Virus record (IMG/VR): IMGVR_UViG_3300023094_000009
Coordinates: 62,001 to 126,000 of that record
Source: a virus
Reading direction: 5' to 3' (one strand)
Length of the DNA stretch: 64,000 bases
Position numbers and translations under genes: made by a program. Below the pieces are notes generated by a model, which saw only the letters and a list, made by a program, of their open reading frames with translations, searched no databases and was not told the DNA's origin. Below, piece after piece: positions 1 through 64,000 of this stretch; position 1 is the stretch's first letter, and the number at the start of each line of letters is the position of its first letter.

Positions 1-2
1 AG

Positions 3-191
3 AAAACCTTATACTTTTCTTGCGAGGATTTTTGGGCAGAGGCGTCACAAGGCAAGAAGATAGCTTCAATAAAGAATACGGGGAATGGTATCAAGATAAA
101 AAGATTCAATAAATTCTTGGGATATGGTGATGCTCTGGAATTGAACATCCTTCTTACTTGTGAATTAGGAACTAAATTTGAAATACTATGA
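3..191 (+). CDS. C-terminal end of an uncharacterised protein (cut by window edge)
   Basis: The frame beginning at base 3 is open from the window edge to a TGA at 189-191, giving 62 residues of a C-terminus; the start lies outside. The visible part has CEDFW near its beginning and ends TKFEIL. No family is recognised. Its stop overlaps the ATG of the next gene (ATGA, 188-191), the same coupling used throughout this block, which supports it as a real gene and as the upstream member of the same operon. Confidence 0.6.
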   Translation, partial: KTLYFSCEDFWAEASQGKKIASIKNTGNGIKIKRFNKFLGYGDALELNILLTCELGTKFEIL

Positions 192-694
192 CAATCCAAG
201 AATTTTGTGAAGAAAAAAGAGGAACTTACGATAAGTTCTACACCATGTATGAAGTGTGCAAGAGTTTAAGTTTTGTAGATTTGAATGTTGACCCCATCCA
301 AGCTATCAGAGAGGTTTGTAAACTTTTTATGGAGCATCCTTTATATGGAGAAGGTGTTATTGATGTTTCAGTTTCTTATGGCGATCCCTTTGAAGGAGAT
401 TGCAGGTTGGATGAGGAGTCATTGAATTTCTTTGTTTATGATTTAGAAGAGTTTGTTGATCCTCTTTCTGGCGAAATTGTGAAACCAAGCATGAATAAAC
501 TGGATGTTAGATTCATCATCAAAAAGTTTGCGGAAGACTCAGAAGAAAATATTTTAGCACAGGAATTAGACAAATGTAGAAGTCTTTCTTACTTTTACAA
601 TAACTATGTCAAACTTGATGTTCAAGCAGACGTTTCAGATGAAGATATTCAGAATCTAATCAAAAATACACTTAAATTAAGAGGAAGATTATGA
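188..694 (+). CDS. Uncharacterised acidic 168-residue phage protein
   Basis: The 168-residue product is soluble-looking and acidic, with no membrane segment or signal peptide. Four cysteines are scattered (residues 7, 23, 44 and 78 approximately) without a CxxC pair, so no zinc site is evident. I do not recognise a family. The gene overlaps both neighbours by four bases (ATGA), so it is translated as part of a tightly coupled run of small genes. Such runs in phages usually encode early accessory proteins; that role is inferred from position only. Confidence 0.7.
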   Translation: MTIQEFCEEKRGTYDKFYTMYEVCKSLSFVDLNVDPIQAIREVCKLFMEHPLYGEGVIDVSVSYGDPFEGDCRLDEESLNFFVYDLEEFVDPLSGEIVKPSMNKLDVRFIIKKFAEDSEENILAQELDKCRSLSYFYNNYVKLDVQADVSDEDIQNLIKNTLKLRGRL

Positions 695-954
695 CTAAAT
701 TAGAGTTCTACAGGAAAACATATAGAGCCTATTGGTTATCTCAATTTTTACCTTCAAAGTGGTTAAATCCTCACAGAGGATTTTGTCATTTTTGGCGAAG
801 CAGGAGTATGGGAGAATCTTTTAAAGTGACAGACCTATACTTATTAGCTGTAGCTCATCCTGAATTTTCAAATATGGGGTATTGGTTTGAGCGTGGGAAA
901 ATAAAACCAAGATTACAAGTTTTAAAAACAGCAATTAAAAATTTAGAAAAATGA
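691..954 (+). CDS. Uncharacterised basic 87-residue protein
   Basis: This 87-residue protein is basic and rich in aromatic residues (YRAYWLSQFLPSKW near the start, GYWFERGK near residue 65). It has no recognisable domain. The start overlaps the previous stop by ATGA and its own stop overlaps the next start the same way (951-954), which fixes both ends. The many Trp, Tyr and Arg residues could suit a nucleic-acid- or protein-binding peptide, but nothing in the sequence proves that. Confidence 0.65.
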   Translation: MTKLEFYRKTYRAYWLSQFLPSKWLNPHRGFCHFWRSRSMGESFKVTDLYLLAVAHPEFSNMGYWFERGKIKPRLQVLKTAIKNLEK

Positions 955-1265
955 CAGAAGAAGAAAAATTAAATGAAAGACTAGAATGGTTAGAGGGTAA
1001 CTATGATATGTCTGAAGACGAGAGAAGATCTGTATTACGTGCAATGGTTGAATTTGCTAATTTTCATGTAGGAGAAGCTTTGCAGGAGGCTAGTGAAAAA
1101 GCCACCATGAAACTTGAATATCCTGATGAGGCATATCAGGAGTCAAATGAAACTGGATTGAAGTTTGCCTGTGCTGATGATATTAGTAGAGGAGGAGAGT
1201 ATGGATCTGTAGAAATAGAAGAAGATTCAATTTTAAACGCTTATCCACTATCTAAGATCAAATAA
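951..1265 (+). CDS. Uncharacterised acidic 104-residue protein
   Basis: A strongly acidic small protein with a predicted helical N-terminal half (EEEKLNERLEWLEGNYDMSEDERR) and a C-terminus DSILNAYPLSKIK. The ending resembles tails of small ORFs I associate with Bacteroidota phages, but no function is known to me. It is coupled to its upstream neighbour by an ATGA overlap; the next gene starts two bases after its stop codon. Confidence 0.65.
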   Translation: MTEEEKLNERLEWLEGNYDMSEDERRSVLRAMVEFANFHVGEALQEASEKATMKLEYPDEAYQESNETGLKFACADDISRGGEYGSVEIEEDSILNAYPLSKIK

Positions 1266-1267
1266 TT

Positions 1268-1468
1268 ATGAAAATTAAAGAAACTGAATACTACAACCTC
1301 ATAGAGGGAGAAGACGAAAATGGTGAATGGGCTATCCAGTTGAATAAAGCCAAAAGGGTTTGTCAATTAACATTGGAATCTGATGGTAATGATACTTATG
1401 TGAACCTTGACAAGAAAGAACTTCTCTTAGTTAGAGATTTGATTGATATACAACTTTTAAATATGTAA
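1268..1468 (+). CDS. Uncharacterised 66-residue protein
   Basis: A short acidic protein reading like a small mixed alpha/beta fold: alternating strands (YYNLIEGEDENGEWAIQL, RVCQLTLESDGNDTYVNL) followed by a helix (KKELLLVRDLIDIQLL). It sits two bases after the preceding stop and five bases before the start of the T9SS-sorted surface protein gene, so it is almost certainly co-transcribed with both. No family recognised. Confidence 0.6.
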   Translation: MKIKETEYYNLIEGEDENGEWAIQLNKAKRVCQLTLESDGNDTYVNLDKKELLLVRDLIDIQLLNM

Positions 1469-1473
1469 TTTTT

Positions 1474-3072
1474 ATGAAAAATTTATTATTAATTTTCTTT
1501 GTTTTCAGTTTGTTTTGCGCGAATTGTCAGCCATATGTTCACACTACGGGATCTGTAACAACATGTTCCGGTTTATTTTATGATAACGGTAACACTGGTA
1601 ATTACCTAAATAACAGTAATGTAACTCAAACCTTTGTGCCACCTTCCTCTTGCTCTGCACTAAGTGTGACGTTTTCAGCATTTAATGTAGAGGCGGGTTA
1701 TGATTTTCTATATGTATATAATGGAAATTCCACAAGTGCTCCTTTGATAGGGACTTATACTGGAACTACCCTCCCTTCAACCATAGTTTCTTCCTCAACT
1801 GATGGTTCTTTAACTTTTAGGTTCACATCAGATAATACCCAACGTAGAGCTGGGTGGGTGGCTTCTTTCTCCTGTATCACAAAACTAACCTTAAATGCAG
1901 GAGTTGATAAAACAGTAAGTTGTCACGGTAATACTACTATGTCAGCAACTGCAACAACTTTAGGTTTCACTGGTTCCACAACTTACCAACAAAATCTAAT
2001 GCCTGTCGGAAGTTATGTAACAGATGCTTCAAATACAGAAGTTGGAGTTACTTTAAGTGGAGCACCTGTAGGAGCAACTATCACAAGTGTTACTTTTACT
2101 CCTCAATCATATGTTACTCCTTGTACTTTTCCTTGCGGATTTACTTTGTGTTACCAGTATAACTCTTGGGTGAGAATGGAATATTGGAACGGATCTTCGT
2201 GGATAGTCATAACTACATGCAATTCCCCTGTAACTATTAGTAATTTTAATGGTAATGCTGTAAACGGTCAAAACATTAAAATAAGGACTATTAATATTGA
2301 TGCTTTTTCAGACTATGTCTACACTGATTTATCTAATGTTACTGCAACCTATCAATACAACCCCACTATTACTTATTCTTGGTCACCCAATACTGTAAAC
2401 GGATACACCACTCTTTCTAGTGTTACAATACTTAACCCAACTGTCACTCCTGCTAATACAACACTCTACACTTTAACTGCAACATCAAATGGATGTTCTG
2501 CGTCTGATGCTGTCCTCATCACTATGCCTTGTGCATTACCTGTTGAACTTACTAATTTTTCAGCTCATTGTCAAAGTGGGATTTCTTTTATTAAGTGGGA
2601 AACAGCTTCTGAGAGTAATTCTGATTATTTTTTAGTGGAAAATTCAAGGGATGGGGAAAGTTGGACAGTGGTTAATTCTGTGGGGGGGGCTGGTAATTCA
2701 AATAGTCCTAATTCTTATGAAACTGTTGATTATTCTTTTCGCGGAGAAACAAGTTACTACAGACTTAGGCAAGTTGACTTTGATGGAAATTTTGAAGTGT
2801 TTGAGCCTGTAAGTGTTTCTTGTGAGGAAGAGGAAGACAGAATCTCAATTCATCCAAATCCTAACACTGGAAAATTCTTTTTGGAAATATACTCAGAGAA
2901 AGATAAGGGAATGCAAGATGTAAACTTAATAGACAATACTGGACGACTAGTTAAGACTAGGAAGATTGACATTAATAATGGAACGACAGTGGTTAATTTT
3001 ACCATTGATTTACCAAGCGGAGTTTACTTACTTTCTGTTTCAGGAATGAATCAAAAATTTATAATTGAATGA
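1474..3072 (+). CDS. T9SS-exported CUB-like surface protein with type A sorting domain
   Basis: The 532-residue protein has an N-terminal signal peptide (MKNLLLIFFVFSLFCANC), a CUB-like domain at about residues 25-137 (DFLYVYNGNSTSAPLIGTY, then a GW-x-ASFSC ending), a low-complexity beta-rich middle, a fibronectin-like module at about 354-448 (PVELTNFSA, FIKWETASE, YYRLRQVDFDGNFE) and a C-terminal domain at about 457-532 (ISIHPNPNTGKF to SGVYLLSV, ending KFIIE). That tail has the layout of the Por/T9SS type A sorting domain (TIGR04183 family), which sends proteins across the outer membrane in Bacteroidota. The stop overlaps the next start (ATGA), so it is embedded in the phage operon. A run of eight G at 2682-2689 lies before the fibronectin-like/sorting part. 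Family features are seen; a role in host surface remodelling or superinfection blocking is inference. Confidence 0.85.
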   Translation: MKNLLLIFFVFSLFCANCQPYVHTTGSVTTCSGLFYDNGNTGNYLNNSNVTQTFVPPSSCSALSVTFSAFNVEAGYDFLYVYNGNSTSAPLIGTYTGTTLPSTIVSSSTDGSLTFRFTSDNTQRRAGWVASFSCITKLTLNAGVDKTVSCHGNTTMSATATTLGFTGSTTYQQNLMPVGSYVTDASNTEVGVTLSGAPVGATITSVTFTPQSYVTPCTFPCGFTLCYQYNSWVRMEYWNGSSWIVITTCNSPVTISNFNGNAVNGQNIKIRTINIDAFSDYVYTDLSNVTATYQYNPTITYSWSPNTVNGYTTLSSVTILNPTVTPANTTLYTLTATSNGCSASDAVLITMPCALPVELTNFSAHCQSGISFIKWETASESNSDYFLVENSRDGESWTVVNSVGGAGNSNSPNSYETVDYSFRGETSYYRLRQVDFDGNFEVFEPVSVSCEEEEDRISIHPNPNTGKFFLEIYSEKDKGMQDVNLIDNTGRLVKTRKIDINNGTTVVNFTIDLPSGVYLLSVSGMNQKFIIE

Positions 3073-3372
3073 AATTAAAAAACTTATTCAGAAAAAAAGG
3101 TTCTGGAACCACTTCCTGTAATTCTAAAAGAAACTAAATACAATATTCTTCTAGAGATTTTTGAAAAGACAGAACTTGAATTAGAAATTGACAGATATTT
3201 TGGGCGTGAAGGCAAAAATACAATTCTTTACAACAATGTAAGAAAGACCTATGAAAAATATATGTGGGAGTATGCAAGCGAGAGCATAACAATTTTAACA
3301 AACCAACTTCCCACGCAAATTTGGAAAGTAATGAATCACACAATACAAATTAAAAACACAAATAATGAATAA
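3069..3372 (+). pseudogene. Small gene interrupted by a +1 frameshift at an A7 tract
   Basis: An ATG at 3069 overlaps the stop of the T9SS-sorted gene (ATGA) and opens a frame reading MKLKNLFRKK before stopping at codon 23. The +1 frame is open from the A7 run (3092-3098) to a TAA at 3370-3372 and reads VLEPLPVILKETKYNIL and onward, ending KNTNNE, about 90 residues that look like normal protein. Removing one A would give a continuous protein of about 100 residues. The downstream end overlaps the next gene's ATG (3365), as a real gene here would. It may be a genuine mutation, a homopolymer sequencing error, or less likely programmed +1 slippage. Confidence 0.6.
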
Positions 3373-3664
3373 AGAAAATTACATCGCACAAAAAGAGCTA
3401 ATTCTAGAGAAACAAAGAGCCTTGACAAAAGAACTGTCTGATCTAAAGGAGAAGTACATTAAAGAGTGTGCTCCATGCAAAATTGATGAAAGAGTAAAAG
3501 TGGTACACAATTCTGGAAGAACTGAAAATATGGTTGTGAAAGGATTTGGAATTTTTAAAGATGAAGTTTACATAGAGAAATTCAACAAAATTAAATCAGA
3601 CGGAGATGCGGAATCAACTTTCCGTTACATTTCAACAGGACATGGGAAGATTGAAAAGCTATAA
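3365..3664 (+). CDS. Uncharacterised 99-residue protein with N-terminal coiled coil
   Basis: The first 36 residues form a strongly helical, probably coiled-coil segment (EKQRALTKELSDLKEKYIKE). The remainder looks like a small beta-barrel: RVKVVHNSGRTENMVVKGFGI, then DEVYIEKF and FRYISTGHGKI. This helix plus KOW/SH3-like strand layout is common among small phage and Bacteroidota accessory proteins, but I know of no assigned function. The start overlaps the end of the frameshifted gene by eight bases. Confidence 0.6.
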   Translation: MNKENYIAQKELILEKQRALTKELSDLKEKYIKECAPCKIDERVKVVHNSGRTENMVVKGFGIFKDEVYIEKFNKIKSDGDAESTFRYISTGHGKIEKL

Positions 3665-3683
3665 TGACGGAGTAATTGCTGTG

Positions 3684-3980
3684 ATGCACGTACAGATTGA
3701 TGTTAAAGGAAAGAATTATATTGAAGCCAATTACGATGTGGAAAATGATTCTTACTATGGAGTGTATCTGAGGGTAGGTAAGAGGTGGAATGCTGATAGT
3801 GAATATTGGATTTTTAACTCTTTTTTGCCGATTTTGAAAAGGTTTAAGAAGAGGCGTTTAACAGAAGATGATAAATATCAGATGAAAAGATTTGACATAG
3901 ATTTTATCACAGAAGACAATGTTAGAGATTTCCTTCAAGCGTTTAAGTTATTTTTGAAAATGACAAATTACGAATTTTAA
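3684..3980 (+). CDS. Uncharacterised 98-residue protein, last gene of first early unit
   Basis: An upstream ATG at 3606 would overlap the preceding gene by about 60 bases, so the ATG at 3684, 19 bases after the previous stop, is preferred; it gives MHVQIDVKGKNYIEANYD. The product is a mixed alpha/beta protein with aromatic strands (SYYGVYLRVGKRWNADSEYW) and a basic central stretch (LKRFKKRRL). No family recognised. A strong rho-independent terminator begins 12 bases after its stop, marking it as the last gene of the first transcription unit. Confidence 0.6.
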   Translation: MHVQIDVKGKNYIEANYDVENDSYYGVYLRVGKRWNADSEYWIFNSFLPILKRFKKRRLTEDDKYQMKRFDIDFITEDNVRDFLQAFKLFLKMTNYEF

Positions 3981-3992
3981 CTGATTATTAAC

Positions 3993-4024
3993 AAGCCTTG
4001 CAGATTTTTGTGAGGCTTTTTTGT
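3993..4024 (+). terminator. Rho-independent terminator fused to a downstream promoter
   Basis: AAGCCTTGCA (3993-4002) pairs with TGTGAGGCTT (4009-4018) around a short T-rich loop, followed directly by a T run. It closes the first small-gene unit. The T run leads straight into the TAACTTTG -7 element at 4026, so termination and initiation signals share bases; the same arrangement recurs near 7.7 kb. Confidence 0.8.
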
Positions 4025-4033
4025 TTAACTTTG
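4005..4033 (+). promoter_or_regulatory. Bacteroidota-type promoter giving a near-leaderless start
   Basis: TAACTTTG at 4026-4033 matches the Bacteroidota -7 consensus TAnnTTTG. TTTTTG at 4005-4010, inside the terminator loop, lies 15 bases upstream and could be the -33 element. The gene's ATG begins only five bases after the -7 box (4038), so transcription should begin at or next to the start codon. No ribosome-binding site fits in between. Confidence 0.75.
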
Positions 4034-4037
4034 TGGT

Positions 4038-4307
4038 ATGAAGAATTTAACACCAATCTTAGAAGCGATTGAACATACGAGAAAAAGAATACATTTTTTG
4101 ATTGATACTAATACATTAACCATTGATTCAATTGTGATAAATGAATTGAAATGTCAAATTGAAATGCTGGAATCCCTCTTGCCAAAGGAGCGGGAAGTTA
4201 TTGAATCAGCCTTTGAATCAGCAATTCATTGTATTGAGGGTCATGACTGGGAGTATACAAAAGATCGAACAGAATATTTCAACGAAACATTCAACACAGA
4301 GTTATGA
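4038..4307 (+). CDS. Uncharacterised helical 89-residue protein
   Basis: An all-helical-looking protein (LTPILEAIEHTRKRIHFLIDTN, then CQIEMLESLLPKEREVIESAFESAIHCIEG, then YTKDRTEYFNETF). This three-helix acidic layout is seen in many small phage proteins of unknown function. It is the first gene after the 4026 promoter and its start codon sits essentially at the predicted transcription start. It overlaps the primase-like gene by ATGA, so the two are coupled. Confidence 0.65.
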   Translation: MKNLTPILEAIEHTRKRIHFLIDTNTLTIDSIVINELKCQIEMLESLLPKEREVIESAFESAIHCIEGHDWEYTKDRTEYFNETFNTEL

Positions 4308-5218
4308 GCTTAGAGTCTATCAAGTTCCAATATTTTTCTGCGAATGTGTATGATACTTCTGTTTTGGGAAAAGTTTCTTTGTCTGACTTCATTAGAGCCA
4401 ATAAAAATCCTAAGCCTCGAGTAAAGGAAATCTTCAAGCAAATTGAGGAAGCGACTCTGGCGGGGGATTTAAAACTGAAAGGTAAACTAAAAACAGAAAA
4501 TCTTGTTTACTTTTGTCCTGCTTGTATGTTCCAATCGAGAAGGAGAAATGATGACATTATTTCAATAAATCCTATACTAGTTTTGGATTTTGACGGCTTA
4601 GACAATGCAGAGGAATTTAAGCAGTTCTTATTTGACTCTTGTTCTTTTATTATTTGTTGCTATTTATCACCCTCAAAATCAGGAGTTAAGGCATTGGTCT
4701 TGTTAGAAGATGGTATTGAAACTATAGAGGAGTGGAAAAGTTATTACTATGGATTAGCTTACTATATGTGTAAATACAAAGGCTTTGATTCCTCCTCCTC
4801 CTCAATATCGTTGCCTCTTTTCCTCTCCTATGATGAAAATCTCCTATATAGAGAAAATCCTACAACATGGACTCAAAAAGGAAAGAAAATAAATGAATTT
4901 GATTATAAGAGTGATGTTGAATTAACTTTTGAGGGAGAGAGAACTGAATATGAAAAGAACATTGTAAAAAAGAAAATTCGTACAATGATCGAGACTATTG
5001 AGGACAACGCGCACCCAACCGTCAGAAGCGTTTCCATACTCTGCGGAGGATACTGTGCATTTGGATACTTGACAGAGCAAGAAGCTAAAGAATTAATTTA
5101 TCAATTGATTGATGAAAATTCTTATACTTGTCAGAAGGCTAACAACTATAAAAAAACTGTTGATAAATTTCTAGTAGATGGTATGAAGCGACCTCTAGAA
5201 TTAGAACTAAACAATTGA
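4304..5218 (+). CDS. BT4734/VirE-N-like primase-type protein
   Basis: The 304-residue product resembles the BT4734-like (VirE N-terminal) domain found in Bacteroidota mobile elements, which is related to archaeo-eukaryotic primases. Visible hallmarks are a DFDG acidic motif at residues 95-98 (LVLDFDGLDNAEEFKQFLF), the following YLSPSKSGVKALVLL at about 120-134 where the family has its S-x-x-x-G stretch, and LPLFLSYDENLLYREN at about 170-185, the family's FxSYDP-like segment. A C-terminal helical region follows; no helicase or zinc domain is fused. A CPAC pair at 71-74 is unusual. It may prime phage DNA synthesis or act as a replication initiator; that role is inferred. It lies in the promoter unit starting at 4026. 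Confidence 0.65.
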   Translation: MSLESIKFQYFSANVYDTSVLGKVSLSDFIRANKNPKPRVKEIFKQIEEATLAGDLKLKGKLKTENLVYFCPACMFQSRRRNDDIISINPILVLDFDGLDNAEEFKQFLFDSCSFIICCYLSPSKSGVKALVLLEDGIETIEEWKSYYYGLAYYMCKYKGFDSSSSSISLPLFLSYDENLLYRENPTTWTQKGKKINEFDYKSDVELTFEGERTEYEKNIVKKKIRTMIETIEDNAHPTVRSVSILCGGYCAFGYLTEQEAKELIYQLIDENSYTCQKANNYKKTVDKFLVDGMKRPLELELNN

Positions 5219-5222
5219 AAAT

Positions 5223-5468
5223 ATGACGTCACCACTAAGATTGTATCTCGTAGATTCTGTAACAGGAAAATGTACAGGTAAGAAAAGAGATTATCCTTCA
5301 GAAGCTCACTTCATTAAATATGGACGTGAAACTTATGAAAGGTATAACCGAGAGTACTACTACACTGACAAGCCCACTCACACCAAGGCTAAACTTTGTT
5401 TCCTCAATGAAGAGGGTAAATGGGAAGAAGCTAGTGAGGAGCAATTAAAAATTTTAACAACCCATTAA
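5223..5468 (+). CDS. Uncharacterised 81-residue protein
   Basis: A small basic protein with several tyrosines (YERYNREYYYTDKPTHTK) and a final helix (EEASEEQLKILTTH). No family recognised. It starts four bases after the primase-like stop and is followed by a 60-base gap with a promoter-like TAACTTTG, so it is probably the last gene of the 4026 unit, although no hairpin terminator is visible after it. Confidence 0.55.
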   Translation: MTSPLRLYLVDSVTGKCTGKKRDYPSEAHFIKYGRETYERYNREYYYTDKPTHTKAKLCFLNEEGKWEEASEEQLKILTTH

Positions 5469-5491
5469 CATTTTATCCAGTAAATAAACGT

Positions 5492-5499
5492 TAACTTTG
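5492..5499 (+). promoter_or_regulatory. Bacteroidota-type -7 element (TAACTTTG)
   Basis: TAACTTTG fits the TAnnTTTG consensus 29 bases before the next ATG (5529), which predicts a leader of about 20 bases that is A-rich (AAAATTTAAAATTTTACC). The -33 match is weak: a TTTTA at 5471-5475 sits 16 bases upstream. It lies in the first clear gap after the primase-like operon. Confidence 0.6.
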
Positions 5500-5528
5500 T
5501 ACAAGGAAAATTTAAAATTTTACCAAAC

Positions 5529-6137
5529 ATGAAAAAAGAAGAAATATATGTCATAATTGACAGTGAGGAAAAGAAAAATAGGGCTGTTGAAATCCTCGAA
5601 AATGCAGGGGAGAAAATTTGGGATTCAGCAGATGCTTTAAGGTTTGATGATAATGATTGGTTTATAACGCATAGAGTAGAAGGTGAAGAAATTACCCTCG
5701 ATCAATTGGAAGAGTTGTTGATGCCTAAACTAGAATCAGAATACCCTCAAGAAATGCTTGTCTGGGACGAAATCGAAGAGCTTAAAATTCAAAAGACTGT
5801 TTTAGGCTTATTCAATGATCAATATGTAGTGTTTGATCCTTCTACAGATGGAGCTACTTATCTCACTTACTTGAATGCTTCTCCTATTGTTGAAGAACAG
5901 ATTCCCTTGATGACTTATACTTGTGGTAGGGGCGATATTAGTATTGGAGTTGGTGAGGATTATATTTCTTTTTCAGTTCTTTCTTCGCCCCGAAAAGTTG
6001 GTGAAGATATTACAGGAATGTATTTACCAGAGAGCGATTTAACAAAAGTGTATTTTGAAAATGTAGAATCTCTAGAAGTTTTGCAAGAGAAAGTTGATAC
6101 ATTGAGAAGATGGTTGCTCAGAAACAAAAAACAATAA
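5529..6137 (+). CDS. Uncharacterised acidic 202-residue protein
   Basis: The product is very acidic. Its N-terminal half reads as a small alpha/beta domain (EEIYVIIDSEEKKNRAVEILENAGEKIW), and its C-terminal half has strands ending in a helix (LEVLQEKVDTLRRWLLRNKKQ). No motif points to an enzyme. It is the first gene downstream of the 5492 promoter and leads a run of ten small genes ending at the 7.68 kb terminator. Strong acidity is common in phage proteins that mimic DNA or bind host nucleoid proteins, but this is only a possibility. Confidence 0.65.
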   Translation: MKKEEIYVIIDSEEKKNRAVEILENAGEKIWDSADALRFDDNDWFITHRVEGEEITLDQLEELLMPKLESEYPQEMLVWDEIEELKIQKTVLGLFNDQYVVFDPSTDGATYLTYLNASPIVEEQIPLMTYTCGRGDISIGVGEDYISFSVLSSPRKVGEDITGMYLPESDLTKVYFENVESLEVLQEKVDTLRRWLLRNKKQ

Positions 6138-6139
6138 TT

Positions 6140-6364
6140 ATGGAAAAATTAATTACATTTTTAACAGTAATTTCTTGGATTTCGGGGATTATTTCGACTA
6201 TCTGGTTCTTTAGTATTTTGATTAAAGTATCAAAGTATGAGGATTCTTTTCGAGGAATGGTTGATAGACGTTTAGGCGTTGACAGGACTTCTGAAGCTTA
6301 CACGTATGCGAGAAAGTGTTTTGTAGTTGCAATAGTATGTTGGACTTTTATCATTGTGTTTTAG
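6140..6364 (+). CDS. Small membrane protein with two transmembrane segments
   Basis: Starting at the ATG at 6140, two bases after the preceding stop, gives 74 residues; the ATG at 6110 would overlap the previous gene. Two hydrophobic helices are evident: LITFLTVISWISGIISTIWFFSILI at about residues 4-27, and CFVVAIVCWTFIIVF at the C-terminus, joined by a polar loop with charged residues. It resembles the many small inner-membrane proteins of Bacteroidota phages. A role in membrane remodelling or superinfection exclusion would be guesswork. Confidence 0.6.
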   Translation: MEKLITFLTVISWISGIISTIWFFSILIKVSKYEDSFRGMVDRRLGVDRTSEAYTYARKCFVVAIVCWTFIIVF

Positions 6365-6366
6365 TT

Positions 6367-6555
6367 ATGAAAAGTTTAGAGGAAATAAAAAGAATTGTGA
6401 TGAAGTGGTCAGGGTTTGAACTTGAAGGAGAAACAGAGGCAGACTTAATCCGTAGTGTTGGTGACATATCCTACCAGTTACAATGTGAAATTTCTGATCA
6501 AGAAAAAGGTATTAGAAAATTAATTCAAGAATTAGATATAGAAGAAGGCGTATGA
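6367..6555 (+). CDS. Uncharacterised 62-residue helical protein
   Basis: The preferred start (ATG 6367, two bases after the membrane-protein stop) gives MKSLEEIKRIVMKWSGFELEGETEADL. The protein is almost entirely helical and acidic, ending ELDIEEGV. No family known to me. It overlaps the following 40-residue gene by ATGA. Confidence 0.55.
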   Translation: MKSLEEIKRIVMKWSGFELEGETEADLIRSVGDISYQLQCEISDQEKGIRKLIQELDIEEGV

Positions 6556-6674
6556 GAAAAGAGGATTTTTACGCACCAGACTGGCAGGAAAAACAAAAGA
6601 AATACAAACTGATTATTCCCTGCAAGCTTTGTCAGATTGAAGAGTTTAAACCTATTAAAGTTAAAAGAAAATGA
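6552..6674 (+). CDS. Very short 40-residue basic protein with one CxxC
   Basis: The ATG at 6552 overlaps the previous stop by ATGA and the TGA at 6672-6674 overlaps the next ATG in the same way. The encoded 40 residues are Lys-rich with a single PCKLCQIEEF motif near residue 30, like half of a zinc ribbon. The perfect start/stop coupling on both sides is the main reason to call it a gene. It could bind a metal as a dimer, but nothing confirms this. Confidence 0.5.
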   Translation: MRKEDFYAPDWQEKQKKYKLIIPCKLCQIEEFKPIKVKRK

Positions 6675-6946
6675 GAATCAAAATTACAAAATTAAAAGAA
6701 TTGCCAGATGCACTTAATCCTAACAACATTGAAGAAGGATGGAGCAAAGAGTTTGAAATTCCTACAGAATATTGGAGAGAGCCTTGTGTGGGAGAAAGAT
6801 TCTATGCCTCTCTTTCATGGTCTACTAGCGGAATTCAGGAGATTATTGATGATAAGACATTTAGAACTTATAGCTCTATTTACAGATGGGAGATCTTAGA
6901 AAATGTTTACTCCTTTTATGCACATTCAAAAGATGGAATTTTATGA
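6671..6946 (+). CDS. Uncharacterised 91-residue protein
   Basis: A mixed alpha/beta protein rich in aromatic residues (PTEYWREPCVGERFYASLSWSTSG; later SIYRWEILENVYSFYAH). The pattern, strands with G-x-x-F/Y turns, suggests a small beta barrel. No family recognised. ATGA overlaps at both ends place it in the 5492-7675 run. Confidence 0.6.
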   Translation: MRIKITKLKELPDALNPNNIEEGWSKEFEIPTEYWREPCVGERFYASLSWSTSGIQEIIDDKTFRTYSSIYRWEILENVYSFYAHSKDGIL

Positions 6947-7125
6947 GAAAAGGGTTTATTGCATTCATTTTTATTTGGATTTTTGTTTGGCTACTATCCT
7001 ATCCTACAAGTTATGTTGGGAGTTTAGGTGTTTATATATTTGGTAACTATTGTTTGTATTTATTCGTTCTTTTTTCAGTTTTGTTTGCCGGAATTTTGAT
7101 TGATCACCTAACGCCAAAGAAATGA
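6943..7125 (+). CDS. 60-residue membrane protein with two transmembrane helices
   Basis: The start at 6943 gives MRKGFIAFIFIWIFVWLLSYP and overlaps the preceding stop by ATGA; a further upstream ATG at 6886 would lie deep inside the previous gene. Two hydrophobic helices (residues about 5-22 and 30-53) with a short loop, ending in the charged HLTPKK, make this a hairpin-type inner-membrane protein. It is the second small membrane protein of this operon. No function assigned. Confidence 0.6.
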   Translation: MRKGFIAFIFIWIFVWLLSYPTSYVGSLGVYIFGNYCLYLFVLFSVLFAGILIDHLTPKK

Positions 7126-7352
7126 AGAAATGTTTCAGGTGTAAGCTACAAAAATCTCTTTCAGCATTCGATGTAGACAGAAGGAAATACCAACTACCAT
7201 CGGATCTTGGCACTTGTAAGGTTTGTATCAAATGTAACTTAGAAAGAGCATTAAAGGACTTGTCTACCATTAAATTTAACTTTGAAGATAATAAATTTGA
7301 AGTGAAAAAGTTTGAAAATAAAGAAGAAGCAATCAAATATTTTGACAAATGA
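7122..7352 (+). CDS. Small zinc-ribbon-like protein
   Basis: The 76-residue protein starts MKKCFRCKLQKSLSAF and has a second cluster CKVCIKC at about residues 33-39, so four or more cysteines are placed to bind one zinc (CxxC-x25-CxxC). This layout is common in small phage zinc-finger proteins whose partners are unknown. The C-terminal third is Lys/Glu-rich. It overlaps its neighbours by four bases on each side. Confidence 0.6.
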   Translation: MKKCFRCKLQKSLSAFDVDRRKYQLPSDLGTCKVCIKCNLERALKDLSTIKFNFEDNKFEVKKFENKEEAIKYFDK

Positions 7353-7675
7353 AAATACTCTTTATATGCACAGCCAACAAAGATAGAAGTAGAACTGCGG
7401 AAATACACTTTCAAAATAAATACCCTCAATACATTTTCAGAAGTGCAGGGATAAACAAATATCTCAGTGAAAAACATGGAGGTATTTATGTACAAGAATA
7501 TATGCTTGAAGCAACAGACAGAATTATTTGCATGGAAGATATTCATGCCAAATGGTTAGATGTAACTTATGAAGGTAAATATTCTAATAAGATAGAAACT
7601 CTTTACCTTGGAGATACAGAAACTTTCATGTCGGAATCTTTAATTGAGCTTCTAGAAAATAAATTAACTATATAA
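7349..7675 (+). CDS. Low-molecular-weight protein-tyrosine-phosphatase-like protein
   Basis: The N-terminus MKILFICTANKDRSRTAE contains the C-x5-R-S signature of LMW phosphatases: Cys7 as nucleophile and Arg13 in the P-loop, followed by the helix that starts with T-A-E. At 108 residues it is shorter than typical family members (about 150) and lacks an obvious C-terminal Asp-Pro loop; D82 and D84 are possible general acids. Short versions of this family occur in Bacteroidota. It may dephosphorylate a host or phage protein. It is the last gene of the 5492 unit, followed by a terminator five bases after the stop. Confidence 0.65.
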   Translation: MKILFICTANKDRSRTAEIHFQNKYPQYIFRSAGINKYLSEKHGGIYVQEYMLEATDRIICMEDIHAKWLDVTYEGKYSNKIETLYLGDTETFMSESLIELLENKLTI

Positions 7676-7679
7676 TAAC

Positions 7680-7710
7680 ATCCTCACTGAATTTTGGTGG
7701 GGATTTTTTG
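7680..7710 (+). terminator. Rho-independent terminator fused to a downstream promoter
   Basis: ATCCTCAC (7680-7687) pairs with GTGGGGAT (7697-7704) around a nine-base loop TGAATTTTG, followed by TTTTTTG. It ends the 5492-7675 gene run. The T run leads directly into the next -7 box, and the join is base-for-base the same as at 4015-4040. Confidence 0.8.
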
Positions 7711-7720
7711 TTTAACTTTG
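7692..7720 (+). promoter_or_regulatory. Bacteroidota-type promoter giving a near-leaderless start
   Basis: TAACTTTG at 7713-7720 is the -7 element. TTTTG at 7692-7696 in the terminator loop lies 16 bases upstream as a possible -33 element. The ATG begins five bases after the -7 box (7725). From the T run through the ATG the bases are identical to those at the 4026 promoter. Confidence 0.75.
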
Positions 7721-7724
7721 TGGT

Positions 7725-8258
7725 ATGGAAAAAGAGAAAGTACACATTAAAGACATCAAGGAAGACACTATCAATGAACCTCGTAAGATATTTGTCGTTG
7801 GAGATAAAAAGTATTATGCTGATAGGATTAGCAAGGCTCAGTTATCAACACATGTCGATTGCGAGTTATGCTCAAAAGAATTTGAGAAACCTTACACCCA
7901 TTCTAAATTTTGTCCTGAATGTAAAATTAAGGTGGACAATGAGAAATTCTTGGCACTTCCACTAGTTGAGTGGGATGAAGAGTGTCCTTTAGTTATTTGG
8001 GGGGATGATAAGTGGTTTTATAGCAGAGAAGATATAGAAGAGTTTTGTGATGAACATGAGATTGAACTATCAGATTTACAACTGGTAACATCCTATAAAA
8101 CCTCTTTTTCTGAAATTGATTTTGAATATTGGGCTGATAATCTTCATGAAGATTGGGATGATAAAGTTTTTGACGAGAAATTGAAAGAATTTAATAAATT
8201 CCTAAGGGAACACGATACAAACACGTGGATGCCAACAAATAAACGAGTAGAATTATGA
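7725..8258 (+). CDS. Zinc-ribbon protein of unknown function
   Basis: The 177-residue protein contains a zinc-ribbon-like block CELCSKEFEKPYTHSKFC-PEC at about residues 46-66 (CxxC and CxxC), then an acidic C-terminal part with WGDDKWFYSREDIEEFCDEHEI and a Trp/Asp-rich tail. A similar WxGD...FYS segment followed by an acidic helix occurs in Bacteroidota phage proteins that I cannot name. The start codon sits at the predicted transcription start of the 7713 promoter. The stop overlaps the next gene by ATGA. Confidence 0.6.
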   Translation: MEKEKVHIKDIKEDTINEPRKIFVVGDKKYYADRISKAQLSTHVDCELCSKEFEKPYTHSKFCPECKIKVDNEKFLALPLVEWDEECPLVIWGDDKWFYSREDIEEFCDEHEIELSDLQLVTSYKTSFSEIDFEYWADNLHEDWDDKVFDEKLKEFNKFLREHDTNTWMPTNKRVEL

Positions 8259-8548
8259 AGAGATTAACATCAGAAGATCTATTCTCACTCCAATATGGAG
8301 ACAGAGTTTACCACAGAAAAAGTTCCTCCTACTGTGATGCTTTTAGATATGTAGGACGTATGCCTTCCTCAGAGAGATATTTAATATTCTCAGAAGGTGA
8401 AAAGCTAAAACACCTATATATTAATCAGGATGGTACTTTTAGAGGAGAGTGGTATTCGGGTGATTACGATGATAAATTTATTATTCAAGTAAGAATAGTA
8501 GAACTGGAAAAAGAGTTAGAGACTTTAAGAAAAGAACTCCATGTTTGA
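8255..8548 (+). CDS. Uncharacterised 97-residue SH3-like/helical protein
   Basis: It starts with a beta-rich segment (FSLQYGDRVYHRKSSSYCDAFRYVGRMP, then RYLIFSEGEKLKHLYI) resembling a small SH3/KOW-like barrel, and ends in a Glu/Lys-rich helix (VRIVELEKELETLRKEL) likely to form a coiled coil. No function assigned. ATGA overlap upstream; eight-base overlap with the next gene. Confidence 0.6.
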   Translation: MKRLTSEDLFSLQYGDRVYHRKSSSYCDAFRYVGRMPSSERYLIFSEGEKLKHLYINQDGTFRGEWYSGDYDDKFIIQVRIVELEKELETLRKELHV

Positions 8549-9173
8549 AGACGAAGAAATAATTGAAGGTGATGATAGCTTGTCTCTAAGAGAATACATC
8601 AACAGTTTTAGGTTTGCCTTTGAAGGAGAGAAGAAGTTTATTCAAGAGAATGATTGGTCTACTTTGTCTTCTGTGAGTGATAGAAAGAGTTTGTATGATT
8701 TGCAGGAACAGTTTGTTTCTACTATTCTTTCACGCGCCGAAGAGATAATCAAGAAATCCAAAGGTGCTCTGTCTCCTACAACAGAAGAGTTGGTTAAAAC
8801 TTTAGCTGGATTGGGTGATATTCATAAAGACAGGATTCAAGGCTTTATCAAGGACAAGGATTGGGCATCAAAGTTTGACATAAACAACATCAAGGACTTT
8901 GCTTCAGAAGGAGAGTTTATTGCCAAGTTGAATACCTCTTTGGAGCAGATAAAAAAGAAACTGTCTAAGATTAAAATAAAGGAATATGAGTTTGATATTC
9001 CTCTAAGAAAAGGACAATATGTTGCGCTTCCAATGATGGAACGATTTGTCGCACAATTTCCTGAGATAGAGGAAAAACTTAAATTGAAACCCGTTGAGGA
9101 AGTTAAGGCTGAGAAGAAAGTACCCATAAAACGTAAAACTACTAAAAAGAAAACAGATGTTAAAAATACTTAG
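8541..9173 (+). CDS. Uncharacterised 210-residue protein with Lys-rich tail
   Basis: A mostly helical, charged protein (FVSTILSRAEEIIKKSKG near residue 57; EEKLKLKPVEEVKAEKK near 180) with a basic C-terminal tail (KKVPIKRKTTKKKTDVKNT) that could contact nucleic acid. No known domain is visible. It sits between the SH3-like gene, which it overlaps by eight bases, and the 9193 gene. Confidence 0.6.
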   Translation: MFEDEEIIEGDDSLSLREYINSFRFAFEGEKKFIQENDWSTLSSVSDRKSLYDLQEQFVSTILSRAEEIIKKSKGALSPTTEELVKTLAGLGDIHKDRIQGFIKDKDWASKFDINNIKDFASEGEFIAKLNTSLEQIKKKLSKIKIKEYEFDIPLRKGQYVALPMMERFVAQFPEIEEKLKLKPVEEVKAEKKVPIKRKTTKKKTDVKNT

Positions 9174-9192
9174 GATAGGAAAAGGTAAAAAT

Positions 9193-9498
9193 ATGAGTGT
9201 TCCAAAAGCAGCTCTTGTATTCTACTTCTCAGAGTATGAAGGATCTGTACTTACATATGGACATATGGATGAGATGCACCGAATTATTGATATTGCAGGT
9301 GCTAAACATCAAAGCATGCTTTCCCCTACTCAAGTTATTAGTTCTCTTAGAAATTCTCCCTATTGGGATTGTAATCTGATTAGGGGCTTTTACCCTGGAC
9401 TTGCAGGACATGGAGGGGCGTGTGTCTGTAAACCTTCCAAGAAAGGAGAACAATTATATAAGTTAAAACTGATTAAAGATGAAGAAATACAGAATTAA
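9193..9498 (+). CDS. Uncharacterised 101-residue protein
   Basis: The ATG at 9193 (MSVPKAALVFYF) is preferred over 9157, which would lie inside the previous gene; it leaves a 19-base gap after the 9173 stop. The protein has GHGGACVCKPSKKGEQLYKL near its end with two close cysteines, and a helical middle. The central text (LSPTQVISSLRNSPYWDCNLIRGFYPG) suggests a small helix-turn-helix-like or metal-binding fold, unproven. The C-terminus overlaps the next, frameshifted gene by 20 bases. Confidence 0.55.
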   Translation: MSVPKAALVFYFSEYEGSVLTYGHMDEMHRIIDIAGAKHQSMLSPTQVISSLRNSPYWDCNLIRGFYPGLAGHGGACVCKPSKKGEQLYKLKLIKDEEIQN

Positions 9499-9665
9499 GC
9501 AAGTAGGTAATAAATTTTATCCCCCAAGAAAATTTCTTTTTCTTTTGGGAAAATCTAACAGATAAAGATGGGATAGATGTTATCAGATTTGACTTAGAAG
9601 ATGCAAAGTATTTCATAGAAAAATATATAGAAGACTCAAAAACAATATTCCACAAATATCCATGA
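9479..9665 (+). pseudogene. Small gene broken by a +1 frameshift in a T/C-rich tract
   Basis: From ATG 9479 the frame reads MKKYRIKQVGNKFYPPRKFLF then stops at codon 29. The +1 frame continues sensibly from the same point (FWENLTDKDGIDVIRFDLEDAK and on, ending HKYP) to a TGA at 9663-9665 that overlaps the next ATG. The joined protein would be about 61 residues, and the stretch FYPPRKFLFFW followed by a strand and an E/A-rich helix is a pattern I associate with small phage proteins. The break falls in TTTCTTTTTCTTTTGGG (about 9533-9549). Confidence 0.55.
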
Positions 9666-9907
9666 AATACATAACAGACACAATCCGTGAGAATGCTACT
9701 AAATTTTTTCCAAAAGGAACTGTTTTCAACAATGATGAGCTGTGCCATATGGATTTAGACCCTTGTAAAGGGATAGATAAAACAATAGTTGATCCCTATA
9801 TTATGGTTAAAGGGGAAACACTTGTTGCGCTAGGTAGGATAGAAAATGATCTTACTTATTACTGTACTATTTATGACCTTAAAAGGGGTTGGGCTAAAAT
9901 CGTTTAG
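9662..9907 (+). CDS. Uncharacterised 81-residue protein upstream of helicase
   Basis: A small soluble-looking protein (MKYITDTIRENATKFFPKGTVFNNDELCHMDLD) with a beta-rich end (TYYCTIYDLKRGWAKIV). No family recognised. Its start overlaps the end of the frameshifted gene by ATGA and the helicase ATG begins immediately after its TAG, so it is co-transcribed with the helicase. Confidence 0.55.
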   Translation: MKYITDTIRENATKFFPKGTVFNNDELCHMDLDPCKGIDKTIVDPYIMVKGETLVALGRIENDLTYYCTIYDLKRGWAKIV

Positions 9908-11374
9908 ATGAAATACGAATTATTTAATTTTCAAAAGAAAGCCCTTGCATTGTGTGAGGGCTTTTTGTTTGATTCACCTCTGAAAAGTGGATTGTGTATA
10001 ATACCTACCGCTGGGGGTAAATCCGTCATCAATGCTAAACTTTGCGCTTCGCTTAGAGGTGTTCCTACTTTGGTGGTTGTTCCTTCTGAGGAATTACTTA
10101 GACAGAATTATGATGCTATGGTTAAGGAAGGGTTGGAAGTTTCTATCTATTCTGCTTCCATGAACTCAAAGGTTATTTCTTCTCTTACTATTGCTACAAT
10201 AGGATCTTTGAAGGATAAAGGGAAAGAGTTTAAAGACTTTGGTGTTAAGTTTGTTTTTATAGATGAGGCTCATTTTAAGTTTTCTTCTTTCAGTTTTTTG
10301 AGGAGCTCCCCTCTTTCCGGCGATTCTGGTGAAGTGCGAGATGCAATATTCAAAGGATTCATGAAGGATTTGAAACCCAAGAAACTTTTAGGCTTTACAG
10401 CTACGCCTTTCATATTGTCAACTGTTGGTGGAATGGCTTCGCTTAAATCTCTCATAAATGTCAGAGGAGGATTCTTTAAGGATATCATACACCTTACACA
10501 AATTCAGGAAGTGATCAAGGAAGGACGTTGGGGTGAGATTAAATACGATCTCCACCCCGTCAAAGATTACCAACTGAAAGTAAATACTTCGGGAGCTGAA
10601 TACTCCAAAGAATCGATAGATCTGTTCTTGAAAGAGAATGAGGTGAATAACCGTGTCTGTCTTCTATTAAAGCAACACCAAGCGACAAAGACACTCACAT
10701 TTGTAGAATCTGTTGATGTTGCTAACAAGATTAAAGAATGGTACAATTCTAAGCTGTTTAAGGGACGATGCGAAGTTGTTTCAGGTGATACTCCCAAAAA
10801 AGAGAGAAAAGCCATTATTGAGGCTTACAAGGACATAAATAGCGATTTATTACACTTAATCAATTACGGTACTTTGACAACAGGTTTTGACTTTCCTCAG
10901 CTTAGTGTTGTAATTGGTGCAAGACCTACAATGTCTTTGGCTTTATATTATCAGATGCTTGGTAGGCTTACCAGAGTACATAAGGATAAAGAGTTTGGAT
11001 TATATATTGATTTGGTGGGTAATTGTTCTAAGTTTGGTTTTATTGAAGACTTGAATTTTGATAGTGTAGGAAAGTTTGTTTTCAGTTGTTTTTCCGGCGA
11101 AAAGTTGCTCACAGATATTCCTCTTACCTTTCCTTATCCTGTGACAAAATCAACAATCAGAAATCCTCCTAAAAGAAAGGCTGTTGCAAATAGGGATATG
11201 AAAATATGGTTTGGCAAGTTTGATGGACAATTAGTAACAAGACTTCCAAAGTGGTACAGAGAATATCTTTTACAGGGAGATTCTTCGGATTTTCCTCTAA
11301 ACGAAAAAAGAGAAGCCCTTATGGAACTCCTCTCTTCACTGAAATATAATGAGTATACTTCTATTCTTACTTAG
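9908..11374 (+). CDS. SF2 DNA/RNA helicase
   Basis: The 488-residue protein shows helicase superfamily 2 motifs in order: a Q-like FNFQKKAL at residue 6, Walker A PTAGGKS at 33-39, Walker B DEAH at about 118-121, motif III GFTATPF at about 161, motif V TTGFDFPQL at about 321-329 and motif VI QMLGRLTRV at about 348-356. It resembles the phage UvsW/UvrB-like ATP-dependent helicases that remodel forks or branched DNA. A C-terminal extension of about 100 residues has no evident domain. It is the last plus-strand gene of the early block and its stop overlaps the stop of the convergent minus-strand gene. Helicase activity is family knowledge; the role in phage replication is inferred. Confidence 0.85.
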   Translation: MKYELFNFQKKALALCEGFLFDSPLKSGLCIIPTAGGKSVINAKLCASLRGVPTLVVVPSEELLRQNYDAMVKEGLEVSIYSASMNSKVISSLTIATIGSLKDKGKEFKDFGVKFVFIDEAHFKFSSFSFLRSSPLSGDSGEVRDAIFKGFMKDLKPKKLLGFTATPFILSTVGGMASLKSLINVRGGFFKDIIHLTQIQEVIKEGRWGEIKYDLHPVKDYQLKVNTSGAEYSKESIDLFLKENEVNNRVCLLLKQHQATKTLTFVESVDVANKIKEWYNSKLFKGRCEVVSGDTPKKERKAIIEAYKDINSDLLHLINYGTLTTGFDFPQLSVVIGARPTMSLALYYQMLGRLTRVHKDKEFGLYIDLVGNCSKFGFIEDLNFDSVGKFVFSCFSGEKLLTDIPLTFPYPVTKSTIRNPPKRKAVANRDMKIWFGKFDGQLVTRLPKWYREYLLQGDSSDFPLNEKREALMELLSSLKYNEYTSILT

Positions 11375-11802
11375 ATCATTACTCTTTCAAATAAATCTTG
11401 TAGCCACTTTTGTCTAGGTTTTAATCCTGACCACTTCCACCACTTTTTACATTCTTTACACTCGTAAATGAAGCAAATTCCGTCACCATATTCATTATTG
11501 AAAGGATGGTCTTTTGCTAATTCACCATTCTCAACTGTTCGTTGATGAACCGCTTCTATAACCTCCATTAACAGACCATTTTGATGATTACACTTTGGTA
11601 CTTCAATTCGTTTTATTGCATCAATATGTGTGTGCATATGATGTGCGGGATTAAAGTAGAATTTTTGAAAGGATGGTTTCTTAGTAGTCCCAAAATTTAC
11701 GTGTACAGCTTCATCGGTGACTTTGTAAACTTTGCCCTCTTTATTAAGCGAATATCCACTTGAAGAAATAACCGTCATTCCCCTTTTAAAATGTTGCTTC
11801 AT
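11371..11802 (-). CDS. Uncharacterised 143-residue protein with Cys/His cluster
   Basis: The ATG at 11802 is preferred over an in-frame TTG at 11829, because the -7 box at 11815-11822 lies between them. The N-terminal half is beta-rich and KOW/SH3-like (FKRGMTVISSSGYSLNKEGKVYKVT), followed by HHMHTHID, a CNHQNG and, near the C-terminus, YECKECKKWWKWSG. The Cys/His residues could bind zinc. No family recognised. It lies downstream of the 1895-residue virion gene but has its own promoter, and is convergent with the helicase. Confidence 0.6.
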   Translation of the reverse strand: MKQHFKRGMTVISSSGYSLNKEGKVYKVTDEAVHVNFGTTKKPSFQKFYFNPAHHMHTHIDAIKRIEVPKCNHQNGLLMEVIEAVHQRTVENGELAKDHPFNNEYGDGICFIYECKECKKWWKWSGLKPRQKWLQDLFERVMI

Positions 11803-11814
11803 GCTATTTTTTGA

Positions 11815-11860
11815 CAAAGGTAATACCAATCTTGTAACAAAAGTGTTAAAAATTTGTTAC
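11815..11860 (-). promoter_or_regulatory. Promoter with overlapping 8-bp inverted repeat
   Basis: On the minus strand TACCTTTG (11815-11822 on the plus strand as CAAAGGTA) is a -7 element, with TTTTG 15 bases upstream. The inverted repeat GTAACAAA (11834-11841) and TTTGTTAC (11853-11860) covers the -33 position. It may be an operator, or a weak terminator for the 1895-residue gene that ends at 11862; no T run follows it, which favours an operator. The leader to the ATG at 11802 is only a few bases. Confidence 0.6.
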
Positions 11861-11861
11861 A

Positions 11862-14800
11862 TTAATCCTTTGGTTCTTTGTAAATCCTACCCATCGTTTC
11901 CTGATTGAAGTATAGCCAATCCTGTGTTGTTGCATCTACACCTTTTTCAAAGATTTGATCATAGCTTTTTGCCCCCACCAATTTTCTAAGATTCGGAGCA
12001 ACATCATCCTCTTTATCATTGTAAGTGGATTCGATGGTTTTTCCTATGTTAGTCCATAGAGATGTCATCACAACAGGTTGCTTAACTGCTTCCTGAATGC
12101 TTCGGAACATACCTGATGGTGTGATGGCTGAAGTTTCTCCATAAGTTCTGTAGGTGATGTACCTTCCAAAATCTTCTGCAAATGTGTCATCATCGTCATC
12201 TCCACCTTTCATAAGCAAAGCCAGATAGAAAACAATATTGAGCATCACCATCTGTAATCCAACACGCTTCAAGTTCTGCTTGCTCAATTCATCCAGATTA
12301 CCAAAAGCATTTACAAAGTTACCTTTAGCTAGAAGTACATCCTTGGCAAAACTGATTGCTGAATAATACGTTCCCTCTTCTTCAATTGCGGTTTGATAGT
12401 TGTAGTGCCTTCCTTTAAACATTCGTGCGACATTGATGAAAAGCCAACCCCTGTGTTGCATCATAAGGTTTAGGATGATGTTCCTGTTAGCTGCCAACTT
12501 ATCCGCTTCAGAAAGCTGACCATCCACCGCTTGTGCAAGATTCTTTGCCTTGGAGGAAATTTCATTCATAGTAGCTTCAAGCCTGTCTTCTGTAAGTTTT
12601 TCTCTTACACTCTCCTTAACACTCACTGTTCCTCCATCTATTTCCAGAGCATCGAAGAATGTGTCATTTTGTAAGGCACTCCATTTATTTTTTATTTCAG
12701 TTTGGTTTATCTGCGGGTTTAGTGTTTTCTGATAAGTTACGAAGGATGGATGAGACATATATTGTCCATCTACAAATCTGTAGTCATACAGAATAGTGTA
12801 CAAGATTTGAGGAACAACAGGTAAGTTGGCAAATCTATCCATAGCGAACGGAGATCGTAAAGCAACTCTTCCTGCCCTCCCAGCGACACTGTTACGTAAC
12901 CTGTCTGTCGTATCCGTTAGTCCAAACTTTTCCATGAGTGCAGAGATGCGGGAGGTATTGTTTATTTTACCACCTTGTGCTGTGAATGACCCCATGTCAG
13001 CAATTACTTTTCCTGTGGCTTTTCTCACCGAATCCCTATCATAGTGCTGACCAATTATGGTGTTTTCCAAGTTATTGTAAACCCCTGTTGCAAGAGAGGT
13101 TGCAGCAATAAAAGGACTGAAAGCAAGGTTTGAAATATTAGACAATCTTTGCATCTTGATAATGAAGGGTGTCAAATCCACCTCCATTCCTCCCATGTTG
13201 ACTTGCAATTTCAATGTCTGCCTGACCCCATACAAGTGATAATCCGCAGCTTCATTGTAGGCTTTCAAGGTATCACTAACCTGCCCTTTCACTGTGATCT
13301 TGCCTTTTGTCAAACCTGTCTGAAAGGTTGATCCAATAAGTTTGTTTCTTAGAGCATCTACCTTATGTTTCGTCTTCATGCGATTTTCATAGAGGTAGGC
13401 TTCTTTGAGCAATAGCATGGAAGCAGAGAAAGTGTCTTCTGATAAAAGAGATGCTTGTTCAAGTTTCCTTCTGAACATTTTAGGCGGAAGTTTTGCTCCA
13501 ATTTCTGCCAGCTCTTGACTACCATATTCCAATACATCTATCCTATCAGTGAAAAACTCCTTAACTGTTTCTACAACATTATCCTTGACACCTTTCAGCT
13601 TTAATGCTGCTTTCACCTTTTCCAGATTAGTCTTGGAAATCTGTGGTCTTAGGAAAATATTATCTGCGCTATTTGTTTTCTCGTTGTTAATTTGATTTAT
13701 GTTAGTTACCGCTTGTAAAAGGTTGAACTCTTCAATATTGTTTCTTGCCGTAAGTTCAGAAGGACTTGCTGATTCAAGCCATTCCTGTTCTGTAATTCCA
13801 TACTTAGAAAAATAGTCTGCATTTCTGTATTTACTTAAACGTGGTGTTCTTCCTTTTTTTGGGTTATATTCAGGATCAAGTAAGGCATTATTTCCGTCAT
13901 TTTCCGTCCACTGGAAATTAGGATTCAATTGGAAATTTTCCGTGCTTGTTGGAGCCTCCGAAAGCTTACCTTGCCAGTTGGTTAAATCAGAAATCAATCT
14001 TTCCCTTTCAGCAGGTATTTTATAAGAGTACATATAGGAAGCAAGATTCCTCTCAGCAAATAAATCTGCTAAAACCTGCAACCCTTCATCCTCTGTAATA
14101 TTATCAGGACTGAATAAACCTTCCTCAAACACTTCTGCCAGAAAGTCTTCAAATTCGGGAACGGAAAACACATCAGACACACGCGACCTTTCAAGGTAGT
14201 TCTTAAAACCTTCTGTCCTCACCCTGTTTTCAGCAGTCATGTGTTCCAAAGCAAAATCAAATGAAGTTTTACCACTTTCTCTTCTCATACTTTCATAGGA
14301 AGCGCCTAATGTTTTTTCCGTATTGGACGAAAATTCAAGTTCCGCTTTTAGATTGATGATTCTTCTTAGACGCGTAGTTTCCTGATCAATTTCAATCACT
14401 CTATTTCTCAGAATAGCTGTCAAGTCTTCAACCTTTATTTCGGTGGAATCCTTTGTATCCTTGTAAGCTTTCAGAATCTCTCTTCTTTGTGAAGTAATGT
14501 CTTTATATCTGTCAAGTGCTTCTTGGCGTTTCTGCCTTTTAAGTTCATCTTGCTCTTGATTAATCTCTTCCTGCGCCAGAGAAATATAATCAGGACTTCC
14601 TGAATCTATTGAATCATAGTAGTTGTCAGAATAAGTGATACGGGAATTGTCCAGATAAAACTTAATAGCTTCCTGCCTCCCTTGAGTTGCATCAATCTCA
14701 TCAATCCTATTTCTGAATTCTTGTGAAGCCTCTCTTTCAAATGAAATTCCTTTGCTCTTGTTCTCCATTCTTCGAGCCATACCGATATTGAATGAATCCA

Positions 14801-17549
14801 ATACAAACCGTGCATCAATTGATAAGTCCTCTAAACTGGAACCTTCTGATAAAACTGTAAAAACCCCCGTATAATCTTCAGGATTAAAGTTTTCACCATT
14901 AGTAGCCAATTGCATCCTGTTAATAGATTCCTGCTCTTGAGAAGAAAGTTCATTCCACTTAGCAACTCTCAATCCTGGATAGAATCCTCCAGAATTGTCA
15001 ACAGGTGATTTTTTAACTTTTTCCGCCCTATTGATTTCATCAAGCATAGCTTTTTCTCTTTCACTAAGCCTTGACATATCCAACTTGCCATCTACAATTC
15101 CTGAACTGGTGGCTTCTGATCGCATTCTTCTGAAACGAGACATGTCAGACAAAGAATCAGGTGAGACATTTGCTATCTGTTCAAGTCTTCTTAAATCATC
15201 ATAATATTCCTTTTTCCATCGGGAAGTGTTGTTTTCCAGCTCCCATTCCTGCATTTGATCTTGGAAGGACTTAACTTCTGACTTTATTTGTTCAGTTGTT
15301 TTTTCTGGGTCTATGTTTCTTAATACTTCCTGTACATTGTGTTGATTAAATTCTTTTTCTAGGTCTTCTCTCTTTGCTTGGGGTCTTAGCCTTTGAAGGA
15401 TGTCGAGTTGATTTGTTAGCCTGTTATCCTCCATCAATTGCCTGTCCACACCATCTTCAAAATAGTAGGTAGCATTTCCCTTTTCATCACGCGCAATGAT
15501 ACTTTTCTCAAACCTTCTCCAATTCTGTGCTTCATAGGATGTAGTGTAACCTTGAACCACATTCTTAAACATGGAAGAAGTTTGGGTGTACATATCCTGA
15601 ATAAACTTACCCAAAATCCCTAAGAAAGGACTTGCGCTCTGACTTAAAGGAGAAAACAATTTATGGAAAAATCCTACATCCTTGCTCACAGCATCCAGAT
15701 TATTTATGGTATTCTGTTTTTCCTGTTCAGACATGGTGGAATTATCAAGAAGATCATTCACCACTTCATCAGATACACCTGCCTTACTTTCGTCCATTTC
15801 GATCTGCATAGTACCCATACGGCTCAAGATGTCATTGATATCCCTAACTACTGAATCAGCAGATTTCTTCTCGTTTGTCGTATTAAATTCAGTTTGTTCT
15901 GCCCACCTTCTTAGTTCATTCAAGACTTGTGGGATATTGGTGTTATAAGCTTCAAAAATAGTGTAGTCCATTAGAGACATACCATTTGTTGGGATTCCGT
16001 TTGAAGTGGTAGTTTGGTTATCCTTATTTAAAATGTTGAGATTAGCTTTGATTGTGGAGTTTAGGCTATTTATGTTTTCGAGCTTTGTCAGATTAGAAGA
16101 ATCCTCTTCAACTCTTTCCAAAGTACCTATTAGATCTCCTGCGTTATGTTTCTTGAAGGTTTGCTGAATTTTATTCAACTCATTAAATCCTTTATTTATG
16201 TCGCTGGCAATTTTATCATTAACAGTCAAGGAAAAATAAACATCATCCCCCAAATTAGATTCAGAGAAATTTGTATAATTTTCATTGAGAATGTCTTTCC
16301 TTATGTTATTTACAAGATTGTTCAGAACGCTCTTATGTCTTTGAGTAAATCTGCTTGAAATGAAATCCAAAAATCTCTGCCACAATGTTGCAACTTCGGA
16401 CGTGAAAACATCTTCCTGAATGCTACGAGCCAAAACTTTCCCAAGAATCTCTTTTCTTACCTTGTTTTCAAGTTCAATCCCTGAATACTCATCTGAATAC
16501 TTGTTTCTGTAAACTTCTGCCCAATCCCTGTATTCTTGAGTGTCTTCCACCTCCATCATGGCAGATATGATAGAAGCCTGATCATTGTAAGCTTCAACTG
16601 CTAGGTGGGCAACTTCCTCTGTAATGACATCTTGGATATTGACACCTTCTGCCAAAGCAACCACACGATTGCTTAAATCAATAAGTCCTGCTACATCTGT
16701 ATCTTGTCCATGTCTCACAGTAAATGAGGCTCTATAATTATCCATAGTTGTTATGGAGATACCTAGAGAAGATAGGAAATTTATCAGCTTAACTGTGTTC
16801 AGTTTGTTTTTAGGCGCGTTTGTGTTGTCTCTTATCTGATCAAATGTACGTGTCAGTAAGTCATTGGCTCGAAGATACAAGTCCTCTTTGTAGAGTACAT
16901 CATCACGCTCCAATACTTTTTTAAGTTCAGTCTTGGAAACAACTTCAATCCCGCCATCTCTAGTGTAAACTGAAACGTAATCAGAAACAGGGTTTTCAAT
17001 TGTAATGCTTCCGTCCTGTTCTACCATCACGTAGTTACCCAAAACTGAAGAAGCTTCATCTTGAAAAACTCGTGCCATCAAAACTTTATCACGTACATAG
17101 TTTCCCTTACCCATCATTTTACCTTGGGTAAGTTTGTCTTCAATAACACCTTTTGCTATTTGGGAAGTGATGAATTTGTTGGTGGGGGTAAGCGATGTAT
17201 TGAAAGTAGCTACACGTAAGAAACTGTTGTCTTGTGGATTAACAAAACCCAAGTCAAGTCGCCCTTCATTACCTGCAATAATAATGTCTTCCAGATCTTC
17301 CAGAGTATTACCTTTCAAGTCTCTGAAATAAATCTTAGGCTCTCCTGTTGGGTAAGTGTTTGCACTTCCTGAATTATACAGAGCTTTCACTTCATCCGAA
17401 TACGCATTGGAATATATTTGAAGAGCTATTTCAGGCGAATTGAAATAGATGTTGGAATTGATTGCTTCAAACAATTGGGATTCTTGTCCATCTTCTGTTT
17501 GTACAGAAATTATTTGACCTTGATTATTTCTTTCTACTCGACACGCCAT
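11862..17549 (-). CDS. Giant crAss-like virion/ejection protein (1895 residues)
   Basis: The N-terminus (MACRVERNNQGQIISVQ, then ESQLFEAI and ALQIYSNAY) resembles the opening of the 721-residue protein upstream and of giant virion-packaged proteins of crAss-like phages. At about residues 311-315 lies ITEEVAHLAVEAY, a zincin-like helix in which the usual HExxH is EExxH, so protease activity is doubtful. A long helical centre follows. Near the C-terminus are hydrophobic segments (NLAFSPFIAATSLATG; LQMVMLNIVFYLALLMK) and the HRGWLFINVARMFKGRHYN stretch that I associate with crAss-like giant proteins. Likely packaged in the capsid and delivered with DNA; that is inference. The gene lies three bases after the 128-residue gene. 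Confidence 0.6.
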   Translation of the reverse strand: MACRVERNNQGQIISVQTEDGQESQLFEAINSNIYFNSPEIALQIYSNAYSDEVKALYNSGSANTYPTGEPKIYFRDLKGNTLEDLEDIIIAGNEGRLDLGFVNPQDNSFLRVATFNTSLTPTNKFITSQIAKGVIEDKLTQGKMMGKGNYVRDKVLMARVFQDEASSVLGNYVMVEQDGSITIENPVSDYVSVYTRDGGIEVVSKTELKKVLERDDVLYKEDLYLRANDLLTRTFDQIRDNTNAPKNKLNTVKLINFLSSLGISITTMDNYRASFTVRHGQDTDVAGLIDLSNRVVALAEGVNIQDVITEEVAHLAVEAYNDQASIISAMMEVEDTQEYRDWAEVYRNKYSDEYSGIELENKVRKEILGKVLARSIQEDVFTSEVATLWQRFLDFISSRFTQRHKSVLNNLVNNIRKDILNENYTNFSESNLGDDVYFSLTVNDKIASDINKGFNELNKIQQTFKKHNAGDLIGTLERVEEDSSNLTKLENINSLNSTIKANLNILNKDNQTTTSNGIPTNGMSLMDYTIFEAYNTNIPQVLNELRRWAEQTEFNTTNEKKSADSVVRDINDILSRMGTMQIEMDESKAGVSDEVVNDLLDNSTMSEQEKQNTINNLDAVSKDVGFFHKLFSPLSQSASPFLGILGKFIQDMYTQTSSMFKNVVQGYTTSYEAQNWRRFEKSIIARDEKGNATYYFEDGVDRQLMEDNRLTNQLDILQRLRPQAKREDLEKEFNQHNVQEVLRNIDPEKTTEQIKSEVKSFQDQMQEWELENNTSRWKKEYYDDLRRLEQIANVSPDSLSDMSRFRRMRSEATSSGIVDGKLDMSRLSEREKAMLDEINRAEKVKKSPVDNSGGFYPGLRVAKWNELSSQEQESINRMQLATNGENFNPEDYTGVFTVLSEGSSLEDLSIDARFVLDSFNIGMARRMENKSKGISFEREASQEFRNRIDEIDATQGRQEAIKFYLDNSRITYSDNYYDSIDSGSPDYISLAQEEINQEQDELKRQKRQEALDRYKDITSQRREILKAYKDTKDSTEIKVEDLTAILRNRVIEIDQETTRLRRIINLKAELEFSSNTEKTLGASYESMRRESGKTSFDFALEHMTAENRVRTEGFKNYLERSRVSDVFSVPEFEDFLAEVFEEGLFSPDNITEDEGLQVLADLFAERNLASYMYSYKIPAERERLISDLTNWQGKLSEAPTSTENFQLNPNFQWTENDGNNALLDPEYNPKKGRTPRLSKYRNADYFSKYGITEQEWLESASPSELTARNNIEEFNLLQAVTNINQINNEKTNSADNIFLRPQISKTNLEKVKAALKLKGVKDNVVETVKEFFTDRIDVLEYGSQELAEIGAKLPPKMFRRKLEQASLLSEDTFSASMLLLKEAYLYENRMKTKHKVDALRNKLIGSTFQTGLTKGKITVKGQVSDTLKAYNEAADYHLYGVRQTLKLQVNMGGMEVDLTPFIIKMQRLSNISNLAFSPFIAATSLATGVYNNLENTIIGQHYDRDSVRKATGKVIADMGSFTAQGGKINNTSRISALMEKFGLTDTTDRLRNSVAGRAGRVALRSPFAMDRFANLPVVPQILYTILYDYRFVDGQYMSHPSFVTYQKTLNPQINQTEIKNKWSALQNDTFFDALEIDGGTVSVKESVREKLTEDRLEATMNEISSKAKNLAQAVDGQLSEADKLAANRNIILNLMMQHRGWLFINVARMFKGRHYNYQTAIEEEGTYYSAISFAKDVLLAKGNFVNAFGNLDELSKQNLKRVGLQMVMLNIVFYLALLMKGGDDDDDTFAEDFGRYITYRTYGETSAITPSGMFRSIQEAVKQPVVMTSLWTNIGKTIESTYNDKEDDVAPNLRKLVGAKSYDQIFEKGVDATTQDWLYFNQETMGRIYKEPKD

Positions 17550-17552
17550 CTG

Positions 17553-17939
17553 TTATAAATTATTTGCGATTGCCAGAACTTCTGCTTCTGTTTTTCTTGT
17601 GATTATTTTTACTTTTGCGCCGATTTTGGCGTTGTCCTCGTCTACTGTACTGAACAAGTTTCCACAAACTTTCCTTATTTCGTATTTTGGCATGTTTGTT
17701 GTTTTAGAGAATCCCTTTTCGCGGATTATCCGGTATTTTAGATTCAATTTACCTATGGAAATAACTTCGCCTTTATTGAGGAAAGTCTTTAAGGTAATCA
17801 CCCACTTTCCCTTTTCTAAATCCATTTCCTCTGCAACGTAAGTAATGTTCAAGCCAACTCTGCTGTCAACTAAAACGGTACGAGATGGGTAATAGTTCCC
17901 AGTGTAAACAATTACAGGATCTTTTTTACATTCTTCCAT
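17553..17939 (-). CDS. Uncharacterised beta-rich 128-residue protein
   Basis: The product alternates strands and turns (PVIVYTGNYYPSRTVLVDSRVGLNITYVAEEM, then KGKWVITLKTFLNKGEVISIGKLNLKYRII) and has no known motif. It lies between two giant virion genes but has its own near-perfect -7 box eight bases upstream of the ATG, so it may be made at a different time or level. A minor virion protein or a regulator are both possible. Confidence 0.6.
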   Translation of the reverse strand: MEECKKDPVIVYTGNYYPSRTVLVDSRVGLNITYVAEEMDLEKGKWVITLKTFLNKGEVISIGKLNLKYRIIREKGFSKTTNMPKYEIRKVCGNLFSTVDEDNAKIGAKVKIITRKTEAEVLAIANNL

Positions 17940-17946
17940 TTGTTTG

Positions 17947-17954
17947 CAAATTTA
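17947..17954 (-). promoter_or_regulatory. -7 element TAAATTTG, near-leaderless
   Basis: On the minus strand TAAATTTG fits TAnnTTTG and ends seven bases before the ATG at 17939, so the transcript should begin at or just before the start codon. This matches the spacing of the plus-strand near-leaderless promoters at 4026 and 7713. It lies in the 30-base gap between the 721- and 128-residue genes. Confidence 0.55.
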
Positions 17955-17969
17955 ATGAAATTAATTGAA

Positions 17970-20135
17970 TTACAATGCACATTCGTTGAATTCTTTTTGG
18001 ATATTTTCTAATTCCGATTGAGGGTACAAATTGGTCATCTCTAAATTCGTGTCATTAACTGATTGCTTTGTGGTGACTTCTAATGTCTCCATATTCACTT
18101 CTTGTGGAAGGATAGGCTCAATACTCCTGACAGCTGAATTCAGTTTTTGTTCTGCTCGGTTTCTGTTGAAAGAGAAATTTGTATTTGTGTCGAAATAAAC
18201 ATTATTTTCCTCGACTCTGATTTGACCATAGATAGAGCCATCCACTGAATCCAAAAGTTTTCGGTAAATATTCTCTCCTGTTCTCAGGTACAAGTCTGTA
18301 TTTGGAGCTGTTATAATGAACTCTTCATCTGAAATAAAATTACCCATCTGCAACTCCTTTACAGAATCTGGGTTATTTAAAGCTTCTAAATCTTCATTAA
18401 TGTAGTCGTCTGTCTCTGTCAAAGTCTTGATTATTCCCTCTTTCTTTAGCTTTGCGTAATCTCTCAACTCTTTTTCAAAGCGGATTCCTGTTACATCGAC
18501 ATTTGGATTACTTAAAGTTATGTCTGCATCTGTTATTGAAAAATATTTCAATATTTTATTGTAGACAGGTGTGTTGTTTGACTTCTGCTCCAATTGGTAA
18601 GCATAAAAATCAGATACGAATTCTGTTTTAAGATATTCAGGATTCTCCGCAAAGCTGGCTTGATTTGTACCTAAAGGAGAGTGGTCAAAAATAACTTGAT
18701 AAAGAGAGATTTCTTCACCAAAACTGGAATCAAAGCCTATTTCTCTTGACTGTATAAACCTTCTTATTCCCTCTCTTGTGAATATTTCGTTTTCTGCAAG
18801 TTTTAGGTTTTCTGTGTCAAAATACTTTGGATCAATATTAATGGTGTTTTCAAGGTATGCCCTATAAACTGCATCATAAAGATTTTCCAGTGAAGTTCTT
18901 TGAACTCTTTGATATAGTCCTGAGTTGTCAATTCTTATTAGTCCTGAATTTTCGAATAGCGCATCCTCACTAAAGTTTGTATCTACCCTTACAATGTTCA
19001 GGGGTTTGTATTTTTCTGGAAGTGTTTCAAGTACGCTGTTCATAGGAGGTACTATCAGGGAATCTTTAATTAAGGAAAAGCTGTTAATATTTTCGTCCAC
19101 CGGATTATTCAGCATACCAACTGTTGATCTTACCAAGTCAATTACTCCTTGCCTGTTTGAAAAGTTTTGTTCTATTCCTACTACATCAACATTGTATTGG
19201 AGGAGTTCACTTGTAGTTTCTTTTAACAGTTTTTTAATTGCCGACTTTTTATCATCCCAAACTTCCTCTTCAATGCTCTCTAGGAAATCTAGAGTTTCCT
19301 CTAATTCAACCGTATCTACATTTGCCAGAATAGTATTTCTTGTTGTGGTGAAGGTAGAAAGATTCCTTGAAGTGAATGTATTCCCATCAAAAAATAAGAC
19401 AGGTACGTTAGTCTTGTCTTGAAGATAGTTAGTGATGCGATTGATAAAACTGCTTGAATCCAGTAACGCTGAAAACGCTGAATCAGCAATTGCTTTAACT
19501 AAAGAAGGCTTGGAAAAATCTCCATTAGCTGTATCAGAAATTGTTTTTATAATGTCTTGTTCATTGACAAAAGGAAATGTTCCAAATATTGTTTTTTCGG
19601 CTTCTGTGTCCTTGAACTTTGTGGTAGAAGTGAAGATTCGTGTATTGTCTGAAAATACATCAAAGTCCAGATTATAAACATTCATTCTGGCAAGCAGATC
19701 CCTCATCTTATTAGGGTTGAGTGCTTCAATTTCTTCTTGTGAATAAATCCCACTTTTCAGGAGTCTTTTCTCATCAATTTCAAAGTACCCGTTAGGTTGG
19801 AACAGGGAGTTCATTCTTGTTGTCAAAGTGAATAAACTATCCATGCCCAAATCATTCATCATCATTCTTGATTGCTGAAGCTCAGATTCGGATAGAGTTT
19901 GAGTATTGTCAAAGTTGTCAATGTAACGTAGAACTTCTTCTACGCTTGGTATCATATCATCACCAAACATTTCACTCCACCCATCCGTCTGAGTAACTGC
20001 CCATATTCTGAGAGCTTGGTCTGTGTCGCCAGTGAAGTCTAATGCTTGTTGGTATAAAGGAGAAATGGAGCCTTCCATATCAAATACAGAAACAGCTCCA
20101 TTAGTATTTACAACTCGACAACTTTTTATCATCAT
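17970..20135 (-). CDS. crAss-like virion/ejection protein (721 residues)
   Basis: The start (MMIKSCRVVNTNGAVSVFD, then ISPLYQQAL and QALRIWAVTQTDGW) parallels the start of the 1895-residue neighbour: a Cys-Arg-Val near the N-terminus, a short sequence ending in G, then L-Y and an A-L-x-I-W/Y helix. The remainder is long, acidic and mostly helical with no enzyme motif. By position between two giant proteins it is probably an ejected internal protein or an assembly partner. The stop leaves a 30-base gap holding the next gene's promoter, and the start overlaps the 1885-residue gene's stop by four bases. Confidence 0.55.
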   Translation of the reverse strand: MMIKSCRVVNTNGAVSVFDMEGSISPLYQQALDFTGDTDQALRIWAVTQTDGWSEMFGDDMIPSVEEVLRYIDNFDNTQTLSESELQQSRMMMNDLGMDSLFTLTTRMNSLFQPNGYFEIDEKRLLKSGIYSQEEIEALNPNKMRDLLARMNVYNLDFDVFSDNTRIFTSTTKFKDTEAEKTIFGTFPFVNEQDIIKTISDTANGDFSKPSLVKAIADSAFSALLDSSSFINRITNYLQDKTNVPVLFFDGNTFTSRNLSTFTTTRNTILANVDTVELEETLDFLESIEEEVWDDKKSAIKKLLKETTSELLQYNVDVVGIEQNFSNRQGVIDLVRSTVGMLNNPVDENINSFSLIKDSLIVPPMNSVLETLPEKYKPLNIVRVDTNFSEDALFENSGLIRIDNSGLYQRVQRTSLENLYDAVYRAYLENTINIDPKYFDTENLKLAENEIFTREGIRRFIQSREIGFDSSFGEEISLYQVIFDHSPLGTNQASFAENPEYLKTEFVSDFYAYQLEQKSNNTPVYNKILKYFSITDADITLSNPNVDVTGIRFEKELRDYAKLKKEGIIKTLTETDDYINEDLEALNNPDSVKELQMGNFISDEEFIITAPNTDLYLRTGENIYRKLLDSVDGSIYGQIRVEENNVYFDTNTNFSFNRNRAEQKLNSAVRSIEPILPQEVNMETLEVTTKQSVNDTNLEMTNLYPQSELENIQKEFNECAL

Positions 20136-23100
20136 TTACAAAAATTGAAATTTTTAAGTCCTGCTTTTTCATTTACAGTGTTGACTGCTGATTGTGTTGC
20201 TGACTTTTTCTTTTTATCCTGTGTTTCGGGCGTTTCCTCGATAACAGTTTCAATTGAAGCCAAGTCAAACTTGATTTTAGGACTTACAAAAGGGGCAGAC
20301 ATGTCCAGACTTATTGTTACATTTCCTATCAACGCCTCTGCAATGGAAGTTCTAGAATCATTCCACCCATCTACACTGCTAAGATACTGCTTTTCGCTCA
20401 ATTGGGAAAATAAGTTGTCAAAAGCTTCACTGCTCAATCCGTTGCCTAAATCAATGAAGGCATTCCCTGTCTGTGTTACATCTATTCCAGCTCTGGCTAA
20501 AATTGAATTAAGTCGTATGGCTTTCTCTGATCCTTCCAAAGTCTCATTGTTGAACAACCCTTGGAATTCATTCAAATCAATTGGAGAAGCATTCCTAGAC
20601 ACTCTCACAGGGAAAGCAATATGTTTCACTCCTTGACGGATAATGACAACAGGTGTTTTTGAACTTCTGTTTGCAATAACTGCTGTGTTGATGAAAGTCT
20701 TGTCTATACTGTCAATGCTTGTTCTAGTGTAAAGCTTTCCATTCTGTACATAACCAATATCAGCAATCTTGTCTAGGTCTTGCTCCCTGATTGGTCTTGA
20801 TTGTCTTAGAACCACATCTTCATCAATGATTGTATTGAAGTTAGGAAGTCCTGCATAGACGTTTTTAACCTTGATTGTGTATTCAGAAGGGGTTTCGTTA
20901 TTGTTCAATATTAAGCTCATAAGAAAAGCATCATCGTTTGCAATTTCCCTTCTTAGAGATGCAAACTTTGAATCATCGCCCTTGAATCTTCCTGTATCGT
21001 CTCCTTTTGTTCCTTTCAATACTTGAACGTTGGCTGTATCTGCATTCATTGCTGTTATTCTCAGCTCTGTTGCAATTCTTGTCCTTAGTTCAGGAGAGAT
21101 TCTTAAAGTTGTCGATTGGCTTTCCTTTGCCTCAATCGTGTTTTCTGCTTTCTCCCTGATTGTCGCCGTCAAATCCCTTACTTGTTGCGTCTTCTTGTTT
21201 ATCTTGGATTGGTTTGCTGTTGTCTTTGGAAGATTGTTCAGACTAAGAAGTTCAGCTTGTAATTTTATTACAGTTTTGTTTTTATTAAGGTTTTTCTGGA
21301 ATTCCAGTTCTATTGCGTTCTCTCTCTGCTCATCCGTTATGATACTATTTGCATTCTCTCTGATTATGGCATCAAAGATAGACCTATTCCAATCATTGTT
21401 TGGATCAACAGCTAGTGTGAGGATCTCTCCGTCCCTTACATTGAAAACATCTTCCCTGCTTATATCATTATCGTAATCTGAATTGAGCGGAACCCAAGAT
21501 TGAACTCCATCCATGGAAGTTACACTTTTCCTGATCATGGAATAGTAGGTGGAAGTTTCATCCACTGAGCTGGACGTTATCCGAATTTTACCTGCCTGAT
21601 TTATCCTGTCCACAATTTCTCTTGTAATCTTGAAAGCTTTGGTTACAGGATCTTCTTCAACTTCCGTTTCCAGAATTTCCACTCCGGTTAATGCTATGAA
21701 GGCATCTAAAGTGTAGTTGTGAATACTTGTCAATACCACTCCATTCTCTAAAACTTCTTGTGAAACTGCTACTTCATAGTTCTGCCCAACAGCTAGATTC
21801 CTGTTTTGGGATTTATTGACTATTCGTGCATCTTCAATCACTTCTTCGTCTGTTGCTTCTACTACATCAGGAGCGAAATCCACAGGACTGTTTTCAAGAG
21901 CGACCAATTGTTTTATCAAGTCTGAAAGTTCAAGCTGATCCCTTGTTGTACCTAAAATAGATATCCACTGATTAACTTGATTCTCTAGAGTTTCAAATTC
22001 ATCCTGTTCGTCCAGAGTTAATGTTCCTTGATTTACTCTTTTCTTTAGTAGCTTTAGATAGCTTTTATACCCTTCACTTTCCAAGAATTTAAAAGGAGTT
22101 CTGAGGTCATTGTTTTCAGTTTCTTTTGCTTCGATTTCTTGTCTTCTGCTCTCAATTTCACTTTCGGTGTTAATTGGAACTACGCTGTCAACTACCTCTA
22201 CAACTTCTGAATTTGTGAATAACTCAACCATTTTAGGGTTGGCTCTAAATTCACTTCCATTTCTATCCATTACAATAGTATCACCATCAATAGCTGTCAC
22301 TGTTGAGATCCTACCAGTGACATCTCTTAGAGTCTGTCCAACTTGAACTTCACTTGCATTTTCAATAGCTTGAGGTTGTCCTATTTGTGTTATCTCAAAT
22401 GTGGCACTCCTTCCATCACGGCTAACCTCTGTCAATAAACCTTTATCAACTGCTCTTTGGTGCATTGCTTGTGCTCCATCTCCTGCCGAAACTGTAGAAA
22501 TGGTTGTCACGCCTTGATTACTCATAAGCTCAATCAGAGCTTCAAACATAATGCTTCCAGAGCCTTGACCCACTTCATTGGCTGAAATACCGTCAATCCT
22601 GAATTCTGTTGGAGAAATTAGTACTCCCGAAAGAAGTCCCAATTCATTCCTGAACTCATACAATGTGCCATCTTCTACTTCTGTGGTTATTGGTTCTCCT
22701 AGAATATTAGATTGCTCCTCGTCTACTTGAGGAGTTACTATTCCATTTTCAATGTCAGAAATCTCTTTCTGCAATTCCTCTATTCGAGATTGGTTTTCTC
22801 GTATTTTTCTTAAATTTTCGAGCGTAGGCTTGTTTGTAATTATATCAATTTCGTTGGTGATATCTTCAATAAGACTGCTTAATTCCTCAATGTTGTTAAT
22901 TGCGATTCGTGCATTTGTTGGTGCAGATTCTATGCTGTCACCTGTATCCTCTATAGTAACTTCTTCTAATGGTAAAATTGCTTGTTGGCTTTCTTCTACC
23001 CGTCTTTGTATTGCATCATAAGCAAACTGTGCACGAAGCATTGACTCAATCTTGAATTTTTCCCTTTCAGACAAGTCCGTGTTTTCACTCAATATTTGCT

Positions 23101-25789
23101 CAAACTGAGTGATAAGGTCATCTCCCCTGTATCCAATTTTTTCAAGGATTGGATTGATTGTTGCCTCATTTGCTCTCAGTTCTTTTTTCGCCTCTTCCGA
23201 CATTGAATACGGAGAGCCAAGAATTGAACTTATTAGTCCTTTGCCTTCCCTTGAAGAATAGAAATTGGTTGCTGCCATTCTTCGTATGGTATCTGAAGCA
23301 TTTGCTTCTAAAGCCAAATACCCGTCAAACTGATCTAAAAGAAATTCCAACTCCCTTGCTTCTTTTGTCTTTCCTGTAGCTCTTAGGGTTTCTACATATT
23401 GATTTAGACTTGCATATCTTTCTGATAGTTGATTGATAGTGGGAACTTGTGAAGTTTCACCATAAGATATTGTTTCCAGCCTCTTGTTCAGAGCAGTTTC
23501 TAAAACTTCCTGCCTTGCGGTGCTCTTTATTAGCTGGTTTGATAGAGCAACTTGTTTTTTAGATAACTCCTTTGCCAGCACTTCATTGCCCTCAACTGAT
23601 TGCATCTGTGCTCCAACTTCTGCAATTGCCGTAGTAAGCTCAGCTATTTCATTCTTAGTCTGTTCATATTCTGCATAGGCATTGTCTTGTTCATTCTGTA
23701 ATTCATTGAAGAACTTTAAAGTACTGTAAGCACCTTCCTCTCCTGTCAAGGCAGAAATGTTGTCTCCGATTGTATTTACAATGTCCCCTGCCTTGAAACC
23801 TTGCATAAGAGCCAAAGTGGTAGCATCTTTCAATTCAATTACTTGCCCATTAGGTAGTCTGGAATTTTCAATACCTAAAGATTCAACTGTCTTGTTTGCT
23901 TTCTGGTACAATGTGTAGTCCCTCTGGAATCCAGCCTTTAGGGAATCTTTGTACTCCCGAACCTGTGCTTCACTTTCAAATCCCAAATTTCTTTGCTGTT
24001 CCTGCGTGAATTCCAATCCATCAACAGAAGCTTCGAAATCTGCAATTGTATCTGCATATCCCTTCAATCCTTCGTTTGCTTTTATGAAGGAATAGTTAAT
24101 TGCAGAATCTTCAAGTATAGTAAACTCTGCCTGATTGGTCTCCTTTGTTATCTGAAAATTACCAATTGAGTTTGCCCTGTTCAAGTCACGGAATTTTCCA
24201 ATGTACTTGTTATATTCTTCAACAGACTTGTCAATGGAGTTCAATTGGGATGCGTAGCTGTTTTTACCTAGCCCCTGAACTCCAAAAGATGCGCCTTCCA
24301 TTCCTCTTACACCTAAAGCGGTGAGAGGTTTTGAAATTGCTGCGCCTACATTTCCTCCTGCAAGTCCTATAATACCTCCAATAACCACTTCCTTAAGTCC
24401 TTCCTTGGTTGTATATTGCTCCACAAAAGATTCTTGAAGTGCATTGGCAAAGGAGTGGATATCGGCTGTTTTAGGATCATATTTTGCTTCCAAATACTTG
24501 GACATTGTTTTACCAAAAACTCCTTGCAAGCCTTCTTCAACCACACCCTCCCTTAAAACAGGCTTGGAAACATTTACCGCTCTGCCCAGCATTCTCTGCG
24601 CCTTCGTACCTTTGCTGAACACCTTGGTTCCGTCTGCCATTGTTGTCACTGACCTTCCAAGAATACCATCTTCAATTCCCAGCTTTGGAAACTTGATCAT
24701 TTTCAGATCAAACATTTTTGAATACATTGCAAAGTTTGTAACAGAAAGTAGTGCAGCATTTGCTCCAAATACCTTGTTGGCGGTACTCTCTGCATCTTTC
24801 ATGAAGGTTGTCAGGTCTTCTGCTGTAGGTAATTCTCCATAGGTGGTTTGATAATCACTGACATATTTATCTACAGCATCAGTGTAGCTGTGACGTGCTT
24901 CCATTCCGGCTTCAAATCCAACAGACTGACCCAAGAACCTTGCTGTCTTGAATACTTCCCCTGTACTTGCTCCTACATTTGTAGCTGTTGCAAATTTATC
25001 AATTGAACTTCTATTCAGTCTTCTTAGTGCGCGGGTTCCTATTTCCCTTTCTGCAACTCTTGTTGTTGCGGATATAAGGTCATCTGCATTATTTCTTGCT
25101 ACATTTACAGCTATGTTATCGGCTGATTTTGCAAGTCCTTTAATTCCAAGTCTTGCTCCTGCTTTGGCAAATGAACTTGGTAAAGATGCACCACCAGATA
25201 AAATTGCAAGAGGAACTTCACTCAATACTGTTCCTGCCACAAAAGCAAGCCCATTTCCTACATCATTGAACCAGAAGTTAGCTGTACCCATTTGTCCCAA
25301 AAGACTTTTGGCTTTTTCTTCATTTGAATAATAGTGTGCAAAGTTTCTGTCCAATCTTTTTGATTGCTCGTCAAGAAAATTGGATGCGTCATTATCCCAC
25401 AAAGCAGAAAGCTCTCCCTGTGAGATTGCACTTCCTAGTCCATAGGTTACTGTCGCTAAAGCATCAGCTGCTATGAGTCCTGTTTTTCCTAGGAATTTCG
25501 TTACACCATTTCCTGCTTTTTCTCCCCAGCTTTGTTGTTGGGCTAGACGATCTTCATTATCAAAAGCTCCAAGATAGTTGTCATATTTCAAAGCGGAAAC
25601 CCCGTACCTATCTGTTTCAGCAACAGCAGAGGTGGGAACATCATACTTCACATTCTCAATCCTACCCTTATCCCAAGGCATGTCAAGGACTCCTGAATAT
25701 TGGAAACCTTGGGGTTTTACAGCACCTCTTGTACCTCTTGATTGCAGATCTGCTTGTAGCTTATTTAAAACTTCTTCGTTTGTTGGCAT
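20132..25789 (-). CDS. Giant crAss-like cargo/ejection protein (1885 residues)
   Basis: After a short N-terminus there is a segment that closely follows a pattern I know from crAss-like giant proteins: QQQSWGEKAGNGVTKFLGKT, a hydrophobic stretch (residues about 100-125), LGQMGTANFWFNDVGNGLAF and a second hydrophobic stretch (about 185-215). A third Gly-rich stretch is at about 465-500 (VVIGGIIGLAGGNVGAAIS). Such segments may insert in the host envelope during ejection. At about 1040-1120 is a GNAT-like block with EVGQGSGSIMFEALIELM, resembling acetyl-CoA-binding motif A. The rest is long, helical, and beta-rich at the C-terminus. Virion location is inferred from family resemblance and position. 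Confidence 0.6.
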   Translation of the reverse strand: MPTNEEVLNKLQADLQSRGTRGAVKPQGFQYSGVLDMPWDKGRIENVKYDVPTSAVAETDRYGVSALKYDNYLGAFDNEDRLAQQQSWGEKAGNGVTKFLGKTGLIAADALATVTYGLGSAISQGELSALWDNDASNFLDEQSKRLDRNFAHYYSNEEKAKSLLGQMGTANFWFNDVGNGLAFVAGTVLSEVPLAILSGGASLPSSFAKAGARLGIKGLAKSADNIAVNVARNNADDLISATTRVAEREIGTRALRRLNRSSIDKFATATNVGASTGEVFKTARFLGQSVGFEAGMEARHSYTDAVDKYVSDYQTTYGELPTAEDLTTFMKDAESTANKVFGANAALLSVTNFAMYSKMFDLKMIKFPKLGIEDGILGRSVTTMADGTKVFSKGTKAQRMLGRAVNVSKPVLREGVVEEGLQGVFGKTMSKYLEAKYDPKTADIHSFANALQESFVEQYTTKEGLKEVVIGGIIGLAGGNVGAAISKPLTALGVRGMEGASFGVQGLGKNSYASQLNSIDKSVEEYNKYIGKFRDLNRANSIGNFQITKETNQAEFTILEDSAINYSFIKANEGLKGYADTIADFEASVDGLEFTQEQQRNLGFESEAQVREYKDSLKAGFQRDYTLYQKANKTVESLGIENSRLPNGQVIELKDATTLALMQGFKAGDIVNTIGDNISALTGEEGAYSTLKFFNELQNEQDNAYAEYEQTKNEIAELTTAIAEVGAQMQSVEGNEVLAKELSKKQVALSNQLIKSTARQEVLETALNKRLETISYGETSQVPTINQLSERYASLNQYVETLRATGKTKEARELEFLLDQFDGYLALEANASDTIRRMAATNFYSSREGKGLISSILGSPYSMSEEAKKELRANEATINPILEKIGYRGDDLITQFEQILSENTDLSEREKFKIESMLRAQFAYDAIQRRVEESQQAILPLEEVTIEDTGDSIESAPTNARIAINNIEELSSLIEDITNEIDIITNKPTLENLRKIRENQSRIEELQKEISDIENGIVTPQVDEEQSNILGEPITTEVEDGTLYEFRNELGLLSGVLISPTEFRIDGISANEVGQGSGSIMFEALIELMSNQGVTTISTVSAGDGAQAMHQRAVDKGLLTEVSRDGRSATFEITQIGQPQAIENASEVQVGQTLRDVTGRISTVTAIDGDTIVMDRNGSEFRANPKMVELFTNSEVVEVVDSVVPINTESEIESRRQEIEAKETENNDLRTPFKFLESEGYKSYLKLLKKRVNQGTLTLDEQDEFETLENQVNQWISILGTTRDQLELSDLIKQLVALENSPVDFAPDVVEATDEEVIEDARIVNKSQNRNLAVGQNYEVAVSQEVLENGVVLTSIHNYTLDAFIALTGVEILETEVEEDPVTKAFKITREIVDRINQAGKIRITSSSVDETSTYYSMIRKSVTSMDGVQSWVPLNSDYDNDISREDVFNVRDGEILTLAVDPNNDWNRSIFDAIIRENANSIITDEQRENAIELEFQKNLNKNKTVIKLQAELLSLNNLPKTTANQSKINKKTQQVRDLTATIREKAENTIEAKESQSTTLRISPELRTRIATELRITAMNADTANVQVLKGTKGDDTGRFKGDDSKFASLRREIANDDAFLMSLILNNNETPSEYTIKVKNVYAGLPNFNTIIDEDVVLRQSRPIREQDLDKIADIGYVQNGKLYTRTSIDSIDKTFINTAVIANRSSKTPVVIIRQGVKHIAFPVRVSRNASPIDLNEFQGLFNNETLEGSEKAIRLNSILARAGIDVTQTGNAFIDLGNGLSSEAFDNLFSQLSEKQYLSSVDGWNDSRTSIAEALIGNVTISLDMSAPFVSPKIKFDLASIETVIEETPETQDKKKKSATQSAVNTVNEKAGLKNFNFCK

Positions 25790-25812
25790 AGTTATTTTCC
25801 CTTTGGCATTAA

Positions 25813-25850
25813 ATCACTAAAATGTACCAGACAAAATGCTGATTTTTAGT
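25813..25850. repeat. 38-bp direct repeat, copy 1
   Basis: This intergenic segment, just upstream of the 1885-residue gene's start, matches 26631-26668 at 32 of 38 positions by my hand alignment, including an unbroken AAATGTACCAG and TTTTTAGT. The two copies bracket the divergent gene pair 25887-26595. Confidence 0.65.
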
Positions 25851-25886
25851 CTTTTATGCGTATTTTTTTGAATAAAGTTATTAATT

Positions 25887-26297
25887 TTATCTGATAAATC
25901 TGCCAAAAAAGACATTTCTTTCAGAGTTTATCGGATGTTTTTTTATCCATTCATCATATGTTTCTAACGAATCAAGTCTTTTTTCGAACTTGTCCATCCC
26001 TGAAGTGACAAATTCTTCTGAGTAATCCTGAAGGCATACATTATCTTCTCCCTGAATAAGCATGTCCATGCTGTCAACCTTGAATTTGTAAGATTCTCCC
26101 AAGTAATGAAATTCGTATTCTGTCAGTTCTTTATATTTAACCTTGTTTTCTATTTCCCGCGCCAGAGAAGAAAGTTTGTCAGCATCGTAACTTTCCTGTT
26201 TGCTTCTATGTAGTATTGTTCTTAAAATGCTACTTTTAAGTCCAGATTCCCGATCTTTGAACTGTCGGCGTACACTAACTGTAAATTTATTTTCCAT
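25887..26297 (-). CDS. Uncharacterised 136-residue protein of a divergent pair
   Basis: A charged, mostly helical protein (TVSVRRQFKDRESGLKSSILRTILHRSKQ at the N-terminus) with a beta segment in the middle (EYEFHYLGESYKFKVDSMDM). No family recognised. Its start codon shares the CATG at 26295-26298 with the plus-strand gene, so the two genes begin back to back with no spacer. It lies inside the region bracketed by the 38-bp direct repeat. Confidence 0.6.
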   Translation of the reverse strand: MENKFTVSVRRQFKDRESGLKSSILRTILHRSKQESYDADKLSSLAREIENKVKYKELTEYEFHYLGESYKFKVDSMDMLIQGEDNVCLQDYSEEFVTSGMDKFEKRLDSLETYDEWIKKHPINSERNVFFGRFIR

Positions 26298-26595
26298 GAA
26301 TGATTATGTTAAAGAAAGAGATGTTGAAAAAGCCACTGGCCTGAGAGCTATACACTATTCCTATCCTTCTGGACAAGGGCTCTTATACCTAACTGGTTAT
26401 TTCATTGTAGAGAGATTTAAGATCTCCTCTAAGCTAAGTCTGGATTATAAGCTGACTCAAATTCTCGATGTTGTTGATTATATCGAAACAGGTGTAGTTA
26501 AAAGTACAAAGGTATATTCTTTAGAAGGCGATGAACTGCTATTGTCATCTCAGAATCCCCTTCCACTATTACCTGAATATGTTGTAAAAGAATAG
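26296..26595 (+). CDS. Uncharacterised 99-residue protein of a divergent pair
   Basis: The preferred start is ATG 26296, giving MNDYVKERDVEKATGLRAIH; earlier in-frame ATGs would run inside the opposing gene. The protein ends SQNPLPLLPEYVVKE. No known domain. A TAAATTTA at 26282-26289 ends six bases before the ATG and could serve as a weak -7 element (consensus G replaced by A), which would make the transcript near-leaderless. Repeat copy 2, which contains a small hairpin and T run, begins 36 bases after its stop. Confidence 0.55.
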   Translation: MNDYVKERDVEKATGLRAIHYSYPSGQGLLYLTGYFIVERFKISSKLSLDYKLTQILDVVDYIETGVVKSTKVYSLEGDELLLSSQNPLPLLPEYVVKE

Positions 26596-26630
26596 CAACT
26601 ACATTCTGTTGTCTTAAGGCGGGGTGTGAG

Positions 26631-26668
26631 ATCACTTAAATGTACCAGCTAAGATACTGGTTTTTAGT
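26631..26668 (+). repeat. 38-bp direct repeat, copy 2 (also terminator-like)
   Basis: This copy matches 25813-25850 at 32 of 38 positions. It holds ACCAG (26644-26648) and CTGGT (26657-26661) followed by TTTTAGTTTTT, a modest rho-independent terminator for the plus-strand gene ending at 26595. In copy 1 the right arm is mutated to CTGAT, so the hairpin is lost there. It ends two bases before the stop codon of the protease gene on the other strand. Confidence 0.6.
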
Positions 26669-26670
26669 TT

Positions 26671-27615
26671 TTAAGATTTATTCTGAATAGTGCTATTTTT
26701 TAACCAAATTTTGAAATGATTACTGCCAATGAATTTAAGGACTGTACTTTTGTCAAACAGTATAGTCAATAAGTGGTATGCTGTTAGTACATATTCTTGA
26801 AGATCTTGAGAGTCCTCTAAATCTTCAACACAAAGGCCTTGGCTTTTAGCCTCGATCCGATCAATCCTTCTTCCATGACTTTTCTTTTTGTGACCATCTA
26901 CTGAACCACGGCTAAAGTGTGCAGAGACAGCTTCGCTTTTCTTTTTAGCTCCTGCTATCCCCTTAAATACATAACTCTCCAACCAATCTGCTACAATTTG
27001 TTCAGAATATTCAACAGCGTTTTGGGACTCTTGAAGCAATGCTGGCCCCATTGTTGAGAGTGTGGGTGCCCATAAGTGAGCTTGAACGCTATTTTCTAAA
27101 ATATCCTGCTTTGCTCTTTCAAACTGATCAATTATGGCTAAAGCAGAAACAAAGCGTCCGTTAAGGTTCATTTGTGGATCAATTGGCCCTAATTGGCTTT
27201 GCCTTCCCATAATGATTCTATCACAAGAAAGACTTATCATAGTACCTGCGGACATCGCATAAGTAGGTATAATTACTTCAATATCCTTAAATTTGGATCT
27301 AAGATACGAAACAATAGTTTCTGTCGCATTTGTAACTCCTCCAGGTGTATGGAGTAGTATGGTTAGACCTTTTGTGAAATCCATTCCATGTATGACGGAC
27401 ATAAAGCCATTTATGTCCTCTGATGTAATTGATAAAGTCCCTTGATTTGCTGTGGGTTTTTGGAGAAAAGCTGAAGCATAAAAAATCACATTCCTACCTT
27501 CCCTAAGTGTAGAGATTTTGTTAAGCTCTTTTACAAGGTTATCAACTAACCAGTTGACCACGACGTCTTTATCTAAAGTTTCTACCTTGGAAACTAAATC
27601 TGTCCATGAAGGCAT
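26671..27615 (-). CDS. SDH_sah-family (ClpP-fold) serine protease
   Basis: The 314-residue protein carries the hallmarks of the serine dehydrogenase proteinase / SppA-ClpP-like family: ILLHTPGG at residues 86-93, the nucleophile region YAMSAGTMISLSCDRI with Ser122, and SQLGPIDPQ at 140-148. It has no signal peptide or clear transmembrane helix, so it is probably cytosolic or peripherally membrane-associated. Relatives are present in bacterial genomes and islands, some near defence genes. Here it follows a 64-residue gene with a one-base stop/start overlap, suggesting a functional pair. It lies within the accessory island, not among virion functions. Substrate unknown. Confidence 0.8.
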   Translation of the reverse strand: MPSWTDLVSKVETLDKDVVVNWLVDNLVKELNKISTLREGRNVIFYASAFLQKPTANQGTLSITSEDINGFMSVIHGMDFTKGLTILLHTPGGVTNATETIVSYLRSKFKDIEVIIPTYAMSAGTMISLSCDRIIMGRQSQLGPIDPQMNLNGRFVSALAIIDQFERAKQDILENSVQAHLWAPTLSTMGPALLQESQNAVEYSEQIVADWLESYVFKGIAGAKKKSEAVSAHFSRGSVDGHKKKSHGRRIDRIEAKSQGLCVEDLEDSQDLQEYVLTAYHLLTILFDKSTVLKFIGSNHFKIWLKNSTIQNKS

Positions 27616-27809
27616 TAGCGTAGTGTGATATTAAGTGGATAACTAGCGTCTCTGTACAACGATTCATCTTGTATACATTCCTTTGTAATTTGTAACAGAT
27701 CATAGGAATTTAATTCAAGATATACATTGTATTGAGCTGATACCTCATTTAGTATCACTGTGATATCTTTATTTTTGGGATATTCTTTATTTGATTCGAG
27801 TGAATTCAT
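27615..27809 (-). CDS. 64-residue partner gene of the SDH_sah protease
   Basis: The stop of this gene overlaps the protease start (TAATG), a strong sign of translational coupling. The small acidic protein (ITVILNEVSAQYNVYLELNSYDLLQ) looks like a compact strand-helix unit. Its closeness suggests an adaptor, inhibitor or substrate of the protease, but no family is recognised. Upstream is an intergenic stretch containing GAAACCAACACAC; no clear -7 box was found. Confidence 0.5.
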   Translation of the reverse strand: MNSLESNKEYPKNKDITVILNEVSAQYNVYLELNSYDLLQITKECIQDESLYRDASYPLNITLR

Positions 27810-27894
27810 GTTATTCAGTGTGTTGGTTTCTGCAAAGAAACAATTTTTAAGTTATTGTTGGACTACCACTCATCACTAATTAATGATATTTCTA

Positions 27895-28029
27895 TTACTT
27901 CTCTTTCTTAGGCTTCACCACAACCTTCTTCAGAACCTCGCTAAAGCCTTCCTTCAGTTCTTTGTCACCATACTTCTTGGTGAGCTGTTCGTCCGATAAA
28001 GCTTCTTTCTTTTTCTTCTTTTCTGCCAT
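27895..28029 (-). CDS. Possible 44-residue Lys-rich protein
   Basis: An ATG at 28029 opens a 44-residue frame reading MAEKKKKKEALSDEQLTKKY and ending KVVVKPKKEK, with a TAA at 27895-27897. It fills most of the otherwise empty 27810-28135 gap. The composition (about one third Lys) is plausible for a small DNA-binding or disordered peptide. Support is limited to an open frame and sensible composition; no ribosome-binding site or clear promoter was seen. Confidence 0.4.
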   Translation of the reverse strand: MAEKKKKKEALSDEQLTKKYGDKELKEGFSEVLKKVVVKPKKEK

Positions 28030-28135
28030 AGGGCTTAAATTTACTGAATCTGTTGCTTGACAGACATGTATTTAACTTCCATTTAACCTTTTAAAGGTAC
28101 GGATAGTCCTTGTTTATTCCAAATAAATGGCTTTG

Positions 28136-29077
28136 TTATACATTTTTTGAAATGAGGTCTTTGTATTTCAGTCTTTTTTGTGCCATTTTCACGAGAGAGT
28201 TATTAAACTTTTGCCCTGCGTTGTCTTCGCGCCCGTTGAACCGGAAAGACATCTCATCACAATACATCTGAAGATGCTTGCGGGAAACATGGAAATAGGT
28301 TCCCTTGATGCTCCTCTTTAAATGACTCCAGAAATTTTCTACATTGTTGCTTGAGAAACCGCTTTCCGTGGCATACTGTTTCAGGTTGTGGTTTACATAC
28401 TGGTGGTCATAGTCTGCATTAAGTCCTGTGTATCCCATCCATTCATCTGTTACGATTGTAGCTCCGGCTTGCACCAGTTCTTTCACCAGTGGCTTCAAAG
28501 TTTCTCCCTGCGTATTTGGAATAACTCTTGTATATATCTTGTTGTCCTGTATCATTCCAAACACTGGAGTTTTATCCTTGTAGGATCTTCCTTGCGAATT
28601 TTTGACTTTCTTGTTTTTGTGGCGATTTTTGTTGCTGCCTCCTACAAAGCTCTCATCCATTGTAGCAACAGAAAGAGACTTTTCAGGAATAGCCTGAACA
28701 TAGGATGCACGAAGCCTGCTTAACATGAACCAAGCAGTCTTTTGTGTAACTCCAAGGTCTTCTGCAAGCTGATAAGAACTGATTCCACGCTTGTGAGAAG
28801 CGAAAATAAATATGGCGATAAACCATGTCCTTAGAGGAATCGGGGAACTTTCAAATATGGTTCCCACTCTTATGGTGTATCTCTTTTTACATCCTCCGCA
28901 TTTGTATAATCCGTTGAACTCTCCTTTTACATTCAGTTTGTATTGCTTTGTTTCCTTGCAATGAGGACACACTGGATTACCTTGCCAGATTGTGTTCTCA
29001 AGATATTCCCTGCAAGATGTTTCATCTGGCAATTGCTTCAGCATTTGAACTAATGATTTGAACTCTAGATTATACAT
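28136..29077 (-). CDS. IS1595 (ISXO2-like) family transposase
   Basis: Starting at ATG 29077 (an in-frame GTG at 29098 is less likely) gives 313 residues. The N-terminus has the IS1595 layout, with a CPHC and CGGC zinc ribbon (Cys 37, 40, 60, 63), then a helix-turn-helix-like GISSYQLAEDLGVTQKTAW and the DDE-type core: D141 in ATMDESFVGG, D211 in IVTDEWMGY, and the E247/N248 region in NNVENFWSHLKRSIKGTYFH. All catalytic positions are present and the length is normal for the family. I could not find matching terminal inverted repeats around it (see rejected items), so it may be a solitary or decayed element. It sits in the accessory island between protease and SRAP genes. Confidence 0.85.
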   Translation of the reverse strand: MYNLEFKSLVQMLKQLPDETSCREYLENTIWQGNPVCPHCKETKQYKLNVKGEFNGLYKCGGCKKRYTIRVGTIFESSPIPLRTWFIAIFIFASHKRGISSYQLAEDLGVTQKTAWFMLSRLRASYVQAIPEKSLSVATMDESFVGGSNKNRHKNKKVKNSQGRSYKDKTPVFGMIQDNKIYTRVIPNTQGETLKPLVKELVQAGATIVTDEWMGYTGLNADYDHQYVNHNLKQYATESGFSSNNVENFWSHLKRSIKGTYFHVSRKHLQMYCDEMSFRFNGREDNAGQKFNNSLVKMAQKRLKYKDLISKNV

Positions 29078-29187
29078 AACTTCAAGTTTTAAATACACTG
29101 AGAAGTTACGATATTTTACTGGAGTTCCCTAGCTTTTTAACATTAGTTACGTGTAATTATAATAAATTGTTATTTATCCACATTTCG

Positions 29188-29216
29188 TTTTTGATTAATA
29201 TTCTGTCATATCTTTG
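29188..29216 (+). promoter_or_regulatory. Promoter of the SRAP gene
   Basis: TATCTTTG at 29209-29216 fits TAnnTTTG; TTTTTG ending at 29193 lies 15 bases upstream as the -33 element. It is the cleanest two-part promoter in the island. Leader to the ATG at 29234 is roughly ten bases. The 29099-29233 gap otherwise shows no gene. Confidence 0.7.
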
Positions 29217-29233
29217 ATGAATAAATCATCCGA

Positions 29234-29830
29234 ATGTGTTATCAAGTAAGACAAACTTCAAGTAAAAAGGATATTGAAAGAAGGTTTAGTGCCGATTTCC
29301 TTACTGTTATTCCTGATTATCAGCGTGAAGAAGTGAGTGGTTTCACGCATCCAAAAATGCCTGTTATTGCTAACAGCATGGTTGACAAAATACAGCTTTT
29401 TCAATGGGGACTGATTCCGCAGAACCAGAAAAATACACTGAATGCAAGAATTGAAACAATAAGGGAAAAACCGTCCTTCAGGAATTTTGTAAACCAGAAA
29501 TGTCTGATACTTGTTAATGGCTTCTATGAGTGGAAGCATGTACCGGGAGAGAGGCATGACAGACATAAATACCTTCTTTCGTTGCCTGACAACGGATCAT
29601 TTGCTCTTGCGGGATTGTGGAGCGAATGGGAATTCCTGAATGGAGAGAAATATAGAACCTTTACCGTCATTACTACAGAAGCCCAAGGTATAATGAGAGA
29701 AATACACAATACTAAGCTCAGGATGCCTGTTATACTCAAAAGGGAAATTGAAATGGATTGGCTTATGGGTAAGCGTACAGCTAAGCTTCATACGGATTTG
29801 GTTGCTACCAAGATTTTCCCTTTATTCTAG
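29234..29830 (+). CDS. SRAP-domain abasic-site protein (HMCES/YedK-like)
   Basis: The 198-residue protein begins MCYQVRQ, so Cys2 becomes the N-terminal nucleophile after Met removal, as in HMCES/YedK. Other family residues are present: N70 and R72 in LNARIETI, E99 in NGFYEWKH, and H158 in REIHNTKLRMPVIL. These proteins form a covalent thiazolidine link with abasic sites in single-stranded DNA and shield them from cleavage. In a phage it could protect replicating DNA from base-excision damage, for example uracil- or modified-base-specific glycosylases. It has its own promoter, and its stop shares a CTAG with the stop of the convergent XRE gene. Confidence 0.85.
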   Translation: MCYQVRQTSSKKDIERRFSADFLTVIPDYQREEVSGFTHPKMPVIANSMVDKIQLFQWGLIPQNQKNTLNARIETIREKPSFRNFVNQKCLILVNGFYEWKHVPGERHDRHKYLLSLPDNGSFALAGLWSEWEFLNGEKYRTFTVITTEAQGIMREIHNTKLRMPVILKREIEMDWLMGKRTAKLHTDLVATKIFPLF

Positions 29831-30057
29831 TTAAACAAATCTTTAAGCTCTACGTCCAGCGCTTTTGATATTTTGATAAGAGTCTTTACTGTTGGATTCT
29901 GTTTTCCGCGTTCAATCTCACCTAACTTGGATAATGGTACACCAGAATCAATGGATAAGTCAAGTTGCCTCATATCTTTTTCCATACGAAGAAACTTAAT
30001 CTTGTTCCCAAGATCTAACAAGTAGTGGTCATCATTCATTTGGGTACAATAAAGCAT
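29827..30057 (-). CDS. XRE/Cro-like transcriptional regulator
   Basis: The 76-residue protein carries one helix-turn-helix of the XRE type: NKIKFLRMEKDMRQLDLSIDSGVPLSKLGEIERGKQNPTVKTLIKISKALDVELKDLFN. An alternative start at M7 (30039) is possible. It is transcribed away from the lipoprotein operon, and two copies of a CCCTTATAAGG-type palindrome lie in the shared 178-base spacer, so it most likely represses that promoter and perhaps its own. No integrase or lysis-lysogeny partner is visible nearby, so this is probably a local regulator of an accessory operon. Confidence 0.8.
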   Translation of the reverse strand: MLYCTQMNDDHYLLDLGNKIKFLRMEKDMRQLDLSIDSGVPLSKLGEIERGKQNPTVKTLIKISKALDVELKDLFN

Positions 30058-30077
30058 ATTTAGTTGAAAGACAACAA

Positions 30078-30089
30078 CCCTTATAAGGA
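30078..30089. promoter_or_regulatory. Near-palindromic candidate operator, proximal copy
   Basis: CCCTTATAAGGA differs from the perfect palindrome at 30161 in one base. It begins 21 bases upstream of the XRE gene's first codon, a position suited to autoregulation. The centre-to-centre distance to the other copy is 83 bases, close to eight helical turns. Confidence 0.6.
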
Positions 30090-30160
30090 ATATAGGCTAA
30101 TTTATATCCATTATTTTTAACACATAAAATAGTAATTTGTTTTATTTTTAACTATTAACA

Positions 30161-30172
30161 CCCTTATAAGGG
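30161..30172. promoter_or_regulatory. Perfect palindromic candidate operator, distal copy
   Basis: CCCTTATAAGGG is a perfect 12-base palindrome that ends nine bases before the TAACTTTG -7 box of the lipoprotein operon, so a protein bound there would cover the -33 zone. Together with the near-copy at 30078 it is the likely target of the divergent XRE protein. Confidence 0.65.
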
Positions 30173-30181
30173 ATATTTGTC

Positions 30182-30189
30182 TAACTTTG
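30182..30189 (+). promoter_or_regulatory. -7 element of the lipoprotein operon
   Basis: TAACTTTG fits the -7 consensus; the -33 position is occupied by the palindrome at 30161-30172 rather than a clear TTTTG, consistent with a regulated, intrinsically weak promoter. The leader to ATG 30236 is about 40 bases. Confidence 0.65.
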
Positions 30190-30235
30190 TATAGGTTTGA
30201 CATACTTCAGTGTTAGGCTTTTATTGCCACTTATT

Positions 30236-30475
30236 ATGAAAAAGCTACTTATTATCACTTCAGTTTCTTTATTAATCCTCTCTTCCTGCAACAAGGACTA
30301 CAATTGTGTCTGCTCGCTTTATAACGAACAAGGGCAAACCGTAGCAACTGAAGAATACAATTCAACTCAGTACAAGAAAAAGGATAAAGACGAGGCAGAG
30401 AAGAGTTGCAAGGATCGCGATGTTGCGCCTAATGGGGCGTTCGGTGAAATGGGTCGTAAATGTGAGCTGAGATGA
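30236..30475 (+). CDS. Small predicted lipoprotein
   Basis: Starting at ATG 30236 gives a classic type II signal peptide, MKKLLIITSVSLLILSSC, with the lipobox LSSC and Cys18 as the lipidated residue. An upstream ATG at 30197 would bury the signal, so the later start is preferred. The mature 62 residues contain four more cysteines (CVCS, SCKD, KCEL) that could form disulfides, and a charged KKKDKDEAEKS stretch. It would sit in the inner or outer membrane facing the periplasm or outside. It overlaps the next gene by ATGA. Small phage lipoproteins often block superinfection; that role here is inference. Confidence 0.7.
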   Translation: MKKLLIITSVSLLILSSCNKDYNCVCSLYNEQGQTVATEEYNSTQYKKKDKDEAEKSCKDRDVAPNGAFGEMGRKCELR

Positions 30476-31044
30476 CATCTACAAAAACTATCAGAAATGA
30501 TTTTACAAACGAGGAAAAACTTGCTTGTCTTACAGTACTTCACCTACTGATTGAATCAAGTGAGCCTCGATTTAAAAATACAAGAAAAGGTGTGCTTATT
30601 CATAATGCCAAACTATTTGGTGTGTATGACTTTATGTTAGAAGAATACATAGAAAATGTGACTTCAGAATCCTTGAAGAAAGACTTATCATTAAGCAACA
30701 CAAAAGTGGAGTATCTTATAGCTATGACTTATGAGATGCTAAACTCAGCAGGGTTTACCAAAAACGATATAGTGAACGCAGAAAATCTATTCCTTAGAGC
30801 TGTAGGTGTAACTCCTGATGAACTTCATGCATCTTTAGAAAGAGTTAGAATTTTTACTAAAAAGTTTAACGAAAGGACTCATGCAAGTCAAGTACATCCT
30901 TCAAACAATGCTGTAAGTCGTACTTATCAAAGAATGGCAATTCAAGCTCAAGATCCTAATCAAAATAGCTTTTCTTTGAACAACATTGTATTCATTATTT
31001 TCACCGCTTTAGCTATTTTGGGTCTTGTAAGTCTGTGTAGCTAA
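30472..31044 (+). CDS. 190-residue C-terminally membrane-anchored protein
   Basis: A soluble helical N-terminal part of about 165 residues (FTNEEKLACLTVLHLLIESSEPRFKN and so on) ends in a single hydrophobic helix NIVFIIFTALAILGLVSLCS at the C-terminus, so the protein is tail-anchored with its bulk in the cytosol. The soluble part has no recognisable enzyme motif; residues about 20-130 look like an all-helical fold resembling TerB-like bundles, a weak impression only. It is translationally coupled to the lipoprotein by ATGA, suggesting that they act together at the envelope under XRE control. Confidence 0.6.
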   Translation: MTSTKTIRNDFTNEEKLACLTVLHLLIESSEPRFKNTRKGVLIHNAKLFGVYDFMLEEYIENVTSESLKKDLSLSNTKVEYLIAMTYEMLNSAGFTKNDIVNAENLFLRAVGVTPDELHASLERVRIFTKKFNERTHASQVHPSNNAVSRTYQRMAIQAQDPNQNSFSLNNIVFIIFTALAILGLVSLCS

Positions 31045-31049
31045 AAGCT

Positions 31050-31057
31050 TATTTTTG
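31050..31057 (+). promoter_or_regulatory. Possible -7 element TATTTTTG
   Basis: TATTTTTG fits TAnnTTTG and precedes the 31082 ATG by 24 bases, in the 37-base gap after the tail-anchored gene. No clear -33 element is seen, and the T-rich context makes chance matches likely. Confidence 0.4.
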
Positions 31058-31081
31058 TGATAACTCTAAATAATAATCGCT

Positions 31082-31396
31082 ATGAAAGAAGAAAATTTGA
31101 AAACACTCAATGAAAAATACAACACTATTTTAAACGATTTTAAAACCTTCGCTGAAAATTATGAAGGTAAAAATCTTAGTGAAGATTTCCAATCTGAGTT
31201 TAAGGAGCGGTACGACGATATTAGTTCTAGTTTTTCAGATATTATACGCAGACAAGTTAAAGTATCAAAAGAGGAGGGTGTTCATGTTATAGAAAACCTT
31301 CCAATCTTAAAAAACATACACAGATTAAATAACATTCTTATGATGACATACGAAGCTTATTTAAAGGTCGCCTTCCATGAGAAGGCTGTAAACTAA
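31082..31396 (+). CDS. Uncharacterised helical 104-residue protein
   Basis: An all-helical acidic protein (LKTLNEKYNTILNDFKTFAENYEGK, then SFSDIIRRQVKVSKEEGVHVIENLP) without cysteines or membrane helices. No family recognised. It follows the tail-anchored gene and converges with the 31361 gene, overlapping its 3' end by about 36 bases. Confidence 0.55.
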   Translation: MKEENLKTLNEKYNTILNDFKTFAENYEGKNLSEDFQSEFKERYDDISSSFSDIIRRQVKVSKEEGVHVIENLPILKNIHRLNNILMMTYEAYLKVAFHEKAVN

Positions 31397-31588
31397 CTTA
31401 GGTGTCATAAAAACTCTCATAGGACTGTCTGATTCAATAAGCATCCTGTTCAAGCTAAATACCATATCTTGAATGCGTGTGTGCATCAAGGTTTCTGGTG
31501 AATGTTTTGATTGTTGTTTTTTGATAAACTCTAAATGTTCTTCTGATTCGATTCCAACTGTGAATCTTTCAATATATTTTTCTTCCAT
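31361..31588 (-). CDS. Uncharacterised 75-residue protein, last gene of the island
   Basis: The ATG at 31588 (MEEKYIERFTVGIESEEH) is preferred to an in-frame TTG at 31609. The product has a helical middle (ETLMHTRIQDMVFSLNRMLIE) and an end (RVFMTPKLVYSLLMEGDL). A CAAAGATA on the plus strand at 31684-31691 reads TATCTTTG on the minus strand and could be its promoter. Its 3' end overlaps that of the convergent 31082 gene. Confidence 0.5.
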   Translation of the reverse strand: MEEKYIERFTVGIESEEHLEFIKKQQSKHSPETLMHTRIQDMVFSLNRMLIESDSPMRVFMTPKLVYSLLMEGDL

Positions 31589-31683
31589 TTTTCGGCGAAA
31601 TTCCGGCAAAAAACTGAAAAAACAACTTACGCGGTGCTTTTTAGTATATTAGTGCCAAAGGGTTAATATAAATTTTGTTGATG

Positions 31684-31705
31684 CAAAGATATGTATTTAT
31701 CTTTG
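31684..31705. repeat. Inverted repeat made of two opposed -7 boxes
   Basis: CAAAGATA (31684-31691) and TATCTTTG (31698-31705) form an 8-bp perfect inverted repeat with a six-base spacer, and each arm fits TAnnTTTG on its own strand. It may be a back-to-back promoter pair, an operator, or a transcript end for the 955-residue gene; there is no T run, so termination is least likely. Confidence 0.5.
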
Positions 31706-31733
31706 ATGTGGTTGTTAATGAAATGTTATTTGT

Positions 31734-34601
31734 TTACTCTACTATAAATAAATTTTCCAAATACTTAGAAAATAATTCTTCTTTAATTTGCTTCGACTTT
31801 CCGTATATTTCAGGAACGTCCCCACTGACGGATAGAATCTCTTTACCTGTATCACCAATAGAAATTTCTTGTCCTTGGCTGTTTTTCATTACATAATGGT
31901 AAGTTTCACTACCTTCGATAGGCTTTACGTAAAACTTAGTATTACCGTCATAGAAGTTGTAAACGAGTGTATTGAGTTGTTGTAAGGCTTGTGGATTATT
32001 TGATGCTTGTCTCTGTGCCTCTTGAATATTATTAGTCAACAATGCGCTTGGCTTAGAATTCCTGCTGTCGCCTTTTGGGTAATTGGTGTACCCACTGGCA
32101 CCCAACTCAATACTACCTGCCCTCTCTTTAAGAGTTGTGTTATATGGAGAGTTGTAATAGTCTGCTGCATTTATACCTAATTCCTTTGAAGTAAACATCA
32201 ATGGAGTTGTACCATCTTTCATTGTAACTTTTTGCTTAACAGTCTTTTTTTCTTGACCTGTTCCAGTGGTTACATCTGTCCACAAAGTCCAATTATCCGT
32301 AACTCTCCCATCTTTTATTTCTGGATATAATTGAGGGATTCCTTTCGTATCAATTGCGTATTTGGTGGATATTAGTTTTTCTGTCTTAGATCCTGGTTGT
32401 ATGTTTAGCGGTGTGTAACTTAATTCTACCGATTTATTAGCCATAGCCACAGAGGTCAGTCTGTTTACTGCTGACAATCTGGTATTTAGTGTACCTCCTA
32501 CATCACCCCATCCATCAGTCCACCCCAGACCTGATAGTTCTGTGTCTTGCGTGAATAGTGTTCCATACTCAGGATTATCACCATTATCTCCTATCATATC
32601 TCCTCCGTACCCGTTCAAGCCAGATTCTTCTTTGGGAGGTAAGTATCTGCTTACAGCTGGCATTGTATTTACAGCTTTAACTCCTAATTTTTTTACAACC
32701 TCCTCCTGTAAAGAAGCATACATCTGTTGCTTTTGCCATGTCCCCGCTTTTACACCTTTATCTGATATAATACCTTTGGTTGTATAAGTTTTCAAGGTCA
32801 TTTCCTCTTCAGGAGTTAATTTCAATCCTTTGGTGGATTTGTACATGAGAAGTTTGTAATTGGATGTTTTTGCGCCTGGCATTATTCCATCCTTATATAT
32901 GTAATTTCCATTAGAGGATTTTTCAAAATAGAAATTCTCTTTGGTAAAGTTCAATCTTCTTTGCTGATCCCCACTTTCACTATAATGCTTAACTAAATCA
33001 GCTGTTGTTGCATCTATCAGTTTAGTATATTCCTCCCTTGCCTTTCTTGTAGGGGCAGAACCATCTATCATTGTTTTTTTGAAGTTATCCAATGCAGTAT
33101 AGACCTGTGCCCTATTCTGGTCATTTATGGTTATTTTTTTACCTGCAATTTCTATTTCTTGCAGAGTTCCAATATCTACATTTGTAAGATCCTGTACTAA
33201 TTTCGCGGTGTTACCTTTACCCATAATGCCTCCAACCAAGTCATTCACGCCTTTGACAGCTTCTCTTTGAAATTCTGCCTCTCGTTGAGTTTGACTGTAT
33301 TCCCCCCTTTCTTCACTTCCTATCACTTCAGAGGCTCCATATTGTATGTCACCTAAGTTTACTCCTGTGGCATTAGGATCAGCAAGAGTTCCGTCTTGCA
33401 TTGCTTTTATCATATTAAGCTCTAGTTGTTGAGATCGTATCAACAATCCTTCTCTGCCCTGTTGCTCCATTTCTTGGGCATGTCTGACACTCTCTTCATA
33501 CTTTCGTATATTGAGTTTTACATCTTCAACCTTAGTTTCCGTTATTCGGGGAGGTTGATAATTCAATGAAGTGAGATTTTCAAATTCTACTTCCCTGTTA
33601 AATGTTTTGTATACATTTTGATATTTGACTGGATCTACAAATCCATTTTGGTCTATTACTTCACTGTCAAAGTTCCTTGTCTTGTTATTTTCAAGGGTCT
33701 GTGTCAATTCAGCTATTCTGCTCTGTACTTCTTGCTTGTCCCTTCCTTCAGGTAGTTTTCTCAACTCGCCTTCTAAAATATCTTTTTCCTGAGAAAGGCT
33801 TTTATTCAGATTATCATAGAGGCTGTTATAGTTATTTCGTAGGTTATCTACCACCATAGGATTGCTTTCATCGCCATACTTAGCCCAAGCATTTATATCC
33901 ATTTGTCTTACCCCATCTTCTCCTATCTGAGCTAAAACAGCTTGTTTTAATCGGTTTTTATCTGTTGTTCCTTCATAGGTGTTTACATAGTCGAAATAAT
34001 AACCTCCATCTGCTCTTTGTACATATTTTGCATTGATACCTAAATTCTTCAAAGATTCTTGGAAGCTTTTATCCATCAATTTCTTAGGGTTATCAGAATA
34101 GGCAATAAAACCACCTCCGCCATTATATACAGCATTGGGATCTGTTGAATTCATGTAATCGTTCCATCCCTGTGAGGCATAAGCAAAGTTGACATCACTG
34201 TAACTTCCATCATTCTTTTTTCTTGCTTCCTGCCATTGAGGGACTTCCCCTTTATTTCTTAAAGCGGTTGATGCTACACCATTATAAACCCTTTCATCAA
34301 TACTTTCTTTCAGTTTTGACGTGAGTTGGTTCATGAGGGCTGGGTTTGATATGTCTCCTCCAGCAAATTGGTTTACGATATTGACAGTTTGTTGTAGCCT
34401 TTCTTGGAAGTATTGTTTATCTATTGGTCTGGCAACTTCAATATCCAAGGCTAATTCTTCTTGCAAAGAAAGGAGTTTTTCTCTATTTTCATTAACCTGT
34501 CCCTGCATTGAAGCCATCCCAAGCCTTAAAAGCTCCTTGTTACCAAAATGGAATAGCGGAATGCCACTGTAATTATTTAATGTTGAAACACTACTTGCCA
34601 T
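31734..34601 (-). CDS. crAss-like internal cargo protein (955 residues)
   Basis: A long, mostly helical protein with an early segment (LLRLGMASMQGQVNENREKLLSLQEEL, then PIDKQYFQERLQQTVNIVNQFAGGDIS) typical of what I recall for crAss-like cargo proteins that fill the capsid and are ejected with DNA. The C-terminal third is more polar and repeats YxxYxKxG-like turns. There is no signal, membrane helix or enzyme motif. It lies leftward of the 712-residue gene after a terminator, so it probably has its own promoter in the 34602-34680 gap, although no clean -7 box was seen there. Virion location is inferred from family resemblance and operon order. Confidence 0.55.
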   Translation of the reverse strand: MASSVSTLNNYSGIPLFHFGNKELLRLGMASMQGQVNENREKLLSLQEELALDIEVARPIDKQYFQERLQQTVNIVNQFAGGDISNPALMNQLTSKLKESIDERVYNGVASTALRNKGEVPQWQEARKKNDGSYSDVNFAYASQGWNDYMNSTDPNAVYNGGGGFIAYSDNPKKLMDKSFQESLKNLGINAKYVQRADGGYYFDYVNTYEGTTDKNRLKQAVLAQIGEDGVRQMDINAWAKYGDESNPMVVDNLRNNYNSLYDNLNKSLSQEKDILEGELRKLPEGRDKQEVQSRIAELTQTLENNKTRNFDSEVIDQNGFVDPVKYQNVYKTFNREVEFENLTSLNYQPPRITETKVEDVKLNIRKYEESVRHAQEMEQQGREGLLIRSQQLELNMIKAMQDGTLADPNATGVNLGDIQYGASEVIGSEERGEYSQTQREAEFQREAVKGVNDLVGGIMGKGNTAKLVQDLTNVDIGTLQEIEIAGKKITINDQNRAQVYTALDNFKKTMIDGSAPTRKAREEYTKLIDATTADLVKHYSESGDQQRRLNFTKENFYFEKSSNGNYIYKDGIMPGAKTSNYKLLMYKSTKGLKLTPEEEMTLKTYTTKGIISDKGVKAGTWQKQQMYASLQEEVVKKLGVKAVNTMPAVSRYLPPKEESGLNGYGGDMIGDNGDNPEYGTLFTQDTELSGLGWTDGWGDVGGTLNTRLSAVNRLTSVAMANKSVELSYTPLNIQPGSKTEKLISTKYAIDTKGIPQLYPEIKDGRVTDNWTLWTDVTTGTGQEKKTVKQKVTMKDGTTPLMFTSKELGINAADYYNSPYNTTLKERAGSIELGASGYTNYPKGDSRNSKPSALLTNNIQEAQRQASNNPQALQQLNTLVYNFYDGNTKFYVKPIEGSETYHYVMKNSQGQEISIGDTGKEILSVSGDVPEIYGKSKQIKEELFSKYLENLFIVE

Positions 34602-34680
34602 AGTTTGTTTTTGTAAGAGGTAAAATTAAGGTTTTCTAACTTTCTGTGCAAGAATATGTGTCAGTGGGTAATAAAACAAA

Positions 34681-34705
34681 AAAGCCCCCGTTTTATTGGA
34701 GGCTT
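34681..34705 (-). terminator. Rho-independent terminator after the 712-residue gene
   Basis: On the minus strand AAGCCTCC pairs with GGGGGCTT (one G-T pair) around an eight-base AT-rich loop, followed by TTTTTTGTTTT. It begins six bases after the stop at 34711 and separates the muzzle-to-cargo run from the 955-residue gene. Confidence 0.8.
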
Positions 34706-34710
34706 GTGGG

Positions 34711-36849
34711 TTATTGTTGACGTAAAACTCTTTCTGCGTAAGGGTTCACATTCCCTAGTTGAAACTGGTATTGAGGATCATAGTAGCTTCCTACCCCAAA
34801 CATATCCAAAGAAACATCTGGATAGAGTGCATCAAGCCTGTTCATATCCATCACTTCCTGATAGTTATTAAGATTGATTGCCCTATTAGCCATGAAGTAG
34901 TTATTTATGTCTTGTTGTGTATTACTTAGTCCCCTCAAAGCTCTTGCTTCATAGTTTAACCTGCTTTGAGTGTTGAATTGTTTTTCACTTGTATCCTGCC
35001 CGATATTGAATAATTCTGCGCTTGCAAAGTTTTGAGCATTCAATTGTGTAGCTTGTGTTATTGCATTTGATTCTGCTTGCTGAGAAGAAGCTACAACGTT
35101 GGCTAGAGTGGATGCTCTTTGAGAGGAAGGGAGAGAAGCTAGTTGTTGGGCTGCGAAATTTCTTTCCCTAGCTATATTCTGCAACTGAGGCTCAATTCCC
35201 ACCCTTACAGGATCAATTCTTTGCAGATCAATTGTAGCCAGACTTTCAGGTGACAATGCACTTGGAGGCGGTATCGAATCATCCGGCATGAAAAATCCTC
35301 GGGGTATTCTTGGTGCTGGTGTCCTTGCACCTGTAATATCATTTATAATTGGGTTTCCTTGTACATCTACCTGTGTTGACACAACTGGTTCCTCTAGTTT
35401 TACCTGTGCTTGTAGCTGGTACTGCGCTATTGAGAAATCTGCCTCTGGCGGGAGGTTGGTGGAAAAGTCCTGAATCCTTGTCTGCGTCTCAGGAGAAAGT
35501 GTTTGAAGCACTTCTGGTCTTAATTGCTTGAGTGTTGTGATTCCTAGTTCTTTCAGTTTTTTAAGTTCCTCCGGTTTTACAAGGTTTACTCCAATAGAAT
35601 AACGTCCTGAAGTAAAATCTCCAAGTTTCTGGTCGTAAGTACGGATACCTTTGTCAACTGTTGCATCCTGCGTAAAGGTTTCCTTTTGCAGATATCCTTG
35701 TGCCCTTTGCTTGTCCTGTGCTGAAAATCTTCCTGTCTGGTCTTCTGCAATCACTTTGGCACTTGTCTGCATCTGGTTGTTCATGTCCTTCTGCAAGTCT
35801 CCAATCAACTGGTTCTGCTTATTGAGATTAATTCCCTTTTTCAAGCTTGGTTGTCCATTTTCTGAAAACTCTACCAAACCTTTATATTCTGGTTTTTGAA
35901 GAATTGTAGGAAAGTTTGAATAAAGATACTGGATAGCCTGATTTGCTTCTACAATCCCATAGGCAGATGTATTTGCGCTCTGCTTATTTCGTGTGTTGTC
36001 AGCATAAGCGTTATCATTGTAGAAGGTTGTATAAGGAACTGTACCTCCACCCTGATACTTCTTGATCAATCCTTTTCCTACCAAATGATCATAAGTCTTT
36101 CTTGGAGTCCATCCATATTTTGACGACAAATCATTTATTGTCTTCACTGTTCCTCCCAATTCAAATATTTCAGGTTGTGTAAGCTCATCTGGGTTTTGTT
36201 CAATGCTTACAGCTTCCTGTATAGTAGCATCTTCCGGTTGGTCTAAAAGTTCTTCTGGTACTTGATTTGGTTCAGCTACGTATTCTGTATCGATTGGTTT
36301 TCCTTTTTTAGCTTTTTCCTGCGAAGCAAACATTTCTGAAAACATTCCCTGCATAGCCTGATCCTTAACCTGCTTTTGCTTGGATAATTCGTCTATCTGC
36401 TTTGTTATGTAAGAAGTATTTAGCTTGTAAGTTGCTTCGTCAATCTTAGGATTATCTATTTGTTTCTTCAATGAACTGAATGAATCTTCAAGTTCTGTGA
36501 GGATTTTTGAGAGTCCGATCTTACGGGCATACTTGTCCATTACATCAGCGTAAGTATCTGTTGTTTTTACATTGGAGAGGTTGTAGTCTTCTTTCAGTTT
36601 TTTTACGTCCGATTTTTTTATTGTCGCGTTTTTAGTGTCTGAAAGGATGGAAGTCATTCCCGGCAAGATAAGATTCACTCCACCTCTTTTATGCTTCTCA
36701 CCTAAAACTTGCAATACGCTCCCATCAGGTGTCATGACATATTCCCCACCTTCTGCATTTACATTTGGCTGGATTCCAACTCTAGGATCTAACTCTGAAA
36801 TAAATCCTTCTGTCAGTAATTTTTCTAATTGAGGTTTCTTTCTTTCCAT
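34711..36849 (-). CDS. crAss-like cargo protein (712 residues)
   Basis: Residues about 25-75 read NVNAEGGEYVMTPDGSVLQV then GEKHKRGGVNLILPGMTSILSD, a motif block I associate with a conserved crAss-like cargo protein (E-G-GE, DG, G-KH-GG, L, SD). A Gln/Glu-rich helical middle and a low-complexity C-terminal half without cysteines follow; near residue 265 is a helix-turn-helix-like stretch (YGWTPRKTYDHLVGKGLIKKY). It shares one base with the 235-residue gene and is followed by a terminator. Likely packaged with DNA; inferred from family pattern and position. Confidence 0.6.
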   Translation of the reverse strand: MERKKPQLEKLLTEGFISELDPRVGIQPNVNAEGGEYVMTPDGSVLQVLGEKHKRGGVNLILPGMTSILSDTKNATIKKSDVKKLKEDYNLSNVKTTDTYADVMDKYARKIGLSKILTELEDSFSSLKKQIDNPKIDEATYKLNTSYITKQIDELSKQKQVKDQAMQGMFSEMFASQEKAKKGKPIDTEYVAEPNQVPEELLDQPEDATIQEAVSIEQNPDELTQPEIFELGGTVKTINDLSSKYGWTPRKTYDHLVGKGLIKKYQGGGTVPYTTFYNDNAYADNTRNKQSANTSAYGIVEANQAIQYLYSNFPTILQKPEYKGLVEFSENGQPSLKKGINLNKQNQLIGDLQKDMNNQMQTSAKVIAEDQTGRFSAQDKQRAQGYLQKETFTQDATVDKGIRTYDQKLGDFTSGRYSIGVNLVKPEELKKLKELGITTLKQLRPEVLQTLSPETQTRIQDFSTNLPPEADFSIAQYQLQAQVKLEEPVVSTQVDVQGNPIINDITGARTPAPRIPRGFFMPDDSIPPPSALSPESLATIDLQRIDPVRVGIEPQLQNIARERNFAAQQLASLPSSQRASTLANVVASSQQAESNAITQATQLNAQNFASAELFNIGQDTSEKQFNTQSRLNYEARALRGLSNTQQDINNYFMANRAINLNNYQEVMDMNRLDALYPDVSLDMFGVGSYYDPQYQFQLGNVNPYAERVLRQQ

Positions 36850-37556
36850 TACATTGTTCCCCCTAAGTAGTTCGTATTCATGTATTGCATTTGAGGGGTA
36901 TAAAGTCTCAAAGCCATTTGTCTTCTTGCTTCTTCTGTTGCCCTTCCTGTTTGTTTTGCGTTTGCAAGTCCTGACAAGAAAGTCCTTCCTGCTCCAAGTC
37001 CAAGAGCTGTTGCTGAGGAAGCAACTCCAAGCCCTCTCCCTGTTGTTCCTCTTGGTGTCCCTATGAAGTTACCCAAACTGTACAAATCTGTTTGCAGGTT
37101 GCTTCCATAAGGGTTAAAGAAAGGCATCATTTGCCCGAAGAGGTTATTTTGTTCTGTGGATTGTTGTTCCCACGAATTCGGTGCAAGTGTAGTGTTTTCA
37201 GCTGTTGTTGGAGTATAAGTTTGATTCCATACATCCTGTACAGATCTGGGTTGAAGCCTCATTTCTTCTTCCATGGCAACAGGGGGAGTGTAAGTTGTCG
37301 CATAAGCGGGGTCTTGACTCATTCCTGTATTATTTGGGAGTGCCATTTCACTTGTGATGCCTGTTACACTCTGCGGAGCATTCATGTTTATCTGAGGCTG
37401 ATTTGTAGCCATTGTAGGATTGTACATCACAGGGGGAGTGTACATGGGATTGTAGGGGACTTGTTGTGTCATTGCTTGTCTACGTTGATTGTAGACTGCT
37501 TCCGAGATAAATCCCTGATCGTATTGTTCCTGTAAAAGTCTTAGTTGTTCTTCCAT
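36849..37556 (-). CDS. 235-residue putative minor virion protein
   Basis: The first 30 residues (EEQLRLLQEQYDQGFISEAVYNQRR) look like a SHOCT-type helical pair. The middle is low-complexity (PYNPMYTPPVMYNP, Gln/Thr/Asn-rich), and the end (FLSGLANAKQTGRATEEARRQM to NYLGGTM) resembles a C-terminal motif of cargo-associated proteins of crAss-like phages. No enzyme motif. Position between the M15 peptidase and the cargo gene suggests a packaged or assembly-related protein. Confidence 0.5.
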   Translation of the reverse strand: MEEQLRLLQEQYDQGFISEAVYNQRRQAMTQQVPYNPMYTPPVMYNPTMATNQPQINMNAPQSVTGITSEMALPNNTGMSQDPAYATTYTPPVAMEEEMRLQPRSVQDVWNQTYTPTTAENTTLAPNSWEQQSTEQNNLFGQMMPFFNPYGSNLQTDLYSLGNFIGTPRGTTGRGLGVASSATALGLGAGRTFLSGLANAKQTGRATEEARRQMALRLYTPQMQYMNTNYLGGTM

Positions 37557-37557
37557 T

Positions 37558-38415
37558 TTATTCTTGTTTTAATTCTTGAAAAATACTTGGCATTTGAGGA
37601 AGGGAGGTTTGTACATTTATTTCCCCGATCTGTGGAATATTTTCTCCATTGTTTTGTTGTCCTTTTGCGTATTGTGCTAAATATTGATTCTCTTCTTCTG
37701 AAGCCTGAAATACTTTTGCAAACTCCTGCTCTATTTGTTTTTCCCTTGTTTTCTCTGCTTGCGCTTCTTTCAGTTCGTTTCTTGCCTCGCTTTTCTCTTC
37801 TTTCTCCGCCCCGATAATTGATTTCTCTAATTCCTTAGTTGAAAATTCTTGTAGTGGCAGAATATTTGCCATGTCATAAGATTGTTCAACCTCTAAACCA
37901 TGAGTATGTCCATCTCCTTCAAAATGCCCCATATCTTTCATATCCTGCGTTATGGGTTGACCTGTTTCAATCAATTGTTTGTAGGAATAAACAGGAGCGA
38001 TGTTATCAATGTTAGCATACCTTTCCTTTACTTTCTTTGAATACCTTGAATCGGTTCCTACATGGAAATGAGCACCTGTTGCACCTGTTTTCTCCATGAT
38101 TGCAGGATCTGTTTCATCTATTATACCCAAATTATACTTTACTAGAAGTCCTAACCCTTCTGGTGTATTCATGAGGTAGGCATAGTCTTCTGTATGTGTG
38201 GCTGAAATGTCAAATGCCTCACCTTTTACATGCTTCGATTTGCTTCCTGCATTCCCCGCTCTTCCTGCTGGTCTTCTGCCACTTGTAAGGGTCAGGGTTT
38301 TTCCTGTTATATCCGTATATTCCTGCAAAAAACCTTGAACATTGGGAGCCAGTGCATTGTAATATTGCTTGTAAATTATTGAAGCATCCTTGACTCGTGT
38401 TTTTTCATTAGGCAT
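37558..38415 (-). CDS. M15-type D,D-peptidase-like virion protein
   Basis: The N-terminal 130 residues match the Peptidase_M15-like pattern: SKHVKGEAFDIS with His62 and Asp69 and, further on, GAHFHVG with His116 and His118, the usual zinc ligands and catalytic region of LAS metallopeptidases that cut peptidoglycan cross-bridges. The rest (about 150 residues) is a charged helix and Gln/Glu-rich tail, likely a virion anchor. It overlaps the muzzle-like gene by eight bases. Placed amid cargo genes, it could open the cell wall during DNA entry, while the 53146 gene provides another lysin-like activity. Family assignment is good; the timing is inferred. Confidence 0.75.
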   Translation of the reverse strand: MPNEKTRVKDASIIYKQYYNALAPNVQGFLQEYTDITGKTLTLTSGRRPAGRAGNAGSKSKHVKGEAFDISATHTEDYAYLMNTPEGLGLLVKYNLGIIDETDPAIMEKTGATGAHFHVGTDSRYSKKVKERYANIDNIAPVYSYKQLIETGQPITQDMKDMGHFEGDGHTHGLEVEQSYDMANILPLQEFSTKELEKSIIGAEKEEKSEARNELKEAQAEKTREKQIEQEFAKVFQASEEENQYLAQYAKGQQNNGENIPQIGEINVQTSLPQMPSIFQELKQE

Positions 38416-41400
38416 AGAAATCTCTATTAGTTATTCCAATTCGATAAAACATCTTGTATTGTGAAAACTCATCTTGTACAAGTCTGCTCAGGAAGTAATC
38501 CCCTCTCAACCTGTCTTTCCAATAAGTGTCATATTCCATGGCATCAGGATTCAATGTCTTGTTGATTTGAACATTATCATTAATCCAGATCGGGAATCCT
38601 GACCTCTCATTTTTCACATGATTGTAGATGTAGTTAAAACTCCATCTTCCCTCAATTTCACTTTGCAGGATATCAGTTGCATCAGTATTTTGTTTAGGAA
38701 ATTCGTCCCACTGGCTCATGTCATTTTCTTTCTCAATTGTAAGGTTTAACTGCCCTGTGTTTTGAAAGGAATTGTAAATATAAGCTTTATTGAAACCTTT
38801 ATCAACTATATCAGCAAAATCATAATAATTGTAATACCTTCTCACCTGCAAATAAAATTCCATACTTTCAAATAGGGAATTTGTTGCATTAGTCTGTGAA
38901 GAGGTTTCTACAATAAAAGGATACAGACTGCCATAAAAAACTTGATATGAGTTGAACAAGGGGTGGTGTGTCCATAGTCCATTATCTAATCCTGTGCTGT
39001 TAACTCCTGTCTGGAAATAATCCGTATATGAATTGTAGTAATTCGGGGTAAAAGAATAATAAGAAATCCATGTTTTAGTTATAGGTGAGTATGCCACTGT
39101 CCAGTGAGCTTTTTCAAAATAATCTTCATTCTCAAAGGATATTTGAGTGTAGTTTACTGGTGCAAAAACCTCCCTTGTGCATATGTCGCAAACTTCATCT
39201 CCAACAGGTGTGAACCCTTCTGGGCATTCATAAACCACTTCTTCAAAAAATTCATCTTCAAACTCCGTGGAGTATATGTAGTTCAAGTCAGAGTAGCTTG
39301 TTGCATCTCTTAGTTCTTGTGCTGTGTTGTTTAAAATGGCTCCTCCAAACATTGCATCGGATCCTTGGTTAAGTCCTTCCAAAGTTACAATGTGACAACC
39401 TTCTGTCAGTCTATATGGATATATATGCACCTGACGAAATGTTTGTGCCAGATAGGCTCCGGGAGAACCAGTATGTTGAGGGCCAATTGCGGTTGCATCT
39501 GAGGTGAGGATAACAACTCCATCTACACTGAATCTGAATAGGTTGTCTGCTGCTAGAATTACGTAGTAGGTTTTAGTTTCTGGTACATCAATCAAGGTAG
39601 ATCCTCCATACCATACATTTAAGTCATAGGCTCCATCCACCCATTTTCCAAACTTAGTGGTGAGCCTGTTGGCTACAACTCCACTTCCTGTCCAAAATAA
39701 TTCAGGTAAAACTTCAAATGTGAATCCTGTTGGAGACATTACATTTACATTTGCTGTTCCATTTGAATTGTAAACTGAATATAGGGCAGGTTGTTGCATC
39801 CCATGCGCTGAATTACCAGCGTTTATGAGTGGAAATCCTTCACCTATTTGTATCTTTTCTGATTCTTCAACCATAACACATTGTCCATCAATCAAGGTAT
39901 ATCCTTCTGGACAAGATATCTCTCCTTCATAGAATCCCAATTCCTCCGAATAGTTTAAATCCTTTACTTTTGGAATGTAATCAAGCTTTGTAAGGAAAAC
40001 CCTTTTTAGCCTGTCATCCCATCCCAAGGAAAGTCCAAGTCCTGCATAAGCCCTGTCCACATTTACTTGTGGGTAAGTTTGAAGGATTTTGAAGGGTAGA
40101 TGTTCCTTGAACCATTTGTCCAAGCTAATGGAAATTTCAGGCATTTCTTTGGCATTAGGTGAAAGTTCAAAAACTTTTCCTCTTTTAGCGTCTGCCCAAT
40201 AGTGTCCGAAGGGTGTACTCGTTATTGCCTTGTGCTGTGTTCCTCCATAACCTAAATCAGTCTTGTTAAAGTTTAATGCTCTTTCTACAAATATCCCTCC
40301 TATTCCAAGCTGTGAATTTGTTGATGTAAGCCTGTCTCGCAATTGGTCAACTGCTCCAAGGATGGATATTCCATCTGTAAATCTGAATAATATTTGCTCA
40401 GATTCAATTCCCCTCACATCAATTAAAGTTCCGTATTCATTGCTGAATCTGTAAAAGTCTAGAGCCTTGTAATTTAACCAAGGACTTCTTGTAAGGGAGT
40501 TGTCATTGTCCTGTTGAGAGTATATAACAGCATTACTCAAGTCATCTTTTTTATCCCACAACTCCTTGCTATAATTTACAGGTAGCAGATCAGATAATTT
40601 TCTATGCACTCTGGATGAGAATATTCTGTTGTATCTGAATGTTTCTTTTTCGCGAATTGAAAACCTGTCTTCCTGAAGCCAATCAAGTGTATCATCAGCA
40701 TTCGGATAGAAGTTTTCATGTTCTTCCACGCCTGCATACCTGTTCCAGCAATTCACTTCACTTTCCACCAAAAAGTATGGACATCCAAAATAGTTGACAA
40801 GAAACTTGTTGTCATCCTTTATGTAGAATTCATTGTTATTGTTTTCCGTTACCCATTGACTGCCGTCCCATAAGCTATAAGCACTCTTGATGTCAGGAAA
40901 GAGTAAGCCGGAAGCCGAGAAGGTGTCTTCTGCTGTCTTGAAATCTATGAATCCCCTCCCTATGTTGAATCCTGTATTAATGTTGAAATAACTTGAATAC
41001 TTGAAGGGGGTGTCAAATTGTTGCTTGTAAGCTGTTTCTGTAAAGAATGGGAATTTCCTTACAACAGAGTGTCTTGTAATGTAGGTGTCTCCTCCATAAA
41101 TGATTTCGCATTCATTGTCCTGATCTAAAACTCCACAATATCCTGTGTTGAGCCATGAAATGCTGTTTACTTCTCCATATTGGTTTGGAGTGTATTGCTT
41201 CATTGTCCCATAAGGAGAGTATGTATTTAATGTGTAAACACCTAGTTTTCCTGTTTCCTGTGTTGGAATATTTAATCTAGAGGTATCATTGAATGAATAG
41301 TTGAAAGGATAGATGTCCTGTGTTTTGAAGAACACTGCTTTCTCTCTTTGAAAGTTGTTTACAAAGTATCTTGTTCCTGTTGTTTCTTGTGTCAGTCTTT

Positions 41401-44400
41401 TATTCCCCGTGTTTAGGTATGAGCTGATCTCAAGTCCTCTAAGGATAGAGTTTTGTGTAGTGTTTGGAGTAAAATTATAATATTGTCCTTCCGCAAGTCC
41501 TATATAAGCGTGATTGTATCCTGCCCCAAGTTGCTGGAAAGTATTTAGCCACTCATACCTATAGTTTCCAAATCTGAAAAGAGTTGAAATTGTGAATGAT
41601 ATACCAGCAGCAATTGCAGCAGCAACAGCTAAAGGTGCAGAAATTCCCCCTGCGGAACCTTGTACTAAAAGTGTAGATGCGAATTCTAAAACTTCTGCCG
41701 TTACTTCCAAACCTGCCAAAGTTGTTGCCAATGTTCTGGAACGTCTTCCTAAGATGGAATATTTTGGATGATTTTTGTAAGGTGCAAATGAATTATAAGA
41801 AACTCCTGTCTGGTATCCGTCAATTCCTAGCTCAAATGTTAGTGTCGGATTTTCGTAGGATGTATCAGGCGACTGAAAGGAAAACATAAAGTTTCCAACT
41901 TTTGATGCAGAATTTGCATTTAAATTGTCAAGTTGACGAGAATCATTTAACGGATAATTTTGATAATAGGTAGTCCCACCACTCCTTGCTACATCTACAT
42001 AGCTCATCATATTGAATAGGATGCCTTTTGCTATGACACTTCTTTCAGTTGTTCTATCTCCCCGAAAAATTTCATAGCCCACAATGTCATTTCTTTCTTC
42101 TATTGAGAGATATCCATTTGTCACTGCAATATCTAAAAATGAATTGATTGTTTCATTGTCAACAACAAATCCAATTGGATAAATTATACTTTCATTAGAA
42201 ATATTATCCACAGATGCAAAAGCGGACATGAATGGAGAAACAACATTACTTGGAAACTTGTAGTGCCTTATCTGCTTGTCCATGAAGTTGGCTTCAGAGG
42301 TGAAAACATAATTTCCATCTCCGTCAACTTGTGGTGCTGCACTTCCTCCTGTCACATAATAATCTTCAAAATCATCCCTTATGGATGACAAAATGTCAGA
42401 AGGTTTTATTTTAATACCGCTACTGTCATATAATTCCTCATTACAAGGGTATTTAATTCCAGACTCCCAATAAGAAAATTTTCCATATTGATACGGTATT
42501 GGATCGCAATCAGATAGTTCCTGAACCTCGTAAGTACATTCTGCTTCATAAGTGTACTCTTTTGCAAAGGTGATGCTGTCATAAGCTACCACAGAAGTGT
42601 AGATAACCTCTCTTTTATAAATAGCAAAGCACCCACAAGGCGGTTGCAATGTGTGATATTCTTCTTCGTTTGATTCCACCAAGAGCAAATCCCCTGTTAC
42701 ATTGGCAACAACAATTGTATCATACAAGTCTTCACTCATTCGGAGTGTTATTGTTGTTCCGGCTAGGTTGTGAAGAATCCCTTGAGCATTCCATCCTACA
42801 ACACTGGCTGAATAAAAGTTTGCCGTAGTTGTAGCTAAATCTGTATTGAATGTTGCTGTATAAACATCGCCATCAATAGTTAATGTTGATGTTCCTGAAG
42901 TTCCTGTTATATTTAGATCAAACTCATGATCACTTCGCATTGGTGAATCCACAACAATGTAAGCATTGCCTGTAAAGTCTGCACTTTCAAGTTCTATAAA
43001 CCTATCGGTGTCAACTAAATCTGTCAGATCTGTAATTATTCTACCATAAGCAGGTTTTTCAGTAAGGGTTGGGCATCCGTCAAAAACTGTAATCCTGACA
43101 CTGTTAGAGGTGTTGTCATCCGTGGCATTGCAGATCACTTGACTTAACTCTACAATTATTCTATCAGACGTCAGAAACTGAGCCTGAAAGTATACAGCAT
43201 TGCTGTGAAGGAATGGTTCAAATACATCTGATGTAAGTGTAACAGCTTGAGAAGTGATAAGTGGTGCTTTAGTTCCTATTGAAGCTTCATCTTTCAAGTG
43301 GTATCCTGTCCCTGCAACACCTGCAAAAAAGGTTTCAATTATTGGCGCAACATTACAGGAAGTGTTTGATGGAGTCGTCTTTTCATTTACAGAAGATCCT
43401 GCCGGAAGTGCATTTTCAATTTCTGTGTCTGTAACAGGAGGTTCAACCAAAGAATCACAAGACTCTGGGGGAAGTATCTGCGGATATTCACTTTGAGGAA
43501 CACTTACATCCTCCACTCTTTGATTTTCCACACCTGTCACCACAATCACCTCACTCACCAAAGTCGGTTCTTCACAGGTATCTCCAAATTCAGGAATACA
43601 TTCTTCATAGTAGGAGTCTTCTGTCAAGGCATCCTTAATGTCTGCCAAAGCAGGATCAGAGGAAGCTAGAATTTCTGCTCTGTTCTCCTCTATCCATTGT
43701 GCTATGCCTATACTGAATGATTCTGGAATTATTCCTTCCTCGATTACATGACCTTCTGCAAGACAGCTTTCTGTTTGAGTTATGACTTGTTCTTCTGTTG
43801 TTGCGGTTCCTTGAGGGCATACTCCTTCTACTTCTGAGGTGTCATAGAATTGCCAAATCTTATTTCTTATCTCCTCTGAACAATTAGATGCTGATGCAGT
43901 GATAGATAGATAGTTGGTGTCATCTTCTTCTACTTCGGCGATTTCTCCCGCAAGAGGGGGTCTTGGTATGAACAGGAAGTTTGGGGTCTTGTATCCTCCC
44001 CTTTTCTTGAATACAATTGACAGAGGGAATACTTCTTCTCGTGGATAAGTTTTGTAGTTGGCAGAAGCTATTCCATTTTTATAGAGTTTTTCCAGAGATC
44101 TGCTTGATCCCCACTTCACAAAAGAGCCTAAAAAGTTTACAATTGGTTGCAGGTTAATTTCTCTGTGAGGAGTAAGACCATGCTGAAAAAGGTATCCTCC
44201 AACATCTGAAAGCCCGTCTGCTGAAAGATAAACTGTCCTTCTTCTCAAAAGTTCCTCCACTGTCACCGTATCTCCGTTCTGGATTGATGTCTGACTTGAA
44301 ACCGTAAACTCTGTCTGGCTTGTGGAATAGATTCCATAAGGGATGTATATTGGCGCAGGATTGTTTCCTGACCTGTATATAATTACAATTTTATAGAAAT

Positions 44401-45298
44401 CATAATTTAGGTCAAGGTTACTAACTTCTACAGAGAAAGCCTGATTGGTTCTGTAATCAAGTGATGTCTGATCCAGTACATTATTATTGTAATCAATTAT
44501 TGAGACATAGTTTGTGAAGGCTATGTAGTCTGAAATCTCTTCTCCTGAAATTGTGGAGTAAGCCAAGGCAACCTCGTAAATACCAGACTGGAGATTTCCT
44601 CCTCCCTGAATTATTTTAGGATCGAGGCAAGGAAAGTTGTAAAGATTAAAAATTCTTATGTCATCGCATTTAAGGCATACAGCTGTACTTTCACCTGTAC
44701 ATTCATCTTTGTTGAAGAAGTAGTCAGCAATGTAATCCAGTTTAATGTATCTCTGAGGCTTTCCTATCTGCGTAAAATATAATTCGTCACCACTTATGGA
44801 ATGACGGATAGAAACGTCTGTAACAGGTTCATTCAAGCTGAATCCCAAACAGCCTGTGCATTCTTCTAGTTCTTCACAATAATCAGATATGATGGTGATG
44901 TATTCGCATATACCTTCCTGAATTATGTTTTCAAGCCCATCCTCCACAACAACTGACAAGGTGCAATTGCATTCCTTGGTTACAATCTGTGTTGGATCAA
45001 GCGTAAAGTTCATGTTGATGTATCCGATTTCTGAACATCCGGTTATTGGATTTGTCAGAAAGAAATATGTCCTGTTTCTTACTCGGTCATATTTATGTTT
45101 CACCACAAAATATCCATCCTTGAATCCTGTACATTTAAGATTCGAGGGTTCATTGACAAGAATTAAGTCCCCGTCTCCATGACCTTCCTGAATGTTTGCA
45201 TTGAGGGCAAATGTGTATTCTTGTGCTGTAACTTCCGAGGGGTGAAAGTTTCTGTTCATTCCCTTCTTAGGAGTAATATTTTGTGATTTCTTAATCAT
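38408..45298 (-). CDS. crAss-like muzzle/tail-tip protein (2296 residues)
   Basis: The N-terminus (TPKKGMNRNFHPSEV, EYTFALNANIQEGHGDGD, NEPSNLKCTGFKDGYFVV) and the later stretch IASANYKTYPREEVFPLSIVF (about residue 410-430) match a pattern I know from the large muzzle/tail-tip protein of crAss-like phages. At about 796-883 lies a module sharing the GTSG-TIDGD-Y-ATF-TDL-T motif with the 844-residue protein. Two Cys motifs CPEGYT/CPEGFT occur near 1796 and 2024. Between them (about 1880-2000) is a PA14-like beta-sandwich (DLNVWYGGSTLIDV, NLFRFSVDGVVILTS, GCHIVTLEGLNQGSDAMFGGAILNN), plausibly glycan-binding. It sits at the distal end of the tail and may contact the host. Identity and insert roles are inferred. 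Confidence 0.6.
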   Translation of the reverse strand: MIKKSQNITPKKGMNRNFHPSEVTAQEYTFALNANIQEGHGDGDLILVNEPSNLKCTGFKDGYFVVKHKYDRVRNRTYFFLTNPITGCSEIGYINMNFTLDPTQIVTKECNCTLSVVVEDGLENIIQEGICEYITIISDYCEELEECTGCLGFSLNEPVTDVSIRHSISGDELYFTQIGKPQRYIKLDYIADYFFNKDECTGESTAVCLKCDDIRIFNLYNFPCLDPKIIQGGGNLQSGIYEVALAYSTISGEEISDYIAFTNYVSIIDYNNNVLDQTSLDYRTNQAFSVEVSNLDLNYDFYKIVIIYRSGNNPAPIYIPYGIYSTSQTEFTVSSQTSIQNGDTVTVEELLRRRTVYLSADGLSDVGGYLFQHGLTPHREINLQPIVNFLGSFVKWGSSRSLEKLYKNGIASANYKTYPREEVFPLSIVFKKRGGYKTPNFLFIPRPPLAGEIAEVEEDDTNYLSITASASNCSEEIRNKIWQFYDTSEVEGVCPQGTATTEEQVITQTESCLAEGHVIEEGIIPESFSIGIAQWIEENRAEILASSDPALADIKDALTEDSYYEECIPEFGDTCEEPTLVSEVIVVTGVENQRVEDVSVPQSEYPQILPPESCDSLVEPPVTDTEIENALPAGSSVNEKTTPSNTSCNVAPIIETFFAGVAGTGYHLKDEASIGTKAPLITSQAVTLTSDVFEPFLHSNAVYFQAQFLTSDRIIVELSQVICNATDDNTSNSVRITVFDGCPTLTEKPAYGRIITDLTDLVDTDRFIELESADFTGNAYIVVDSPMRSDHEFDLNITGTSGTSTLTIDGDVYTATFNTDLATTTANFYSASVVGWNAQGILHNLAGTTITLRMSEDLYDTIVVANVTGDLLLVESNEEEYHTLQPPCGCFAIYKREVIYTSVVAYDSITFAKEYTYEAECTYEVQELSDCDPIPYQYGKFSYWESGIKYPCNEELYDSSGIKIKPSDILSSIRDDFEDYYVTGGSAAPQVDGDGNYVFTSEANFMDKQIRHYKFPSNVVSPFMSAFASVDNISNESIIYPIGFVVDNETINSFLDIAVTNGYLSIEERNDIVGYEIFRGDRTTERSVIAKGILFNMMSYVDVARSGGTTYYQNYPLNDSRQLDNLNANSASKVGNFMFSFQSPDTSYENPTLTFELGIDGYQTGVSYNSFAPYKNHPKYSILGRRSRTLATTLAGLEVTAEVLEFASTLLVQGSAGGISAPLAVAAAIAAGISFTISTLFRFGNYRYEWLNTFQQLGAGYNHAYIGLAEGQYYNFTPNTTQNSILRGLEISSYLNTGNKRLTQETTGTRYFVNNFQREKAVFFKTQDIYPFNYSFNDTSRLNIPTQETGKLGVYTLNTYSPYGTMKQYTPNQYGEVNSISWLNTGYCGVLDQDNECEIIYGGDTYITRHSVVRKFPFFTETAYKQQFDTPFKYSSYFNINTGFNIGRGFIDFKTAEDTFSASGLLFPDIKSAYSLWDGSQWVTENNNNEFYIKDDNKFLVNYFGCPYFLVESEVNCWNRYAGVEEHENFYPNADDTLDWLQEDRFSIREKETFRYNRIFSSRVHRKLSDLLPVNYSKELWDKKDDLSNAVIYSQQDNDNSLTRSPWLNYKALDFYRFSNEYGTLIDVRGIESEQILFRFTDGISILGAVDQLRDRLTSTNSQLGIGGIFVERALNFNKTDLGYGGTQHKAITSTPFGHYWADAKRGKVFELSPNAKEMPEISISLDKWFKEHLPFKILQTYPQVNVDRAYAGLGLSLGWDDRLKRVFLTKLDYIPKVKDLNYSEELGFYEGEISCPEGYTLIDGQCVMVEESEKIQIGEGFPLINAGNSAHGMQQPALYSVYNSNGTANVNVMSPTGFTFEVLPELFWTGSGVVANRLTTKFGKWVDGAYDLNVWYGGSTLIDVPETKTYYVILAADNLFRFSVDGVVILTSDATAIGPQHTGSPGAYLAQTFRQVHIYPYRLTEGCHIVTLEGLNQGSDAMFGGAILNNTAQELRDATSYSDLNYIYSTEFEDEFFEEVVYECPEGFTPVGDEVCDICTREVFAPVNYTQISFENEDYFEKAHWTVAYSPITKTWISYYSFTPNYYNSYTDYFQTGVNSTGLDNGLWTHHPLFNSYQVFYGSLYPFIVETSSQTNATNSLFESMEFYLQVRRYYNYYDFADIVDKGFNKAYIYNSFQNTGQLNLTIEKENDMSQWDEFPKQNTDATDILQSEIEGRWSFNYIYNHVKNERSGFPIWINDNVQINKTLNPDAMEYDTYWKDRLRGDYFLSRLVQDEFSQYKMFYRIGITNRDFYA

Positions 45299-46173
45299 CT
45301 TCTTCTGCCAATAACTGTGTAAGCATTTACAATCTGATTATCTTGGTATGATATCTTGTTTCCAAGTCTCTTCCAGTTCAGGTTGTTTGATTTTACTTCT
45401 GTTTGCGCGTTATGTCTTGCAGATCTTTCTTCCTGCTTCCATGGAGCATACAGACTCATAAGTCCTGCCACATTTTCTCCATTTGCTATAATCATTTCCG
45501 CTGTGGAAATCTTTAGGCGTAATTCTAGATATCTTTCCAAGTATCCATTTGGTGATTCTGGGATTTCAAGATTACCTTCCTTGTCCACAGGGAATCCATT
45601 GTATCGGATATAAATGTCACCTTCCTGAAAGTTTGCCCTTAATTCTCCGTTTATGATTGTAATTTCATCCTTGTCGCAATCATCATACATTTTTCTGTAT
45701 CCATCGAGACAATGCTTCTTGTCAAATGATTTGCTTAGCTTTAGGTATTTACCTTTCCGGTAATCAAACTTTGCAACTGAATTCTTGAAGTAAACTTCTT
45801 TCCTTACATATTCATCTGTCACTTCATGGCAACAGTCTTGGCACTCATTCCATCTGTCCTTTATCTGCTTCTCGTTCTGAATAAATCCTAGTCCAATCAA
45901 TGTCCTGTATTCTATTCCTCCCATGTCACATTTCTCAGGAGTACACATCATGGCAAGAGATAGCTTAAAGAAATTGTGTGGCAGATCAACTCTTCCATCC
46001 TTCAAGGTCAATACGTCTTCCTGCTGATAGCAGATATCGTTTCCAAAGGCTTTCAGTGACTGAATAATTTCTTTGTAAAGGTCATCTTCATCCACTAGCC
46101 CTGCGGTATCGTATTTTGCAAATGTTTTTTTAGTCTGAGCTACAAGGGCATCTACATTTCCTTTTAAATCCAT
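45295..46173 (-). CDS. Ring/tail-tube-like structural protein
   Basis: A segment in the N-terminal third, DDLYKEIIQSLKAFGNDICYQQEDVLTLKDGRVDLPHNFFKLSLA, matches a pattern I recall in crAss-like tail-tubular/ring proteins (helix, then KNG-x-LP-x-F-x-L-x-A). Cysteines (CTPEKCD, CQDCCHE, CLDGY) are frequent. The gene lies between the IHF-fold gene and the muzzle gene and overlaps both, as expected of the tail-assembly cluster. Assigned to the tail/head-connector group by resemblance. Confidence 0.6.
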   Translation of the reverse strand: MDLKGNVDALVAQTKKTFAKYDTAGLVDEDDLYKEIIQSLKAFGNDICYQQEDVLTLKDGRVDLPHNFFKLSLAMMCTPEKCDMGGIEYRTLIGLGFIQNEKQIKDRWNECQDCCHEVTDEYVRKEVYFKNSVAKFDYRKGKYLKLSKSFDKKHCLDGYRKMYDDCDKDEITIINGELRANFQEGDIYIRYNGFPVDKEGNLEIPESPNGYLERYLELRLKISTAEMIIANGENVAGLMSLYAPWKQEERSARHNAQTEVKSNNLNWKRLGNKISYQDNQIVNAYTVIGRRR

Positions 46174-46607
46174 TTTGTTTTCTTTAGAGAATAGTGGAAT
46201 GATTTATATCTTTTTCCGGCTTGGATGTTTTCTTTCAGTTTTTGTTTGTAGGCGCTTGAGAATGTCTTGTCCATCGTCCATTCTGATCTTGTCCTTACAG
46301 GGACATAGGTGGGGAAATATTGCCTGTTGTCAGTTTCAGTGCTGTAAATGTCTTTACTTACTCCAAAGGGATTCCACACCATCTTGCGCGGGCAGAGCCA
46401 GTTAAAGAAATATCCAAGACCTTTTATGTAAACACCTCCCTTTCTTTCCAGAGTCTCTTCAGCTATAATGTCAAAAAATTCCTTTACAACTTTAAAGTAT
46501 TTATCTCTTCCCTGAATCTTGAATTCCTTATTTATAGTGTTCCTGTATAAGGTGTATTCTGGTTTTTCTTTTAGAGATCGGGGAATGTATCGTTCTTCAC
46601 CTGTCAT
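46164..46607 (-). CDS. IHF/HU-fold virion-associated protein
   Basis: At about residues 40-70 the sequence FFDIIAEETLERKGGVYIKGLGYFFNWLCP reads as an HU/IHF-type helix followed by the beta-arm opening (L-x-x-G-x-GYF). crAss-like phages carry one or two IHF-fold proteins in the same position, beside the tail-tube gene. The C-terminal half is basic and aromatic (KTKWI end), suited to DNA or capsid contact. It overlaps its right neighbour by four bases and its left neighbour by ten. Confidence 0.65.
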   Translation of the reverse strand: MTGEERYIPRSLKEKPEYTLYRNTINKEFKIQGRDKYFKVVKEFFDIIAEETLERKGGVYIKGLGYFFNWLCPRKMVWNPFGVSKDIYSTETDNRQYFPTYVPVRTRSEWTMDKTFSSAYKQKLKENIQAGKRYKSFHYSLKKTKWI

Positions 46608-47344
46608 CTAACTGTTGCTGATTTTTGATTCTCATCCATATTCGGATTTTCATCTTTTGGGATTGAAACCACTGTTGACATTAATTCTTGTAAAGTCATT
46701 GCCCTTACATTTTCAAGTAGGAGATCTGTTATAGGAAATTTCATATCCCACAAAGACTTACAATCATCTTTTTTCTTCTTGTCTCCGCATCCACAGTCTT
46801 CCACTTCCTCTTCATTTATGGCAATCATTCGGATTTTAACTGCTTCAATGTATTCAGTGATGAAAAGGTGTCCGTCTTCTATAAAATAGAAATAATCGTT
46901 TCCCGGTTTCTTGTATTTTAATTTTTTGCGGTTTTTAATCAATTCTGGGGTGGATGAGATAAACTCAATACTGTCATCAATGGAGTTAATAGAGAAAATA
47001 GCAATACCTGTCCTTCCATAAATTGTTTCAGGTATTTTACTAGTGGACTTCATTAATGTATTGCAATTGCTCAAATCAACAGAACAACATTCAATCCTGT
47101 CAACTTCTTCCATCTCAAAACAAGGGATGACAGAAATAAGATCAAAAGCATTTCTGAGCTTGAATTCATCTACTCTCTGTGCTAGAAGCATCTTTGCTTT
47201 TGACTTCCCTATGTGTAGAACGCTTCGTCTGCTAACCCACGTATCTTTGGACAACATTTTCAGCTCATTTATAATCCCTGATACAAAATCACCATTTGTG
47301 GCACCTCCCATACTTGATGAGCTTCCTTTTAAATTATTTTTCAT
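46604..47344 (-). CDS. Conserved crAss-like structural protein (246 residues)
   Basis: Residues about 15-100 (GIINELKMLSKDTWVSRRSVLHIGKSKAKMLLAQRVDE, then IPCFEMEEVDRIECCSVDLSNCNTLMKST) follow a pattern I associate with a conserved crAss-like head-tail connector/ring protein: a Ser/Gly-rich start, K-A-x-LLAQ and C-rich receptor-like loop. The end is Gly/Cys/Lys-rich (EDCGCGDKKKKDDCK). Its ATG lies inside the last codons of the TnpB gene (11-base overlap). It is a virion structural component by position. Confidence 0.6.
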   Translation of the reverse strand: MKNNLKGSSSSMGGATNGDFVSGIINELKMLSKDTWVSRRSVLHIGKSKAKMLLAQRVDEFKLRNAFDLISVIPCFEMEEVDRIECCSVDLSNCNTLMKSTSKIPETIYGRTGIAIFSINSIDDSIEFISSTPELIKNRKKLKYKKPGNDYFYFIEDGHLFITEYIEAVKIRMIAINEEEVEDCGCGDKKKKDDCKSLWDMKFPITDLLLENVRAMTLQELMSTVVSIPKDENPNMDENQKSATVR

Positions 47345-48437
47345 AATTCTCTATTAGCGATTGCCCTCGCTGTTTAATTGTTAAACTTGCTTCAAAGTCT
47401 GCATTACCTTCATGATTGCATTTTATACATTTGAAGCTCTCTTGTGTTTTTCTGTTCTCCTTTGAGATGTGTCCACACTTTGAGCATTCCTGTGAAGTGT
47501 ATTTAGCATCTACCTTAATTACATTTGTTTTGTAAGATAAATATTTTCCAAATTTGTACCAACTGACATCCGAGATAGATTTTGAGTAATTCTTATCTTG
47601 AATCATTTCTGAAATTTTCAAGTCCTCTACAAAAACTGTTTGATAATTGTTAGCTAAACTTCTTGAGACTTTATGCAAGTAATCCTCTCTAACTCTCTGG
47701 ATTTTTAAGTAAACTTTTTTTACTTTCTCCACCTCCTTGTAAAAATTATTAGATCCTTTTTTCTTTAGAGATAATTTTCTTTGAACTTCAGCTAATTTAT
47801 CTGCATATTTTTTGGTTGTTTTTATATTTTCAAAAAACTTACCCTCAGAGGTAGCTACAAAATGTTTAATTCCTAAATCAATTCCTACTTCTGCTTGATT
47901 CTTGCATTTTTGGACTTCATGGTCGGTAATTATTTGTAGGTAGTACCCATCTGCTTTTTTGACTACTCTTGCTAATTTTATGTTTCCACTTATTTCTCTG
48001 CTTTTAAATATTTTTATTTTTCCTATTTTAGGTAAGATAAATCTACCATCTTTTTCAAACCTTAAACTGTGATGATTAGTTTTAGTATTTCCTTGCTTGA
48101 ATTCTATGGATTTCCAATCTTTCTTTTTAGCCCATTTTGGTGGATTTGTTTTAACACCTTTTTTTAAATCTGCATAAAATTTATCGTATCCTCTATATAA
48201 TCTTTCGATAATTCCTTGTAGTGTATGAGATTGGACACCCTTAATCCAAGTAAATTCCTTTTTTAGTGCAGGTAGTTGTTTCATTAAATCAAACTTACCT
48301 AAGCTTAAACCTTGTGAATAAGCATATTCCTTTGTTTCTTTCGCTAAATTATACACACAACGAGTTGTATTTAAATGGTCTTCAAACTTTTGTGTTAAAG
48401 TATGGGTTGTTTTTATTTTAAAGGTGTATGTGAGCAT
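47334..48437 (-). CDS. TnpB-type RNA-guided nuclease (IS200/IS605 family)
   Basis: The 367-residue protein has the TnpB layout: an N-terminal OrfB helical region (LTQKFEDHLNTTRCVYNLAKETK), the RuvC motifs GIDLGIKHF (D187), VFVEDLKI (E271) and NADFEASLTI (D347), and a zinc ribbon with Cys 318, 321, 337 and 340 (CSKCGHISKENRK, CIKCNHEG). All three catalytic acids are present, so it should be an active nuclease. There is no neighbouring TnpA. The gene interrupts the structural operon: its last codons overlap the start of the 246-residue gene by 11 bases, leaving no separate 3' region for the usual guide RNA end, which would have to lie inside coding sequence. Confidence 0.85.
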   Translation of the reverse strand: MLTYTFKIKTTHTLTQKFEDHLNTTRCVYNLAKETKEYAYSQGLSLGKFDLMKQLPALKKEFTWIKGVQSHTLQGIIERLYRGYDKFYADLKKGVKTNPPKWAKKKDWKSIEFKQGNTKTNHHSLRFEKDGRFILPKIGKIKIFKSREISGNIKLARVVKKADGYYLQIITDHEVQKCKNQAEVGIDLGIKHFVATSEGKFFENIKTTKKYADKLAEVQRKLSLKKKGSNNFYKEVEKVKKVYLKIQRVREDYLHKVSRSLANNYQTVFVEDLKISEMIQDKNYSKSISDVSWYKFGKYLSYKTNVIKVDAKYTSQECSKCGHISKENRKTQESFKCIKCNHEGNADFEASLTIKQRGQSLIENYEK

Positions 48438-48518
48438 TAGTTGGTTTAAAATCTTCTATGTAAAATTAGGAAGAAATTTACTCATTTTAAAATTAATTAC
48501 GTTTTACTACATAATCAA

Positions 48519-48544
48519 AAAGACCACTTTTGAGGGTGGTCTTT
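48519..48544 (-). terminator. Rho-independent terminator after the fibre gene
   Basis: On the minus strand AAAGACCAC pairs perfectly with GTGGTCTTT over nine bases with an eight-base loop, followed by TTTTT. It lies 29 bases after the stop of the 601-residue fibre gene and 80 bases upstream of the TnpB gene, so it separates the two. Confidence 0.85.
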
Positions 48545-48572
48545 ATCTTATATTTTATAAATGAAAAAGTTT

Positions 48573-50378
48573 TTAGTATATCTTGATGGCTACAATTCCA
48601 GCCTCATTTACCCTGACATTTCCTAAACTAACTCCTCCTGCCAAACTTCCCCAGATTTCAATCACATCTCCTGTGGTAGCTGTTGTGTAGGTTATAGTTT
48701 GGATATCTGCATCTCCCGCTGTTTGAGTTAATAATGTGAGAATTGGAATGTTAAACACAGCTGTGGTGTTACTTAAGTCTCCTGCTGTATTATTAGTCCG
48801 TCTCAGCTTAAACGTTGCTGAATTTGCCACTAAAGTTGTAAGTCCTACATAATCTACTTTAACATTTGAGAGAATCAAGTATGTACCTGCTGAAGGTAAT
48901 GTAACTGTAGAGCTTGTTGTTCCACCTGAAATTTTAGCTGAACTGGTTGTTAGATTATAGCCAGTTCCTGTTAAATATCCTGATGGGGAATTGCCAGAAG
49001 CTGGCGAAGAAGAAGGTGCTTGCCATGACACTGATGATCCGTTTGTGGAGAGCATTTTACCCGACTGTCCAGTTTGAGAAGGTAATTCTATTTCATTTGT
49101 CACTGAGCCGTCTACTTCTGCTGTTAAATATACACTGTTATCATAACTAATTGTTGTCCCTGTTGCTTTAACAAATCCGGCTCCATTTAACTGACTTTGT
49201 TTGCCGTTTACATTTGTAGTGAGTGTGTTTATGGAACTCATTGCTGCATTACTAGTCATAATTTTACCAGAAGGAAATGTATCTGATATAAGAGCATACT
49301 TAGCATCTGTTGCCGTTTTGGTGTAATAGTTTGTGTTGGCGGTTGCTGTTTTTAGATATGGTGACAGCATTGAAGATGTATCCGAAATATTCACTTTGAG
49401 ATTCAAAGCTGTTTGAGTGGCAGTAGATACTGGCTTGGAAGCATCACTAGTATTATCTGCATTTCCAAGTCCTACTTGACCCTTATTCATATTTGTCAAT
49501 AATGATCCATTTCCTGTCTTCTTTAGGTATGGAGAGAGCATTGTTAAGCTATCTGAAATATGAACTGAAAGGGGATCGGTTTCTGCTGTTAAGAATCCTG
49601 ACCCGTTTGTAAGTTGATTTGTGTTTGTCGGAATTGTAGGTTTATTTGTAAGATTATTGTAGTCTCCATTAAAAAGTGTCGGAAGACCGATCAAGTCAGA
49701 GTATAAACCACTTGTAGCTACAGTAGAGAAAGTAGGTTTGCCTGTAATAGCTGACCAACTCACTGAACTCAAATATCCATTCGGATTTGTAGCCCCATTG
49801 TAGGGTGTATAACCAATAATCGGCTGATAAGTGGAGGATGCAATAACTGATGTCAGATATCCAGCAGAAGCATGATTACCCCATCCAAAAGCTGTATTCC
49901 AATTGGTAACATTCGTTCCTGTAATTCCATGGGAAGGTGATGTTATCCATAAAGGATCTGTTTCAGTGTAGGAAGTCAGGTATGTTCCCTTCTTCTGCCA
50001 TTTACTAGTTGTGTCCGTAATAAGCAGATACTTGCTTCCTAGAGCAGTTCTTAACACTGTCAGGGAGTCCTTTACCTGAATTGGGGTTGTAAAAGTGGTA
50101 TAAGATATATTTTTTAATCTTCCTGATGGAGTAGAAATTACTAATCTGTTACCTGTTCCAGAAAGGTACTTGAATGCTACAGAGTCTTGGTGAAAATATA
50201 CATAAATTGAATCTCTTAATTTAAACCAAACTTTTCTGTTTCCCGAAGTGCTTCCAGGAGACATGGTTCGATACATTTCATAGCTTCCATCAATAGTGTT
50301 TCCATTTGCTCCTGTAGCATTTTGAGAAAATGTATTTAATCCAAAAAGTAAAAATAATGCTAAAATTGTGTTCTTCAT
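48573..50378 (-). CDS. Tail-fibre-like protein with an N-terminal signal peptide
   Basis: The first 19 residues (MKNTILALFLLFGLNTFSQ) look like a Bacteroidota signal peptide, unusual for a phage fibre. The middle (about residues 130-300) is built from fibre-type repeats such as YNGATNPNGYLS, VSWSAITGKPTFST and NKPTIPTNTNQLTNGSGFLT. About residues 480-601 form a TNF/C1q-like beta-sandwich (GTYLILSNVKVDYVG, ATFKLRRTNN, GNVRVNEAGIVAIKIY end) that would trimerise and bind a receptor. A terminator follows the stop. Whether the fibre is really exported, or the hydrophobic start serves as an assembly element, is unresolved. Confidence 0.65.
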   Translation of the reverse strand: MKNTILALFLLFGLNTFSQNATGANGNTIDGSYEMYRTMSPGSTSGNRKVWFKLRDSIYVYFHQDSVAFKYLSGTGNRLVISTPSGRLKNISYTTFTTPIQVKDSLTVLRTALGSKYLLITDTTSKWQKKGTYLTSYTETDPLWITSPSHGITGTNVTNWNTAFGWGNHASAGYLTSVIASSTYQPIIGYTPYNGATNPNGYLSSVSWSAITGKPTFSTVATSGLYSDLIGLPTLFNGDYNNLTNKPTIPTNTNQLTNGSGFLTAETDPLSVHISDSLTMLSPYLKKTGNGSLLTNMNKGQVGLGNADNTSDASKPVSTATQTALNLKVNISDTSSMLSPYLKTATANTNYYTKTATDAKYALISDTFPSGKIMTSNAAMSSINTLTTNVNGKQSQLNGAGFVKATGTTISYDNSVYLTAEVDGSVTNEIELPSQTGQSGKMLSTNGSSVSWQAPSSSPASGNSPSGYLTGTGYNLTTSSAKISGGTTSSTVTLPSAGTYLILSNVKVDYVGLTTLVANSATFKLRRTNNTAGDLSNTTAVFNIPILTLLTQTAGDADIQTITYTTATTGDVIEIWGSLAGGVSLGNVRVNEAGIVAIKIY

Positions 50379-50395
50379 CTATGTGTGTTGGTTGG

Positions 50396-50824
50396 TTACT
50401 CTTCAATTATTCCAGCGAGTCTTAAACTAGCTAATATTTTATTTAATGTTCCTTGTATATCAGAACCATCGTCATCAGGAATTGGAGGTTGTACTTCAAA
50501 AATGGAATTTATCACAGGATTTTGGGGATCTGTATTATCTACTAAATCGCCACTTATGCCCTGAACTCCCATTGACTGTTCAATGTCTGCCATTGTAGCA
50601 ACAGGATTGTCAGCAGAAAGGTTATTGCCATTTTGCATACCCAGAATCTGTGAAACTGTAAAATTCTCCAACCTGATAATTTCATTGTCAGAATTTTTAT
50701 AAGACAATCTTTCTGCGTCTGAACTGAAATATATTTCAAATCTTGAAGCTCTGTCATCAGATTTTCTACTGAACAACACATCTGTAAAATTACCTCTGTA
50801 CTTCTTGTTCTTACTATTACCCAT
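50396..50824 (-). CDS. Small fibre-associated protein (142 residues)
   Basis: The protein has a short polar N-terminus (GNSKNKKYRGNFTDVLFSRKSDD), a flexible middle and an end TLNKILASLRLAGIIEE that matches a C-terminal motif I associate with phage fibre or neck proteins (LNxLLASLRxAGII). It sits between the 601-residue fibre and the Asn-ladder protein genes, with a two-base gap on one side and 17 bases on the other. A connector or fibre-attachment role is inferred. Confidence 0.55.
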   Translation of the reverse strand: MGNSKNKKYRGNFTDVLFSRKSDDRASRFEIYFSSDAERLSYKNSDNEIIRLENFTVSQILGMQNGNNLSADNPVATMADIEQSMGVQGISGDLVDNTDPQNPVINSIFEVQPPIPDDDGSDIQGTLNKILASLRLAGIIEE

Positions 50825-50826
50825 TT

Positions 50827-52539
50827 CTATTTATTTACTATAGTGTCAGAGATATTGCCTGTAGTTGTACTCATAATGTATCCGTTGTTCACATTATTTT
50901 GAATGTTGGAGTTTGCTGCGCCTATGTTGGATATATCTCCATTATTTCTGTTGTATTGAATATCTCCAGTATTTAAATTATTACTTATACTTCCATTGTT
51001 AAGGTTGTTGGCAATATCTCCGCCGTTTGTATTCACAGCAAGTCTTCCAAGATTTGAATTATTTACAATAAAGCCGTCATTATCATTTTCAGCTATGTCA
51101 GCTATGCAGGAGTTGTTTTTAATTGCCCCGTTATTTGTATTTGAGGCGATTTCACTTTCATTTGAATTACTGCTTATTTCTCCATCATTAGAGTTACTAT
51201 AGATAGCTCCTTTATTTGAATTACTGGCTATTTGACCATCATTAGAATTGTCATTTATATCTCCTAGATTTGTGTTTAGTGTGATAAGCGAAGTATTTAA
51301 ATTTTCTGATATACTTCCTAAATTACTGTTATACGTAATACTTCCAACATTACTGTTTGCATTAATGGTAGAAGTATTGGAGTTTCTCTCTATTGATCCC
51401 TCATTGGTATTATCATATATGCCAATACAAGTGTTATCAGCTATATTGCCGACATTGGAGTTATTCTGGAGTTCTCCTTGATTAGAATTGTTATGTATGT
51501 ATCCTGTATTCGTATTGTCTCTGATATTTCTGCATGAGTTATAATATATGTCTCCAGCATTTGAATTTTTAGCAATTTCCCCCTGTAATTTATTACTATA
51601 TATTAATGTTTCATTTGAATTATTGTAAATCCCAAAGCAATTATTATTGAAAATACTTGGATTGCCCCAATCTGTGATATCTATAAAATTAAATGAAGAA
51701 CCTAGACTATTGTTATTTAGATACCAATCAAAAGACATAATATTTCCCCTCTCATCCCATTGTTCACTAACCCAATCATGTGTAAAGTCATAAACACAAC
51801 CAAAAGTTTTACTGGTATAATAGGTATCATTTGTTATAGGGATCAACACCCAATTTGTACTGTCTAAAGTTATATCATCATCCGCAGAACCTATATTCCC
51901 TGTAAGACTTCTCCATACTTTCCCTCCCCAAACAGCTACATCATTTATAGCAGGATTCAGGGAACTGTACCAAACTCCCATTATTCCTGTTGCTGGAGTG
52001 TAATATGCACTCTTTACGATCCTCATTGTTCTTTCTCCTACACTGGAAAGGATATTATTTGCAAGAGCCTGAACAAAGATTCCTTTGTCGGTAATGCTGT
52101 ATGTTACTCCTTCTATCAACTCTTCATCAGAAATAAGTGTTTCAGCTTCTGCGTATGTCACTTCTATGAAAAATGGTTCAGATTCACCTCCGTTACAGAT
52201 ATTATTGGTTGAAATAACTGTATTGGTAAGGTCTTCAACTACATCAATTCTGACCCCACCAAATTCACACACAACTCCTGCTGATATAGCTGTAACTACA
52301 ATATGTGCATCTGTTGACAGTGTTTGTTGTATCTGGCAGATTGTTTCTCCAAAAGTCTCCATGACCCTCGTAAGTTCATTCCCTTTTTCTACACCCAGAC
52401 ATTCAATATCTTTCCCACAATACAAAAGTCTCTCCTGACTGTTGCAGGGGTCACACTTTGGGGCGCATGTATTTGGTTTGTAGCAATTATTATGGTGTCC
52501 GTTATTGTGACAACTATGATTTCCGCATTTATTACACAT
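50827..52539 (-). CDS. Asn-ladder solenoid fibre protein with Cys/His-rich head
   Basis: Residues 1-35 are unusually rich in Cys and His (CNKCGNHSCHNNGHHNNC, then CAPKCDPCNS), followed at 38-75 by a docking-like segment shared with the 200-residue neighbour (YCGKDIECLGVEKGNELTRVM). A globular beta-rich domain spans about 80-290. From about residue 290 to 550 there are about 27 nearly continuous nine-residue units of the form N-S-N-x-G-x-I-x-x, each adding one Asn-lined rung; two units are eight residues long. This should fold as a beta-solenoid with stacked Asn ladders, such as a rigid receptor-binding fibre shaft. No catalytic motif is seen. Confidence 0.75.
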   Translation of the reverse strand: MCNKCGNHSCHNNGHHNNCYKPNTCAPKCDPCNSQERLLYCGKDIECLGVEKGNELTRVMETFGETICQIQQTLSTDAHIVVTAISAGVVCEFGGVRIDVVEDLTNTVISTNNICNGGESEPFFIEVTYAEAETLISDEELIEGVTYSITDKGIFVQALANNILSSVGERTMRIVKSAYYTPATGIMGVWYSSLNPAINDVAVWGGKVWRSLTGNIGSADDDITLDSTNWVLIPITNDTYYTSKTFGCVYDFTHDWVSEQWDERGNIMSFDWYLNNNSLGSSFNFIDITDWGNPSIFNNNCFGIYNNSNETLIYSNKLQGEIAKNSNAGDIYYNSCRNIRDNTNTGYIHNNSNQGELQNNSNVGNIADNTCIGIYDNTNEGSIERNSNTSTINANSNVGSITYNSNLGSISENLNTSLITLNTNLGDINDNSNDGQIASNSNKGAIYSNSNDGEISSNSNESEIASNTNNGAIKNNSCIADIAENDNDGFIVNNSNLGRLAVNTNGGDIANNLNNGSISNNLNTGDIQYNRNNGDISNIGAANSNIQNNVNNGYIMSTTTGNISDTIVNK

Positions 52540-52540
52540 A

Positions 52541-53143
52541 TTACATTTTCTTTATTATCATTTTTATATAGTCTAGCTGAGGAGTTCCTCCGCTTATGTA
52601 TGTTACTTTTAAATCGGGTATCAAGGTATCTCCCTGGGCCAGATTTACGTATAGCTTAGATGTAGTGGGATAATTTCCTGAGGATGTCCTTAACTCTGAA
52701 GAGGCAAAGTTGCTTAGACTTGTACCAGGTGTATAGGCAGGAGTAGATGGTGTAGCACCATTAACACGCAACCCTAAAACCCAGTTTACTGCAAAACCAC
52801 TGTCAACGGATATTGCTGTTTCCAAGTCAATCTCATACGTTCCTGCTCCTGTGCTTATAGTTTGTAGAAGAGCTGAGGAGTATGTGTTATCAGGATATGC
52901 TGTGTTTGTCCTCATCCATGTATTTGTAGTGAATGCACTAAAATCACCAGCCCACATTCTTGTTGCAACAAGAGGGGAACAATCACACTCTGTGCAAACT
53001 GCTGTATTAATTTTACCTAATACAGTATTGAAGTCATCTCCCTTTTCTACATTAATGCATTCGAGCCTGTCCCCACAGTACTTAAGTGTAGGCTTTACTC
53101 CTCCTTTTGTCCCGCAACCACAATCTTTTTTCTTAGATGCCAT
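52541..53143 (-). CDS. Small receptor-type virion protein with docking motif (200 residues)
   Basis: The N-terminus (KDCGCGTKGGVKPTLKYCGDRLECINVEKGDDFNTVL) carries the same docking-like segment as the 570-residue protein. Residues about 70-200 form a beta-sandwich (YPDNTYSSALLQTISTGAGTYEIDLET, ending LDYIKMIIKKM), a TNF/C1q-like pattern. The very similar ending VLNYVKMIVEKIK occurs in the 245-residue protein (56247-56984), so the two are probable paralogues. Likely a tail-tip or fibre-tip component; binding partner unknown. Confidence 0.6.
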   Translation of the reverse strand: MASKKKDCGCGTKGGVKPTLKYCGDRLECINVEKGDDFNTVLGKINTAVCTECDCSPLVATRMWAGDFSAFTTNTWMRTNTAYPDNTYSSALLQTISTGAGTYEIDLETAISVDSGFAVNWVLGLRVNGATPSTPAYTPGTSLSNFASSELRTSSGNYPTTSKLYVNLAQGDTLIPDLKVTYISGGTPQLDYIKMIIKKM

Positions 53144-53145
53144 GT

Positions 53146-53964
53146 TTACTTCAGTTTTATTATGTCTTGTACTTTACTTTCTGGCGTAATATGAATTCCA
53201 TTATTCTTGTAATATGATAAGAATCGGTTGATGTAGTTATTACCTGTCCTTGGGCTTGTCGCATATATTTTTACAAATTGATCAAGTTGCCCTGTATATA
53301 TAAAATCATATCCCGGCAGATATGGAGACTTCCCTCCATAAGTTTTTGGATTATCATTTATTTCCTTTGAGTAATAAGGTTTTATTAACTTTCTTTTCCC
53401 AAGTGGAAATGCAGAATGTTTTCCAGATGCAACCTTAAGAACATAATCCCGAAGAGCTAAAATTCCATCCTCAAGCGTGGGGAATCTTCTTGTTGCTCCT
53501 GAATCTGTATTGCCTACATTTCCAGGGTTATTGGTATTGAAATTCTTTTCCCCGTAATCGTACCCCTCTTGCATTGCAATTGTATTCATAAATAACTTAA
53601 GCCCTTTCGGATCATTAATTAGAACTTTTTCTGATGCGGGTAAGTACTTTTCCAACATTCCTTTGCTGAAGGTAATTGTTACTTCATCGTTGTAAGGAGC
53701 ATCAGGATAAGTGCTTCCTTTGATTGTTACATTTTTGTATTTATCTGTTTTTGCCGTTTCCTCTTTTAAGAGAGCTACGTCTGAACGGACATAGCCTTTT
53801 ATCCCTTCTATTTTCACATTATACCACACCTTTCCATTATGTGGAGGTGTTGTAAGAATATATTCTGCCCCTTTCTTGTCAGTGATTACGCTTACAATCT
53901 TAGAATCTGTGTCAGGTAACTGTCTTACATTTGTAGCTGAGCCTTTTGCAAATATTTTTTTCAT
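53146..53964 (-). CDS. Virion lysin: SH3-like plus muramidase/glucosaminidase-like domain
   Basis: Starting at ATG 53964 (ATGA overlap with the upstream gene's stop) gives MKKIFAKGSATNVRQLPDTDS, 272 residues; a further ATG upstream would overlap that gene. The first 65 residues read as an SH3b-type domain (NVRQLPDTDSKIVSVI, KVWYNVKIEGIKGYV), typical of cell-wall targeting. Residues about 120-270 contain NNPGNVGNTDSGATRRFPTLEDGILALRDYV, a lysozyme-like motif of phage structural murein hydrolases, with Glu/Asp residues suited to catalysis. It would digest peptidoglycan at DNA entry or release. Specificity (amidase, muramidase or glucosaminidase) cannot be decided by eye. Confidence 0.6.
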   Translation of the reverse strand: MKKIFAKGSATNVRQLPDTDSKIVSVITDKKGAEYILTTPPHNGKVWYNVKIEGIKGYVRSDVALLKEETAKTDKYKNVTIKGSTYPDAPYNDEVTITFSKGMLEKYLPASEKVLINDPKGLKLFMNTIAMQEGYDYGEKNFNTNNPGNVGNTDSGATRRFPTLEDGILALRDYVLKVASGKHSAFPLGKRKLIKPYYSKEINDNPKTYGGKSPYLPGYDFIYTGQLDQFVKIYATSPRTGNNYINRFLSYYKNNGIHITPESKVQDIIKLK

Positions 53965-54776
53965 ACGCCTCTGTTTAAATTTGTGTTCATTGTCTGAATC
54001 CCAAGGTATGATATTGTTCTTTCCTTCATTAATAAGGAATCTCCTATTGTACATCCTGAACATTCATTATCCATATAAACTGCTGATCCAAAAGTAGGAT
54101 TCATTGCCCCTATCCATAAGTTAGCACTTGGAATTATACCTGTAGTAGGAGAGATAGTCTGTGCTATTATTTTCTCATTTTTCTGTATAACTCTGCCTTC
54201 CACAACAGAAACATTCCCCTGATAGAAATACTGGGAACCAATACTTGGTTCTATAACTGAAAATCTTGTAGAAAGATTACCATCATCATAGATAACCTCG
54301 CTTCCGCCAGCTCGTTGTATAGCGAGTCCATATAAAGGATTTCCTGTTGATGTATCACCTACTCCAATGTTCCATCCATTTCCTACAACTGCATTGGTTC
54401 TTGAAGAGAAACTTATGTTGTGGTCTGCCTGAAAATTTGTAAATTCTGTGGATATATTCAGACCTGTGTCTGCGTAAGCATTTACACCATTTGGTTTTGC
54501 TCCTGTTGCAGAGTGAATCCATACTCCCGAAAAGCTTAACTGATATTGTGCAGGGTTTTTTAAATTAAATGAATGCGTAAAAGCAGAGCCTCCCACCATA
54601 GGATAAATAGCTTTGTACTTATTCCATATTCCATTTATTTTGTAAAACTTTACTAACCAATCAATCTGATCAATTATATCTGCATCAGAGATACCTGTAG
54701 AATTTATAAAATTTTGTGTATCAGGATCTATTGGAGTAACTGAACTTCTTACCTTTATATATAAGTCGTTATTCAT
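53961..54776 (-). CDS. LamG-like jelly-roll tail protein (271 residues)
   Basis: The first 50 residues (FINSTGISDADIIDQIDWLVKFYKINGIWNKYKAIYPMVGGSA) and the following HSFNLKNPAQYQLSF, GVWIHSATGAKPNGVNAYADTGLNI resemble a LamG/concanavalin-like family of Bacteroidota phage tail proteins. The remainder is a beta-sandwich with strand-rich repeats (YFYQGNVSVVEGRVIQ; WIGAMNPTFGSA). These domains typically bind carbohydrates. ATGA overlaps at both ends place it in the tail-tip operon. Confidence 0.6.
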   Translation of the reverse strand: MNNDLYIKVRSSVTPIDPDTQNFINSTGISDADIIDQIDWLVKFYKINGIWNKYKAIYPMVGGSAFTHSFNLKNPAQYQLSFSGVWIHSATGAKPNGVNAYADTGLNISTEFTNFQADHNISFSSRTNAVVGNGWNIGVGDTSTGNPLYGLAIQRAGGSEVIYDDGNLSTRFSVIEPSIGSQYFYQGNVSVVEGRVIQKNEKIIAQTISPTTGIIPSANLWIGAMNPTFGSAVYMDNECSGCTIGDSLLMKERTISYLGIQTMNTNLNRGV

Positions 54777-55639
54777 ATTTTTTCAATGTCTAAAGTTATC
54801 ACTGAAACACCATCAACAGAAACATCAATTTCATCACCAAAAATTATTGATGTGCCTAATGTGTAAGGAGTTCCGTTAACTTCTATAACTGCCACTGGCG
54901 CGTTATTTACATCTGTCACACTATTTATCTTAAAATCATAAGGTGCATAGAGTGTGACATCTAGGGTCCCTTCCATGAAATCCAGAGTCCAACCATATTT
55001 TAAAACATAATCACTTTGAGCTAATGTGGAAGGCGTAACAAACTTATCGCTGTTTGTTCCAGTGTTAACTTCTGTCTGTGTAGCTTGATACGCACTTTTT
55101 TGGTAAATCCACTCTATACCATCAGAATAATAGAATCCTTCTGGGTAGTATGTTCCTCCAAGACTTCCGGGTAACCAAGCTGTTCCTTGACTGTTCTGTG
55201 TAATGTAGATTTGACCTTCCACTGTTGCCGGATCAGGAAGTGCTGAATAATTAGCTACAATTGTTGGATCTTCTTCATAATCTTCCAAATCTGAAAACCT
55301 TACAAATGGATCTGCTCCTCCGTTCTGAAATTCTTCAAGGTCATAGGCAGAGGGATCGAAGGGTACTCCTCCACCTGAATTAAAATTTCCTGTGTTGTTC
55401 TGATAGAATTCTTCCCACTCTTCCAAGGAATACTGTGTCCCGTCTTCTTTTAGTATTTGGGTAAGTCGTAAAGTAACATTACATCCCCAACCTCTTACAT
55501 TTAAAATTTTATATGATCTTCTATTTTCTGTGTTCTGGATTACTCTTACGTCTTTAACCAATCCTGTCCAGATATGCTGTCCATCTTCTGAGGTTATATA
55601 GATGTAGTTTCCAACTCTGAATATCCTGTATCGTTTCAT
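54773..55639 (-). CDS. Tail fibre/appendage protein (288 residues)
   Basis: The central segment GTAWLPGSLGGTYYPEGFYYSDGIEWIYQKSAYQATQTEVNTGTNSDKFVTPSTLAQ follows a module I recall in Bacteroidota phage tail proteins: a W-LPG start, G-YYP-GFYYS-G turn and a NT-FVTP-TL trimerisation motif. The N-terminus is a small strand-rich fold with two Cys (GWGCNV). The C-terminus is beta-rich. It is likely part of the tail-fibre assembly. Its start is 1 base after the stop of the 95-residue gene and its stop overlaps the 271-residue gene by ATGA. Confidence 0.6.
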   Translation of the reverse strand: MKRYRIFRVGNYIYITSEDGQHIWTGLVKDVRVIQNTENRRSYKILNVRGWGCNVTLRLTQILKEDGTQYSLEEWEEFYQNNTGNFNSGGGVPFDPSAYDLEEFQNGGADPFVRFSDLEDYEEDPTIVANYSALPDPATVEGQIYITQNSQGTAWLPGSLGGTYYPEGFYYSDGIEWIYQKSAYQATQTEVNTGTNSDKFVTPSTLAQSDYVLKYGWTLDFMEGTLDVTLYAPYDFKINSVTDVNNAPVAVIEVNGTPYTLGTSIIFGDEIDVSVDGVSVITLDIEKI

Positions 55640-55927
55640 CTAAATTCTTTTTTCAAGCTCTGCAACTTTTTTGGTTAGATTTACTATCAGTTCTTTATGC
55701 TCTCCCAGGGAAGTTTCACACGCTATCCTGTGTTCCCTCTCTTCATCAAGCATCTGATCGAGCTTAGCTAAAAGTTTAGAAGAAGTTTCAACTATTTGGT
55801 CAGTTCCTTTTGTAATTGCGTCTGTGTTTTCGTTTTTAGCTCTCTGTCGCCCTCCAAAACGCCACGCTGCCATAGTCGCCACCAATCCTGTAATTCCTAT
55901 TGCAATTTCTGTGTTATCCATGCTCAT
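55640..55927 (-). CDS. Small protein with one membrane-like helix and coiled coil
   Basis: A hydrophobic stretch (IAIGITGLVATMAAWRF, residues 7-23) is followed by a long charged coiled coil (IVETSSKLLAKLDQMLDEEREHRIACETSLGEHKELIVNLTKKVAELEKRI). The layout, N-terminal anchor with coiled coil, could be a holin-like, spanin-like or tail-tip component. Position among tail genes rather than next to the 58 kb lysis genes makes a structural role as likely as a lysis role. The start overlaps the upstream stop by one base (TGATG). Confidence 0.5.
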   Translation of the reverse strand: MSMDNTEIAIGITGLVATMAAWRFGGRQRAKNENTDAITKGTDQIVETSSKLLAKLDQMLDEEREHRIACETSLGEHKELIVNLTKKVAELEKRI

Positions 55928-56244
55928 CAGCTCATTCTTATTTTTACAAATCCATCTGGCGTTTTATAAGGCTTGCCTACTTCTACACCTCCTGCTGTTG
56001 CGGCTGCATCATTTGCATATATCTGCAAGGTGGCATAATCTATTTTTCTTCCTAAAGCAATCCATATACTCTTTATCCTTTGCTCTAAAGTCAGAATCAG
56101 CTTAGAGAGAAAGTCTCCCTGTACGATGCCAAAATATGTATTCTGATTCAAAACTACACACTCCTCAGATACAAATTCTCCATCGCAATCAATAGGTGAA
56201 TTATCAACTTCTGGATCGCAATCCTTTCTACAATGTCGCGGCAT
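55927..56244 (-). CDS. Cys-rich small tail protein (105 residues)
   Basis: The first 30 residues carry four Cys (HCRKDCDPEVDNSPIDCDGE, then EECVVLN). The C-terminal part (YANDAAATAGGVEVGKPYKTPDGFVKIRMS) is a small motif I recall from Bacteroidota phage tail proteins (N-D-A-A-A-G-G-V-x-x-G-x-x-Y). It overlaps the 95-residue gene by one base. It is probably a structural or assembly component of the tail tip. Confidence 0.55.
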   Translation of the reverse strand: MPRHCRKDCDPEVDNSPIDCDGEFVSEECVVLNQNTYFGIVQGDFLSKLILTLEQRIKSIWIALGRKIDYATLQIYANDAAATAGGVEVGKPYKTPDGFVKIRMS

Positions 56245-56246
56245 AT

Positions 56247-56984
56247 TTATTTAATTTTTTCAACAATCATCTTGACATAGTTCAATACATATGTCGCTTC
56301 TGTTTGCTTTTTGGTGGAAAATCTTGCAATATCATTCGTCTGCATTTTAACTACAAACGTCACTGTATTGCTATTATAAGTCGTTACAAGAACCTGACTG
56401 AACAAACTGGTCAAAGGAGCAAATCCGTTCAAGCTTAATCCTACATTGAATGTAGCAGTGGTTTGATTTGAAGCATTTATTCCTAACTCAAATGTAAACT
56501 TGTAGGTTCCAGTTTTTGTAGCCTTGTATTGAAGTTCTGTTGCCGTTGAGTTTAACCAATCGGTTGTGGTTACATTAAGCGTAGTTGAATAGGCATCAAA
56601 CTTCTTTAGGATTTCACAGCAAGTGTCGTCCTCACAATTTTCCTCTCCGCAATTGTTACAATTCTCTGGAACTTCTTCCCCATCAAGACGTTTAACTATA
56701 TCACAAAGAAGGCTTTCATGAGCACCTACAACATCTTTCAATGTCAAGCCCCTATCTGAATCTGATACCTCATATTCTAGGCAACAGCCAAATTCAGAAA
56801 AATTTAAATCCTCTGTAGTCTGATCAATGGCTACTGTGAGGTCTTCAATTACTTCTTCTACATTCAGGCAATCATCTTCGTCCAGAGTAGAATTTTCACG
56901 TAGGATTCCTTCATAGTCTACACATCGTGCATTTATTGTTGGAAAACATCTGTCAGATAATTCTGGCTTACATTTTTTTGCCAT
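56247..56984 (-). CDS. TNF/C1q-like beta-sandwich protein with Cys-rich head (245 residues)
   Basis: The N-terminus is Cys-rich (MAKKCKPELSDRCF, ARCVDYEGILRE, DDCLNVEEVIEDL, GCCLEYEV, CNNCGEENCEDDTCCEI). The C-terminal 115 residues form a beta-sandwich (STTLNVTTTDWLNS, YKFTFELGINASNQTTATFNVGLSLNG, ending VLNYVKMIVEKIK) like that of the 200-residue protein. The last eight residues nearly match in the two proteins, indicating duplicated C-terminal domains on different N-terminal anchors. It may form a trimeric fibre tip or baseplate appendage. Confidence 0.6.
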   Translation of the reverse strand: MAKKCKPELSDRCFPTINARCVDYEGILRENSTLDEDDCLNVEEVIEDLTVAIDQTTEDLNFSEFGCCLEYEVSDSDRGLTLKDVVGAHESLLCDIVKRLDGEEVPENCNNCGEENCEDDTCCEILKKFDAYSTTLNVTTTDWLNSTATELQYKATKTGTYKFTFELGINASNQTTATFNVGLSLNGFAPLTSLFSQVLVTTYNSNTVTFVVKMQTNDIARFSTKKQTEATYVLNYVKMIVEKIK

Positions 56985-57213
56985 ACCTCTTTATTTTTTG
57001 TTCTATTGTTTTTATATGGTCTTCTGTAAGATAGCACGGCTCTTGGCAGTAAATATTGTCTAGAAATATGAGTTCACTTATTTCACATTCTGTTGGAGGA
57101 CATCCAACTTTAAATCTTCTGAATTTTTCCAGTTGGTTGTGAGAGTAAATCAGAGCTTCTGTTATAACTCTCCTCAAGTCATGCCTCAATATGTCCTGTG
57201 TGCTATTCTCCAT
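56968..57213 (-). CDS. Uncharacterised 81-residue protein
   Basis: A short helical protein with four Cys (GCPPTECEIS, YCQEPCYL) that could form disulfides or bind zinc; ends IEQKIKRYGKKM. It overlaps the 245-residue gene by 17 bases and the next by 11, the typical compact packing of this operon. No family recognised. Confidence 0.55.
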   Translation of the reverse strand: MENSTQDILRHDLRRVITEALIYSHNQLEKFRRFKVGCPPTECEISELIFLDNIYCQEPCYLTEDHIKTIEQKIKRYGKKM

Positions 57214-57463
57214 TGATGCTGTCCTTTAGTGTTTGGATAAACTCATTTGAGGGGCAGAACTTGGAATTTGTCAAGAGGTTTGCTATCTCTGTTGCAGTTG
57301 TTAGCAGGTATTCCTTTCTTGTGAGGTCTATTGTACTGTTAGCTTTTATTAGAGCTGTTTTTTTCAGTTCTTTTAGCTTATTCCTTTTGTTGGGGCAGTC
57401 TATGCTATTCGCTCCATAAAGCAAGGAATTTTTTTTCTTTTTGGCGCATGCTGAACATCCCAT
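57203..57463 (-). CDS. Uncharacterised 86-residue Lys-rich protein
   Basis: It starts MGCSACAKKKKNSLLYGANSIDC with close cysteines, then has helical Lys/Leu-rich text (LKELKKTALIKANSTIDLTRKEYLLTT). No known domain. It lies between the 171-residue structural gene (two bases upstream) and the 81-residue gene. A small structural or chaperone role is possible. Confidence 0.55.
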   Translation of the reverse strand: MGCSACAKKKKNSLLYGANSIDCPNKRNKLKELKKTALIKANSTIDLTRKEYLLTTATEIANLLTNSKFCPSNEFIQTLKDSINGE

Positions 57464-57464
57464 A

Positions 57465-57980
57465 TCACTGACAATTTTTGCAATTAATAATCTTATCTAA
57501 TGCTTTTCTTGCCACTCGGTAGGCATAGTTAGCATCTTTAATCAATCCTTTTCTATTATAGGCTTCTGCCACTTTTTTCTGAAATTCTATTTCCAGCAAA
57601 TCCTTTCTCTGACAATCCGTACACTCTCTGCTCAAAGCTTCAATGTAAGCGATGTCTAAATCCCTTTGCAGAATATCTAGCTTCAAGTAATCATACTCAA
57701 CAAAGAACTTGTCTGGTGAAGCCTTGATGAGAACGTGATAGAGTCCATCTGGCAATTCCACTGAAGGACAAGTATCATCACAGATCATATCCAAAGAGGA
57801 AGCGTCATAAGAAGTATCCTGCTTGTAGAAATATCTCTTCACTGGCGAAGAATAGCCCGGCATCGTGATTTCTATTACAGCAGGTTTATCCTGAGCAATA
57901 CCCCAACAAGACAAGTCTTGAATATGCAGAAAATATAAGTCACTGCTTATACGAAAGTCTATTTCTATGTTAGGATTCAT
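57465..57980 (-). CDS. Conserved phage protein with N-terminal beta and C-terminal helical parts
   Basis: The N-terminal half reads as strands (FRISSDLYFLHIQDLSCWG, KPAVIEITMPGYSSPVKRYFYK), and the C-terminal half (LDIAYIEALSRECTDCQRKDLLEIEFQKKVAEAYNRKGLIKDANYAYRVARKALDKI, end NCKNCQ) is helical with paired cysteines, a pattern I associate with a family present in Bacteroidota phages, sometimes next to tail genes. No catalytic motif. Its gene is followed on the left by the 86-residue gene; an intergenic gap of about 75 bases separates it from the lysis genes. Confidence 0.6.
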   Translation of the reverse strand: MNPNIEIDFRISSDLYFLHIQDLSCWGIAQDKPAVIEITMPGYSSPVKRYFYKQDTSYDASSLDMICDDTCPSVELPDGLYHVLIKASPDKFFVEYDYLKLDILQRDLDIAYIEALSRECTDCQRKDLLEIEFQKKVAEAYNRKGLIKDANYAYRVARKALDKIINCKNCQ

Positions 57981-58055
57981 GTTATAAAATTAAGGGATTT
58001 TTATGGTAATCTAAAATAAATGGATAATGTGTCTATTTAGAATTTATTTGCTTTT

Positions 58056-58586
58056 TTAAAACTTATTCCCGAGAACATATCCTACAACAAGTCCTGCAAC
58101 ACCTCCTTCAAGTCTTCCTTTCCACCTGTTTTTCTTGGATGTTTTCTTTTCCTTTTCAACATCTTGCTTCAAGCCTGAAATTTCATCCTTGTAAACTATT
58201 TTAACCAAAGAATCATTCTTAATAACTCCCTGTTGTGTACTAATGACGAATTCTTGCTTATCAATTATTGTGTCTTGTTTCAGAACTGTCTCTAAACAAG
58301 TTTTTCTTAGCAGGTAGGTGGATGTATCTGCTTTCTGGTACAGAAGTGAATCAAGAGTTCTTCTTAGTTGTATGTAGTCTTGTCCTTCCTGTATATATTT
58401 AATTTCAGATAGAGTTTTATATATTTCAGTCTTTTTTCCTGCGCTCTCTTCTTCAATTGCTTGGACTATTGGTGACTCTTTTATCTTGACTTCTTTTTTA
58501 TTTCCCGCCAGAAATAAAATGAGCATCAACGTCCCAAAAATAAGTCCAATAATTCCTATCGCGGGTAATATTTTATCCTTCCACAT
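58056..58586 (-). CDS. Spanin-like membrane protein (176 residues)
   Basis: The N-terminus has a transmembrane helix (LPAIGIIGLIFGTLMLILFLAG, residues 7-28), followed by a long charged coiled-coil region (about 30-150), and the C-terminus ends in a Gly-rich hydrophobic stretch (GGVAGLVVGYVLGNKF). A helix at each end joined by a coiled coil is the architecture of unimolecular spanins that fuse inner and outer membranes at lysis. It overlaps the holin-like gene by 14 bases, supporting a lysis-cassette role. There is no obvious lipobox. The assignment is by architecture only. Confidence 0.5.
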   Translation of the reverse strand: MWKDKILPAIGIIGLIFGTLMLILFLAGNKKEVKIKESPIVQAIEEESAGKKTEIYKTLSEIKYIQEGQDYIQLRRTLDSLLYQKADTSTYLLRKTCLETVLKQDTIIDKQEFVISTQQGVIKNDSLVKIVYKDEISGLKQDVEKEKKTSKKNRWKGRLEGGVAGLVVGYVLGNKF

Positions 58587-58800
58587 CTTGTTTTGATTTT
58601 TTGTCCCAAACTGTAAGTCCCAGAGTTACAGCAGTTAGCATTAAAAGACCCTCGAAAACATATTCTTTGGTTTCTAGTTTAAATACTACAGGAAGGACAA
58701 TCTCGTATACTAGTGCTCCTGTGAAAGCAAAGAATGCTGTCAATGATTTTCTTGACCATACTCCTGCTTTATTCTTTAGTGTATCTCTGATTATTTTCAT
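58573..58800 (-). CDS. Holin-like membrane protein (75 residues)
   Basis: Two hydrophobic helices (TAFFAFTGALVYEIVLPVVF, about 20-40; FEGLLMLTAVTLGLTVW, about 49-65) flanked by charged ends (MKIIRDTLKNK; DKKSKQDVEG) match a small class II-like holin. It starts after a terminator and directly precedes, with overlap, the spanin-like gene. Its position at the edge of the structural block fits a lysis gene. Function inferred. Confidence 0.55.
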   Translation of the reverse strand: MKIIRDTLKNKAGVWSRKSLTAFFAFTGALVYEIVLPVVFKLETKEYVFEGLLMLTAVTLGLTVWDKKSKQDVEG

Positions 58801-58821
58801 TAGATTTTATTTTAAAAGAAA

Positions 58822-58846
58822 AAGGGCAGGTTATTAGCCCACCCTT
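58822..58846 (-). terminator. Rho-independent terminator after the 844-residue gene
   Basis: On the minus strand AAGGGTGGG pairs with CCTGCCCTT (two G-T pairs) around a seven-base loop CTAATAA, followed by TTTTCTTTT. It lies about 21 bases after the stop of the 844-residue gene (58867) and ends the head-side unit; the holin-like gene begins shortly after. Confidence 0.75.
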
Positions 58847-58866
58847 CTCTTTGTTTATTTTACTTT

Positions 58867-61401
58867 CTAGTTTGCTTGCACAATTGGGGCATTTGCTGCT
58901 GCTGCTAATCGGAACAATTCAGTCTCTAGTGGTGCTTCGTCTCCCAATGGAATCAGATAGCTGTAAGAGAGGTCGTTTCCGTTATCTGTGTGTCCAAACC
59001 CTTGAGTGTACTTGCTTGGATTCATTACAATCTGGTATTCCACCATTTGTGTAAAGTTATCAAACATTACAGATTCTCTTCCAAGCATTCTGCGTCTCAA
59101 TACAGATTCTTCTTTAGGAAAACCTTGGAAGTAAATTGAACTTTCGTTTTCACGATCTCTTAGGTTTCCTGCAAGCATATCTCTTCCTTTTTTCAAAGAA
59201 GTACGCTCTACGTTAACTGTTTTGAAGTCGTTTCCAGCAATAGCCATGTCAACATATCCTTCATAGCCTTCAACTGCGAATCCGGCTGCAACTTTGATGC
59301 TTACAGAATCCTCAATAAAAGGGACTTTGTACATCAAACACATGTCTGGATCAAGTGTGAAGAGCTTAGCGCGGATTCGAATACCACAAGCACAATCCAC
59401 TGATGGAGTTGACTCTGCAATATCTTTCCACTCTACATCCAAGAAAGGTTGTGGACGGTCAGCACTGTAAAGATCCCTGAATACAGGAGAACATTCTTCA
59501 CAAGTGATGTTTGTTGGCACTGTAATCAAGTACTGGTTGCGGCATCCAATTCCTGCTGCTACAATTGCTGCGATTGAAACCAAAGCCCCTGAAACTGTAC
59601 CTGCCAAGTTAGTTACTACGTTGGCGATTGTTGGTGCTCCAAGTGTGTTTGGAATTGAGAATGTCAACACTCCTGCATTTGCCACCACTGCAATTCCTAG
59701 TCCTGCCAAAGTAGCACTGTGAGTGGTTACAAAGTTATTTGCAGATGTTGTGAGGTTTGTAGTAAATGTAGCCAAGTAGTTAACTGAATTGATTGCTACG
59801 TTTGCTGTCCCAGAAGTACCTGTTAGAGTGACAGAATATGCTGTTTTTGGAACTGCTCCTGCTGTGGAAACTATACCTGTAAGATTTGTAGCTGTGTTTG
59901 CAATAGTTGGATTACCCAAGGCTGTTGGTACTACGAACTTCAAGATTCCTCCTGCTGATGTAACTGTAATTCCCAAGTCCGCTAAAGCTGTTCCATGCAA
60001 AGTGACAAAGTTTGTGGCTGTTGTTGTAAGGTCTGTTGCAAAAGTTGCAAGATAAGGATCTCCATCAATTGTCACCGTTGCAGTACCTGAAGTACCTGTC
60101 AGGAGAATTAGAGATGAAGTCAACTCACTGGCTGGAGCCAATTCAACTGTGTACTCTGGATAAGCTGCTTGCAACTCTTCCAAATAATCACCTCCACAAT
60201 CAGGATCTTTCAAGTCAATTGTAAACTGCTTGGTAGATGCCTGACAAGTGTCACCTTCAATCCAAGAAATCTCAACTGGATCTGCATCTGGTGCACAAAT
60301 CGCCATTGCTTCGCCTACCAAGTCAATCCTCATTGTAGGATAGGTAGTTTGCAAAGTTGTAAGTTGAGTAGCATTCAACAAAGCGGTTGTCTTAACTGTG
60401 TAAGTCCCGATGTTGTCACTACCGCCTTGTCTCACCATTGTTCCACCCACTGCTCCTGGAATTGTTGGGGCTAGAGTTGCGCCATCATCATTGATAGTGA
60501 AAGAATAGATATAACCTCCTGCAACCAAAGTGTATTCTGCTGGACACTCATCACATTCTGCCATAATTGAACGGAAGGTGATTTCTACATCTGCTGGTGG
60601 TTCAGCTGTTGGAACCATTGTTTGATAGATGGAAATAGATCCTCTTCGTCCAATACGAAACACTGGTGTATCTGTTTGACTCTGGATGATTGCCAATGAT
60701 TGTGCATCACCGAGATCGCAATTTTCAAGAGTGTAGAATGTGAATTCATCTTCTCCGATTGGATTATCACAAGAATAGATTGGAGTGATTTCCAAGATTT
60801 CTTTTAGTTTGTATCCTCCACCTGCTTGACGTTCCTTCATTCGCTCAATCAAATTGTCAATGATTGGTTTACATGGGAGCGGTGTACAAGGATCTTCATC
60901 CAAACAAGAGTTGAAAGGAAGTAAGTTACCAACTGGTTCGGAGATGATAATTTTCTCCATGTTTGTGTTACCGCCTCTCCACGGCATTGAACCTCCATCA
61001 AGTTCCATCACAATCGTGAAGTTTTTGTCTGAAGTTGTGAAATCAATTCCTGTGGTCAAATCTGCACCACCGTTATAACCAATAACCCACTCATCCACTT
61101 TCACTTCATTGCTTACAGGACGGGCTACACGTACTTCCTTAATATCTTCCAGGGCAAAGAACTGTGTAGAACCTGCTCCATAAACATAGGAACGTGAGTT
61201 TACCCTTTTGTCTGAACCAACTTCAATCTTGAAGTACTTCTGGTTTTTTGGTACATTTAGGTTAGTGGCGTGTCGCAATCCTGTTGATAGAGGATTTTGA
61301 GTTGTTACTACCATTAATTCTCCATCTACCAAGTTAGCATTGTCGCCTGTTTGCTTCACTGCTGTTACAAAGGATGAAAAATTTGATTCTTTGTTAATCA
61401 T
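58867..61401 (-). CDS. Large structural protein with two copies of a shared beta module
   Basis: The N-terminal 250 residues and the C-terminal 220 look like conserved structural parts (Cys-rich CDECPAEYT and CEECSPVFRDLYSA; then GFPKEESVLRRRMLGRESVMFDNFTQMVEYQI). Between about residues 430 and 617 lie two tandem modules of about 90 residues, each beginning GTSGTA followed by V-I-x-G/S-x-x-Y-L-ATF-T-LTT-A-NFVT. The same module appears once in the muzzle-like protein at about 796-883. It starts after a 50-base gap and ends before a terminator. By position after the head-tail connector genes it may be a ring, tail hub or decoration protein; the exact identity is not decided. Confidence 0.55.
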   Translation of the reverse strand: MINKESNFSSFVTAVKQTGDNANLVDGELMVVTTQNPLSTGLRHATNLNVPKNQKYFKIEVGSDKRVNSRSYVYGAGSTQFFALEDIKEVRVARPVSNEVKVDEWVIGYNGGADLTTGIDFTTSDKNFTIVMELDGGSMPWRGGNTNMEKIIISEPVGNLLPFNSCLDEDPCTPLPCKPIIDNLIERMKERQAGGGYKLKEILEITPIYSCDNPIGEDEFTFYTLENCDLGDAQSLAIIQSQTDTPVFRIGRRGSISIYQTMVPTAEPPADVEITFRSIMAECDECPAEYTLVAGGYIYSFTINDDGATLAPTIPGAVGGTMVRQGGSDNIGTYTVKTTALLNATQLTTLQTTYPTMRIDLVGEAMAICAPDADPVEISWIEGDTCQASTKQFTIDLKDPDCGGDYLEELQAAYPEYTVELAPASELTSSLILLTGTSGTATVTIDGDPYLATFATDLTTTATNFVTLHGTALADLGITVTSAGGILKFVVPTALGNPTIANTATNLTGIVSTAGAVPKTAYSVTLTGTSGTANVAINSVNYLATFTTNLTTSANNFVTTHSATLAGLGIAVVANAGVLTFSIPNTLGAPTIANVVTNLAGTVSGALVSIAAIVAAGIGCRNQYLITVPTNITCEECSPVFRDLYSADRPQPFLDVEWKDIAESTPSVDCACGIRIRAKLFTLDPDMCLMYKVPFIEDSVSIKVAAGFAVEGYEGYVDMAIAGNDFKTVNVERTSLKKGRDMLAGNLRDRENESSIYFQGFPKEESVLRRRMLGRESVMFDNFTQMVEYQIVMNPSKYTQGFGHTDNGNDLSYSYLIPLGDEAPLETELFRLAAAANAPIVQAN

Positions 61402-61452
61402 ATTTTACTTTTGTTAAATTTATTAATTTGTGTGTTTTTGGGGGAAATATTT

Positions 61453-62121
61453 TTATAGTCCGAAGAGTTCGCTGTTTGCTATCTGGTAGCTTGTTGTATC
61501 ACCACTTGACATTGAGAACAACTTGACCATAGCCATCACTACTATTGGGACTGCACTTTCTGGAAGTTCTGTGTCTATATCTTGTGATTCAGTTTTGTCA
61601 AGGTGTTTGTACCCAGCAATATCTGCGTCTGGAATCTCCCGATAGTAACTTAATTGTACTTCTGAAAGATTAAAATCTATGTCTTTGTAGACTGTTAAAC
61701 CATCTTGTGACATCAAGTACAAAGTTTCTCGGGCGAGAAAGGATGGTTTTGTGAAATTATCGAAAAGGTATTGGTGTACGTTCTCTGATTTAATCTCATG
61801 CGCTAAAAGTATTTTATTCTTACAATTAGCCTTTGTTGCTTTTATTGTGACATTTGAAAATTCAAAATAATCTTCTGGTTTTTCGTATGTCGTGTATGTT
61901 TCACTTTCTTCTGAAACGGATAAAGGCTTGTTTAGAGTAAGGAAAGGAGCCAACATTCTGATGGCATCCTCATTCCTTTTTTCTAATATGTAATTCTGAA
62001 ATCGCTTGGTTACAAAATTGAATAGTAATATAAACCTTGCTGTGTCTACATTCAGTTTGTTATTTGTAGCATTCTTTTCAATTAGTAACCTAAATTGGTC
62101 ACGGATTTCTTTAACTTTCAT
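61453..62121 (-). CDS. Connector/ring-like protein (222 residues)
   Basis: A helical N-terminus (IRDQFRLLIEKNATNNKLNVDTARFILLFNFVTKRFQNYILE) followed by a beta-rich segment with YTTYEKPEDYFEFSNVTIKA and a final helix (AVPIVVMAMVKLFSMSSGDTTSY). This is a pattern I recall for head-tail connector or ring proteins of Bacteroidota phages (helical clamp, then strands). Its start overlaps the 316-residue gene by 11 bases. It sits between the capsid and the large 844-residue gene, as connectors do. Confidence 0.55.
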   Translation of the reverse strand: MKVKEIRDQFRLLIEKNATNNKLNVDTARFILLFNFVTKRFQNYILEKRNEDAIRMLAPFLTLNKPLSVSEESETYTTYEKPEDYFEFSNVTIKATKANCKNKILLAHEIKSENVHQYLFDNFTKPSFLARETLYLMSQDGLTVYKDIDFNLSEVQLSYYREIPDADIAGYKHLDKTESQDIDTELPESAVPIVVMAMVKLFSMSSGDTTSYQIANSELFGL

Positions 62122-63061
62122 CCAACATTAGGGTTTTTTTAAGATCTTGGAGTTCCTTGTTTTCAGAACTGTTTACTTTCTCTGCTGCGTTTGCAATTGA
62201 AGTTCCCAATTCATTGTCACCAAAGTAAATCACTTCGCCAAGCTTTTCAAACCCACTTCCTGACTTTCTCAGTTTTTGTTTGATGATGGTGTAAAGTTTT
62301 AACTCTTCTGCTGGTTTTTCTGTTGCTGACAAGAACTTTGATCTTGCATTGGTTTGTGGAAGAATGACTTCCCAGAAGTATTCATAGATGATGTCATCGT
62401 CTACCTCTTTACTGATGTTTGTGGCATCAATGTAATCAAATACGTCAATAAGGAATGATCGTTTTGATTCAAGCAGTGTAGTAAACACTTTAGTGGCTTT
62501 TGCCTTCTCTCTTACAACAGTGTCTTTTGCTTTTCTCTCGCCGATCAAGTCTTGAGCGATGTATTTAGCGTTGCTGTATTCAGAGGAATTGTAATTAGCT
62601 GAGTGTGCAACTTTTCCCCGCAAAAGCATGAGGTAAAACTTGAACCTTGATTCTGGAAGTGACATATCGAAAATATCATCTTCCTCAAAATTGAATTTGT
62701 ATTTGTCGTAGAAATCCAGATCTCCCTTAAGGATAGATTCAGAAATATTAACTTGCTTTGCAAAAGGCTTCAGGACATTTTTAACTACATCTGCAACTGT
62801 TGCTTTTGCTTCATCCTGCTTAAATTTGTAGTAGATTGAAGTTTCTTCAAAACCTACATCATACTGTCCTCCGTTAGGGTGTCCTGCTGATTCAACAAAT
62901 TGTGCTGAAACTGAGTCTCCAATTCCTGGAAGTTTGCTCCAGCCTTTTTCTACGAATTCCTTTGGGGCATCATCATCCCTTTTGTGTGCTATCTTAAATC
63001 GTGAATCTTCAAATACTTCAAATTCACCCCACTTGTACAGTAATTTTCTTTCTTTGCTCAT
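62111..63061 (-). CDS. Structural protein downstream of the major capsid gene (316 residues)
   Basis: A mixed alpha/beta protein with an SH3-like N-terminus (LLYKWGEFEVFEDSRFKIAHK) and a long helical middle (residues about 90-260), ending in a charged Leu-rich tail (SSENKELQDLKKTLMLDES). There is no enzyme motif. It is the first gene downstream of the capsid gene and has its own -7 box 18 bases before the start. Scaffold, head-completion or minor capsid functions are possible; not decided. Confidence 0.5.
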   Translation of the reverse strand: MSKERKLLYKWGEFEVFEDSRFKIAHKRDDDAPKEFVEKGWSKLPGIGDSVSAQFVESAGHPNGGQYDVGFEETSIYYKFKQDEAKATVADVVKNVLKPFAKQVNISESILKGDLDFYDKYKFNFEEDDIFDMSLPESRFKFYLMLLRGKVAHSANYNSSEYSNAKYIAQDLIGERKAKDTVVREKAKATKVFTTLLESKRSFLIDVFDYIDATNISKEVDDDIIYEYFWEVILPQTNARSKFLSATEKPAEELKLYTIIKQKLRKSGSGFEKLGEVIYFGDNELGTSIANAAEKVNSSENKELQDLKKTLMLDES

Positions 63062-63078
63062 AAAGTTTTCTTATGTTG

Positions 63079-63086
63079 CAAAAGTA
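63079..63086 (-). promoter_or_regulatory. -7 element TACTTTTG upstream of the 316-residue gene
   Basis: On the minus strand TACTTTTG fits TAnnTTTG; a TTTTG about 20 bases further upstream (63107-63111 as CAAAA) could be a -33 element. The ATG at 63061 is 18 bases from the box. This would allow the genes after the capsid gene to be transcribed independently of it. Confidence 0.55.
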
Positions 63087-63129
63087 CCATAACATACACA
63101 CCTGTACAAAAAAATGTATTATTTGGTAA

Positions 63130-63170
63130 GATTATCAGGAGGAAATCCAATCGACTCCCTCCGAATAATC
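63130..63170 (-). terminator. Large hairpin after the capsid gene
   Basis: On the minus strand GATTAT...GGAGG (63170-63158) pairs with CCTCC...ATAATC (63142-63130) around a 15-base loop, a two-part stem with a small internal mismatch, just after the capsid stop (63178). A T7 run follows only 11 bases later, so it may be an attenuating terminator or a 3'-end structure that raises capsid mRNA stability. Confidence 0.55.
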
Positions 63171-63177
63171 GGTTTAT

Positions 63178-64000
63178 TTATCGAGCGTAAGTGTTGTCCA
63201 CTTCGATGATGACATTAGCTGTTGTGTCGAGCATCAACATACCGGAGTGAATAGATACCCAGAACTCCTGACCCATGTATTTCAAAGCACTTTTGATGTT
63301 TGAAACCTGCACCCCGTCATTCATACGTCCTTGCTCATGTCCCCAGATGATGTGTCCAAACTTTGGTTTAACATAGTAAAGATTGGCTTTTTTATTTCCT
63401 CCTTCTACCAGTTTAGCGTTACGTGTTCGCGCTGTTACATTTACTGTGCTTGGATTGTCCATTCCTTCAATCATCAAAGAGTAGGAAGTTTTCTGGAATC
63501 CGCCAAGACCAACAAATCCGTCAATCACTGTGTTGTTTGAAGTGAAGCCTTTAAAGTCAAATGAAGGATCATGTTTAAATGTAACCCAACCAACTCCCGG
63601 AAGCTGTGCAGTTCTGATCTTAGGCATCCCAACTGTAAGGTTGTTCAAGTCACCTGTGATAAGCTGTCTTCCGCCGTTGTTTAAATAACCCATTGTACCT
63701 GTAAGGATACCCGGCAATTCACCCAAGCGATTGATTGAATATGTATCAAGCAATCTTTCTCCGTTCATAACTGCCATCTCACCACCAATAAAAGTGATTC
63801 GTCTTTCATCAAGAGGTGTGTCAGAATTTTTGTAGTAGTAGGAAGCAGCCTCCTGCAAGTGGCTTACGTTCAATGCTCCCGGACGTGGATAAGTGATAAT
63901 CTTACCTCTACGTGCTTGGAACCAAGCTCCTTCTGTAATACGGATAACTCCGTTTGCTGTATGGATGGTTTCTGCTGTTGCAAACATGTTCATGAAAGAT
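63178..64000 (-). CDS. C-terminal part of the major capsid protein (cut by window edge)
   Basis: The frame is open to the right edge (the bases preceding the internal ATG at 63993 continue in frame as S-F), so the true start is outside the window. The visible 274 residues contain Arg/Gly-rich surface loops and an end (KPKFGHIIWGHEQGRMNDGVQVSNIKSALKYMGQEFWVSIHSGMLMLDTTANVIIEVDNTYAR) that looks like the C-terminal part of a HK97-fold capsid protein as in crAss-like phages. It heads the late minus-strand gene order, with a strong hairpin and a new promoter after its stop, which suits a highly expressed gene. Assignment is by position and fold-like pattern, not by search. Confidence 0.6.
   Translation of the reverse strand, partial: SFMNMFATAETIHTANGVIRITEGAWFQARRGKIITYPRPGALNVSHLQEAASYYYKNSDTPLDERRITFIGGEMAVMNGERLLDTYSINRLGELPGILTGTMGYLNNGGRQLITGDLNNLTVGMPKIRTAQLPGVGWVTFKHDPSFDFKGFTSNNTVIDGFVGLGGFQKTSYSLMIEGMDNPSTVNVTARTRNAKLVEGGNKKANLYYVKPKFGHIIWGHEQGRMNDGVQVSNIKSALKYMGQEFWVSIHSGMLMLDTTANVIIEVDNTYAR

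Follow-up and report, generated by a model that had tools for sequence, protein, structure and literature searches.

Within the genome of a large phage lies a gene for a 532-residue protein that has the build of a type A cargo of the type IX secretion system (T9SS), from a signal peptide at one end to a sorting domain at the other, and whose modules are kin to those of cargo proteins of cellular Bacteroidota. The C-terminal linker and sorting tag recur behind other head domains in many phages. We consider it fairly likely, with a probability of roughly 0.7, that this is an accessory phage gene whose product is exported by the T9SS of the host and alters the surface of the infected cell. The window analyzed here is a stretch of 64,000 nucleotides, positions 62,001 to 126,000 of a record of 141,284 bases, and coordinates refer to the window unless stated otherwise.

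Architecture of the predicted cargo protein

The frame at 1474-3072 encodes a protein laid out as the first-pass annotation had described it from the letters, with a signal peptide, a CUB-like domain, an FN3-like module, and a C-terminal sorting domain (CTD), all of which are present (Table 1). The hydrophobic N-terminus leads to a predicted cleavage site in which ANC is followed by Q, as judged from hydropathy and motif; the exposure of a glutamine by signal peptidase I, the Q-rule, is a trait of Bacteroidetes (PMC5837995). The profile search that had been proposed for the N-terminal part recovered the Pfam CUB family PF00431 at residues 61-132 (E 8.7e-11; 42.6 bits against a cut-off of 21.4), and given that the acidic residues E73, D77, and D120 align with cubilin CUB positions, calcium binding by the predicted domain is possible.

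The sorting domain itself, for which a similar search had been suggested, is supported by two profile collections: TIGR04183 of NCBIfam covers residues 459-531 of 532 (E 5e-9; 36 bits against a cut-off of 23), PF18962 of Pfam matches the C-terminus (E 8.7e-9; 36 bits against 27), and in a six-frame search of the whole record, this frame yields the single TIGR04183 match. The segments HPNPNTGKF, LIDNTGRLV, and LPSGVYLLSV..KFIIE belong to this domain. In the AlphaFold2 model of residues 353-532, which comprises the FN3-like domain and the beta-sandwich CTD, all secondary structure is beta and the mean pLDDT is 91, with most residues above 90; the Ig-like beta-sandwich predicted for the CTD is the fold expected of T9SS type A cargo. 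PorU from P. gingivalis, a T9SS component that carries a CTD of its own, heads the PDB matches to the linker-CTD model, with modest TM-scores, as expected of a model with two domains. A profile of the linker-CTD region retrieves the solved T9SS CTDs 8glk, 8glj, and 8qb1.

The modules of the protein have cellular relatives among Bacteroidota surface proteins, in general at 30-49% identity. Identity to such proteins is 26-38% in the C-terminal half, up to 46-49% in the CUB part, and up to 64% in the PKD-like part; the CUB domain together with the middle region is matched at 36% identity in one Bacteroidota frame of 2305 residues. The N-terminal part finds matches in 43 of the 297 sampled Bacteroidota genomes, and no full-length cellular homologue was found in this sample.

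Table 1. The cargo gene, its predicted domains, and adjacent genes (window coordinates)
Feature	Position	Strand	Residues	Remarks
Small phage gene upstream, same operon	1268..1468	+	66 aa	stops 5 bases short of the cargo ATG
Whole cargo gene, T9SS type A cargo-like secreted protein	1474..3072	+	532 aa	
Sec signal peptide MKNLLLIFFVFSLFCANC	1474..1527	+		predicted cleavage before Q19; sequence, hydropathy scan, Q-rule (PMC5837995)
CUB domain	1564..1875	+	31-134	Pfam match and cubilin alignment
Beta-rich middle region	1891..2367	+	140-298	akin to segments of large surface proteins of Bacteroidota
PKD/Ig-like stretch	2368..2532	+	299-353	likeness to Bacteroidota proteins
FN3-like linker LPVEL...YYRLRQVDFDGNFE	2536..2823	+	355-450	
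Type A T9SS sorting domain (CTD)	2848..3069	+	459-532	HMMs, model, PDB relatives
Candidate overlapping downstream gene	3069..3372	+		real only if broken by the A7 run at 3092-3098; 22-codon frame plus startless 96-codon frame
Nearby phage gene, BT4734-like/VirE-N	4304..5218	+		1.2 kb downstream of the cargo gene

The phage and the surroundings of the gene

The 141-kb contig carries TerL, a capsid-type structural protein, a family A DNA polymerase, GroEL, and RNR. Its capsid-type and terminase proteins are nearest to those of the Cellulophaga phages phi17:2 and phi4:1 and of csAssE-Sib; against phi4:1 and csAssE-Sib, the structural protein is 27-30% identical over 89-97% and the terminase 32-34%. 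Judging from these proteins, the contig is a genuine phage related to phi4:1, phi17:2, and csAssE-Sib, that is, a crAss-like relative. No capsid relatives in viral contigs were found by a single-sequence scan, an alignment being needed for this purpose. The gene of the terminase large subunit (130975-134031 of the record; L007:5975-9031) contains an inserted homing-endonuclease- or intein-like element (LAGLIDADG, Hom_end).

The BT4734-like gene downstream of the cargo gene has its only matches in records of Flavobacterium phages (12) and Cellulophaga phages (8), with best identities of 41-43%, and a single-sequence scan recovered no relatives of it in viral contigs. The virus is, on such sequence comparisons, probably a large phage of Flavobacteriia. 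In the light of the Q-rule site and of this neighbor confined to Flavobacterium and Cellulophaga phages, a flavobacterial, T9SS-bearing host is likely, so that the earlier suggestion that the host has a T9SS is backed, at the level of a host group rather than of an identified host. We searched 25 other virus records, namely, capsid relatives, the isolates phi4:1 and phi17:2, csAssE-Sib, and the contig of locus L002, and none of them has a PF18962 match over the cut-off; the cargo gene is therefore accessory and lineage-specific rather than essential to the phi4:1-related group. Weak matches to csAssE-Sib and phi4:1 proteins were rejected as relatives of the cargo, being devoid of a signal peptide. 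A related phage contig (G005) contains a lipoprotein-like frame of 123 residues (L077:1324-1695) with a sorting-domain match below threshold.

The first-pass annotation also took an ATGA overlap with the neighboring gene as a sign that the cargo gene is not a stray host fragment. An ATG at 3069 does overlap the cargo stop codon, but the neighbor, as printed, is a mere 22-codon frame (MKLKNLFRKKGSGTTSCNSKRN*), and an open frame of 96 codons without a start of its own lies at 3082-3369, in another frame than this ATG. Across the A7 run, this open frame would connect with the ATG. From the sequence, it is plausible that a real overlapping downstream gene is interrupted at the A7 run, and the break could be either an assembly error or a genuine interruption. 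The overlap is thus a weak argument against a stray fragment; the conclusion drawn from it stands on other grounds, given below. A search for the Bacteroidetes promoter motif TTTG-N18-22-TANNTTTG was uninformative (3 found, 3.5 expected).

Several other genes of this phage deserve mention in their own right. A small gene resembling low-molecular-weight phosphotyrosine phosphatases (7349-7675, + strand) covers the N-terminal part only of PF01451, and lipoprotein-like small genes at 30236-30475 (+) and L004:379-594 (+) are candidates for further phage surface proteins. An IS1595-type transposase gene (28136-29098, - strand; PF12762, E 1.2e-42) is embedded in the phage genome, and a SRAP/YedK-like gene (29234-29830, +; PF02586, E 9.7e-41) is adjoined by that of an HTH regulator on the opposite strand (29827-30057). 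An IS605 OrfB/TnpB gene (47334-48437, -; PF01385, E 1.3e-24), with a Cas12f1-like TNB domain, adjoins a fiber-like gene. A tail-fiber-like protein of 601 residues (48573-50378, -), encoded in the virion module, likewise carries a signal peptide and a Q-rule site (NTFSQ); a collagen-like, fiber-like protein with a signal peptide, which adjoins the cargo gene on contig L002, resembles it.

The linker and tag in other phages

When IMG/VR was scanned with linker-CTD alignments, first 12 and later 58 contigs were found to carry the linker-plus-tag cassette; it sits behind varied heads in about 40 distinct proteins, a count that is approximate given that some contigs are short and that IMG/VR can include host sequence, and in four huge-phage records besides. 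The heads are CUB, MAM plus PKD, GEVED, glycine-rich, and unknown ones, and a Q-rule-like signal peptide is present in about 30 of the 36 cassette proteins with a complete start (the scripted count of 31 includes at least one doubtful case, L210). Genes for PhoH, Gp23 capsid, thymidylate synthase, and tail fiber are among the neighbors; no consistent genomic partner was found among the neighbors in other phage contigs.

The phage tags are frequently short. Counted from a QVDFDG-type motif up to the C-terminus, the tail is 62 residues or shorter in 22 of the 39 distinct phage proteins but 75-109 in the cellular proteins read, with one outlier at 148 (Fisher's test of short versus long tails, phage against 54 cellular proteins, gives p about 4e-11, for proteins that are related and were sampled by similarity). 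TIGR04183 scores over its cut-off in the full-tail phage proteins and has no match in the short ones tested. No short tag was seen among the Bacteroidota proteins that were read, the shortest cellular tail having 75 residues; a short-form model applied to the 297 Bacteroidota genomes aligns mostly to the linker alone, and no cellular source of the short tails emerged from the best longer hits that were read in these genomes, all of which proved to be full-tailed. In the AlphaFold2 model, the short form continues after the linker as three ordered strands (mean pLDDT 91.5), the sequences of which match the final motifs of the normal tag. It is plausible that the short CTD is a candidate minimal tag. 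It forms the C-termini of L162, L171, L180, L156, L168, L173, L185, L188, and L189, and further of L203, L161, L198, L193, L192, L111, L112, and L106; L194 and L207, with tails of 32 residues, may be degenerate. Truncated assembly was rejected as the origin of the short tails, most of which recur with a common motif in unrelated contigs.

A broader reading, to which we give somewhat less than even odds, is that Bacteroidota phages as a group use a standard export cassette that rewrites the secretome, and that over half of these cassettes end in a phage-specific short CTD invisible to TIGR04183 and PF18962. The cassette would then consist of a Q-rule signal peptide, a variable head, an FN3-like linker, and a CTD, with the 532-residue protein as the full-CTD version, and the short CTD, of about three strands, would be reduced to the segments matching the terminal strands of the normal tag. 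No report of a cassette recurring with a short tag confined to phages turned up in the open-access literature searched.

Export route, alternative explanations, and known systems

We propose that the 532-residue protein would be made in the infected cell and cross the inner membrane by Sec, that signal peptidase I would cut before Q19, and that the host type IX system would then take up the protein via its type A CTD, by the PorV/SprA route. Considering what is known of T9SS biology, export by this system appears highly probable. By the same biology, the mature CUB, PKD-like, and FN3-like protein would be expected to come to rest on the surface of the host or immediately outside it. A type A CTD is enough for export, the outcome of which is static anchoring or release (PMC12618676). 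The cargo architecture accordingly agrees with the first-pass claim of export via the T9SS, whereas the destination named there, the outer surface, is too narrow, and "surface or medium" is preferable because the type A tag permits anchoring as well as release. The exported protein would most likely bind glycans or proteins and so alter the surface of the infected cell, and we hold such a surface-modifying role of the predicted cargo to be reasonably likely. Superinfection exclusion or receptor masking would be the leading role, although superinfection exclusion in particular is a tentative guess.

Export could also serve other ends. Adhesion, cell aggregation, or a hold on polysaccharide that aids progeny spread, or else a benefit to the host in slow infection, is a possible but doubtful alternative: heads such as CUB and PKD are typically found in Bacteroidota proteins that adhere or bind substrates, and other phages carry MAM, GEVED, and glycine-rich heads, but the cassette loci of other phages lack a consistent neighbor indicating timing. 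Far less probable is a virion component, either an Ig/FN3-like decoration or an adsorption fiber, the CTD-like end of which would be just another Ig fold. Phage virions commonly display Ig and FN3 folds, and many phage Ig-fold proteins are among the weak fold matches in BFVD. However, the 532-residue protein begins with a signal peptide and a Q-rule site, its CTD exceeds a curated sorting-domain cut-off instead of showing fold likeness alone, and its gene lies among small non-structural genes on the + strand, outside the virion module, which occupies the - strand.

It is likewise improbable that the gene strayed in or was recently captured from a host, or arose from an assembly join, and has no role in the phage. 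Such an origin would account for modules that resemble Bacteroidota surface proteins, for related phages without the gene, and for a dip of GC skew within it. Against it speak the position of the gene, which begins at position 63,474 in the 141,284-base record, flanked by phage genes of which the upstream one is only 5 bases away; its codon usage, with a score of -1.012 compared with a phage mean of -0.986 (sd 0.052; rank 11 of 42); the lack, in the genomes sampled, of a full-length cellular homologue; and the same architecture in many unrelated phages. After the fourfold-site test, the skew dip was rejected as a sign of recent capture: codon usage and the GC skew at fourfold sites are both ordinary for this phage genome, and the dip thus reflects amino-acid content, T and S making up 25% of the residues. 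The first-pass view that this is no stray host fragment is therefore upheld, by the phage nature of the contig, the mid-contig place of the gene, its close upstream neighbor, and its codon usage.

If the cargo is exported as we propose, phages use host outer-membrane secretion to change what an infected cell displays to phages and neighbors, by a route that is almost unstudied in comparison with lipoprotein-based superinfection exclusion. In the short CTD, nature has supplied a means of testing the minimal tag needed by the T9SS, and for annotators, this form means that current HMMs overlook about half of such phage proteins.

The idea of phage-encoded T9SS cargo is not new, having been reported for crAss-like phages in 2019 (PMC6949934) and for Cryophage in 2020 (PMC7468147), and the 532-residue protein is a further example. 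Cryophage likewise encodes proteins with T9SS type A sorting domains, for which its authors (Bellas et al. 2020, PMC7468147) proposed hijacking of the host system and superinfection exclusion; its heads are endoglucanase, GH39, and PA14, in contrast to the CUB, PKD-like, and FN3-like protein of a phi4:1-related phage described here. Cluster 2 of the crAss-like gut phages also consists of Bacteroidetes phages with sorting-domain proteins, located near crAss-BACON genes, with one BACON protein itself tagged (PMC6949934); there, the heads are BACON, the phage lineage is another, and the annotation had no follow-up. Two proteins of uncultured Caudovirales in BFVD, A0A6J5NMN5 ("CUB domain") and A0A6J5M2J1 ("Secretion system C-terminal sorting domain"), share the FN3-like/CTD fold but have low identity (24% and 20% over the modeled part) and other lengths (658 and 260 residues), and are known from database annotations only. 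Among cellular proteins, T9SS type A cargo of Saprospiraceae and Flavobacteriales contains the same CUB (the up to 46-49% identity given above), PKD-like, and FN3-CTD modules, whereas the CUB-bearing frames of Bacteroidota are mostly larger, often 700-2300 residues, and match nowhere over the full length. What is new here is how widely the cassette is spread among phages and how often its tag takes a shortened form, one seen in phages only.
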